Shown here piece after piece: positions 1 to 64,000 of a stretch of 64,000 nt of DNA (positions are counted from its first letter, which is position 1; every line of letters begins with the position of its first letter). Under the pieces are notes generated by a model. That model saw nothing but the letters and a program-made list of their open reading frames with translations, ran no database searches and was not told where the DNA came from. Source of the DNA: Henricia sp. BOLD:AAB3569 (lineage: Eukaryota > Echinodermata > Asteroidea > Spinulosida > Echinasteridae); contig JBBELK010000068.1 of assembly GCA_037783545.1 (NCBI GenBank), forward strand, positions 62,001 to 126,000, written 5' to 3'. The position numbers were made by a program, and so were the translations under genes.

Positions 1-77
1 TCAAGGGAATGGATAAATCCCGATTTGTTTTACAAGTGTACATTGTGTAAGAAACACCAAGTGCATTACGTACTGAC

Positions 78-180
78 CTCAAAGAATTTCTGGCGGATGT
101 GAGGTTGTGCACATCGAAGACCGGCTAGAAACGCTGGCTCAAGCTTTGAAGTCAACTCACTGCCCATCAAGGACTCATCT
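78..180 (-). CDS. TRRAP: TRRAP window exon 40
   Basis: Encodes [20 protein letters not shown] then [15 protein letters not shown], matching SGSELTAKLEPAFLSGLRCA. Acceptor TTCAACAG, donor GAG/GTCAGT in phase 0. The next (3') exon lies outside the window; bases 1-77 are intron. Confidence 0.97.
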
Positions 181-3100
181 CTGTTGAACAATACAGGGAG
201 AGTCAGAAAACAAATGCTCTTTGACTGGTGTTCTGCTTTTCTTGCTAAGAACACAAGTTGACATACAATTTTTATTATATACCTCATGTGTAGATTCCTG
301 TCATCTGATTGGTTAAAAGTGGGGGCATTGAATCAGCTAGACCCGGTGGTGTATAATTCTGACTATGGCCACGGGCATAGTCTTTACTATGCCCGTGGCC
401 ATAGTCACTTAGCAAGTTCCGGACGCATGTATAACATGTGTAGCATAACTGTGCACCAACTATGTAGCTGCGTGCTTCACGTAAACATTCAGCAGGACGG
501 TAATGGCGAAATCTGTCGTCTGTCGTAGATGATGAAGTCCTCAAGAAAATAAGAGAAGTGGCCTACAGTAAAAACTGTGTCAGGTGAAATGTGCTACTAA
601 AGTGCCAGGTGATTATGCTACCATTTTTTGCTGTAAATATACAACTTTTCCGCCGTAGACCAGCTTCCGAAATTGAAACTCGAAGGACCACTGTCATGAC
701 TGTGACTGTGTATCGTTACTTTTAACCAACCAGATGACGAAAATCTACACATTTTTTATATAAAACAAATATTGACTGCTGTTTATTCGGGTCATGGTTA
801 ATATTATAGGCCCTCGGTGATCTCGAAGTCATGACTATGCCCCTCAGCTTCGGCTTCCGCCTCGGGGCATAGTCATGGCTTCGAGATCACCTTGGGCCTA
901 TAATCTTAACTATGCCCCTCATTGCAGTCAATATTTCTATACTATTAACCCATATTTATAAAGCAAATTTTGGATTAAGCAAATGTTTGTGCTTTACGAA
1001 TTTTCATGAACTTGGCCCCTGTTCTAATCAAGAAGTAATGTTTTAAGGAAATTGCATTTCTTTTTTGGGAGAGTATGGTTCCCCGGCTTGTGAAATGAAG
1101 ATTCATGGACCTATTGCACCAGCGGCCATGACAGAGAGCAGGTTATATGTAAATGATGTGACAACATACCTTTATAACGGTACGTCCATCTTTGTCTTGT
1201 TCCCCATAGTACGTGTCGGGCACGATCAGTGCGTGTGCACAACTGCGCGATAGCGCGTTATCTTCCGTTGTTGTTTTGAGAGAATCACTGTCCACGTGCG
1301 TGTTTTCTTGATCGCGGTGCGCGATCATATCAATGTGATGCACACAATAAACATTTTCAACACGGGGCCAAACTATTTTTTTCTGCAAGTCTCACTTTGG
1401 ATACGTTCATTTAATAGGGGAAATGGAAGATGGCCACACCGTAATAAAGGTTTATAGTGCCTACTCGTGCATGACACACGGTGACAATGTGACTGCCCCC
1501 TGTCATGGACGCCCATGCAAAGAGTCTAATGCTGCATATTGACACCATACCTGTAGACCCAGTTGACAAGTTCCAGGAACAGTGCATTGAGATCAGCTTC
1601 GTCTGGGAATCTCTTCTCTACATACTGCATGAGTTTGACGAGTAAGACCGACTTCTCCCTCGGTGATGGAGACTGGTTCATCAACAGTGGAGTCTAATCA
1701 TATAAAAACAGCCAAATAAACTCATCAAAACACACCCTCTTTCAAATCTCACCCTCTTGGACAAAACTGATGAAACTGACTCAACAAAATGTGTCAGGCC
1801 TTGTTTACATGATCTAAAATTTTGGTTTGAATCCGTTGGAAAATGACAGTTATTTAAGGACTTTTTTTGACAAGTAGTAGAAACGGACCTTGGCCTTGAT
1901 CCATTCTTCAACCATCTTGACGACGGTCTTCATGACCTTGGCATCCGGGGATTTCTCTATGAGTTGCGTCAACACCACCTGGATAAAGTTGCGTCTCATA
2001 TCAGTGCTCATCACACCGATGCGGTTCTTGACAAGGTCCAAACTGATGATCAGCAGTTCAGATGCCGCTGTACGGACAAAAAAAAGAAAAAGAAAATAAT
2101 TGTTTCATTCAATATGTGACCTGTCACGACAAAATGAGCATAAAGTAGCAATCCACTATTTCCTGTAACGACGGTTCAAGGTCAAAAATTGAAGGGAGGT
2201 CAATTTTAGGGTTTTGTAATATTTGGAAAGAGCAACTCTTATCCTAATTGATTCCAAATTTGTAGCGCCATCCAACAATTAAAAACACTACTGAACAGTT
2301 TGATGAGACACTTTTTGTCACCTGCTAAAATCGTATGTACAACATTTTACATTTATATCGCTAAGCATAGAATCTATCAAGAGTGGCAATCAGTTTTTTT
2401 GGAGTTAGATTTCGTCGCGTCTTCCAAAAACTGCAAAAAACGCGACCATCGTTTGTCAAAATGTATGCTACGATGACCCATTGCCTCATCGTTGCCAAGG
2501 CAGATATGCATTGTTACACTCATCGCAAGATTCTTGAAATCGTTCTAAGGACGCAACATGAGTTACGGAGCGTTAACCCATCGCATCTCGAGTTACGAAG
2601 GATCGTAAGTGTTAGTGAAATCGACCTCTTGTCTTAACTTTTGGCCAATCACATTTGCCTTTTAAAAAAAATCATAATCCCAACGTCAACTGGTTAAATG
2701 TTAGCACAACAACGAGTGCACCGCTATGGTGGTTAATAAGTACATGTAGGCCCGTTTTCATCGGAAATACGCAAACTTTGCACATATATTTTTTGATTTT
2801 CTTACATGATGTAGACTCTGTACTACTGGGTGTAAGGTGCTCCCGAGTCATCTTCTGCAGAGCTCTCATGAATACTGAGATCAAGCGGTCTATGTAGGCA
2901 ATGTTGTTAGTACAAGCTGCCTTAAGGATCATCAGAGTTCCAAACAGACTCGTAGTAGGAGTACCACTTGTTGCCCTAGAAAGGAAATACAACATGGTTT
3001 GATGGGAAATAGTATACAAATAATGAACGTTTATGAGTGCAATGGGAGGAATATTTTTGTAAGGTTAAAGATGGAATGTTCCATTCAACGAGGCGAAGCA

Positions 3101-6100
3101 AAGTTGAATGGAACACATTCCATCTTTCACCGAATGAAAATATTCCTTATTTATTTTATATAACGCCCAGGCTCCCAACTCCCGCCCAGGCTCCCAACTC
3201 CCGCCCAGGCTCCCAACTCCCGCCCAGGCTCCCAACTCCCGCCCAGGCTCCCAACTCCCGCCCAGGCTCCCAACTCCCGCCCAGGCTCCCAACTCCCGCC
3301 CAGGCTCCCAACTCCTGCCCAGGCTCCCAACTCCCGCCCAGGCTCCTAACTTCCGCCTAGGGCTAGAAGTTACCCGGTTTAAGTGGCATTTTTGGCCAGT
3401 TCACCTGGGTAATTCGTAACCCCGAGATTTGCCATGGGAAACAAGCCCTTAACCCGGGTAATCTCGGGGTTGAATCTTTCTGTTACCCGGGTAATCTTGG
3501 GGTTAAAGTGTCGTGGTATTGCAACATAACACCAAAATATGGTTATCGCTCAACAATCAAAACCCCAATAAACTATTAAAGTACATGGATTAACAAGAAA
3601 CACAACACCACAGTATCTCCAAAGACCAGACTTAATATAGTTACTTTTCATATGCAGTCAATCCTTCGTAGATGACCTTGCCAACACTTGCATACAGACA
3701 CTCCAGCTCCTCGTACTTGGAAGCAACATTAGACGTGCCTGGATAAGGAACCAATCAATCATCTTAATGAAAACTGCTAGGTTCTGTTGGGATCAGCTTC
3801 AGTGGGTTTTTTGTATCACTAAAAGAAATTAAAAATAAAGCTCTTTCTGTCTGTATGCCAACAGAACAGAGGGCTCTTTCGCAGCTAGATTTTATATAGG
3901 TAATTTGCACAAACACAACCATCGCTGTTAATTTTGGGATGTTTTTAATTTCGTACTTCTATGCGTTTACGTCACAACTTACATTTTTGGAAAGCCCAAT
4001 CACCCCGGACACTAACACTATTAACCCCATCTCTGCATCTCTTTGAAATAATAGGTCCAATTCTAAATTGAGAGTACTGGTAATTTATCTTTACATTTAC
4101 GATCGTGATTTTAAAATTATGACTGAATTATTTTTTTAATGGGTTTAGGGAACAAAATTTCATTAAATTATAAATAATTTTTATGTTTTTAGAAATATTA
4201 ACTGCATTTGTTCAGAATATAAAGTGTGTAACGGAATTTACCGCCTTTCCATGGATGAATCAAAATTTCTAATCTTAGGAGCTGATCTGTGTTCTGCTAT
4301 GTATTTGGCAAAAGTTTCCACAGATTGATTATTCTGTGAGTTACTTTACTTTATTACGGTGCTCTGTGAGTGCCATCCCAGTCGTTTAGATACCGAGATA
4401 ATTTATCTCTTTAAGTTGATTTAAAATGGGGATTAAGTTGCCTGGCAAAATAATTTATGTCGCCAAGTCAACTTCCAAAACCTACTAAGTCGACTTGGTG
4501 AGATAATTATGTGAGTCAAGTCAACTTGGCAAAATATCTCACTTAAATAACTTGCCAAGTTGACTTAGTGAATTTCAGAAATAGGCTTATTTATCTCGCC
4601 AAGTCTACTTGTGAAATTCAGGAAGTCGACTTGGCAACATAAAATATCTCACCAAGTCGACTTGTTGAATTCAGGAAGGTAACTTGACAACATTAATTAT
4701 CTCACCAAGTCGACATAATCAACGTTATAAGTCAACTTGGTGAGATAAATTATCTTAGTATCTAAACAAGTATGACGGCACTCACAGAGCGCTGTACTTA
4801 CTTGACTCTGTGGGGAAGATGTTCATGAGTTTGACCAGAAGCGCATGAACGGAGCGAATCACCTTGGTGTTAGCACACGTCAAGCAAGCCGCAAGGCCTC
4901 GCTGTAATGGCTTCAGGCTGGTCAGAATCACCTGCTTGGTCTACACAAATTACAACATTTCCATTTTAGGCCAGTGATTTGCTCCTAGGAGCACTTTGTG
5001 CAAAATTGACAGCCACCAGAAGACGCCCAGAAAATGTCCTGACTTTCTACACTATCAGATTTTTGTCTGACAGACATGACAGACATCGTCCGTCATGTGG
5101 ACTGCACGTCAAACACCAACAGACACCGTCAGTCATGATCAAACTTGTCTTCCAAAAGATTGAACATGCAGCTAAATTCAGACATAGTCTGAAGTCTGGA
5201 CAGACAACAGCCAATCAATGGACAGTTTGATAACATGTTGAGTGGCCACATGATTGAACAAAATCATCAAACATCATCAGACTTGTCCGACAGCGTGGAC
5301 AAAGTCTTCGGACAAAGTCAAACAACATCAAACAATTGTCTGTCAGACAAAAATCTGATAGTGTAGACATCTCAAAATCTCTGAGGTTGTTAATTGACAA
5401 ACCAGGAGGGTTTTTAATTACAAGATCAGCCATTTTTTCAGGAAATCTGTTGCAAAATCAGGAAGAGTTGGCAGCTCTGTAGACAGGGTTGTTGAATTGA
5501 ATTGTCGACTCGGACTTAAGTTTGACCTTTACTCGAGACTTGACTTTAGAAAAAAATACTTGGGACTTTTATTGACAATCCAGGAGGGTTTAAATTACAA
5601 GATTAGCAATTTTTCTAGGAAATCAGTTGCAAAATCAGAGAGGGTTGGCAGCTGTGTGACAGAGTTGTTGACTTGACTTGTCGACTCAGACCTAATTTTG
5701 ACCTTTAATTGAGACTTGACTTTAGAAAAAAAATACTTGGGACTTTTATTGACATTTAAAAACTTTTAAATTGCTGAAAGAATGAAAATAAAAGCCAAAG
5801 GTAACTAACAAAAGCAAGATTTTCCAATAAAACAAAGTTGAACAAAGTGGTAAAAATTTAGATGCTGTGTAATCTCCAGTACTTCTACCAGTATAACTTG
5901 AGAACTATACACCAATCCGGTAACTAAGGTCTCCTTCCCTGTATATCCGCCATAGCATGGGCTGTGCGTTTTGTGTTGCTGTTAGAACGGAAAGCGCTCA
6001 TCCATTATATACATGCACGAACACGCCTCCTCCGCGTGCACGCGACGCGCCTCCTTCGCATACACGCGACGCGCCCACCTTCGCGTACACGCGACGCGCC

Positions 6101-9100
6101 TCCTTCGCGTACACGCGGCACGCCCGCCTTCGCGTACACAACCCTACAAAGACGCGCAACTTGTTTGAAGTAAACAAATGCAGCTTCAGCAACAGCAAAA
6201 ACATACAGTTCATTCAGTGGAAGCCCCCCAGCTATGGCGGATGTACAGGGAAGGAGACCTTAGTTACCGGATTGGTGTATACAAAGCATCAGTAAACAAG
6301 AAACGCAAAACATATCTCCATTTGTTGATTGAAAAAAACCCAGTCAATCTGAGAGTGTGAATTAATTTTCAGCACACAGAAGCTTTATTTCAGGTAAAGG
6401 TCGTGCTTGTAATTACAAGCCGGAGAGCCCATCTCTCTTTCATTAGCGAGAGGGGCAGACTCCTCTTTCGAGTTTGCTGTGGGGGGTTTTGGGGGGCATT
6501 TGCCCTTAGACTTCCAGGCTCCCTCTCCAGCTTTCCTTGGTAGGGTCGTGAGATTAGAAATTAATCCCTGTTTGGAGCCAAAACCATGTTCGACCGTAGC
6601 AGAGAGACACCAGGATACACCAGGACGCAAAACCAGAAATGTGTGACAGGGTCCTCAGAGGAGAGGCCAGCAAACCAAACAAAAAATCTTACCATGACTC
6701 CAAGGAGGAAGTTGAGCATATCCAGGCCAGCACAGATATTGCCATAGTTGGCTTGGGCAGACTGATCCTGTAAGTAGGAGCAAAAATGTAAAAGGCACAG
6801 AAATGTAGTAGATGCTTATGACGTGATGACATGCCTTCGGCCACACTTATACCTTCGCTTTGCTGAAAGTCATACTTTTGCGACATCCAAGGGTATGATA
6901 ATGTTTAACATAGTTATCATGTGTCAATATAGTCCAAGCTACGAGCTTGTCTTACCGTGCCGGCGATAGCCAAGCCGCGGAGAAAGGCCTAAGACTAACC
7001 CAGCCAAGCAGCGTCCGCGCGCGCGAACACAGTGCCCAACAGTGAATAGACTGGTTTTCCGGAATCTCTTGGTATGTGTCTAAAGCACAGCCTTGTTCCA
7101 TCTGCACACGCCACGGTTATGTGTTACTTTATATTTGCGTCGGATTTGCAGCGCGCACACACATCAGATTGGGGCTCTGTGTTGCACATAGGGAGCTTTC
7201 AATTACACGACGGTGACGTGAAATACACCGAAATGACGTCACGCATATCTACTGCGCATTCGACGACCTTGTCTGTTCGTCTCTTCCAAATTTCGCAACG
7301 TGCTTTGGGGTGTTTTGGCATTGTGTAGAGAACGGCGACGTGGGGTGGTACAAGGACGTCAGACAATGCATTATCGGATCACGTGGCTGATTACGCGTCG
7401 TAATGGGTTTAAGTAGTATGGGACATTTTGTGCAATGACGGTTGCGGTCAGCTTCTTTTCCCCGTGTCTCTCTCCGTCGCGTAATCGAAAGCACCCTAGT
7501 ATCAGAAACGCACATTATCTGCAAAAGCTTAATTTTATATAATAACATTTCACACTTTCGGATTTTCCAACGCAGATATAAAGAAACACATAACCGTGCC
7601 GTGTACTGATGGAACAAGGCTATGCTTTAGATACAGACCAAGAGATTCCGGGAACCAGTCTATTCACTGTTAGACACTGTTCGCCGCGCGCGGTCACTGC
7701 TTGGCCAGGTATTCTATGGGCCTTTCTCCGCGGCTTGGCCATTACTAGCACGGTAAGACAAGCCCACAGCCTTGGACAAGGCTAGTGTTAATAGTGCAAA
7801 AGGCAACCAACAATTTTAAATTCTGCGCAATTTTACATGAGACTTTCTTACCACCGACAGGAACAGTTTATCCATGAAATTGAGTCGAAGTTCACTGTTG
7901 GGCCATACATCTGGTCTGAGTGCTATCTTGAGGAGCGCTATACAACGTCTTGAGAGCAACTCTCCCGGCGAGCCTGTGCTGGTCGTGCCAAGCTCGTTCA
8001 CCTGACACGCTACGCGCAGCAAGAAGTGGACCACGGCGTCAGAGTACATCTTGTCAATTGGTTTGCTGGCTTCGGAGGAAATACTGCGAACACTCTGCTT
8101 GGAGAAAAATAAAAATTAAACACCGATTACTTAATAGACTATGTAAGTCTCGCGGCAAAGGTCAAATCTGAGCTTCCGGGCACAACACGACTAAAACGCC
8201 TATTCTTATAACACGAGCGAAATTTTGTTTTTTGTATATAAATTTGTCTGTCCATTCTTAAGTCTACAACCGAACTGAATGTGAATCGGGTAACTAAAAT
8301 GGTTTTTTTACAATATATAATACATGCATAATTATCTCCCAAAACAATAACAATTTATTAAAATTTCGTGACCTGAATAAATTTCCCGGCTGGCATATTC
8401 CTAATCCAATTTGGAATGGATGACCTAAGTGTGGATTCATGTGAAAATAAATGCTTCGAACTTGGGCACTCTAAAAAAAAAGTCTGCAAGCTCTACTTTT
8501 GGTAGCTAGCGCTCGATGCGATCGATGAACTGTGCACGTACATGTATACTGTATCATGTACACTTTACGTCGGCTGCCGTGCGTGTTGCATATCTTTTGC
8601 TGCATGTAGTTTACGATCTTCAAAGATTGACATTGTCGGCTCAGAAAAGATCGTGAATTTTCACATTATTTTTGAATATATACCCCACTTCATCAATTGA
8701 AATGCAAGATTTTATTTAGAGATACGCGTTTTGGGCCGTGTGAGTTTACAAAAACCTGCGTAAACAAAATAATCCATAAATTTCGCTCGCGATGTGCGTT
8801 GAAGAGATAGGGTCTTGTGCCCGGAAATAACAGTGGTCTCGCACGGTCCCGTGCGTTCTCGAGGTCAACTTACATAGTCTATTGGAAAACATTTAAAAAC
8901 AGGGAAAAAAAACTATATACAGTTGATAAACTGCCTTGTAGAAATTTCAGCCACATAGATAAAGTAATACTTTAGGAGACCTGACAAATACATGCATTTT
9001 CTTGTGTTGAATGAATGGTAAAACAATTATCTGTAGACGTTTTTATTTCGCTCTAAAAAGCACCTTCAGTTGGCAATTTCCCCCAGTACAAAGGTACCAT

Positions 9101-10457
9101 TTTACACGGGAAAAAACAAAATGTTACCATTGCTGTCAACACTTTTAGTCAGATTTTTAGGTAGCTGCAAAAGTTGTATTGTATTCAAATTACACAGACG
9201 TTTTACAGAATGTGCCACGGTGTACGGACAATACTCCTTCAACTTACTGTGCCTGATGAATGGCGTACTCTCTTTGGATCAGGCATGTGATCAGTAGATG
9301 CGGCCCTCTTGACTCCAACACCTGGAGTCTCATCGAATGTCATAGGTATACTCTGGAAAACAAGTACATACAGAGTGGTTTCCACAAATTCCAGATAAAG
9401 GCCCATTGTATCATTTGTACATGGAACTTTTTACGGATACCTAATGGATGTCGGGATTTTGATACCATATCATTTATCAGATTTTTCTCATTACCATTCT
9501 GAAAGTCTGCGCTCTGAATCTGTATATTTTCAAAGATATCGTCCAAAAACCACCGATGTTTTGTAAACTAATTTATCCGGTTCCATAAAGCAGTGCAGTG
9601 ATTATACCAACCTTTTTGCTTCCACATCCAAATTGGAGATTGCAGATTTCCTGTTTTCTTCCCATGGATAGTATTTTGGGGAGGCATTTCATATGATTGT
9701 TAGGTTAGACTGAAATCCACTTTCTAAAACAAATTTTGGACAAGCTCCTTTCACTAGCCGACAAATTTCAGCTTTCGTAGATCCTCTCCCAAAAAGGAAA
9801 CCCGATTTTAATAAAAATTTCTTTAAAATATTTATAAGAACAGAGGTTTGTTGAGTATGATAACGAAGCACTGATCGACCAATCATTTTGGAAGTGCCAC
9901 CAGCCCGTTAATTTCTCTGCCACGCCAATGGTTGCAAACACCTGTTGTTTACATTAGTGAGCAAGTTCGGGTGGGCGACTAGACTTAACCATAGTCGATA
10001 TGGGCAGTGCGGGCGACTATAGTTAACTAGACTAACCTACCCCTGGGGCTTGGTTCCTCTAGTCAGACTAGCTAGTCAAACGACGCAGCGTTCGAGTGAC
10101 ATCTAGTTCGAATATGGTTAGTCTAGTTAACTATATTCGCCCGCCCGAACTTGCTCTAGGTCACCCGAACGCTGCGTCGTTTGACTAGCTAGTCTGACTA
10201 GAGGAACCAAGCCCCAGGGGTAGGTTAGTCTAGTTAACTATAGTCGCCCACCCGAACTTGCTCAAGGGCGTTCGAGATGAATTTATCTGTAAGGTAAGGT
10301 TTGAAACTTCATTGCCCTTATCCCACTTTCAAGTGAAGTGCTAACTTGTCACAGTGATGATTTCACCACCTTTCATAATGGCCATGTTTGCTCAGTCATG
10401 CATGACAGTTACATAATGACCCTGGTACCATTGGACAGAGGACAGTCTGGACTTTCC

Positions 10458-10491
<34 letters not shown>

Positions 10492-13400
10492 CTTTTTGAA
10501 ATATTGCACAGATTTCTGATAATTTGCATTTAAAGATGGGTTTCCTTTTTTTATGGACACCCTGTATTAACCCTAACAGTACAAAATGCTCCAATTTGTA
10601 CACAATTTTTCATAGGACTAAAGGATTAGGGTATGTCGGTGACTACCTCTGAGGCGACGTCATCTTCCTTGATACGCTGAACTTCCCACTTGATGATAAC
10701 CTCTACCAGCTCAACCACCAGCTTCCTATGTTCCAGGGTTGAGCTGGGAGTACTGCCGAGCCGCTGAATGGAATACACCATGGTCTGAATCAGATGGTGT
10801 CGCACTGGGTAGTATACCTTGTGGTGGCGAACCAGTAGTGTCCTGTAGGAAATCAAGCAAACAAACAGTCACGCAGAATTCGTCGGTGAAAACACAAAGT
10901 GACACGCAGTGCCACTTGTGTGCGCGCCTCGGGTGGAAGTGACGCGCAAGTACTGCCATGCCATTGCCTGCGGTGCCAGCCTGGTGACTATTTACAGCGC
11001 ATTCTGCACACAGTTGGGACGATGTATTTACTGCTGGAATACGTCTACGTCTCGCAGGTCAGATGTTTACGGGTCAGCGGCCAATTTTTGTTTTTTTAAA
11101 CATTAATCTCAAATTACAACAAATTGTAAGAGTTTTAAAGGCAGTATACATCATTGGTAATCTCGAAAATCAGAAATGTTCACAGATTTTCGCCTAACTT
11201 ACACAATATAAACATGATGACCGCAGACCACTTCCCCTGAAATGGTTTTGTCTGAAGTGCTATAGTCTTTGAGAAATGAGTAAAACAATTAGTTTTCGTC
11301 TCATGAGACGAAAATTATATTCGCCCCAAAACCATTTCGCCCAAGTGCCATTTCGCCCCAAATTTCTTCGTCCAAACACTACATCGCCAAATGCCACTTC
11401 GCCCCAAAACCACTTCGTGCACAGGCTGTGGTTCAGGGCGAAATGGTTCAGGGCGAAGTGGTTTTGGGGCGAAATGACTGCAAACCCTTTTTTGACCGTT
11501 CTCTCAAAAGTTAGACGAGGTACGGAGCTGGTTTTTGCTCAGGTTGGTTTTAATCATGCATATCTTCAATCACACAGAGGGATAAAACTCTGTAACAGTT
11601 TACCAATCATGTATACTATCTTTAATGCATGACCAACTCTTCAAAGGTATAAGGAACATTTCCAAACAGCAACATTTTGAGGAAATTGAAGGCAATGTTT
11701 CCCTTTAACAAGCCATTGACAGATAATTTGGTAGTGCAACTTACAGCATGTGTACCAGCTGGTAGACCGTGTAGCCTTCTTCCACAATGATCTTCTTTGT
11801 CCAGTGTGTCAGCATAGCATAGCCATCCTCCATGCGATGTGGTAATACTGGGGTCAGTATGTCGAGTGCTTGACGCACTACGCCACGGGCTTCTACAGCA
11901 TGGGCCTTTAGCAAACTATGGAACACCTACAGCAAGAGAAATGATAGAATAACCTATAATAACTTCACTAGCTGCAGCCTAATATATAATGCATTTCAAG
12001 CTGAAAATACAATTGACCATGATAACATGTACTTCTATAAAAAAAAATCCTAACACATCATTGGTAATCTCGAATATCCGAAATGTTTACAGATTTAAAC
12101 ATAACTTACACAATATAAACATGATGACGGTAGTAAACTTCCCCTGAAATGGTTTTGTCATGAAGTGCTATAGTCTTGAGAAATGAGCAAAACAATTATT
12201 TTTCGTCTAGCGAGACGTAAATTCACTTCGCCCCAAAACCATTTCGCCCTGCGCCACTTTGCTGGGAACCACTTCGCCCCAAAAGCCACCTTGCCTCAAA
12301 ACCACTTCGCCCTTACACCACTTTGTCCGAATACCACTTCGCTTCAAAAACACTTTGTGTACAGGCCGTGGTTCAGGGCGAAGTGGTTCGGGGAGAAATG
12401 GTTTTGGGGCGAAGTGATCGTAAAGCCTTTTTGGACTGTTTTTTTCAAAAGTTAGACAAAGTACGGAGCTGGTTTTTGCTCAGGTTGGTTTTAATCATTC
12501 ATATCTTCAATCACACAGGGAGATAAAACCATTTGTAACGGTTTACCAATCATGTGTTCTGCCTTTAACATCACCACATTTAGAGAGAAACGAACCTGCA
12601 GCACTATCCTCTTATGAATGGCAAACTTGGCAATGTTATGAGACAGCAGGAGATGCCCATGATACTTGGTGGTTGGGTCAACGCAATTCTTCTGTATCAA
12701 ACACGGCCAAGCAAATGTCATCAAACGACGCAGCTTAGTACCTTGTTTCCTAGGGAAAGAAAAAAACACTTGATTTTTATACAATTATTAATAAGTGATT
12801 TATTTTAAGGATAATGTCCCAGGGACCACCGGGGTAAATTAATTCGATAGAAATGTGGACAAATCTGGATGCAGTGAACAACTTGGCTCCACCAGGATTT
12901 GAACCATAGACCTTCTGCTTAACATGCAGATGCCCTACCGATTGAGCTATGAAGCCAACTGGTGTGATAACAATAGTAACAATTGTAAGAAACACCACAT
13001 GATTTTTTTTGTCATGTAAAATTTAACTTTTGTAGGAGAAATTGCCAACTGAAGGTGCTTTTAAAAAAAAAATTGTCTGCAGACAATTTTTGTTACCATT
13101 TATTCAACACAAAAATCATGCATGGATTTTTCAGGTTTTCCGAAGTATTACTGCATCTATGTGGCTGAAATTTCTACAAGGCAGTTTATCAATATTATTC
13201 TTTAGTTACGGAAAGTTGTCTAGATGCTCACCGAGAAAATGTGGTGCCGAATTTTCGGACGTGTTGTCCTTCCTCGAGGCTATGCAATATATATTTTTTG
13301 TTCCGTTATTCCCTAGTTATGTACATGTAATGCCGTTGTTCCTGTTTTTCAAAGTTTTCCAATCATGCAATCGTCTTTAATGCGCATTGTGTCATTGACA

Positions 13401-16400
13401 GGTCTTAAGGGTCTATTTGAGACAAAAATCCATTTACTTGTCAGCTGCATCATGTATGTGTGGCGCAGCCTTCTCCACAAGCAAAGCAGCAAACTGCAGC
13501 AGGAGGATTCGCACCGAGTCCGATGTTCTGTAGGGATTCTCAGGGTCAATGACCTTACTGATGAACACGCTGACCAGGTTGTCTGGACTATCTTGCCCTG
13601 GGTTGGGTGGGCCACCAATCAACTGCAACACAAATCGGCAAGTTTGGAATATACATCCAGGCTAGAGCATTAATTCCTCCCATAGACCCTTTGCATGGGC
13701 GGCGATAAAAGAGGGCAGTCACATTGTCACCGTGCGCCATGCATAAGTAGGCACTTTGTGGTTCTATTGGCACATTTAAATATGAAAACCTATACCCAGC
13801 ACAATATGTGGCAAAGGAACTCCCCCTAACGCCCCTATACCTTATCACACCCTTCCCTTTTGTTAATGCACCAACCCCCCTAAAAACTGAAAGGAATTCC
13901 TTGGATGTTTGAGACACAATGGGGGAACAATGGTAGGGGGATACCCTCTGCCACATATCGTACTGCATATGTGAAAACCTGCCCCCATCATGGCCGCCGG
14001 TGCAAAGGGTCTATAGTGTACTGTATTTGTCCATTCAAAAATACATATGAAGAGCTTCATCGGAAAATGCTGTATATCCGTTTTTGGCATTTGGAGAAAA
14101 CGTCCATTTTATATTCCAACTATGCACTACACTGAATAGCATATTCCAATAAGTAAAACAGTTTTGTTTTGGGGTTATATAACACAATTTGCCAATAATC
14201 TATTTAACAAATATTTAGCACCACCAATCGAGAATGTACTGACATCATTATCTCGATTTTTCTTGGAAATGGCGTTTACTGCGTTTTGCGATGAAACTTC
14301 ATGCGGATATTTTCATGCCCCCCTACCCTCTATACGTAGGATGTATTTATTCACTCTCTAGAAACCCTGAACACTGCTACTTTAGCCAGCATATTACCTG
14401 TTCCCCTTCACCCTTATCAAAGGACGCAGCAAACATAGGAATGATGACAAACTGCAATGCCTTGGCCTTCAGGTCTTGGGGGAACGTCTTTTCATGAAAC
14501 AGCTCCACAAACCTGAAGAACACGTGGCGTTTCTGCTCAACGATATATCCCTGAAAAATAGACAAAAACCCCGTTAACATTTGGGAAAGAACTTTGTTTG
14601 ACAAAGATTTGATGATGATTTGACAAAGAGATTTCCTGATGTGAACGCACGCCTCTTAATTCGACGAAGATTATAATTGCTTAATTTGATAAAGCAAATA
14701 GCTTCATTCAAAGAAGAGATCGTTCCATTCGACGAAGCAAATTTGTAATGTGAACTCTCTCTTCGTTCGACGAAGTGATTTTACACGATGGGGGTGTCGC
14801 ACAACTTCTATTCGATCTTCGTTAGCAGTTGTCTAATGTGATGGTACCCCTGTGCGTTGATATAACAGACAATGGAACTCCAGTAAATTGCCAAAAATGT
14901 AGCGTTACTAACAACCGCTGGGCTAATAGCTTGATTAACCGATTAATCGCGAGTAGTAAACGGTACTCGTAACTATCAGTTTTAAACTACTCGATTAATC
15001 GCGGCGTCGTGAGTACTGTTACATACTCACTGTAACAGGCCTGTTTCCCAGGACACTTAAAAGGCACCCTGTGTGCAAGTGACTTAGCCTATTTGTTGTG
15101 TATGCCGACTATTTCAATTCATTGTGTCCTTTGTGCTAGCCGAAAGTCCGACAAGCATGTTTTGAACCACAACGATCGAGTACAAAGACTGTGGGATCTC
15201 CACGTGTCCATGAGTGTCATGTATTCCCGATTCAATGTTTCATTGCACTACTCGTAAATTCGCGACTACTCACAATTAATACATGCTATGTTACATATGT
15301 GACATAGCTACATGTACGGGTTGAAGGAGAATTATAGCAAACTTATGCCGTCTAATTGCGGAGCAAGACCGTTTGATTTTCATTACTCAAAGGTAATCGA
15401 GGTAGTTTTTTGGGGAGAGAAATACGAAATAATCCTTGCTGAAGTTCACCATCTATGCATTGTTTGAAACAAAATCGGGGCGGCACAGATTAGGCAAACA
15501 TTTTCGCTGTACATTTGGTAACCACACACAAACGTGCATTTTGTTTTTGCATCCCTTTTGATACTTTGCCAACTACTCGCGATTAATCGCTTACTCGCGA
15601 CTAATTGCTGCATCTACTCGCGAGTAGCAAAATCCATTAGTCGTCCAGCGGTATTACTCACCATGAAATTGCCCATAATTTATTGCAGTAATTACTGCAC
15701 TTACAGCACTAGTAAGGAATTGTCATCATACCTTTAAAAACTAGCTACATTAAAAATGAGAATAGGGATGAAAATTCAGCCGACGAAACTCCGAAGATTA
15801 CCTTTGATGGACAATTACATCCAAACAACAAATTGTAAGAAAATATTTGCGCATTTTACTGATAGTTGACGCCAAAATCAAATTGGATTTTACCTGCGCA
15901 ACCTTATCTTCAAGATAGTCTCTTAGGAACTGAAAATTGGGCAGGTATCTGTTGGTGAAGACTCGTAGTAGTTGGAAGAGAAGCTCCACATTGTCAGCAT
16001 GATGCCTATAAAACAAAGAGACAGAATGAATATTGTGAGCTTGTTCCAATTTTTTGACAATATCCTTGCAAAATATATGGATTGAGAGCGTGAAATTTCA
16101 GAATGGTAATAGACCGTGTAGGTTGACCTCGGGAACGTGGGGTTTTTTTTCGGTACCATTTCGACATTACATCAAAATTAGCAGTTTCACCTACCGATTC
16201 AGGGTCCACTGTAAAAATTCTTAAAATCCCATTTATTACTTGAGAAAAGTTGATTGAGCAAAAAACTGACCTTTTATTTCCGTCTCTGAGATAAACTGGT
16301 AAGCCTACATGTAATATAAAAACCACACAGCCATGACAGCGCATCGCTGTCTCCATTTATCGGTGTTTGGGTGTTACGGTAAAGTGATAATTCACAGAAG

Positions 16401-19400
16401 ATCGTCACAACGTTAAAACCCCATTGCCATTTCCACGCGATTAAAGGCAGTATACATGATTGGTATCTCGAAAATCAGACATTTTTTACAGATTTACACC
16501 TAACTTACACAATATAAACATGATGACCATAGAAAACGTCCCCTCAAATGGTTTTGTCTTTGAGAAACGAGTAAAACAATTATTTTTCGTCTCACGATAC
16601 GAAAATAAAATTCGTCCCAAAACCATTTCGCCCAAGTGCCATTTCGCCCCCAAACCACTTCGCCCGAGTGCCATTTCGCCCCAAATCACTTTGTCCAAAC
16701 ACTACATCGCCCAAATGCTACTTCATCCCAAAACCATTTCGTGCATAGGCCGTGGTTCAGGGCGAAATGGTTCAGGGCGAAGTGGGTTTGGGGCGAAAAT
16801 ACTGCAAACCCTTTGTTGACTGTTTTCTCAAAAGTTAGACAAAGTACGGAGCTGGTTTTTGCTCAGGTTGGTTTTAATCATGGATATCTTCAATCACAAA
16901 GGGAGATAAAACTATTTGTAACAGTTTAACAATCATGTATACTATCTTTAAGTAAGAAATGCGACAGGGCTCGAAATACCCGCTGGACCGCTGAACCGAG
17001 TCTAGTATTTTAAGCGCCGGTCTAGTGGTCTTTATGACCGACTAGACCGGCTGTCTAGTGATTTATTTTGTGGACAGTGAAACAAAAAGACCTGTATTTT
17101 TTTGTGAAATAAACAACTCACACTGAAGTCCCATGTCGCACCATCATTACTGTAAAATCATGCAGCATGTGCGCATGAAATTGCACTCCGATCATTCCGT
17201 ACCGTCCGCGTGGACTCGGAGCCCGGTGCAACGGGCTCAACGCAACGCGGACGGTACATGTACGGGATGATCGACCATGTCGAACAGCGTACCGTGCGCG
17301 TGCATGCTGGCCATCTCCGCTTCGCCTTGCCTGGTTGGTTCCCAGTCCAAAGTACCAGTCACGTTAAGGTTTGATGCACTGTTTTGCAACGCCTGAATAC
17401 AGTACGTCATATATAAATAATACATGTGTATTTTCATTGGCACGGTACATGCACAAAATAATACACGTGGTAGACGATATTATTATTCATAGTGTGACGT
17501 ATCAGAGTCGGAATAACACACTGCATGGTCGTGCTTCAGACATGTCAGATGTCATGTTGTCGTTGGACACGGCATGGGAAATTTATAAAACCCGTCGGAG
17601 GTGGTTGGAGGTACCCAAAGGTCCCCGGAGGTAGATTTGTTTTGCTAACGTGTAGTTGGTGCAGTGACGGTAGCTCAGGAGCTACGTTGTATTAAAATAA
17701 CAAGCCGGAGGTAGGTTGTGGCATGTACTACACGGTCACAAAAAATTATACTTCCGGGTTACTCCGGGTTTCAACCACACCCCACGGCATGCACGGGAAT
17801 TTTGACTACACGTGCACGTAAGTTTGTACTAAAATGTGGCGATTTTTAGAAGTTGTATCTAAACCCAAAGAGCCTCCTAAGCGGTCTGCAAAGGAGAAAC
17901 TTGAGGCCGCCCGGCAGTTTGAAAAACGTGGGAAACGGACATTCCAGGAAATTGTGCTTTGTCTTATTTAGAGTTTGGTCCAGTAAAAATATTTTCGGTC
18001 TCGTAAATGGTTTTTGGTACTAGACCGGTGGTCCAGTGGTTTTTTTACCGAAATTCAAGCCCTGTGCGACCACTACGAACTTACTCAGCATAGTTCAGCA
18101 GACACTCCACCAACATCTTAGGTTCATTCCAGTGTGAAGTGCCCACGTTGTCTGTGTGATGTTGCTCTTGGAATGCGTCCGAGATCCAGATTCGTCTGAG
18201 GTGACCAAACTGCAATGGAGGAATTACGTTTCTTGTCAACCCACACTTTAAACCTTCATGATGTGTGCCATCAAATTAGCAGGCATAATTTTAGCCCTTT
18301 GGAAAGAAAACAAAAATCTGAATTTACAGGAAAACAATTTGAAACTGTTTAAAGGCCCATTGTATCATTTGCAATGACCCAATTTTGTTTTTCATGAGTT
18401 GACAATAAAAACCTTAATCAAAGTGTTGATAACAATGGTAACAAATAAACACCACATGAATTTATTTCCGTCCAAAATGGTTTTTCATGCTGGAAATTGA
18501 CAACCGAAGGTGGGTTTCTGAAAAAAGTCCCGACTTTTTTACCATTCACTTGTACACAAAATCTATATATATATTTTCAAGGTTTTCATGTACATGTAGT
18601 ATACACATTCTGCATGCACATAGCTGCAGTACATGTACCGGCCGGCGCGGCACAGTGCAGTGCAGATCTTCCTATATTGTTTACGGTTTTTACATGTACA
18701 ACATGTAAATTATTTACGTCATAACCTCAACGATTAAAAAGCGGGGCCTGCCTTTTATTATTTCTTGTTTTTAATCGACTGGCTAATCCTTGACGGATTT
18801 TTACGTTCTTGGTACCAAATGAAAGCTGATAACTTTTTCTAATCTAGAAAAATAGCAATTTCACTTTTAATTGTTGTTTTATGTCCAAATCCCCCTAAAC
18901 ACAGACAGGCCATCTTTAATGTACACGTACAAGCCATGTAGTGTGAAACCCATTTCAGTGTGCGCATCAATGTGGACGGTTACGGTTATTATATACACTC
19001 GACCAAAAAAGTACTGTCACCAGTAAGACATTTATAGATATTTATTATTAAATTGGATTTAATGTAGGAAAATAATATATCAAATTTTAGCTGAACATAT
19101 CCCTCAAAGGAATAGAGCTCAAGAGAGATCATGATGGCAAGCTTCACTGAACAGGAATGCAACAAAGGAGCGTGGGGTCAGAATGAAAAACACCAAAGAA
19201 CAATGCAACTTGTGATTTGGGCAATTTGTGTGTAGACAATTAGGACATTTTTAAGTAAGTTTGGATTTATCAATGTCTTGTCAAAAACATCCAAATCAAA
19301 ATGGTTAAATTGTCCAATCTGAATCGTGCCATTGCATTAGGTATGGTGGAAGCAAAATACTGAACTGTAACTCCCCTTGCTTGAGTGCAATAAAGTTGAC

Positions 19401-22400
19401 ATCGTTGTTTTTTGGTGTTTTTCATTCTGACCCCACACTCCTTTGTTGCATTCCTGTTCCGTGAAGCTTGCCATCATGGACTCCGTTGAGCTCTATTCCT
19501 TTGAGTGATATGTTCAGCTAAAATCTTATATATTATTTTCCTACATTAAATCCAATTTCATAATAAATATCTACAAATGTCTGACTGGTGACAGAACTTT
19601 TTTGGTCGAGTGTACAGATTCGCAACCATATTCGAACGTGTGCAAAACCTCTCTATTGACCTATACAATGTACTTACCAAAACCGACTTCTGAGGGAGCC
19701 ATTCAGGATCATATTTGACCAGAATGCTGCAGATTAAGATGCTCTGGTACTGCAGCTCCAGCTTAGCTTGGCTGTTGGGACTGCTAGGTCTTGCAACGGG
19801 CTGTTGATAGCAATTAATCAGGTATTGATTAAACTATTGAACAATTAACTGAACAGCCATGTTTAGTCTATGATACACAAAATTAAAGCCTAATACAACA
19901 TTTGAAGTTACCCAAAATTTTACTTCACGAGTTGACCAAAAAAAACCGACTAAAAGTGTTGATAGGAATGGTAACATTATTTTTTTCTCGTGTAAAATGG
20001 TACCTTTGTGGGAGAAATTGATAACTAAATGTGCTTTAAAAAAAAAAAATATTATGCAGACAATTTTGTTACTATTCATTAAACACAAAAAACGTGCATA
20101 GATTTTTAAGGTTTTCAGAAGTAATACTGCATCCGTGTTGCTGAAATTTCTACAAGGCAGTTTATCAACATTATTCTTTAGTTATGTAATGCTGTTGTTC
20201 CTGCTTTTAAATGTTTTCCAATCATGTAATATGTCTTTAAACACAAGGTAGTACTTTAAAGACTAACTGTAGGAGGGTAATTCCTAACTATTGATTGCTT
20301 TCCGGTGACGTCACGCCTTCCATCCACCATTTTGGTGGGCATTTTTCATGACCCACGTGGCTCGAGAAATAACCGGCAAGAAGAGCAAGAAAAGCGCATT
20401 GGTTGCACTTACCCCCATGCTCGAACTTGCTTTATGTTGTTGCGCCGTGGCTGTTGTATCGAGAAAGATAAAAACGCATTTCTTCAGGCTAAAAATCGCG
20501 ATCAAGTAAAAGCACCTTCGTTTTTACAAGCCGAGTGCATGCTCAATAATTTGAACGTATCACAACGCCCGCGTGCGGCATCTTCGAATGAAAATACGCT
20601 GGTGAGTATTTTTTACGCGTGTTCATGTGCGTCTATTGGCGCGCGCGTGCACGCGCGTGACTGTTGACCACCACACATTCCCGGATGTTCTACGTCATCG
20701 AAAGCAATCAATAGGGGTCCAAAAGTATGACATGCTTTTAAAGATTTTCAAGTGTGTTTAGTGATTGAAAGTGGTTTTCCAGTAGAAAATATTTATTTTT
20801 ATTTCCATAAATGCCACTTAAATTTAACGTTTGTGTGTGGATATAAGGCTAATGCAAACTCATTATACAGCTAATTTTCATTGGCGTAGGTAACCCAAGA
20901 CACCAAATTCCTATTCAATATAATGGAACAAATTATGTGGTTTTCCAGTAGAAAATATTTATTTTTATTTCCATAAATGCCACTCAAATTTAACGTTTGT
21001 GTGTGGATAAAGCACCAAGGTTAATGCAAACTCATTATACAGCTAATTTTCATTGGCGTAGGTAACACGGGACACCAAATTCCTATTCAATATAATGGAA
21101 CAAATTATGAGCCCTTATGGTCTTTTGTTTCGAATATTTGTCAGTAATCACAGAACAAAATATTCAAGAAATTGGTGCTGTCCCCTGTAATCACAGGCCA
21201 CAGTCTATTACTGAGAATCTGTGATCATGAGTGGTGATTTTTGATGCACAGGGTGTCGTACATAACTGGGACACCAAACGTTTTGGACCCCTAATTTTGG
21301 GAATTACCCAGGAACAAATTATGCATGAGCTTTCTGATGAAGTAGTTGTTGCTTTGAGAGTATCTTTATATTGATTGCTTTCCGGTGACGTCACGCCTTC
21401 CATCCACCATTTTGGTTGTCATTTTTCATGACCCACGTGGCCCGAGCACTTACCTCCGTTGCTTAACCTTGCTGTATGTTGTTGCGCCATGGCTGTTGTA
21501 TCGATAAAGATAAAAATGTATTTCTTCCAGCTAAAAATCGCGATCAAGTAGAAGCACTTACGTTTTTACAAGCCGAGTGCATGCTCAATAATTTGAACGT
21601 ATCGCAGCGCGCGCATGCGGCATCTTCGAATGAAAATACGCTGGTGAGTATTTTTTGCGCGTGTTCATGTGCGTCTATTGGCGCGCGCGTGTACGCGCGT
21701 GATCGTTGACCACCAAACATTCCCGGATGTTCTACGTAACGGAAAGCAATCAATATTGGTTGGTAACTGGAATAACAGGGTATGCCTGCCTGTGTACCTG
21801 TAGCAGGGTTGTAGTCAAGTCTATCACAAGTCTATCACAAGTCCAGAGCCGATAAAATCACAAGTCCAGAGCCGATAAAATCACAAGTCCAGAGCCGATA
21901 AAATCACAAGTCCAGTAACAAGAAGCAAAGGATGAACACGCACAAAAGAATGCCTTTGTTGGAGTTCATCTGAATAGCTTGCGACTTGAATTAATGCCCA
22001 GGGACTTGTGGTGGACTTGTGAAGGCTTGTGAGGACTTGTGATGGACTCAACTACAACCCTGTATACCTGTGGCTTGTTGAAAGCCAGGTTGATGAGCTT
22101 GATCGTGTTTGCCTGAAGGACGTCTCTTAACGGTTTGGCGTCATCTTGCTTCAAGAGATACTGCAAACAAATAAAGAATAATCAAACAGTTTTACAGACA
22201 TTTACACGCTTAAAGCAGAATCATTTTGAAATGTCCAAATGGTCTTATTCATGTGTGCACGCTAACATGGTCGTACTTGTTTGCATACATAGGTTATGAA
22301 GAAAAAAAATGATGATATAAACTGACTCCTGCATTAAAAATTGAAAAATGTAACAATATTGAAAATGTTTACAATATACAAATAGCTAAAATCAATTATG

Positions 22401-25400
22401 TAATCTGGCTACTGCATCCGTTGCCAGTGATCATATTGTTTTAATATTCATTTACAAATCGGCGTTCAAAGTATTAAAGTACTTACAGCTAGCAGGCTAC
22501 TGAATTGTGAACTGCGGAGGTTGTTTTCCGTCAAGAAGAAGTCGACAGTTTGGCCAGGATATCTCAGAAGATACAACATCAACGGTTCACGGAATGGACT
22601 CCCCACCTACAAACAGAAGGGCACAGTCAGAAAAATAAAATGAAGTGTTAGCTGTAGTTTACATTAGGGGCGTTCGAGATGCTGACACCGGCTAACACCA
22701 ACTTACACCGGAGCGTTCTTTTAGCCACCACGTGCTACACGAGTCTGCCCCGGTGGCAGCCACTACTGCCCGAGCTCGCGGGCGGGTCTGTGGTGTAAAG
22801 CAAGGTGTAATGACGTCACCTAGTAACCGTGAGTAGTAAAACATGGCGGACAGTTTGGAATCGCGACGTGAGTACGAAGAAAAACACTTATTTATGACAC
22901 AAAATAGGAGGGAATTGGGCTGTAAATACATTTTGCTGAACCAGTAGATGTCTGTGGGCATTAAAGAAGTTTATTTCGGTACTTTAGGGCTACTATTTTT
23001 GCGTGGCGCAGGCTTCATTTTTCATCCTGAGTCAAACGATAACGGCGTTTATAAAGCCCCACCTGGCAACAACCTTTGACCACGTGTTGCCAGAATTCAA
23101 AGCGAGACCCTGTGTCGTTCGTTTTGCATCTTCTGGGGGCTTCGCCCAGTGTAAACCCCCTGTTACCCGGTGTAAGCGTCTCAAACGCCCCTAATGTTTC
23201 ACTGGGTCAGAAGTATGATTGATGGCTCCTATTTAATATACAGGTTACAAAAATGAAGTTTGAGCAAAAATGACCCAAAGGTGTTTTAGTAAAAATTACA
23301 AAAATATGCCTTCCAAAAATGCCCCATCTTCTGAAGGCACGCCATGGTATATCAGAGGATTAAAAGTGCAAGTGATTTTTTTTTTACCATCGTCTCTGTA
23401 AAATTCAAATCCGGACACAGCTTTTAGGGTCGTTCCACGAAGTTGGGACCACAATGTGTGACATTTTTTCATTTCCACAAAATGGCAAATAAGCGATCAG
23501 CAAATCGTCATCTATACAATGATATTGCACGACATGGTTAATTTGTCTGTTCTGTGATAATGTTCGAGTCTTCAGTCTTGATGGAGTTCAGCAATTTTGA
23601 ATTATTTGACAAAATGATGGTTACCGATGTAACGGGGACACCACGCCAATTTATCTCAATTCACTCCGACCTTGAAAGTGATCTTGTTGAATTTGACAGT
23701 GTACAGTTCTCGATCTAAACAATCATTTGTAATCTAAAATTGTATTTTTAATCAAACCAAATTTTCACGTTTTTCAAAGAAATCTGTTGAAAACCACCAA
23801 ATGTCACACCTATATTTGCACAAAATTCCATTTTAGTTGACTGAAGTTGGGCAATTCCATGCAAACAGGGACATGGTCCCAAAAAATCAAATTCACTTAT
23901 CTCTAAAAGTAATGGACCTATAGAGATAAACTTTACATAATTTTAAAGCTCTTGAAATAGCCTTTATTTATAAAATAACATCAAAATTGTATCTCGTACC
24001 ACAAAAAAGTTACGTCAATTTATAACCTTTTAACTTGATTTGCAAAAATTCGTATTTTTCAAAATGCGTAATTGTTTTTTAATTTGTTAGCTTAAGATGT
24101 AAGGAACATTTCCAGAAAGATTTGGGGTGGGTACTCTTACAGTTTTTAAGTTATGATAATTTTAACATTGGCTAACATGTAAATAACATGTAAATATAAT
24201 ACATGTCCAGCACATGTAAATACCATGTAAATAACATGTAACTGTGTATGTACATGTTATTTACATTTTGTTCATTGTATTTAGTATTTGAAGCACTCTG
24301 AACCCTCAAAATGTTTTCTAAAGGTTGTTTGAAAAGACTTGATGAGAATTGTGTAAAAAAAGCTTCATTTTGTTCACAACTTAATGAACGGAAAAACTGA
24401 AATGCGAGTGACGGCACTTTTTCCCTCTAACTTTAATACAGTTAGTTGTTGCAAATAATTGTTACCCTCATTTATACTTCAATATGGTAGGTATCTAGTA
24501 CATATAAACATTTGGTTGTTGTACATTTGGTTTGAGGAAACTTTTCAATTGAAACCAAGACAATTTCTGGCATGTCCATTTCACGAAATGCGAGTGATGG
24601 TTTTGTCGAACAGTGTCATGCTCATATTTAGTATCGTTTAATTTTCTTAATACCATTGGGAATGCCTTATATATTGAGTATTGCCAAACCAAAAATAAAA
24701 GAGCAATTCCCTGTATTTTAAAAACTACATCACTAAGATTGTAAAAGTGTGCAAAAAAGTGAAATGCGAGTGACGCTGGAATGGCCCAGTTGCTATATTT
24801 TGTTACAAATAATGGAGGTTCTTAATTTATGTCATGCAACCGCTGGTATTTCTCAGTACTACTGACTAATGAAATTCGCAAGTCCAAAAATATAAGGTAA
24901 AAAAGGTCTCCGATGAAACAGGGGACACCGTATCCCAACTTCATGGAATAACGCTTATGAGTTTACCTCAATGCATAGTGCACTCTCTGCCTTGATAGTG
25001 AGTGTGACGAGCGCCTCCAGTAGCTTGGGCGAGGCAGCTGGTATAGCATGGAAGATGTTGATGATCGCTGAGCATATCTTAATGCTCTCTGTGGCTTTAG
25101 CCTGTATGCTGGTTGTACTGCGCTGGGCGGCGATCGACACCTCCATCCATTTCTTCAGGTGTGTCTGTGGACATTCACAATTGAGAATGTTACTTCCCAA
25201 TAGACTCTTTGCACGAGCGGCCATGACAGAGGGGTAGTTACGTTGTCACTCTGTGTCTTGCACGAGTAGGCACTTTGTGGATCTATTGTCACATTATTTA
25301 AATGCATGTATGAAAACTTGTCTCCTGTCATGGCCGCCAGTGCAAGGGGTCAATACTTATTTGCCGTTTAAACAAAAACGGGAAAAAATTAGAAGGCTAG

Positions 25401-28400
25401 GGTGCATGTCTTTCACATAGGAAATCGCGACTTGGGCTATTATCAGCGTCCAAGTCACTAGTACGTTTAAGACCAGCAAAACACACTTTTATTACCTAAT
25501 TCATAAATACCTTAGACAGTTTACGCATCCCTATTGGCAGAAAGCACATCACGTGGGTAGTTTTAAATAAGCGACAAAGGCACAGTCAGTCTTAAACATT
25601 TTTGAGCCTGGCTAGCGGCCGCGCCTGCGCTCTGGTCGGCGCGTATGGAACAAGCACACAGAAACTGCACGCTCCCGAAAGCAAATTGTACACTGTGACA
25701 AGTATCCAGTCGTGTGCTTGCGCGTACAACACGCTTGCATTACGCGTAACGCGCGCGATCGAACAAAAACATATCGACGCACAGCTAGCAGTTGTACGAA
25801 CGCGGTGTTGACACTGTGGGTGTAGAAAGTGAATGCAAAACATGGCAAAACGACGAGCTAATTTTGGTGAGTTTTACCAAATTACGCAAAAAGGTATTTA
25901 TGAATATTCTAAACAATCGGTTTAAAACTGGCTAGGGTCCTGGGCACTGATAATGCAACATGTTACATTTTGGCTAAACTGTCAGCAATGAGACCCAACA
26001 CTTCTTGTACTGGGCATTCGTAAAACACACATAAGCTGCTAAAAACATCTCAATCAAACTAATTCAAATCTTGTTTACATAATGCTGATGTACATGAGAT
26101 GTGCATGTATGTACTGTCTCACATCCGTCTTAAATCTAAAACACATTGTATGTCATGCAGTCCACCACAAGTCCCTGGGTCTTATTTCGACTCACGAGCT
26201 ATTCAAATGAACTCCAACAAAGGCATTCTTTTGTGAGTGTTCATCCTTTGTTTCTTGTTACTGGACTTGTGATAGACGTGTGCGGGACTTGTCATTTTAT
26301 CTGCTCTGGACTTGTGACAGACTTGTGATGGACTCGACTCCGACCCTGCTGTCATGACCGAATATAGCTTTCTTAAATTTCATGTGTCCCAAGATACAAG
26401 TTGTGCCTACACAATTCTGTACAGGAGAAAACCAACAGAATCAAGCAGGAACCGAGAACCCAATCCACGTTCTGACCTTGATGGGATTCGAACCAGGGCC
26501 ACAGAGGTGGAAGGCGGGGAAATTACCATGTTCACCCTCTAGTAACCAGGCTCCTGACAGACTCGTAACAGAATCAAATGTTTCCCGAGGAACATAAAAA
26601 CGCAAATTTTAAGTTTAATCAAAATTTGAAAATCTCTTTTGTAATTGAGTTGATATCGAAATGTTCAAATATCAGCTTCATTATAACGCTTGTGTGCTTT
26701 AACTTCCCACGGTCAGACTGATTAATTATTTTTCAATTAACAAATGGACAATCTGTTTGCGTGTCTTTCGTCGCTCGGTATATAACGCAATGACTTTGAT
26801 GTGGTGTAGTTTTAAAGGCCCTGTAGATGATCTGTTTTTAAGCGATTCTGTGAATAAAACCATTATAATTCAAACGAAAGACATCAACAAACTCATCCGA
26901 AGAAATTTCAGCTTTGTCAATTATTTTTCAATTAACAAATGGACAATCTGTTTGCGTGTCTTTCGTCGCTCGGTATATAACGCAATGACTTTGATGTGGT
27001 GTAGTTTTAAAGGCCCTGTAGATGATCTGTTTTTAAGCGATTCTGTGAATAAAACCATTATAATTCAAACGAAAGACATCAACAAACTCATCCGAAGAAA
27101 TTTCAGCTTTGTCAAATGTACCACGTTTAAAAAAAACATGAAAATCCATATGCGTTTTCCTGGTCTTGGCGGGGTGTTTCAAATATTTGTTCTCAGTTGA
27201 TCGGGTACTATGTGGCTTGCGTCATGCACTCTGTGGCGCACATCATATACTGCTGTGCGCGCGATCCATAAAAATGCATCGCGTTGGAACACGCACACGG
27301 AGTACACAGCGCCCATGCATTTTGGACCGCGTAGATGCGAACCAAAAATAAGTAATCTAAATAATTTCATCTTTACGGATTATTTTCTGCTAGAATTATA
27401 TCATTTTGAGCAGAAACCTTTCATTGAGTAGTTGCTATTAATTCAATCTTTACTTTCAGAACTTTTCCCCTGTAAACTCGTTGATTACTTTTTGGGGTCA
27501 TTGCAAATGATACACTGGGCCTCTAACTTACAAGCATTTGTTCGCAGAGTTTCTCGTTATATGCATTTGGGAAGAGTTGCGTCAGCTTGTGAAGTCTCTG
27601 TATGACGTTGAGGTTTAGTGATCGATGGTCACCCAGCTTGAGTAGTAATGGCCGTATGGTGGTGTGCACAAGCTCCATATCCACGGGGTGACCGGCGATG
27701 AACTTCTTCATGGACTCGGCGCCCGCTTCTAAAAGCTCGGGGACTTTAGACGTCAGGAAGATGTAGAGCAATCTGAAGACCTTTTCTCGAACCTGAGGGA
27801 TGTAGTGACACGCGGCAAGGGCATCTGCGCAGAAAACCATCGGTACAACAAATAATTTACACTATATAGCGCGAGTCAGAAGAAAGAAAAATATGCTCTT
27901 TTTGATTCGCAAATTTATATCTCCAAAACTTGGCACAGGCTCGTCAGCAATGCGCGCGTGCCAAATCCGTGTCGCAAAATACGCAGCTCCATGCCTTTGG
28001 AGCTGCTATGGTATGGAGCTGCGTATTTCGTGGCATGAATTTGGCGCGCGCGCATTGCTGACGAGCCTGTGCCTTTAATATGTTTTCTCTGACAATGCAG
28101 TCAAGAGCAAGTTCGGGCGGGCGACTATAGTTAACTAGACTAACCATAGTCGGTCTAGACGTCACCCGAACGCTGCGTGGCTTGACTAGCTAGTCTGACT
28201 AGAGGAACCATACCCCTGGGGTAGGTTTAGTCAGTTGTAATCACGTCACTTTTTCGCTAAAAAAGTGTTAATTTATATCGGAATTAAAGATGAATTAATA
28301 ACCAATTCTATGGTAGCTTTTGGTGAACGAGTTGAAATGTCTTAAGTAGAACATACGAGGGCAAACATGGGGGAAAAGGTTGCCAACAATTGCTTGTATT

Positions 28401-31400
28401 TTTTGTAAACTGTTGACGGCGGCCAGTGCAGACGATATTGGCCATGTTTGACTAGATTCAGGGATGCCAGTGGCTCTTACCTTCAGGGCCGTGAAAAAAT
28501 CCACTATCATAAACTGCATGTATGTACGTAGGCCTACGTACGTACGTACGTGCGTGCGCGCACATGGACTTGCCAGCACAGACACTGTACAGTATGTACA
28601 TTGACAGTGTGCAATGCAACCACTGCTGTATGGATACAGCGCCCTCTATATGTACTTCTGATCAATAGTCTGGTTTCGTGGTACTTTAGCCGTGAATGAT
28701 TATGGCCGGGATACAGACATACTGCATGTGTGCAAATCATGTATATAGGCTGTACATACATGACATAGGGCATATCCAGACATCATTGATCAGTAAGTGA
28801 GACAATTTTCCACGTTTTTTTGGACTTGAATAGTTGAAAATAATATTTCCGGTCGTTTATTTTTCAGGCCTGGAAAAAAGGCTTTGCCGGATTTTTTTTC
28901 CAAAATAAGAAAAAGCCGGAAGACTGGCATCCCTGCTAGATTTGCCTGACAACGCGTTCGAGTGAAAAACAAACTACGCATGTGCGAAAAAAAATCGCAA
29001 ATTGACTAATGGTAAGCACCCGAACTTGCTCCATGTTGATATAGCTATTGTGCATGTCTGGTGTTCGATCCAATGATTTATGGTATTGCATAACAAAGAA
29101 AGACAATTGTTAAGAACCTTATTCAACCCGGAGACCTCTGACTCATCAGGCAGATGCTCTACCAGTTGAGCTAAAGTATAAGGCACAATGGTATATTCAG
29201 AGAAACCTGAGGAAGTATACCACTGTGCCTTATGGCTCAGCTGGTAGACCATCTGCCGGTGAGTCAGAGGTCTCGGGTTTAAATCCTGATAAGGCCCTTA
29301 CGATTTTTCTCTCATCTCAAGTTTGGTAGAAACCAATTACGCACTTATTTATAACCAATTCATATTCAATTTGCTGGAATAACTTTCTGATACTTTCAAT
29401 TTTAAACATGGAATCTATTTGCCCTTGTAAGAATACATGGGTAATTCCCAAAATTAGGGGTCCAAAAGTGTGACATGCTTTTTAAGTTTTCCAAGTGTTT
29501 TTAATGATTGAAAGTGGTTTCCCAGTAGAAAATAATTATTTTTATTTGTACAAATGCCACTCAAATTTAATGTTTGTGTGTAGATATGGCACCAAGGTTA
29601 ATGCAAACTCATTCTACAGCCAATTTTCATTGGCATAGGTAACCCGGGACACCAAACTCCTATTCAATACCATGGAACAAATAAGCCTTTAGTTTTTAAT
29701 ATTTTTCAAGAATCGGAAAACAAAATATTGAAGAAAATGATTCTGCCCCCTATAATCACAGGCCACAGTCCATTACTGAGAATTTGTGGTCATAAGTGGT
29801 GATTTTTGAAGCCGAGAGTGTTGTACGTAACTGGGACACCAAACATTTTAGACCCCTAATTTTGGAAATTACCCACATACAAGTAGGGGGAGTAATTGCA
29901 CTTACTGAGAGCACTGATGCGGAGTGGAGTCAGAGAGGGTACATTCTTGTAGCATGGCTGCTTAGCTAACATTGCATCCTCAGCTTCACACAGATTGACA
30001 AGCTGTAGGTACAGATAAACAAAATGATTTGCTTTTAATATGACAAACAGCTTGGCCACAGCACTCCAATAGAATACAAAGTTCACAGCAAAGATAAGGG
30101 ATTTTTTTTTAATTTGTTGGATTATGGATCTGCTGCCGAAAAAATTTAAGTTTGGAAACAAATAAAAAATATCGTAGCCGAGAAATGGGCTAATATGACA
30201 AGATTTAAAAAATAAAATGGGGATATACAATATGTGTATAGATTTACGGTAGCACCATGTGAATCTCTTGTATATGTGTGTTTCTAAAAAGAACCGGTGA
30301 GTGTGAACTCAACGTTTCGAACAGTGTGCTCTGTTCGTCTTTAGGAGTAATGCCGGACTCGTGGTTGAGGGCATTCAGTGTACAATGTGTGCACTGAAGC
30401 AGAATGGCTTGGGTCAAGGAGGCGTGGTTGTGCTAGGATCCTAATCCTGTGGTTGGCTGTGGTGTGCTCACTGGTGCGTGTCATTGTGCCAGTTGCTGTC
30501 GTGGGGGGGGGGGGGGGGGGGGGGGGGGGGGAGGACCTTGGGTATAGGTGGGTTAATAGGGAGTGCCAGATATTTCTGAATAAACAGCATGAAAAATGAA
30601 GGAATTGTCCTTTCAAAAACAAAATCTTGGCTAGTAAATGTCCCCGCACAACATGACACAGCTACTGCATGCACGTACGGAGCGCTACATGCGTCGTGTC
30701 CGGTATAGTACTGTATGCAGCTATGCAACTTATGCAAGTACGTTTACCAGTCTACTCGTGGAGTCCGTGTACAAACCACACCAACTCAACCGCCGCGACC
30801 GCGGCCAAAACCATTTTCCTCCTTAAGTTCTCACATGATCTTCGGTGAATTGGTGTTCAAGTTGGAAATGTTTTATATTAAAAGATCAGGGTGAAGCAAG
30901 GCAGCCGGGGCTGTATACTCCCCAGGGAGCTGAGATGGTATATGGAGTGATTTAGTGGAGCCCTATGATCAGGGTGATGATAATGTGGGCGCCTTGATCG
31001 GGATTTCCCCGGATAAGTGCACGGTATAAAGCCATATCATTATCATTATTGTTTTATATGATAAAGTTGTTTTCATGTAATAATTTCCCCGCGTAAGCAT
31101 GCAAAATGCATAGTTCCGAGATTGCCCAATTAACACCGCCCCCTTGGATATTGTTGCTATGCCTCACACGCTATCGTCCACACACACTGCACAAACCAAT
31201 AGGACTTTCAACGGAAAGCACAGAGTCATTGGAAAAAAATCAAAGGTATTCATGTTTCAGGGTCAACAGTTACCGTAGCACGCACTTCGTAAAAGGCCAG
31301 TGATATAGAGATGTCATATATTCATAACAATTTGCTTTCTTACCTTTGAAAAGCGAATTGCCCGGCCTTGAAACCAAAAATTCACCCGGAACACCACGTA

Positions 31401-34400
31401 CGGGCAGAAAATCACGTGATGTTGGTTTGTGAGGCAATGCACTTTGACCTATGTGGGCGCTGTCTGCTAGCTCTGTTGTGATTGGTCGGCGGGTTCAGTT
31501 GATTGACAGGTCGGAACTATGCATTGTTGTTTCGGCGCGAGATTTAGGATTGCCATATTCATCCAAAGGACAAGTTGCACTCGTTATGTCGCATATAAAG
31601 CAATTCGGGTAGATTCACACTAATCCTTTGTGCACTAAATGCAGCACGAGCCACTTTGAGAAAAAGCAATGTGGAGGCAATTTGGAGTGAAACGACACAC
31701 TGAAAACCACAGAATGATTCTGTGGTTTTCATCAGTGCATTGTTTCACTCAAAATTCCCACTGTGCCGCTTTTTCTCAAAGTGACGCATGTCGCAATTAC
31801 GCGCGAAAAGGCTCAGTGTGAATCCATTCTAGCCTGAATCATAGATTTCAAAACTAAGCTTTTATACTGTGAGATTTCTCCAAAAATAAAATTTAAATTA
31901 AATTATTTTAAAATAAATAAATAAAATAAATAAATGGCCTGACCTCAAGATAGAAGACCTTGTGCTCCGATATGGTGAGATCCATGGTGAAGAGTCTTGG
32001 TTCCAGCGTAGTGCAGAATGTATTACTGTCCATCAGACCGCGCTGTGCATTGGCTGGCTGGTGACGTAGGAAATGCTTCTTGGGTGGGATCATATCGGCT
32101 AAGACTTCACGGTGTGGCTCCATGATCTCGGTTACATTCTTACCAGTTATATCAGCCAGGGATCGCAATGAGTCCATAGCCTGGGGGAAGAGATATGGTA
32201 GTACACAAGTAAAGTTAAAGCCGGGCTGAAAGCTTGAAGCTACTTGGCGAGGAAGAAAGTTATTTTATAAAACGGATATTACTTGATAAAGTTGCATTTT
32301 TCTTATCTTTATTGCTGACTTTATCTTAGAGAGAAAAATGAAAAACTAGACCGTGTTCGTCAACCGGCAAAAGGCCAAAATGAAAAACGGGTTGATGATG
32401 TCATAATGATATGCATTGACCCCGCTACATCATAACGAGAAGACTATTTTTCAAAGCAAGTTGCATGCTTTCTGCATAGCATAAACCACCAGTTGTTATT
32501 TTTCTGTAAAGGTTTTCAAAGTTTTCAGTGTATTTTCTCAGTGGTTGTTTTAATACACTGAATTCATTTTTGATATCAATAAAATGCCAGCTTCGTGCCT
32601 TGTTGGTGGTAACACTTGGAACTCTGTGAAAAATCCGCGGTTCCGTGCGTGCATACAATGTGTACGTGTTTGCTGTGAGGAGCTAGGTACACGACCACAG
32701 TCACTGAAGCAGCTCTGTGTGTCTCCTCGCTATGACGTCACACACATAGCTCAATTTGATTGACGCGACCTTTCGTTTTCAGTTTCGCATGAAAAGAGTC
32801 TCGGAAAAAGACTGACATTTTCCGACTTTTCTAGAATGAAATTCTGAATAAAATGTTCTTAGTACATAAAGGACTATATAAAGAAAGGAATACTGTTGGA
32901 AACCATGAAAGTGAAGGAAGATTTCCACCCAGCTTTAAAGACAAAATCAGTTCTAGGCTTAAACTAACTTTTTCTGTGCACAGGTTTGCGCACTGAGCGT
33001 AACAGCAAAGGCTGTAACCGGTTTGTGTTCAAACATAAACGCGCGATCCTCACAAGCATTGAGAAAATGCGCATGCGTGAGGTTTTACATGTAATTTAAT
33101 GCGAAAGTGCCCAAAACCATGCAACTGAGGTGTCCAAAATTATGTAAAATGCTCCCAAAACCATGCAAATGAACGTGCCGAAAACTATACTAATGAGAAG
33201 GCGTGGTTATGCACGTCCCGGCTCTGTTTCGGTTCTAGCTTTTAATGGAGTTCTGTGGTCCAATGCACAACTCCATTAAAAGCTAGAACCAAATCCTAGC
33301 TGCGACGTGCATAACTGCGGCTTCTCATTAGCATGGTTTTGGGCACTCATTTGCATGGTTTTGGGCACTCATTTGCACGATTTTGGGCAGTTATTTGCAC
33401 GGTTTTGGGCACCTCATTTGCACGGTTTTGGGCACCTCATTTGCACGGTTTTGGGCACCTCATTTGCACGGTTTTGGGCACCTCATTTGCACGGTTTTGG
33501 GCACCTCATTTGCATGGTTTTGGGCACCTCAATTGCATGGTTTTGGGCACCTCAATTGCATGGTTTTGGGCACCTCAATTGCATGGTTTTGGGCACCTCA
33601 ATTGCATGGTTTTGGGCACCTCAATTGCATGGTTTTGGGCACCTCAATTGCATGGTTTTGGGCACCTCAATTGCATGGTTTTGGGCGATCATTTGCATGG
33701 TTTTGGGCGATCATTTGCATGGTTTTGGGCACTCATTTGCATGGTTTTGGGCACTCATTTGCATGGTTTTGGGCACTCATTTGCATGGTTTTGGGCACTC
33801 ATTTGCATGGTTTTGAGCACTCATTTGCATGGTTTTGGGCACTCATTTGCATGGTTTTGGGCACTCATTTGCATGGTTCTGGATACTTTTCCATTGAATT
33901 GCACGTAAAACCTCGCCCATGCACACTTTATGTTTGTGACGATCGCGCGTGGTACTCATAACGCGCTACATGCCTCCACGAACCAAACCTGCTAGAGTGA
34001 TGTGCTATTTAATATAATACACTCCATTCCTATCCAGCTTATAACGGAAATCTGTGGTCCAATGTTACCCTACCTGATGTCTGACGGTCTCATTCGGTGA
34101 GGTGACTTCGCAAACCAGTTCCCGAGTCACATCATGGAATGCCTTCTGTTGAGCAACACACAGCTTGGCATTCTGCGCATTCTCTCCTTCGAGTGGACTC
34201 GCACACATCTTCAATAGGAAGTCCAAGTTAGCCTTAGCCATATCAAGGGCACCACTTGAAACCTACAAAAAGCATAATCACAGTATTAAGGCGGGTTCAC
34301 ACTGCACTATTTTCATCCGTCATACGTACGTAAAATCGACGTACGTCGTCTCCGGTCCGTCAGTTTTTGGTCCGTTGATGCGTTTTCAGTGTTGATGCGT

Positions 34401-37400
34401 TTACATCGACCACATGATGATTGTGTTTTTAAAAATCCTGTGGTAGATGTATTCTTTGTCTTCGAATGTATGGCTGAACTCAGGCGGCTGGATCGCTGAG
34501 CTAGCTTTGCTCGAGGAAGGAACGGATGAAAATTGCACGATGCGTGCTTCCCGTGTGTTTTGTTCAGTTCCGAATGCGGTTGGATGCGTCGATAGTGTGA
34601 ACCGCTGGTGAAGATGTACGTAAACAGACAGATTCTGAAACAAATTCAACTCATCCGTTTTGACGTGTGGCAACACGACGGACAGCTGGACAACGGATGT
34701 AATGTACGTCTGACGGATGAAAATAGTGCAGTGGGAACCTGCCTTTACAAATAGGCTGTCGGCAAGGACATAGGGAGTATTTCACTATCCTCTTGTGGTC
34801 ATCGTAAATGGACAAACCGACCCCTAAACTCAAATGCCATCACTAGTTAGAGAGTAATTTTAAAGATCGATTTCACAAAAATTTGCTTATCGCAAACTAT
34901 CTGTTTTGCACTGGATTATAATTTGCGACGACTAAAATGCAATCGCTAAGCATAGAAATGACATCGTAAAATGAAATCACGCTGATTTTTTGCCAATGTC
35001 ATTTGACTAAAATGTCTGTTTAGCGCCACAATTATTCATAAATTTGACATGCAGGGTTTATCCCTCTGTAGGGCTTGCTAAGCTCACGTGATAGCCAATC
35101 CCAATCAGTGAGGAACAACTGCAGTACCGTGATTGGAGAGCTCAATTGGCAGGGCGTCTTCACGTTAAGCAGAAGTTCCGCGGTTCGAATCCCGGTGGAG
35201 CCACATTGCTTTTAACTGCATCCAGGTTTCCCAAACTCATGGACATTTGTCCACTTTTGTATCAAATTTATTCACCCCGTCGGCCCCAAGGTCATAATGC
35301 CTGGTTAGGGCCATCAACTCGCGATCATGGGTGAAAACTTGGGGTTGCGGGTTCGAATCTGGCTGCGGTACCTGTGCCCTTGGGCAAGGCACTCAACCAC
35401 ACTTGCTCCATCCTTCGGAAGGGATGTAAAGCCGTTGGTCCAGTGTGTCAGGTAATGGTAACGCACTCTAAAGATCCCAGAGCAATCTTTCGTGAAGGGC
35501 AAGGGGATTCCCCGGTGTCTCTGGCCATTTCTAATTCTAATTCTAATTCTTCATGGGTTTCCTCACGCTTACGAGTGACAGTGCAATGAGCACTATTGAG
35601 GAATCCTTGGTATGAATACCAGAAAGAAATAATAATAATAATAATAATAATAATTCATACCAAAAATAATCCGGGCGTCAACTGGTTAACCATGTACGTA
35701 CCTCTCCAGTAAGATCCATCATGACAAAGAGCAAAGCCTTGAGGAATTGGAATAAATGGCCCTGGACCCAGCATAAATCCAACTTCTCCATCATGAACTT
35801 GATTGCGATGCAGCCTCCGAGTTTAGCATACCAGGCTCTCTCATAGCAACACCCACACATGCGTTGAGCCATGTCTTCAAATAGGGGCAGCTGGCATGCC
35901 TGTATAAATAGTAGCGCTGGGAGTTACCGTTTATTTTTCTAAACGTTTAAACGTCAATTTAACGTTCGTTTAAACTTTTAAACGAATAGTAAACATAACA
36001 AAAAGTAAAACATATTAACGCGCTCGCAATATAAAGTTCTTTGACCTGGTATCATGTGCGTTCGCGCGGCACCACTGACACTTTATTGAATTGGAGCATA
36101 CATGATGCAGGCCACGAAAGTTCAGCTGGGCTTTGCTGTAATTGGATACTTTCGATAAGTCACTCAGACCCAAAGTCAGCAACCAATAAAAGAATGGAAT
36201 CAATAACAGTTTCAACACAACTACGATCGTCGGCTCCATACAGAGTTTACCGCCCTGCTATTTGAATTCAACTTGCAAGATGAAACCGAAAACCATCAGT
36301 AAAATCGCTTCCGCCCACGAACGCAACTAGAACTGTACATCTCCGGCTTGAAATCACAAGGGTTACCGACCGTTGGGCTCATCACAGCGGTATGCTGCCT
36401 GATTATCAGAACAAAACTGCCTCTTTAGAAATTTCCGGCGGCGCAAAACGGCCTTTAGATCTTTGAAAAAGGGAGGATCGTTTTTTCACAAGTTGGTTTC
36501 GGATATCCGTTTAGCATTTTTCTAAACGGATAGTTACATTTCGGTCGTTTAAACGTTTAAACGTTTACACGGTCGCAGCTATTAGTCACAACTTACTGTA
36601 TTTTTGTGACAAATACATATTGTGACGTCACTCCCCTTACGTGTTTTATTTCTTTGTGCGGCCAAAAAATCAAATGCCCCCGTATTCCTGTTAAAGGAGC
36701 GTGTCCAGATCACATTTTCGAGAACCCCCATTTTTCCCATGGGTGTTGAGATTTTGATACCGAATCATTTGTCATATTTCTCTCATTAACATTCCGAAAT
36801 TTCGCGCTTCCAAGCCACATACTTTTAAGGATACCATAAAAAAGACCGATGTTTTGTGAACTAATTTATCCGATTATTTTCGCTTTGGCGTGCCATAGTA
36901 TGGACACAGTAATGGCGGATATGATAGTTGTTGAACGTCACGCGTATGGCACGCCAAAGCAGAAAATAATTCAACACTGATAATTTTGCCATCAACCCTG
37001 GAAAACAAATCTCAACATTTTTAAAAACTTGCCAACAAAAGCACGGTATGCCAGTTTCAAACAGTCTATCAACATTTAAAAGTCATGCGAAAATATGCGT
37101 CAACATTAAATTATCAGTGTTGAATTATTTTCGCTTTGGCGTGCCATAGTATGGACACAGTAATGGTGGATATGAACCGTTGTCAAGCCAAGAATAAGCT
37201 GCTTTGGGTACTCCCCTTCCAACATGTTAGCCCCACCACCCCCACTTTGAAAAGTCTGGCCATAGTATGGACACAGTAATGGCGGATAGCAACTGGTTGT
37301 CAAGAAAGTGAAACTGAAAAGAACATGCCCAACAGATGACAGACATCACTCAAGTTCCCAATTTCCCAATTGCCCAATATCATCAATATCATCAATATCA

Positions 37401-40400
37401 TCAATATCATCAATATCATCAATATCATCAATAGCATCAATAGCATCAATAGCATCAATATCATCAATTTCATCAATATCATCAATTTCATCAACTGCAT
37501 CAATTACCCACTCCCCCCCCCCCCCCCCCCCCCATGCCAAGGCCGTTCATGCACAATCAATGGGGAATTCCCATGTGGGACTGCTGGCCTGGTAGCTTGT
37601 AACTGATACAGCGGGTGAATGAACTTACCCAGGCCACACAAATTCTACAATATGTTTCTCAAGCATATAATGTATAAAGTCATGGAAAATGAGATTTTAA
37701 CTAAATTCATACGCAGAGTAATTAACAAAAATGCATAATTAGCCAGTCGGATAGCAACCGGTTGTCAAGAAAGTGAACCCCAAGAATACTTACTCTATAC
37801 TTTGAGCCCATGATGGTAGTGGCTGTATCTAACACAACCGTCATCGCTAGGTGTCCCGTCTTGGATAATTCCTTCTCCTCGTAGGCCATGCAAGCTGCAA
37901 TGGCATCCAGTAGGACCAAGGGATCCATCGTGGTCTGGTTCTTGAGGTGGGAAATAGGCAGGGGACCTGAAGGCATGGACATGAAATGCGTAAAGGAACA
38001 CTCCGAAGTGCTAAAACAATTATTAAAGGGAAAGTATACCTAGGAAACAAAAGACATCGTGTAATTGAATATGTATTCAAGTAAAGCAAATTGAAATCCT
38101 ACCTGCTTGTTGGACCACAGTTACCAGAGTGAAGTGTCTGACAATGTTCAACATGAAGGGTACAGAGCTGCCACGCAGATCTTTGATTGCAACTGAAACT
38201 GAATATATTCCAAAACAAAAACTAGATTACATTGGGTTTTTCTGTGGTGATAACCCTCTTGAAGTCGGAGACTTGATATTAAGCCTGTCTATGCCTTTGG
38301 ATGGTTACGGAGAATTAGCTGGGTCAGTACTACCAGGGCAGAGCTGGTAGGGCCAATGATTTTCCGCGATCGCGGAAAACGGACGGAATTCGCGGAATCT
38401 GCCCTTTGAAACGGAAAACGGGATTTGAGTTTGAAGTAAAAAAAATTTTAAATATAGTGACAAAAACCAAACCTATTGAAATTTATCAAGCTAACTTAAC
38501 ACTGCATTCTTTATTAAGCTTCTTTTTGTTAAACTAAAAAAGCATCAGAAATCAGACCGTAAAAAGTTACGAGATTCACCGTTGACTCGACCAGATGTAC
38601 ATGTACGTCATGTACATTGCAAATGAATACACGTTAGACGCGAGGGCAAAATCATCACATTCACGGCACGATCTTTACATTTTTTTTCACCCAAATTGCA
38701 TTTTCTCCCTCACTGTTATCAACAATTATACTCAAACTAGCTTTTGTACGCTCTATATGAACACACACATTGATTTTTCATCTCGGAAAGGTCTAAAATC
38801 AACCATAAACTTTCAACATTTTGTCGCCAAAGCGAAAACAAAATGGCTGACAATTCGTTTCTGTGTGGAGGAGAAGAACACGGTGACGTCATGCAATGAT
38901 ACTGCAGTGCAACGGCTGTTACATGTTTCTTGTTTTTGTTGCAGCGATCAGTCAGTGAGTCAGTGCATTACGTTTTAGAAATTGCCAACTCCGGAACTGA
39001 ATCGGCCGTTGATTTAAAAAAAATAATTTACGATCTCATCATCTGCATCTCAATTCAAATTAACATTTTAAGAAGTCAGCAGTGCATCGTATACAAAAGT
39101 TATGTTTATAATCGACTCCCTGGGCATTAACAACCTTTTATCTATTAAAGAACATGAAACGGAATTTATTTTGTCTGAAACGGAATTCATGTTTTTCAAA
39201 AACGGAATTTGCCCTTTTCTGAAACGGAAAATCATTGGCACTAAGCTGGTATCTTAACTTGCTGGCTTGGGCTCAAGTCGGTGTGTATGCCTTGGGGTGG
39301 TTATACAGAATTAGCTGGGTCAGTACTAACAGGGCAGAGCTGGTCTCTCAACTTGGTGGCTTGGGCTCAAGTCAGTGTGTATGCCTTGGGGTGGTTATAC
39401 AGAATTAGCTGGGTCAGTACTACCAGGGCAGAGCTGGTCTCTCAACTTGCTGGCTTGGGCTCAAGTCAGTGTGTATGCCTTGGGGGTGGTTATGCAGAAT
39501 TAGCTGGGTCAGTACTACCAGGGCAGAGCTGGTCACGCGACTTGCTGGCTTGAGCTCAAGTCAGTGTGTATGCCTTGGGGGTGGTTATACAGAATTAGCT
39601 GGGTCAGTACTACCAGGGCAGATCTGGTCTCTCAACTTGGTGGCTTGGGCTCAAGTCAGTGTGTATGCCTTGGGGTGGTTATACAGAATTAGCTGGGTCA
39701 GTACTACCAGGGCAGAGCTGGTCTCTCAACTTGCTGGCTTGGGCTCAAGTCAGTGTGTATGCCTTGTGGGTGGTTATACAGAATTAGCTGGGTCAGTACT
39801 ACCAGAGCAGAACTGGTCTCTCAACTTGGTGGCTTGGGCTCAAATCAGTGTGTATGCCTTGTGGGTGGTTATACAGAATTAGCTGGGTCAGTACTACCAG
39901 GGCAGAGCTGGTCTCTCAACTTGGTGGCTTGGGCTCAAGTCAGTGTGTATGCCTTGTGGGTGGTTATACAGAATTAGCTGGGTCAGTACTACCAGAGCAG
40001 AACTGGTCTCTCAACTTGCTGGCTTGGGCTCAAATCAGTGTGTATGCCTTGGGGGTGGTTATACAGAATTAGCTAGGTCAGTACTACCAGGGCAGAGCTG
40101 GTCTCTCGACATTGTGATGGCGACAGTGTCAACCGTCAAGCATGCGCTAACTAAAAATAATAATAGAAGCTGTGCATTTAAACGATGCATAGTATCTAAT
40201 ACGACTGTTAATAGGTGCCGTGGCCATTATTATTACCGCTGCAATCATAGAATCACCAGAACAATTTCGCTTCAACTAGATGGCTGCCTGGCCAAGGCGC
40301 ACAACCCTATCAGCAGTTAGATTGCGGCATTTTCCCCCAACAACTTCCCAAATATCGCTCGGGTTGACGAGGCAATTAAGATTATGAGGTCATGACATAA

Positions 40401-43400
40401 GGATATGGTGGCCATTTTGAAAAATGGCGGCCATTTTGAATTTTCAAGTGGCTAACGGGCTTTTCCAAAAAAGTGGCCCAAGAGGGATATACATGCAAAA
40501 TTTGGTGCTTGTATCCAGTTTTAAAAGATTGTTTCACTTATCTGCTGTACTAGATCAAGTGTCTGGTCCAGGGACACAAACACTTTGGCACAAGTGGGAC
40601 TCCAGATTATGAGCACGGCTGCATACCCACTAGACTACATGGCCAATAAATATAGATGCAACTTGACTCACTAATCATTGCAGTAAGTGCATGTTGAAAA
40701 GCAGTCCTTGACAAGGTATCTGGACACTTGTATGTATGAGGCGAGGCACGAGGAATGTCGCCAGTAGTCATGCTGGGAATAAATAAACAATATCACACAT
40801 CATGTGATTAGTGTGATTAATCGATATTAATCGATGGCTGATAGGCATTATTATATACCTCATACATTGATTCTCGTTCACTGATTGGTTAAAAGCAGAT
40901 CACGCGACATGAATTAGTTCAACCATTTCAGTGGGCAACTGAAAAAAGTACTATTGTTTGACCTTTTGCGCCATAGGTCAAAGGATAGTACTTTCTAAAA
41001 GTCAGGCATGAGAATGGGTTGTGTTAGAAAAAACTGGAAAATAGCGATTCACTATTAATGACCCAAACAAGCCGTAGGCTTGGCCTGAGCCGAAGGCGAG
41101 GCATGCCGGGGTTCTCAGGGGGCCAGGGCCCCCTGTCGGGGGGAGGGGGGGGGGGGGGGGGGGGGGGGGGGTTGAAGGGGTCAGCGCCCCCTTTGAAAAA
41201 TGTTGACAATTTAGGTACTGAAAAGTAGCATTTTCAAGCAATTTTCAATGTAATTTTTAGATCTAAATGTCCATAGGCCCTATTAAACAGCGGAAATAAA
41301 CACAATTGACACTTGAGAATCTAAATGTATCACTCTTAGGATCGTTTTAAACACCACCATCAGACCATCGATCGTGAAAATTGCAATGTCAAAAACATTT
41401 TAATCAGGTACATTACAAGATCAACCAGTTTTGTTTTAAATATTTACCATGTTTACCTTGAACAAATGTGGATAATATTAAAAAGAATCCAGGCAACATC
41501 GATCGTTGAAGACCATGAAGACGGTGCAGCGAATGCTAGGATAAAATCGGTTCTTGCCCATTGTTTGCCGCATCGCATCGCGCCAGCCACGCATGCAGTG
41601 CTGCACACGTGCATGCATCACACACCACACGCAATGCACGGTACGACCGTACCATGCCGTACCGTTGCGTGATGCAGGCAAAGATGCGCTTGCTTAGAGA
41701 ATAGAATAGAATAGAATAGACCTTTATCACGGTGCGTCCATCTTTGTCTTGTTCCCCATAGTACGTGTCGGGCACGATCAGTGCGTCTGCGTGACCGCGT
41801 GTAATCTCCTGTCCACGCTGCACACTCTCTTAACTGCGCGTGCAACGCCCGTGCCATTGTGATGCACACAATGTAACATTTCAAAACGGGACCAAACTTT
41901 TTTTTTCTGCGAGCCTCGCTTTGGTTACGTTCATTTTAATAGGAGAAAAGGGAAGATGGCCACACCCTGATAAAGGTCTATTGGGCCAAAGGTTTTTTTT
42001 AGTAATTAAAAAAAATACAACAATGGCCTCCGGAAGTTCCCCTTTGCAGCTCCGAGGGTTAAAGAGGCCCTGTTGTCAGAGGATGGAGTAACGTTTACTG
42101 AACCACTTTGCTGAGTTTCGTCACTTACCTGGAGTGGGACAAGAGCTGATACACGGCTGGTTTGCTGTCATCCAGGTTCATTAGGCTGATGATGAAGTGT
42201 CGGATAACTTCAAAGGCTTGCCGGCGATAGTACGGCTCCGTAGTCTGGGATTTCAGTTTGTTTAAGGCCGTTTCTATGACCTGGTCAAGAAACACAAGAT
42301 GGAATTTTGAAGACTTTTAAAAGACAAAACGACCGTATGATAACATTTCACATGAAAAACATTAAAGGCACAGGCTCGTCAGCAATGCGCACGCGCCAAA
42401 TTCGTGCCACGAAATACGCAGCTCTATGCCTTTGCTATGGAGCTGCGTATTTCGTGGCACGAATTTGACGCGCACGCATTGCTGATGAGCCTGTGCCTTT
42501 AATGGGTTGATCAAAGATTTAACTTGAGTTTGAGATTATGAACTTTCATTCTCTGAAAATTTGTGACAATCAGGATTGATTCCATCTTTCAAGGGAAAAC
42601 ATTAAATATACCGAGCGTGTGTAAGTCCGTGTACATTGACAGTACTACATATTGTGCAATGGAAGACGACCAAATTATTGGCACCGAACGGCATAAACGT
42701 CCATGAAATGATGCTGGATTATGTCACACACACGTTCTCAATAACGTGAAAATTATCCAGGGTTGTGAGTGGAGAACCAAACTAAAATCTGAAAAAAATC
42801 TGAGACTGCAATAGTGAAGCTGAAATTGCGAGCGCAAAGCCCGAAGCCCTAACGGCGTAGGGACCGGGGGCCGCTTAAATTGCACCGACATCTTATCACA
42901 CTGACATCGGGTGCATGTTATTGCTTCGAGAATGGAATTTTGTACTGAAAAGCAGGCTTGCACATGGCGTGCGCTAGCAAGTACAGTAGAAAAGCGGAAA
43001 ATAAAAATAACGCTTACGCATGGGGGGAAGAGCAGAAATATGTCGGGAGAAAAAAAAGATGAAATTAAATTTTGGCAATTTTAAAAAAAAAGCTGAAATC
43101 AGCTAAAAATCTGAAATTTCACACCCCTGATTATCAGAGGCTGAAACTCTTGCAGAAATTGATTGTTTTGGCTTCAGAATCGTTTGTTAATTTATGAAAT
43201 CGGTAAGCTATCGCTAGGAATCAGATCAAGATAAAGGTTGGTGTTTCCACGGTAAAGGGGGCATTTTGGCAATGCAGACCATATTTTCCAGGAAATACCT
43301 TTGTCTGGTCTCAAAATAAAAGAAATAAGTTTAAGTTGTTCTGAAGAGATAACTTAGGCCCAAAAAGGGTTACAAATAGTGTGACAACATGCCTTTCTAA

Positions 43401-46400
43401 AAACCCTGTGTACAAATTTTCACAATACACTCGTAACCGGGACGGACACTTGTGTTACATTTTAGGCCGTTCCCGTTATATTGGAAATTTGTACACAGGG
43501 TTTTTAGAAAGGCATGTTGTCACACTATTTGTAACCCTTTTTGGGCCTAAGTTATCTCTTCAGAACGACTAAAACTGATTTATTTTATTTCAAGACCAGA
43601 CAAAGGTATTTTCTGGAAAATAGGGTCTGTATTGCCAAAATGCTCCCTTTACCGTGGAAGAACTCTATTTTCCCACCTTACTGACTGGAAGCTGAACCTG
43701 GCTCTTATGATCAGGGAAGTGAATGGTAACACACGGTCCTTCCGAATCTTCATCTTTGTACGTCAGCTGTGCAAGAAAAGTCAAGTTTTCAAAATAAACT
43801 TTCAATTTCCGTGCAACTCGAACATACGTAGCACCACCATGTGTTTCTGTTAAAGAGGGATTTTCTAACAAAGCGGTCGACATCGGTGTATTCGTCTATT
43901 GCACAAACAATTCAGATTTGATTTGATAACGAATACCTAATTTAGATGTTGAAGTTTAGTTAGGAAGAACTAAACTTCAAATTTTTTCAAATCTTAAAAG
44001 AAATTCTAAATGGGTAATTTCCAAAATTAGGGGTCCCAGTTACGTACGACACCGTCTGCTTCAAAAATCACCACTCATGATCACAAATTCTCAGTAATTG
44101 ACTGTGGCCTGTGATTATAGGGGGCAGCATCATTTTTTTCAATATTTTGTTTTCTGATTCCTGAAAAATATTCAAAACAAAAGACCATAAAGGCTTATAA
44201 TTTGTTTGGTGTCCCGGGTTACCTACGCCAATGAAATTTGGCTGTAGAATGAGTTTGCATTAACCTTGGTGCCATATCTACACACAAACATTAAATTTGA
44301 GTGGCATTTGTTCAAATAAAAATAATTATTTTCTACTGGGAAACCACTTTCAATCATTAAAAACACTTGGAAATCTTAAAAAGCATGTCACACTTTTGGA
44401 CCCCTAATTTTGGGAATTACCCAAATACTGGTCTTACCCGCTGTGGTTCCTTTAACATTTTACGATTTCCACCGCCAAATTTCCCCAGGACACGGAAGGC
44501 AACATGGGCAATGTTATCGTTCCGATTTCGGAGAGTCCGCCACAGAGCCTAGAGATTAACAATCAGTTCATATTAGAAACAAGTGTACACATTACAAACT
44601 ATTCATTTAATGATTAAAGCCCCATTACACCATTTGCAATGATCCAAAATTTTACTTCTCAGGTTGACACAAAAAACTCAACTAAAAGTGTTGATAGCAA
44701 TGGTAACAAACACCACATTATATTTTCCTGTGTAAAATGGTACCTTTGTGCAAAATAGTACCCTTTTTAAAAATAATTTGCAAATTATTTTGTTAACCAT
44801 CCATTCTACATAAAAACCATACATGATCTTTAAAGGTTTAGTGAAGTGAAAATTATTATTTGTTTTTATACACGAATCAGAAGATCAGAGTGTTGCAGAC
44901 AAAGGGGCAAACTGAAATTTGTTTTCATTTCAGAAAAAAGTAAACTTTTCTCTACTTAAAAATTTTCTTGACAGACGAGGGCACTGTTTATTGCTAGTCA
45001 TGAAGGGAACCCACAGTTGAAAAACAAAGAAAGAACATTACATTTCAAACAGTAACAGTAGCCCACTGATCTGTTTCTGACCCAAACAAACTTGTTGGGA
45101 TTGTTGCAAATGACATACTAAATCAACAAACTCAGTAAACTGTTACAGATCATAACACCAAAAAGTCACTGAAAATGACAAAAACTTTTGTACACAAGTC
45201 AATGGAGATTTCCTCTGTTGTCACGTCCTGAGATGACATCATGGATTTGCTCATGAATATGGACATTCATTAGCATAAAAATAGAAAACTTGCAATTACA
45301 CCAAACCGGAACAATCAAATTTTCTGAATTTGACGGAAATCTACTATTATTATATTTAATAAAAACCCTATATCACACGTCCTTTATAGTTTTCTGAAGT
45401 ATTACTGCATCTATGTGGCTGAAATTTCTACAAGGCAGTTTATCAACATTATTCGTTAGTTATGTAATGCTGTTGTTTCTCTTTTTAAAAGTTTTCCAAT
45501 CATGTAATCCGTCTGTAAAAGTCTATTTTTATGGACTGAATTCAAACAGGGGGTGTTGGCACATCATGAAAATACCCGCTGTCACACTGTTTGGTGGAAT
45601 GACATTTTGTCGGCTCTGGACTTGTGAAAGACTTGTGATGACTCGACTACAACTCTGGCAGGGACTGAAAACCCAATACACATACTGACCCAGACAGGAT
45701 TCGAACCAGGGCCACAGAGGTGGAAGGCGAGGAACGTTCTGCAATATTAACCCGATTGTCTCATAATCTAAAGGTACACACCGGCCTACTGTTTACATGA
45801 TTTAGTGATGTAGCAGCATTGACAATACTTTTTTGATGGTCGTTGTGAAAAAAAATCATCAAAATATCCTGTAATTTACTAAAGAAGTGCAAAATTAACA
45901 AAAACGGTCAAAATACGGGTTATACGCTTTACCAGCCATTGCAACTACGCGCGAGCTTCACGACTTTGTCACAAACGATTCGCTTTTTTCCTACCCGGGA
46001 AATCTCCAATTAGCCCAACGAAGCCGGTGTGTACCTTTAAATTAAAAAAAAAACGAAAATGTTTGAAATGCATGGCATAGCCCCGTTACCTGCATGAGTT
46101 CTGCTCGGACTGGCTGGATGTGCTCATATAGGAAATCTGGCTGCAGGTTATCCACACAGAGCTCCAGAGTCCGTAAGCCCTGTCGTTTAAAAGAAAATAA
46201 AATAAACAAGATTGACAGTGTTTCTCTATGGTCTTACAGAGTGAATTATAGGCATCAATATGGACACAAGCTTTTCTGTGCAGTTAGTCACTAAAGGTTT
46301 CACATTTAACCCTCGGAGAGGCACTGCCTAAAAAAATTGCACGGAGGCTCCAAGGGGGAGATTCCGGAAGGCACTTTGTATAATGCGTAAATAACACTGC

Positions 46401-49400
46401 TTGGCAGATACAATCCTTTCTATAATAGCTGAATGGAGGTCCCCTCAAGACACAGCTGTTTACTGGGCACGCATTCTGGATGAATGATAGCTGCTTTTAT
46501 GCATGGCAGAAAAAGGGCCTTACTCAAAGAACATATAAAGAACATTATGTGTGTACACAAATCAATGGGCCTGGGCTTGAGGCCAAGATTTCCCAGGATG
46601 GACCTGACCAGTAAGTGAACTCAACAATAAAAGGTGACTACAGGGACACAGACTAGGGTAAGCGATTAAAGAGGAAGAATCCCCCTTGACGAAAATCCAG
46701 CATTTAGGCTTTTTTCGATAGTCCAAACATCCCTCTTGTCGACGTGGATTTTTATTATTTTTTAATTGTCGGTTTTAAGTGGATAAATTGCAAGCAAAAG
46801 TGCGCTTTTCGAAAATGAGATTTTCGCGATTTCTGAAACGCTCATTAGGTATTCATGATATGCGCGTGACCCCGTGACGCAATCCTGAGAAAGAGAAGTC
46901 AACACGATAGTTAGCTCCATACGTTTACACGCAAAAAACTTGGAAAACCGTCTCTTTCAGATGGTGTTTTTTGAAGAATTTTGTTGTTCCGAAAAGCCAG
47001 AGATATGCCCAGTAGCTGCGTGGTTGCATGTTTTACCAGACACTATGAAAAAAAAAGAGCAGAAATATTTTCTTTTCTATTACCAAGAGAGAGAAAAATG
47101 AGTCGCTCATTCTATAACTTGTACGGCCGATGTTCAAACACGTGGAAGCTACGCCCGCAGGGGACCGTACACAGACCGCTGTGAATGCCGTTCGTTCCGT
47201 GACAAAACCACCTGTATTTACTTCAAAAGAGCTTCACTGTGAGCCACAATTTCATCGTTTTTTCACAAAACAGGTAATAGTAGATTGCTGTCATATTACA
47301 TGAAGTGTTTTTCACGTTTGTATTTTGAATTACAAGGACAAAATAGGCATGATAAACATTCACTTCGTGTATTTTCCATTCAATACTGCACAGACCGTTT
47401 TGTATGTTTCTCAGGATGACGTCAAAACCCTGTTGATAAACAAGCCGAGTGACCTCGAGCGTTTCAGAATTTGGGTGAAGAGGGTCGGAACTGCTTTACG
47501 TTTTAAGCAAAAGCCTGTCGATTTTTTGTGAAAAACAAGTTGTGATGGTGTTGTAGACACATACACCTACATGATAAACAGAAAAACTAAAAAAATGTGG
47601 AAGGGGGGATTCTAGCTGTTTAAGGATTACATAAAGTTTGAGGGGAATTGGGCCAAAGGTATTTCAGTAAAATTAAAAAATGTGCCTACCGGAAACCCCC
47701 CTTATTAAAATGAAGAAACTTGCACGACGTACCTGACTAACGAGCGTCTGTGAGCCATTCAATGCGGAGACCAACGGGTCCATGAGCATGGGTAGGTATG
47801 GTAGCAGTGAACTCAACCGGACTGGTACGGTCAAACACAGCTCCACAAAGAGATCCTTCATGTGCTGTTTGTGCAGTCCACTCTGCAGCTGGTTTAAACC
47901 TGTCAGCAAAACATGGAATAACAACAAACGTGTTGATAAATGAGAGCCCTGACAAACACTGACTGAAGTTATCAGTCAATCAGGTTGGCATGGTGGTTCT
48001 TTCCTCGCCTTCCACCTCTGTGGCCCTGGTTCGAATCCCGTCCGGGTCAGTATGTTGGTTCTCAGTCCCTGCTAGATTACGTGGATACAGAATTGTGTAA
48101 GCGTTTTCCTCCCACCTCTAAAACTAAAAATTTCTTCGTCGTCTTCTCTTCACAGGTTTCTTCAGGCTTACAAGCTACAGTGCACTTTAGAGGAATCCTT
48201 GGTTTCAATACCAGAAAGAATTAATAATGATAATTTCTTTGTGAACGCTATATTAAAACAAAACAAAATCACCTTGCAGAAGGTCAGGTAACAGCGGTAG
48301 AAACTCCTGATAGAGCAGATCATGGCTGCCACCTCCAATGGATCTAAAGAGCGCCCTCAAGAGGAGGAAGTAATTGTAGGGTTCCTTGGCTGTGGTAGCA
48401 AGCTCCATGGAACGGTTGACAATCTTGTGCAGGTGGGGCTGTGTGTTCAAACCAAAATCAAGGGTATGTATGATCAATTATGCACCTATCAACTGTTCCC
48501 CCACCCCTCCCTTAACCCCCACCTCTCCTCACCCCTCTCCCTGGACTCTCAACCCCCTTCCCCAACCCCTTATATAGCATTCTCTAGATAAAAGGCTCAC
48601 ATAGGTTCAGTCCCTTGAAGAGCGCTATGAGAGTTTATGTACATACAGAGTACCAGAAAAAGGGAAACCCAGGAATGCCAGTGGCTCTTACCTTCAGGGC
48701 CGGAACAAAAATCCACTATCATAACTGCATGTACATGTATGTACATGTACGTACGTGTGCACGGACTTGTCAGCACATGTACAGTATGTACATGTGCATT
48801 GACAGTGTGCAATGTCACCGGCACCACTGCTGTATGGATACAGCACCCTCTATAGTCTATGTACTTCTGATCAATAGTCTGGTTTTGTGGTACTTTACCC
48901 GTGAATGATTATGGCCGGGATACAGACATACTGCATGTGTGCAAATCATGTACATAGGCTGTACATACATGACACAGGCCAAATCCGGACATCGTTGATC
49001 AGTATGCGAGACAATTTTCCACGTTTTTGGGGACTTGAAGAGTTAAAAATAATATTTCCGGCCGTATATTTTTCCGGCCTGGAAAAAAGGCTTTGCCGGA
49101 TTTCTTTTTCCAGAATAAGAAAAAGCCGGAATTCCGGCTATAGCCGGAAGACTGGCATCGCTGGAAACCAAAATTAAATTGCTAATTACTCAGTAATGCC
49201 CGAGAATTTTGGAAAATGGCAATACTATCCGTTTCATCGCCATATCCTCTTTCTTATGACACCAAGAAATACATAATATCTTCATGGATGACTGATCACC
49301 GATGGTTCAAAGTGACCCTGTCAGAAATAGATTATGAATAAAAAGACAAATAATCACTTTAAAGCACTACGTATTTTTAAACTGATTATTGGTCTTTTTT

Positions 49401-52400
49401 GTTCTGTTTATCTTTTTTTGTATCGATGAACTTATTCATAATCTGGTACAAAGCTATTTCTGACAGGATCGCTTCGAACCATCGGTGATCAGTCATCCTT
49501 GAATGTATTGATCACGTTCACAGACGCCATCTTCGTAGGAAAACATGCTACTGCGTATTAAACGCCATATAGTACGCGCACGAACACGGTGGAACATGTT
49601 CCAAACACGCGCATGTGTTGCTAAAAATTTGTTCGAAATACGGCGCAACCGATGCGCGTCACAAAAAAATACGCTCAAAATCATGATGCACGTGGCAATT
49701 TGTAGGAAGTGACGTCATTTGAACGTGATCAATTCTGGATTTCTTAGTGTCATAAGAATGAGGATACAGTCATAAAACGGATAGTAGTTGCCATTTTCCA
49801 ATATTCTCAGTCAACACTGAGTAATTAGCAATTTAATCTCGGTTTCCTTTTTTTCTGGGACACTCTGTATATGAGTAAACATCGCTCGCTGAGATGTTTC
49901 TTTCTTCTTACCTTAAGCATCTGTTCATTTTCTGCCGCAAAGAGCGAAACCGAACCAAAGACCAGCTTAAAGAGTTTCAGGTACAGGTTAGACCGTTCCA
50001 TGTTACCTGCAAAATTCACAAGACATTCAATTAATTCCTTGAATTTAAAGATAGTATACATGATTGGTAAACTGTTACATATAGTTTTATCCCCCTGTGT
50101 GATTGAAGATATGTATGATTAAAACCAACCTGAGCAAAAACCAGCTCCGTACTTCGTTTAACTTTTGAGAAAACAGTCAAAAAAGGGTTTTCTATAATTT
50201 CGCCCCAAAACCACTTCGCCCTGAACCATTTTGCCCTGAACCACGGCCTGTGCACGAAGTGGTTTTGGGGCGAAGTAGCATTTGGGCGATGTAGTGTTTG
50301 GACGAAGTAATTTGGGGGGAAATGGCAGTCGGGCGAAGTGGTTTGGGGCGAAATGGCACTTGGGCGAAATGGTTTTGGGGCGAATTGAATTTGTGTCTCA
50401 TGAGACGAAAACTAATTGTTTTACTTATTTCTCAAAGACTATAGCACTTCAGTTTTCTACGGTCATCATGTTTATATTGTGTAAGTTAGGCGTAAATCTG
50501 TGAACATTTCTGATTTTCGATATTACCAATGATGCATACTGCCTTTAAAGGAGTGTGACCAGATCACTTTTTTTTACCCACAACTCCCCGGGACTTACCT
50601 TATGGGTCATGAGATTTTTATATCATAACATCCGTTATATTTTTCTGATTACGAAACTGAAACTCCCGCGCTTCTAGGCCGCATATTTCCGAGGATATCG
50701 TCGAAAATCCACCGATTATTTGTAAATTTTCCAGTATCAACGTTTATCCGCTGAAAGCATACTCGATAGTTTTGTTCAATTTTTTACTGGAAATTGCGAA
50801 TGTTTTCGGGTTTTTGGGACATGGGAGGTGTGTATGGATGTTACTTGATAATATTGGTAAGTTACATCGAAAACTATTTTCCAGAAACTCTGGTCATGCT
50901 CCTTTAAGGGAGCATGTTAATATTTTTCCAGAAAATGAATTTTGTTTTAACCTACGAATCATATAAAAAATATCCCCATAATACACACATAATTCAGCAC
51001 TTTACTCCCGAATACATAGTTCCGACCTGTCAATCAAGCCAAACCCGCCGACCAATCACAACAGAGCTAGCAGACAGCGCCCACATAAGTCAAAGTGCAT
51101 TGCCTCACAAACAACATCACGCAATTTCTGCCCATACAGTTTGTACAGTGTTGTATGCGGTGATTCGGATGAATTTTTTGTTTCAAGGCCGGGCGATTCG
51201 CTGTTCAAAAGTAAGAAAGCATGTATTTCATGATATGACATCCCTGTATTACTGGCCCTTTACTCAGTGTGTTCTAAGATAACTGTACGACCCTGAAACA
51301 TGAATACCTTTGAGTTTTCCGTTGAAAGTCCCATTGGTTTGTGCAGTGTGTGTGGACATTTTGACGATAGCGTGTGAGGCATAGCAACAATATCCAAGGG
51401 GGTGGGGTTATTTGGGCAATCTTGGAACTATGCATCGAACGTGAATCACGGAAGTCACATGCAACAGGTCAACTTATAGCACATCGCCAAAAACACCAGT
51501 TTTCGAAACAATGGAATAAGGTTTGGCCTCAGTTTTGCTCCATCTGCGTGCAATATATTTTAGTTCCTCATATTGGCTTAAAGGGCCCCTTATTTAGGAT
51601 TTTTATCAATGAAATCTATGCTTTAAAACCACTCTACTCAGTTAAAGTAAAAAAAAATCCTATTTGGAGCTTGCTTTGGGGGTTAAAACAAAGGTTTTTA
51701 GTTTTTATGCTAATGAAAATATGCATATTCATGACCAAGGTCACGATGTCACAAGAGGCAAACACAGGAAAATCACATTCAACTGTGCACAAAAGATTCC
51801 ACTTTTTTCTCAATTTTTCATGAAACTTTTGTAATCCATGGCTGTTTGAGTTTGTTTTACATGTTGCCTGCTGTAAGCCATGACAAAACTGGGGGTAGAA
51901 ACTGCAGCAATTTGCCACAAGTCCAACTTGAAGTCTTGTTTTTTCTTAATTTTTCCCTTCTGTCTTCCTTATGTGATGCACTCAAAACAGCGCCCTCTGT
52001 CTGTGATTTATTGCAATGAAATCTTCAAAGTTGAAAAAGGCCACCTTTTATTGATTTTACATCCAAACGAACAATAGTATGTCTTGCTGAACAAGTAATC
52101 CGTCATTATGAAGCAAAGCTTAGGCACAAAGTTGTTTAGCATGTCACAGGCCCTTTAAATAAAGGTAAACGTCTGAACGTTTAAGTTAGTGTTGACGTCT
52201 AATGCTTGTTTTTTAAAGTTACTATTTCTGGGATGCCGGGCTGGGATGCACCCAGCCTGAGTTGGAAGCTAAGTCGGCGCGTTTTCGGCGCGGTGCAATT
52301 GGGTGACCTGTCCCACGTGACTTCCGCGCTCGGTCATTTCATATTCGATTGGGAGCAACCGCAAAATTGTTTGCTCTTTTATTAAACATTTTTGTCACAA

Positions 52401-55400
52401 GATTTCTCCGAAAGTAGACATCAGATCGACGCGTACTCTGCAGAATATTTATACGCTTGGGTAAGTGCATCTACAGTTGCAGTCAGAAGTATAAATACAT
52501 GTACACCACTACCATCATCATCACCCAAAATGGTAAACAGGACTACCCGAACCATTGCAAGGTGTACAAGCTATGTTTTTAAGTACTGCATGCATGTGAG
52601 GAATTCCACAAAATCAATAATTTAGTAAAGACTGTTACAAAAATGGTGTAATCACACCAGTTTTAACACTTGGTTGCATACAATTGTATTTATACTTCTG
52701 ACTTCAACTGTATATATATATGGCAAATATCAGACCCACGGGACAGATTTGAATTTTGTGAGATTGCCACAGATTTTGGGCGGGAAACAACGACAGGCCA
52801 TAGGTTCCAGCGAACTGAAGCTCTGTTTATGGGTCTAGTGTTACATATGTAAGCTATTAGCGAACGCAACTTTTATTATTAAACATACCTCCCATTTCGT
52901 GCATTCGCTCAAGCAAATACTCCACCAGGATGGTGGCAAACGTAGCCGACTTAGCTGGATTGGCCAGGAAGGAATTAGCAATGATCTGCAGAGCATAGTT
53001 GTGGTAGATTCTGTCCACAAAGAAGTCGATGGTTGATTGGAAGATCTCTCGGAATGTCAGCTGGTGCATCATGATAAACTGAAATTTGAGAAAAGAAAAA
53101 AACACTGAGCCTATCAATGCTGGTGGTTGTATATAAATTTAACTTGGTTTGAGAGTAGATAGTCATAGATAAAGCACAATTACCGTTTTTGAAACGCATC
53201 GGAAATGGTATCCTCCCTATGGGGCCGTCCCTACAGTACGTACGCGCGGAGGGGGGAGGGGGAGAGTTTTTGACATTGCGTTCACCGTGCGTACAAGGGG
53301 TGGGGGGGGAAGGGGGTCCAAGCCAATGTGTATGTACGTAAACCGACAATTCGCTTTTAGTAAATCGGAAAAGGATGGACAAGTTGACCATGGATTCAGA
53401 CCTTATGTACAAAATATATTAGACAGGCCACACATTTTTCTCACATATCTCACATTTTTTTTCACTTCTCAATTTAGGTTTTCCATTTAATTTGCAGTTA
53501 CTGATGCTTGATGGGTCATTTTCAGTTTTAAAAAAAAAATGCAAAAGAAATCTATACATTTTGTCATTTATTTCAGACTTTGGAGGCGACATGCGAATCG
53601 TACTAGTATATAGCACTATAGTACTGAACCAATGCTTACCAATGGTGAGATATATGGAATGCGTACAGGGGGGACGGGGCGTCTAAAAAGTCGACATTTC
53701 ATGCGTACGTACTTTATGGACGGCCCCTATGCTCACAAGGTAAATGGGATGCTTGTTGCTTTGTTGCCTAAAATGTAACACAAGTGTCCGTCCTGGGCCC
53801 AATTTCATAGAGCTGTTTAACAGCCCCTTTTTTTGTTAACCGAGCGTCAGGCTATTTCATAGACATCGTTCACGGTAAGCAACTGAAAACCTGCCTTAAC
53901 CGCAGGGCTAAATTTTGCTTAAGATAGTGACGCAACAATGGCGGTTTCCAAGCGCACGCGTGCTTAAGCACGCCGCGGCCGTGAAATAGCCTTAACGTAA
54001 GCACAACTTTTCTGCTACAGTAAGCATACGTTTTCAGCTAGCGCTTAAGCATCTCTATGAAATTGGGCCCAGGTTACGAGCGTATATTGAAAATTTGTAC
54101 ACAGGGTTTTTAGAAAGGCATGTTGTCACACTATTTGTAACCTTTTTGGGCCTAAGTTATCTCTTCAGAACAACTTAAACTTATTTCTTTTATTTTGAGA
54201 CCAGACAAAGGTATTTCCTCGAAAATATGGTCCGTGTTGCCAAAATTCCCCCTTTACCGTGGAAAAACCCAAGTATTATAGATCTTCAGATTGTTCACTT
54301 CAGTGTAACTCATTTCTAAACTGCGTTCGTTACTTTGCTCACTTGCGCTCCCATACAACACCGAGAGAAAAATTGGTAAATGGGATGCTTGTTGCTTTGA
54401 GAAAAAGCAGTGTGGGGGAAACTAGAGTGAAACGATGTACTAAAAATCACAGAATAAAAAAATTAAAAAATATTATTTCCACCCAAGTAAGATTGTGGTT
54501 TTCAGTGCGTCGTTTCACCTCAAATTCCCTCCACACACCTTTTTCTGAAGGTGACGCGCGTCACATTTACGTGTGAAAAGGATCAGTGTTAATCCACCCT
54601 AAAAAGGATTTTTAAAAATAATTTGATTTCTCACCACCCCAGCAAAGTGTTCAAGGACCTCCTTTTCATCCTTGATGCGTACTCCTTGCATGGCTGGCGG
54701 TCTGATAGTTGCCTGGCCGTTGGGAGCTATTTGGATCTGATAGATATCCAGTGCTTTCATAGCTGCAATTTAAGAACAAACAGATGTAGCAGTGGGTGTC
54801 CATTATTAAAAGGAGTGTGTCCAGATCACATTTTGTTACCCCCATTTTTTCCATGGGTGTTGAGATTTTGATACCATATCATGTCATATTTTTCTTATTC
54901 TGAAATTTCGCAGTCACAATCCGTATACTTTTAAAGGCCCTATCGATCAGATCTGTTTTTGAGCATTCTGGGAATAAAACCATTATAAATCAAAATAAAG
55001 ACATTAATAAACTCATTCGAAGATATTTCAGCTCTGTCAAATGTACCACGTCTTCTAAAAACATGAAAATCCATATGCATTTTACCGGTCTTGGCAGGGT
55101 GTTTCAAGTATTCATTCTCAGTTGGTCGCGTCATGCACTCTGTGGCGCACGTCATACTGTGTGTGTGCGCGACCCAAGTGATGCATTTTTTAATGCATCG
55201 CATTGGAACAGCATACATACAGTACACAGCGCCTATTTCGGACCGCCCAGATGATAAGTAAATCGTTTGCAAACGATCTAAATAATTTATATTTTCTGGT
55301 AAAATGATAACATTTCATTGGATAGTTGCTACCAGTTCAATCTTTACTTTGAGTAAGGTTTTTCCTGTGATTAACTTTTGGCGTCATTGCAAATGATACA

Positions 55401-58400
55401 GTGGGTCTTTAACGATATCGTCAAAAATCCACTGATGTTTTGTAAACTAATTTATCAGGTTCCATAAAGCAGTGCAGTAATTACATCAACCTTTTTGCTT
55501 CCACATCCAATTTGGAGGTTGCAAATTTCATGTTTTCTTCCCGTAGATAGTATTTTGGGGAGGTATTTAATTGTTAGGTTAAAATGAAATCCATTTTCGG
55601 GAAAAAATCTGAACACGCTCCTTTAATGTGTAAAATAAACAATGTTTCTGGAAATCAAGCAAACTTGAATCAATGTTTCTGATTGGTGGATCCATGGCAA
55701 CAACAGCGCGACATTGTACTTTATCTTCAAGCAAACTTGAATCCGTGGTTCTGATTGGCGTGATGCGCCCTGGTATTCCAAATGCACGCGTCCCCTACAT
55801 ACACGGAGCTGCACACTTCAATCTAGCTATCTGATGCGGCTTGTTATGCACGCAATTCTCTGCACTGCGTCGCGCACGATTCTCTGCACTGCGTCCCGCG
55901 CGTGTATTGCAGACTGAGCGACTGCAGAGTGTGCGCGTTATTAGTGCGTCAAGTTTGCTTCAGACTCGTGGGATATGGGATGCAAACGCACTACATGATG
56001 CCGTATTCCACTCGCGCTCGTGGAATAACTAATAATGTACCCCTTCCGATTTTATGTCGCACTCTGCGTAATGCGCCCTGGTATTCCAAATGCACTGCGT
56101 CCCCTACACGGAATAATTTAGAGCTGCATATTGAGCGTGATCCAAAACTGGTAAACACTGGATGAAGATTTCAAAATTTCTTAAATTAATCAAAATAATA
56201 CCTTAATCTGTAAAGAAATGTCCATATTTTACAATCATATTACAAAAATTAACAGAAAAAAAATTTGACTGGGCACACTGTGCCATCACATTTTCAAGAA
56301 GTAGTTGAAAATGCATGTAAAAAATTGCCTTCTTTGTCAATGTTATTGATTATCTGTCCCTCGCGCATAAAAACAACCTCCGCATAAAACTGTAAAGTCA
56401 ATCTCAACATGTGATAAACTGGGTGTGTGTATTAACATCAGTAGAAGGTAAACAAACAGGTTCACTTTAGTTTTCATTTGTTGTTGACTAAGGAAAGGCA
56501 TTTGTCTCTTGATTTCCGTCCCTCACGCGTGAGGGACGGAATTGGATCACGCTCTATTACATGACTGCGATTTCAAACATGATGCGTGTGCGTCCGATGC
56601 GGCTTGTTATGCGCGTGATTCTCTGCACGCATTATCTGAGATGCTTCTTGAAAGTTTATAAAGTAGGAAACAGTCAACCTGCAGAGACAAAATAGAACCG
56701 GGTCTTAGACGGATATCTGAGAATCGGGATATTTGTGACCGGCTCCATCAAAACCCAACACTTGTGATGAAACTTCAAAATTTAAGTTTTGGTATCAGCT
56801 TAGTGTGCATACAAAAAGGTATCTTTTAAAACATGTTTGAGGAAATTCTGATAATATTTGGCGAAGTTATGACCAATTAAAGTATGACAGATCAGAAAAA
56901 GTGAAATGGAGCTATTGGTCTTTAAAGTTTGACAAACTAGTTAATAATTTAATTTTTTGTCAATAATATGAGGAATTTTGAGACAGTTCAAACAAAACAA
57001 ATCTTGAATGTATCCCGATGTTCAAGTTGATTCTGCCAAATTTTCAAGTTGGTCCCAGAGGCCATTTTTTAAGGTTGTGGGCCCATATCACGTAATGGGA
57101 AATGCCGAGAAGCGTCGGGTTTTGCCAGAGTAGATCACATTTGGCAATGACTTAGGCCGGGCTCACACAAATTCAATATCCAAATTTATTGTAGTATTAC
57201 AAAAACTGTTCATCTTACCATACTTGACCAGGGCAACAAAGACTGCCGTCTCCTTGGGCTGAAACTGCTTGTTCTGGCTATACGTCGTGGAATCTTTTAT
57301 TGAAAAAAAGGAAAAGGATTTTATGTCAATTAGGCCTCGTTTTTGTTTATAATTCATTGGATTACGAATCCACGCGAAAAAAAAAATGAAGTTTGCAAAA
57401 AATATTGTCGCCGAGAATTTGGCAAAAATGACAAGACTAAAGAAATTATGAAAAAAAAAGAAAAGAAAAAAGAAGATAATTTTCAAACTCCAAATTTTAA
57501 GGTCATGGATTAACCCATATGATTTTCATTCCATTCCTTGTTTTATGAGATTATATAATAATAATGGATTATTGTGTAGCGCACAGGGTACTCCTGGCGC
57601 TGTTGCCATTATTACCACTGCCATAAGGGTCATTCTATAAATTTGGGGTCCAATTTGTCTGTCCCCCGTTACATCTGACGTCTTGTAAAATGTTGTAATT
57701 TGTAAATTCAGGACACATTCCTTAAATGCCTTCTATCTCAAAAAGTGATTACATAAAGTACAATTCACAAAAATATGTTTTGAAGGCATTTTTAATGATA
57801 CTTGTATGGCAAATAGCACATGTCAGGTGTAACGGGGGACAACAAAATGTCACACGTTGGACACCAAATTTATGGAATGACCCACCAGGAAATCAGCAGA
57901 ACCATTTCACTTCAACTAGGTTGCTGCCTGGCCAAGGTGCACAACACTATCAGCAGTTAGATTGTGGCATTTCCCCCTAAAAGCTCCCCAAATATTGCTT
58001 GGGTTGACGAGGCAATTGAGATTGAGTGTCTTGCCCACGGACACAAACACATTGGCATAAGTGGGGCTCGAACCCATAACCCCTCGATCATGAGCACAGC
58101 TGTGTACCCACTAGACCTTTATCACGGTGCGTCCATCTTTGTCTTGTTCCTCACTGCATAGTACGAGTAGGCCTACGTGTCGGGCATGATCAGTGCGTGT
58201 GCGTGTCTGCGCGATAGCGCGTGCAGTCTTCCGTTGTTGTTTTGAGAGAATCACTGTCCGCGCTGCACGTTTTCTTAATCGCACCGCGCGCATGTCATTG
58301 TGATGCACACAATGAACATTTTCAACACAGAGCCAAACTATTTTATTTCGGCAAGCCTCGCTTTCGTTATGTTCATTTTTATAGGGAGAAAGGGAATATG

Positions 58401-61400
58401 GCCGCACCGTGATAAAGGTCTATAGACAACAGCTCACCGGTGGGAGTTTTGCATGAGCCAACACCCCACGTAATCGTCTTGACGCCACAAACCACCGTTT
58501 TGACGAGGCTTCTACAGTCGGTGACCGAGTAGTTGGTGTACTGGCTCAGACTCGAAGGGACGTAGGTTTTTGCTTTCAGGTCCTCTTTGTCCTTGTCGGG
58601 AAAGAGCGCACTCAGGGGTTGCATTCCGGTGGCGGGGGTGCTGGGTAGGGCAGGGGTAGTGGGGACTGTAGGGGTAGGGGGGACGGATGGGGTAGGGGGT
58701 GGGGGGAGGAGGCCGGGGGTAGTGGGTGCTGGTGTACTGGGTGTCGAGGGGGGCGGGGGGATGTTGATGGTCAGGGGTGGGGGTTTGGAGGGAAAGAAAC
58801 TAGATGATTGGGTTTGGTGGGAGGTCGACTTGTCTTGTGTGGATTCCTGGTGCTGCCGGCTGCAAAATAAAAAAGATACATTTTTTAGAGACACCTCGTT
58901 CTCATTAAGGAAATCACTTCGTTCGTTAATCATCGTTAGAAAATGAAGCTTGCATTCACATGTCACTTAATGGGGCAAGCCGGGCAGGGGTTTGGGGCGT
59001 ATCTTAAGTGATCTCTGGGAGGGGTGGTTATCTCATTGAAGGGTCTATCCCTCTGTAGGGGTTGCTAAGCTCACGTGATAGCCAATCCCAATCAGTGAGG
59101 AACAACTGCACTACCGTGATTCGAGACCACCAGTTGGCTTTATAGCTCAATTGGTAGGGCGTCTGCATGTTAAGCAGAAGGTCCGCGGTTCGAATCCCGG
59201 TGAAGCCTAGTTGCTTTTAACTACATCCAGACTTTCCAAACTCATGGACATTTGTCCACATTTGTATCAAATTTATTCACCCCGGCGGTCCCTGGGTCAT
59301 AATCCCTAAAAATAATCACTTATTCATGAATTAGTTTACAAAACATTGGTGTTTTTTTTGACGATATCCTTGAAATTATACGTATTGAGAGCGTGAAATT
59401 TCAGAATGGTAATGAGAAAAATATGACAAATGATATGGGGCCAATTTCATGGCACTGTTTAGCAGCCGATTTTGTGCTAACGGAGGCTCCGGGTATTTCA
59501 TGGAGACCGTAACCTTAAGCACTGCCAAATATTTGCTAGCTTCAGAGACAAAATTTGCTAAACACAAGTAACGCAAAAATGCCCGTTTCCAAGCACGCGC
59601 ATCCTTAAGCACGCGCATCCTTAAGCACGCCGCGGCCGTGAAATAACTTTAAAGTAAGCACAACTTTTCTGCTACAGTAAGCACACGTTTTCAGCTAGCC
59701 CCTGGTATCAAAATCTAAACATCCATGGGAAAAATGGGGACGCTCAAAAATGTGATCTGGACACGCTCCTTTAACCTCATGAAATGATTATGATTATCTC
59801 ATAATCGAACTTGCTTTAAAAAAAAATCAGTTGTACATGTAAGGGTAGTAAAACATATACATACGCAGAGAAGTAAATGGTAAGTGGGTCTATCCATAGT
59901 AAAGGGGGCAATTTGGCAACACAGACCATATTTTCGAGAAAATACCTTTGTCTGGTCTCAAAAGTTTCAGTTGTTCTGAAGAGATAACTTAGGCCCAAAA
60001 AGGGTTACAAATAGTGTGACAACATGCCTTTCTAAAAACCCTGTGTACAAATTTCTAATATACGCTCGTAACAGGGACGGCCTAAAATGTAACACAAGTG
60101 TCTGTCCTTTGAGATCAGACAAAGGTATTTCCTCGAAAATATGGTCTGTGTTGCCAACAAGTATTAGAGATCTTCAGATTTTTAACTTCAGTGTAACTTA
60201 TTTCTAAACTGCGTTCGTTACTTTGCTCACTTGCGCTCCCATGCAACACCGAGAGACAAATTGGGTTTGTAAGGAAAACCTGAGGGAGTATACCACTGTG
60301 CCTTATAGCTCAGCTGGTAGAGCATCTGCCAGGTGAGTTAGAGGTCTCGGGTTCAAATCCCGATAAGGCCCAGTGAAATCCTCACCATTTTTGGAATATG
60401 ACTGGAAGCTGGTTTTCTGCGATGGTTTTGAATTTGAGAACGAAGACCTCCAGCATATGCATCAAGATCTCCCTTGCCTGCAGACACCAAATAAAATGGA
60501 GACAATCCTGGTTAGATTTCTTGAGTGACAAGGCCGGGTTTGTGGGGTATTAACAGCGTGTTTACACTTGATCCCGAGCTCCGGGTTGAACACCGATCTA
60601 CGGGATCAGCTCCAGATCACAAACCGAGTGTAAATGCTCTCGGGACCAAAATTGGCCCCGGATAAGACCCCGAGATTTGGTCTCACGTCGGCGGAGGATA
60701 GAACCCCGAGCTCGGGATCAGTTTGCGGTTTATAGAACAGCAATTAATCTTTACCACGTCCACATCCACATCCAAAATTCAAGCGTAGTCACCTTTTATG
60801 TCGAGTTCACTTACCAGTCAGGTCAATCCTGGGAAATCTTGGCCTCAAGCCCAGGCCCCTTGATTTGTGTACAAACAATGTTTTTTATATGTTCTTTGAG
60901 TAAGGCCCTTTTGCCACCGTGCATAAAAGCAGCTATCAATCATCCTACTGCAGGCCCAGTAAACAGCTGTGTCTTGTGGGGACCTCCATTCATCTATTTA
61001 GGCCATTATAGAAAGGATTGTGTCTGCCAAACAGTGTTATTTAGGCATTATACAATTTTGAAATTTCGGAAGTGCCTTCCGGAGTCTCCGTGCAATTTAT
61101 TTAAACAGTGCATCTCCGAGGGTTAAAAAAGCACCTTCAGTAGGCAATTTCTTCCAAAAAGGTACACAGTTGGCAAATTCTATACATAAAGAAAGGAACA
61201 CAAAATGAAGACACAAAACACTTGGTACGTGCACTTGGTATAATCACAGGAAATACAAAAACTATGAATAATAATAATAATAATAATGATTAGATTTGTA
61301 TAGCGCACATATCCACCCTGCAGGGCGCTCAAGGCGCTTTTACCATTATTACCGCTGCCATCAGGGAATCACCAGAACCATTTCGCTTCAACTAGGTGGC

Positions 61401-62246: not shown

Positions 62247-62409
62247 CTGAAATACAAAATAATACATGTATACAAATAATGAATGTTTATGAGTGCAATA
62301 GTATACAAATTTTGCATGGTTTGAGGGTGAATAGTCGATATTAGCTCCCCAAGGAATAGGAAGTTGACCCCGAGGCCGAAGGCCGAAATGAACCATGTGA
62401 TATTTGTTT

Positions 62410-62800
62410 TACCATACCTCATACATATTCTTTCCCAGTTTGGAATCAATGACCGCAGGAAAACGGTGAGTAAAATTTTGCTTGTGCAGCTATTTTCATT
62501 CAGCTTGTGTGCGTGCATGCGTGTTGTACCCGCACGGTGCTGTCGCATACTGCGCGCTATATGCGCTACGCTTGGTTGATTCGTAAAGCGCGTGCGTGGT
62601 ACACTATTCCCAGGTTGCCGAGTAGAATGCTTCGCAAAGCGTGTGCAGTCAACTATTTCCCGGACAGCCGGGAGTGGTTTACTACGCTTGCGCTTTTGAC
62701 ACACGCTCGGATAAACAGCAAAATTAACTACTGGCACGTGATGGGGAATGGACCAGTGAGAATGCGACTCTCCTTTATGAATATGCATGAGGTATGGTAA
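62410..62800 (+). mobile_element. TIR element, TTACCATACCTCATACAT ends
   Basis: TACCATACCTCATACAT at 62411 and ATGCATGAGGTATGGTA at 62783-62799. Contains ATGACCGCAGGAAAACG at 62450 followed by GTGAGT. Confidence 0.75.
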
Positions 62801-62830
62801 TATAAATAATTTCATGAGGACACAGATTTA

Positions 62831-62871
62831 ATGTTTTATTCCACGAGGCGAAGCCGAGTGGAATAAAACAT
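62831..62871. repeat. Hairpin with GAGGCGAAGCCGA loop
   Basis: ATGTTTTATTCCAC pairs with GTGGAATAAAACAT; the 3' flank CGAATGAAAATATTC is shared with 3067-3127. Confidence 0.88.
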
Positions 62872-62944
62872 CCGTCATCGAATGAAAATATTCGTTCTAT
62901 TGCACAAAATTTAAACATTAATTATTTGTTTTATAAAACACCAG

Positions 62945-63053
62945 GGGGGCGTTTAATAGCACAATACGTACGCCGGTATTGGGTATTTTCCTATACCTTC
63001 ACCGTTGAAGGTATTGTCGGTATGCATACGTATTGCGCTATTGAACGCGCCCC
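62945..63053. repeat. Hairpin, GGGGCGTTTAATAGC arms
   Basis: GGGGCGTTTAATAGCACAAT and ATTGCGCTATTGAACGCGCC pair. TACCTTCACCGTTGAAGGTA forms an inner stem. Confidence 0.85.
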
Positions 63054-63432
63054 AGAATAAATTCCCCTCATCTGAAATTAGACATTTGCATTGAATCGCC
63101 GCCATTGCGTCTGGTGAGTAGCTGGCTAACTCGCTATGAACGTGCCAGCTTTAACATGCAACGTGTAGTTCAAGAAGATAATGCACGGCGAACCAACCAT
63201 CCGTCAGTACAGCCGTGCCTACTTTTTGCGCGCAATGTGTAGTGCGAGTGGATAACCCACGGCGCATCCGTGGATATTCCACGGCATTTCATGAATATAC
63301 CACGGTGCATGCAGCCCAGAGCGTACGTGACCAACAATGCACAAATCAGATGACAGGGATTTATTTGGGTGTTTTAGAACATGAAATGTCTTTTAAATAG
63401 AGGGCCAAAATTTCAAGTGACCTGTAATAACT
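63054..63432. other. Intron with no recognised feature
   Basis: Several short ATCCGTGG / CCACGG inverted motifs but no clear element. Confidence 0.4.
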
Positions 63433-63918
63433 AAACTCCTCAAAAAAGTTCGGAAAGTCAAGTTTGACTGACGATTTCTCTCTTGTTACTAAATCATTTC
63501 CCTTGAATTTGGTATCATTGGAAAGCCCTGTTATTCCTCTTTACAGTGATGTGTCATTTGTTATGATTAATCAATTGGGGGATGTGCAGTATAGCGGAAT
63601 ACAGGGGTAGGTGGAAAGTGAAATGTCACAAAATTCACTGCTATTGTCATGCAGTGCATTCCCCTTTTGCTTGGAGGATGGGAATGTGTCTACGCACTTT
63701 TTGACAATAGCAATGCATTTTGTGACAATTCACTTTACACCCGCCCCCGTATTCCGCTATACTGCACATCCCCCAATTGATTAATCATAACAAATGACAC
63801 ATCACTGTAAAGAGGAATAACAGGGCTTTCCAATGATACCAAATTCAAGTGAAATGATTTAGTAACAAGAGAGAAATCGTCAGTCAAACTTGACTTTCCA
63901 AACTTTTTTGAGGAGTTT
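63433..63918. mobile_element. Long near-perfect palindrome (486 bp)
   Basis: Arms of about 230 bp (AAACTCCTCAAAAAAGTT at the left, AACTTTTTTGAGGAGTTT at the right) around a short centre near 63675. No other copy in the window; the last 82 bases of the window are unclassified intron. Confidence 0.93.
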
Positions 63919-64000
63919 ATATTCGTACAGATTTTGAACCAGTATACACCATACCCTGTGAGAAGTGGCAATGTTATATTCATTGTACAAGTTCTCTTGA

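Follow-up and report, generated by a model that had tools for sequence, protein, structure and literature searches.

In a window of 64,000 nucleotides from the genome of Henricia sp. BOLD:AAB3569 (contig JBBELK010000068.1, positions 62,001 to 126,000), a non-autonomous hAT-type MITE lies at the very start of an intron of the TRRAP gene. The sequences on its two sides make it quite probable that the element inserted into the splice donor itself, that the eight bases CCACAG|GT were duplicated there, and that the donor on the exon side still works. Read in this way, it would be a clear natural case of how a target duplication can protect a splice junction from an insertion; the gene concerned is conserved, and two apparently diverged haplotypes carry the insertion. 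The example is neat but mostly an ordinary transposition accident: by our own estimate, a family with thousands of copies should hit such sites a few times by chance alone, and the case implies no new mechanism by itself. It could be useful as a control wherever introners are claimed to require splice-site targeting.

The element and its family

The MITE spans positions 21804-22062 (259 bp) and is bounded by inverted ends, CAGGGTTGTAG...CTACAACCCTG, that are 29 nt long and 90% complementary. The coordinates given to the element and its flanking repeats in the initial annotation all proved right on direct reading, and the same terminal bases recur in other copies of the family. The terminal inverted repeats start with CAGGG; ends of the form CAGGG...CCCTG and an 8-bp target duplication are the signature of the hAT superfamily, of which Ac/Ds, Tol2 and hobo are representatives. 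The element is short and its family is present in high copy: the end sequence GACTCGACTACAACCCTG has 4,901 matches in the genome at no more than one mismatch and none in a reversed control, and the exact 12-mer CAGGGTTGTAGT, from the family end, occurs 3,121 times as against 46 in the reversed control. A search of the same genome with the whole element returned 85 match pieces (from the best 40 of 2,560 candidates scored). With identities of only 80-89% between the window copy and the full-length matches listed, the family appears not to be young. Within the element, positions 21834-21915 comprise a tandem repeat with a 23-bp period.

The genome contains 37 matches to the hAT dimerisation domain. 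In six 1-kb stretches, each on one side of such a domain, no autonomous partner bearing the MITE ends was found, the best end match having at least 5 mismatches in 17 positions. Elsewhere in the window, ends resembling two more copies of the family are seen at 26329-26348 and 45637-45657, with similar ends at roughly corresponding places in the apparent second haplotype described below. About 45 bp from the MITE, at 21369-21760, there is another inverted-repeat element (ends ATATTGATTGCTTTCCG). A stretch similar to it occurs at 20288-20714, and the two match one and the same place in the other haplotype.

The TRRAP exon and its two donor-like sites

On the minus strand, a TRRAP coding exon of 93 nt (22068-22160; 31 residues, phase 0 at both ends), reading TATCTCTTGAAG...AACAAGCCACAG, ends at 22068 with CCACAG, and GTATACAGGG follows from 22067. 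The intron that begins there, as placed by coding continuity, covers 19801-22067 (2,267 nt, minus strand), with donor CAG|GTATAC and acceptor CAACAG, and the MITE sits 5 bp inside it. Together with its upstream neighbour, the exon matches PDB chains named transformation/transcription domain-associated protein (TRRAP) at an E-value of 8e-14; the matched chain is presumably the human one. Joining the next exon, which starts at 19800, improved the match to 3.1e-23. Because the alignment of this joined protein with TRRAP passes through the exon junction, with two one-residue gaps, the exon-side donor is predicted to preserve the TRRAP protein.

Direct reading of the minus strand bore out the earlier description of the exon-side repeat as the exon end CCACAG followed by the donor GTA at 22067-22065, and likewise that of a donor-like copy beyond the element. 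This second site (21792-21803, minus strand, with GT at 21797-21796) reads CTACAG|GTACAC in the window and CCACAG|GTACAC in contig C19, which carries a MITE insertion at the corresponding TRRAP site. In both haplotypes, a reading frame extended through the exon-side donor runs into a stop after 33 codons, so transcripts using the far donor should be cut short. The two near-identical donors are 270 nt apart here and 223 nt apart in the other haplotype. If they competed, a share of TRRAP transcripts would keep the element, gain the stop and be degraded, and the MITE would act as an allele-length-dependent dimmer of an essential gene; we regard a functional far donor of this kind as most improbable.

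Target duplication in the family and at TRRAP

To define the target duplication of the family we took 100 stretches, comprising the 40 best places in the same genome (the window copy and its C19 counterpart among them) and 60 from the head of the list of end matches; both ends were recognisable with enough flank in 72, and the other 28 were excluded. Across these 72 copies, flank identity for an abutting duplication was 0.69 at 8 bp, as against 0.24-0.29 at 5-7 and 9-13 bp. The target duplication of this MITE family is 8 bp and adjoins both ends. After removal of redundant copies (L034, L046, L048, L075, L107 and L108), 41 of 66 showed an abutting 8-bp duplication with at least 6/8 positions identical, a number that rises to 44 when the ends may slip by 1 bp. 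A target profile was compiled from the 38 duplications of at least 7/8 identity, each entered in both orientations, so that the symmetry of the profile is built in. The frequencies are 0.68 T and 0.22 C at position 2, and 0.68 A and 0.22 G at position 7; the preference for T and A at these two positions is the hAT target pattern. In one further copy (L039; C151:1579400-1580250) a perfect 8-bp duplication stands seven bases out of register, the added bases being palindromic with the duplication (TCAAG/CTTGA) and resembling the hairpin-opening additions that occur in hAT excision.

At the TRRAP insertion, the left flank carries TACCTGTAG at 21795-21803, and the right flank reads TA (22063-22064) and then TACCTGTGG at 22065-22073, a 9-bp repeat with 8/9 positions identical. 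In C19 the two sides agree in full, each carrying the 9-mer TACCTGTGG; most simply, then, the far-side TACCTGTAG in the window would have arisen by one later substitution. That this repeat is accidental is unlikely, since a control in which the left flank of one family copy was paired with the right flank of another yielded a perfect 9-mer lying no more than 3 bp from either end in only one of 4,290 mismatched pairings of non-redundant copies (about two of 5,112, a fraction of 0.00039, before redundant copies were removed).

The register of the repeat is irregular for the family. The octamers that strictly abut the element, ACCTGTGG in C19 (ACCTGTAG in the window) and TATACCTG, match at only one of eight positions, so that the TRRAP copy itself lacks an abutting 8-bp duplication; when three exon-side bases (TAT) are skipped, ACCTGTGG stands on both sides, 8/8 in C19. 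Scored against the family target preference, ACCTGTGG reaches 1.46, a moderate fit only, with 13 of 34 real duplications below it and 10% of random octamers scoring as well. The abutting TATACCTG (-5.93) and TACCTGTG (-6.14) do not fit the preference; ACCTGTAG scores 2.3, and GTACCTGT, which overlaps ACCTGTGG one step further out and adjoins neither end, scores 3.4. The duplication is probably the 8 bp CCACAG|GT (ACCTGTGG) with an irregular junction of 3 bp: a far copy at 21796-21803, adjoining the element and reading ACCTGTAG in the window and ACCTGTGG in C19; an exon-side copy at 22066-22073, ACCTGTGG, which on the minus strand is the exon end and donor CCACAG|GT; and, separating the exon-side copy from the element, TAT at 22063-22065, present in both haplotypes and unexpected for a regular insertion of this family. 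Two proposals of the initial annotation require amendment in this respect. The 9-bp repeat that it took for the target duplication is real, whereas its register is not that of the family, in which the duplication is 8 bp; here the exon-side copy lies 3 bp off. Its main proposal, that the element landed on the exon/intron junction and the duplication kept splicing intact, is probably right, again apart from the register; CCACAG|GTA stands on both sides (exact in C19), and the frame continues from the exon-side donor.

Proposed origin and alternative explanations

We propose that a non-autonomous hAT-type MITE, moved by a transposase supplied from elsewhere, entered the donor of a TRRAP intron that would already have been present. 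The site before insertion would have read GCCACAG|GTACACAGGCAGG, with a single CCACAGGTA. An 8-bp staggered cut on CCACAG|GT would, upon repair, have left the exon end and its GT on both sides of the element, and an irregular joining event would account for the three bases (ATA on the minus strand) between the exon-side copy and the element end. Exon-side CAG|GTATAC would then be the working donor, the element leaving with the intron, and the far copy CAG|GTACAC would persist as a redundant and probably silent donor.

The irregular junction invites other readings. Conceivably, repair was templated: the terminal CCTG of the element would have paired with a CCTG of the intron flank, and the copying of 11 bases (TGTACCTGTGG) would have produced a repeat of that length which adjoins both ends, with one later substitution and without need of a separate filler. 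In C19 the flanks CCTGTGTACCTGTGG and CCTGTATACCTGTGG are indeed identical at 14/15 positions, counting the element's own CCTG, but the element end itself accounts for four of the six extra matches, the flank is rich in CCTG, and the comparison is a post hoc one. Moreover, perfect abutting duplications of 9 to 13 bp are absent from all 72 family copies. We consider templated repair unlikely, and a primed copy of 11 bp less likely than an 8-bp duplication with an irregular junction. A further reading is that the element inserted a few bases into the intron without a preserved duplication, the far-side CCACAGGTA being a coincidental match to the donor. Imperfect flanks are not rare in the family, 22 of the 66 non-redundant copies showing no more than 5/8 identity even with 1 bp of slip, and the TRRAP repeat is out of register; against this stand the single perfect 9-mer among the control pairings and the perfect match in the second haplotype, and coincidence appears very unlikely.

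It could also be supposed that the family is introner-like, targeting or creating splice junctions, with the second donor in use; introner families that recruit splice sites from the target duplication are described (PMC9860276). Of the 3,121 exact ends, 13 do have the donor hexamer CAGGTR 0-6 bp before them, a slight excess over the roughly 7 expected, but 9 have its reverse complement YACCTG there, again with about 7 expected, the expectation for each orientation being our estimate from base frequencies in the flanks; once places with a shared flank are merged, the counts fall to 10 and 6. A hexamer is not equal to a splice junction, and coding support extends to the TRRAP pair only. In six short open stretches of 33-61 residues near other copies with donor hexamers, a weak test, no Pfam match was obtained at an E-value of 0.1. 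By this count of donor hexamers in both orientations, the family does not place many copies at splice junctions. In addition, splicing from the far donor would put a stop in frame, and the element makes up only 259 of the 2,267 nt of the intron, which argues against its having created it. We find this explanation scarcely credible, and the comparison with introners drawn in the initial annotation does not hold as family membership, donor-like hexamers showing no clear enrichment beside the 3,121 exact ends. Even without targeting, some 3,000 copies should include a few donor hits, given about 150,000 introns (an assumed number) with few permissive positions each in 740 Mb. A stwintron (PMC12403724) was also considered and dropped, an intron nested in a donor not being seen here.

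The proposed insertion into the donor with an 8-bp duplication places the TRRAP copy close to several known systems. With hAT MITEs it shares, as a family, the CAGGG...CCCTG ends, short length, high copy number and 8-bp duplication, and it differs in the three extra bases at the exon-side junction. Introners that take splice sites from the target duplication (PMC9860276) likewise involve a DNA transposon, but they make introns in many genes, whereas here one copy lies at the donor of a 2.3-kb intron and the family shows no clear donor enrichment. The exonization of maize Ds1 (PMC5432752) similarly involves a hAT element that lies in a gene and can touch splicing; there the element gives the splice sites, whereas here the host donor is duplicated. 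No published description of the TRRAP case was found in the portions of the introner and Ds literature surveyed, which is not proof of its absence.

An apparent second haplotype and the age of the insertion

Contig C19 was compared with the window over 60 kb (G000 C19:929500-989499; L057-L062) corresponding to window positions 1877-63393. The two are collinear from about 1.9 to 63.4 kb, the main pieces being about 86-99% identical, with many indels and some off-diagonal repeat matches. C19 appears to be the other haplotype, which the assembly would have kept as a sequence of its own; it may instead represent a large duplication. At the insertion, the two differ at 1/93 sites in the exon, 13/212 in the element, 18/489 in the exon-side flank and 70/493 in the far-side flank, the last figure possibly inflated by similar repeats nearby; a 47-bp gap in the C19 copy falls inside the 23-bp repeat of the MITE.

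An empty TRRAP site was found neither in collinear C19, where the element is present, nor elsewhere in the same genome, both long matches being filled (best 40 of 463 candidates). If these are indeed haplotypes, the insertion would therefore be older than their divergence, since both places are filled. The joined flanks of six other family copies were searched in the same manner (best 40 of 1,770 candidates); among the matches listed, a second place was present for three of the six, making four places in all, and none of the four was empty, the flanks lying 236 to 736 bp apart in every one. More generally, the assembly holds the two apparent haplotypes of this region separately, highly diverged and with many insertion differences, and a tandem array at window positions 39244-40110 (period about 95 bp) has roughly double the length in the second one.
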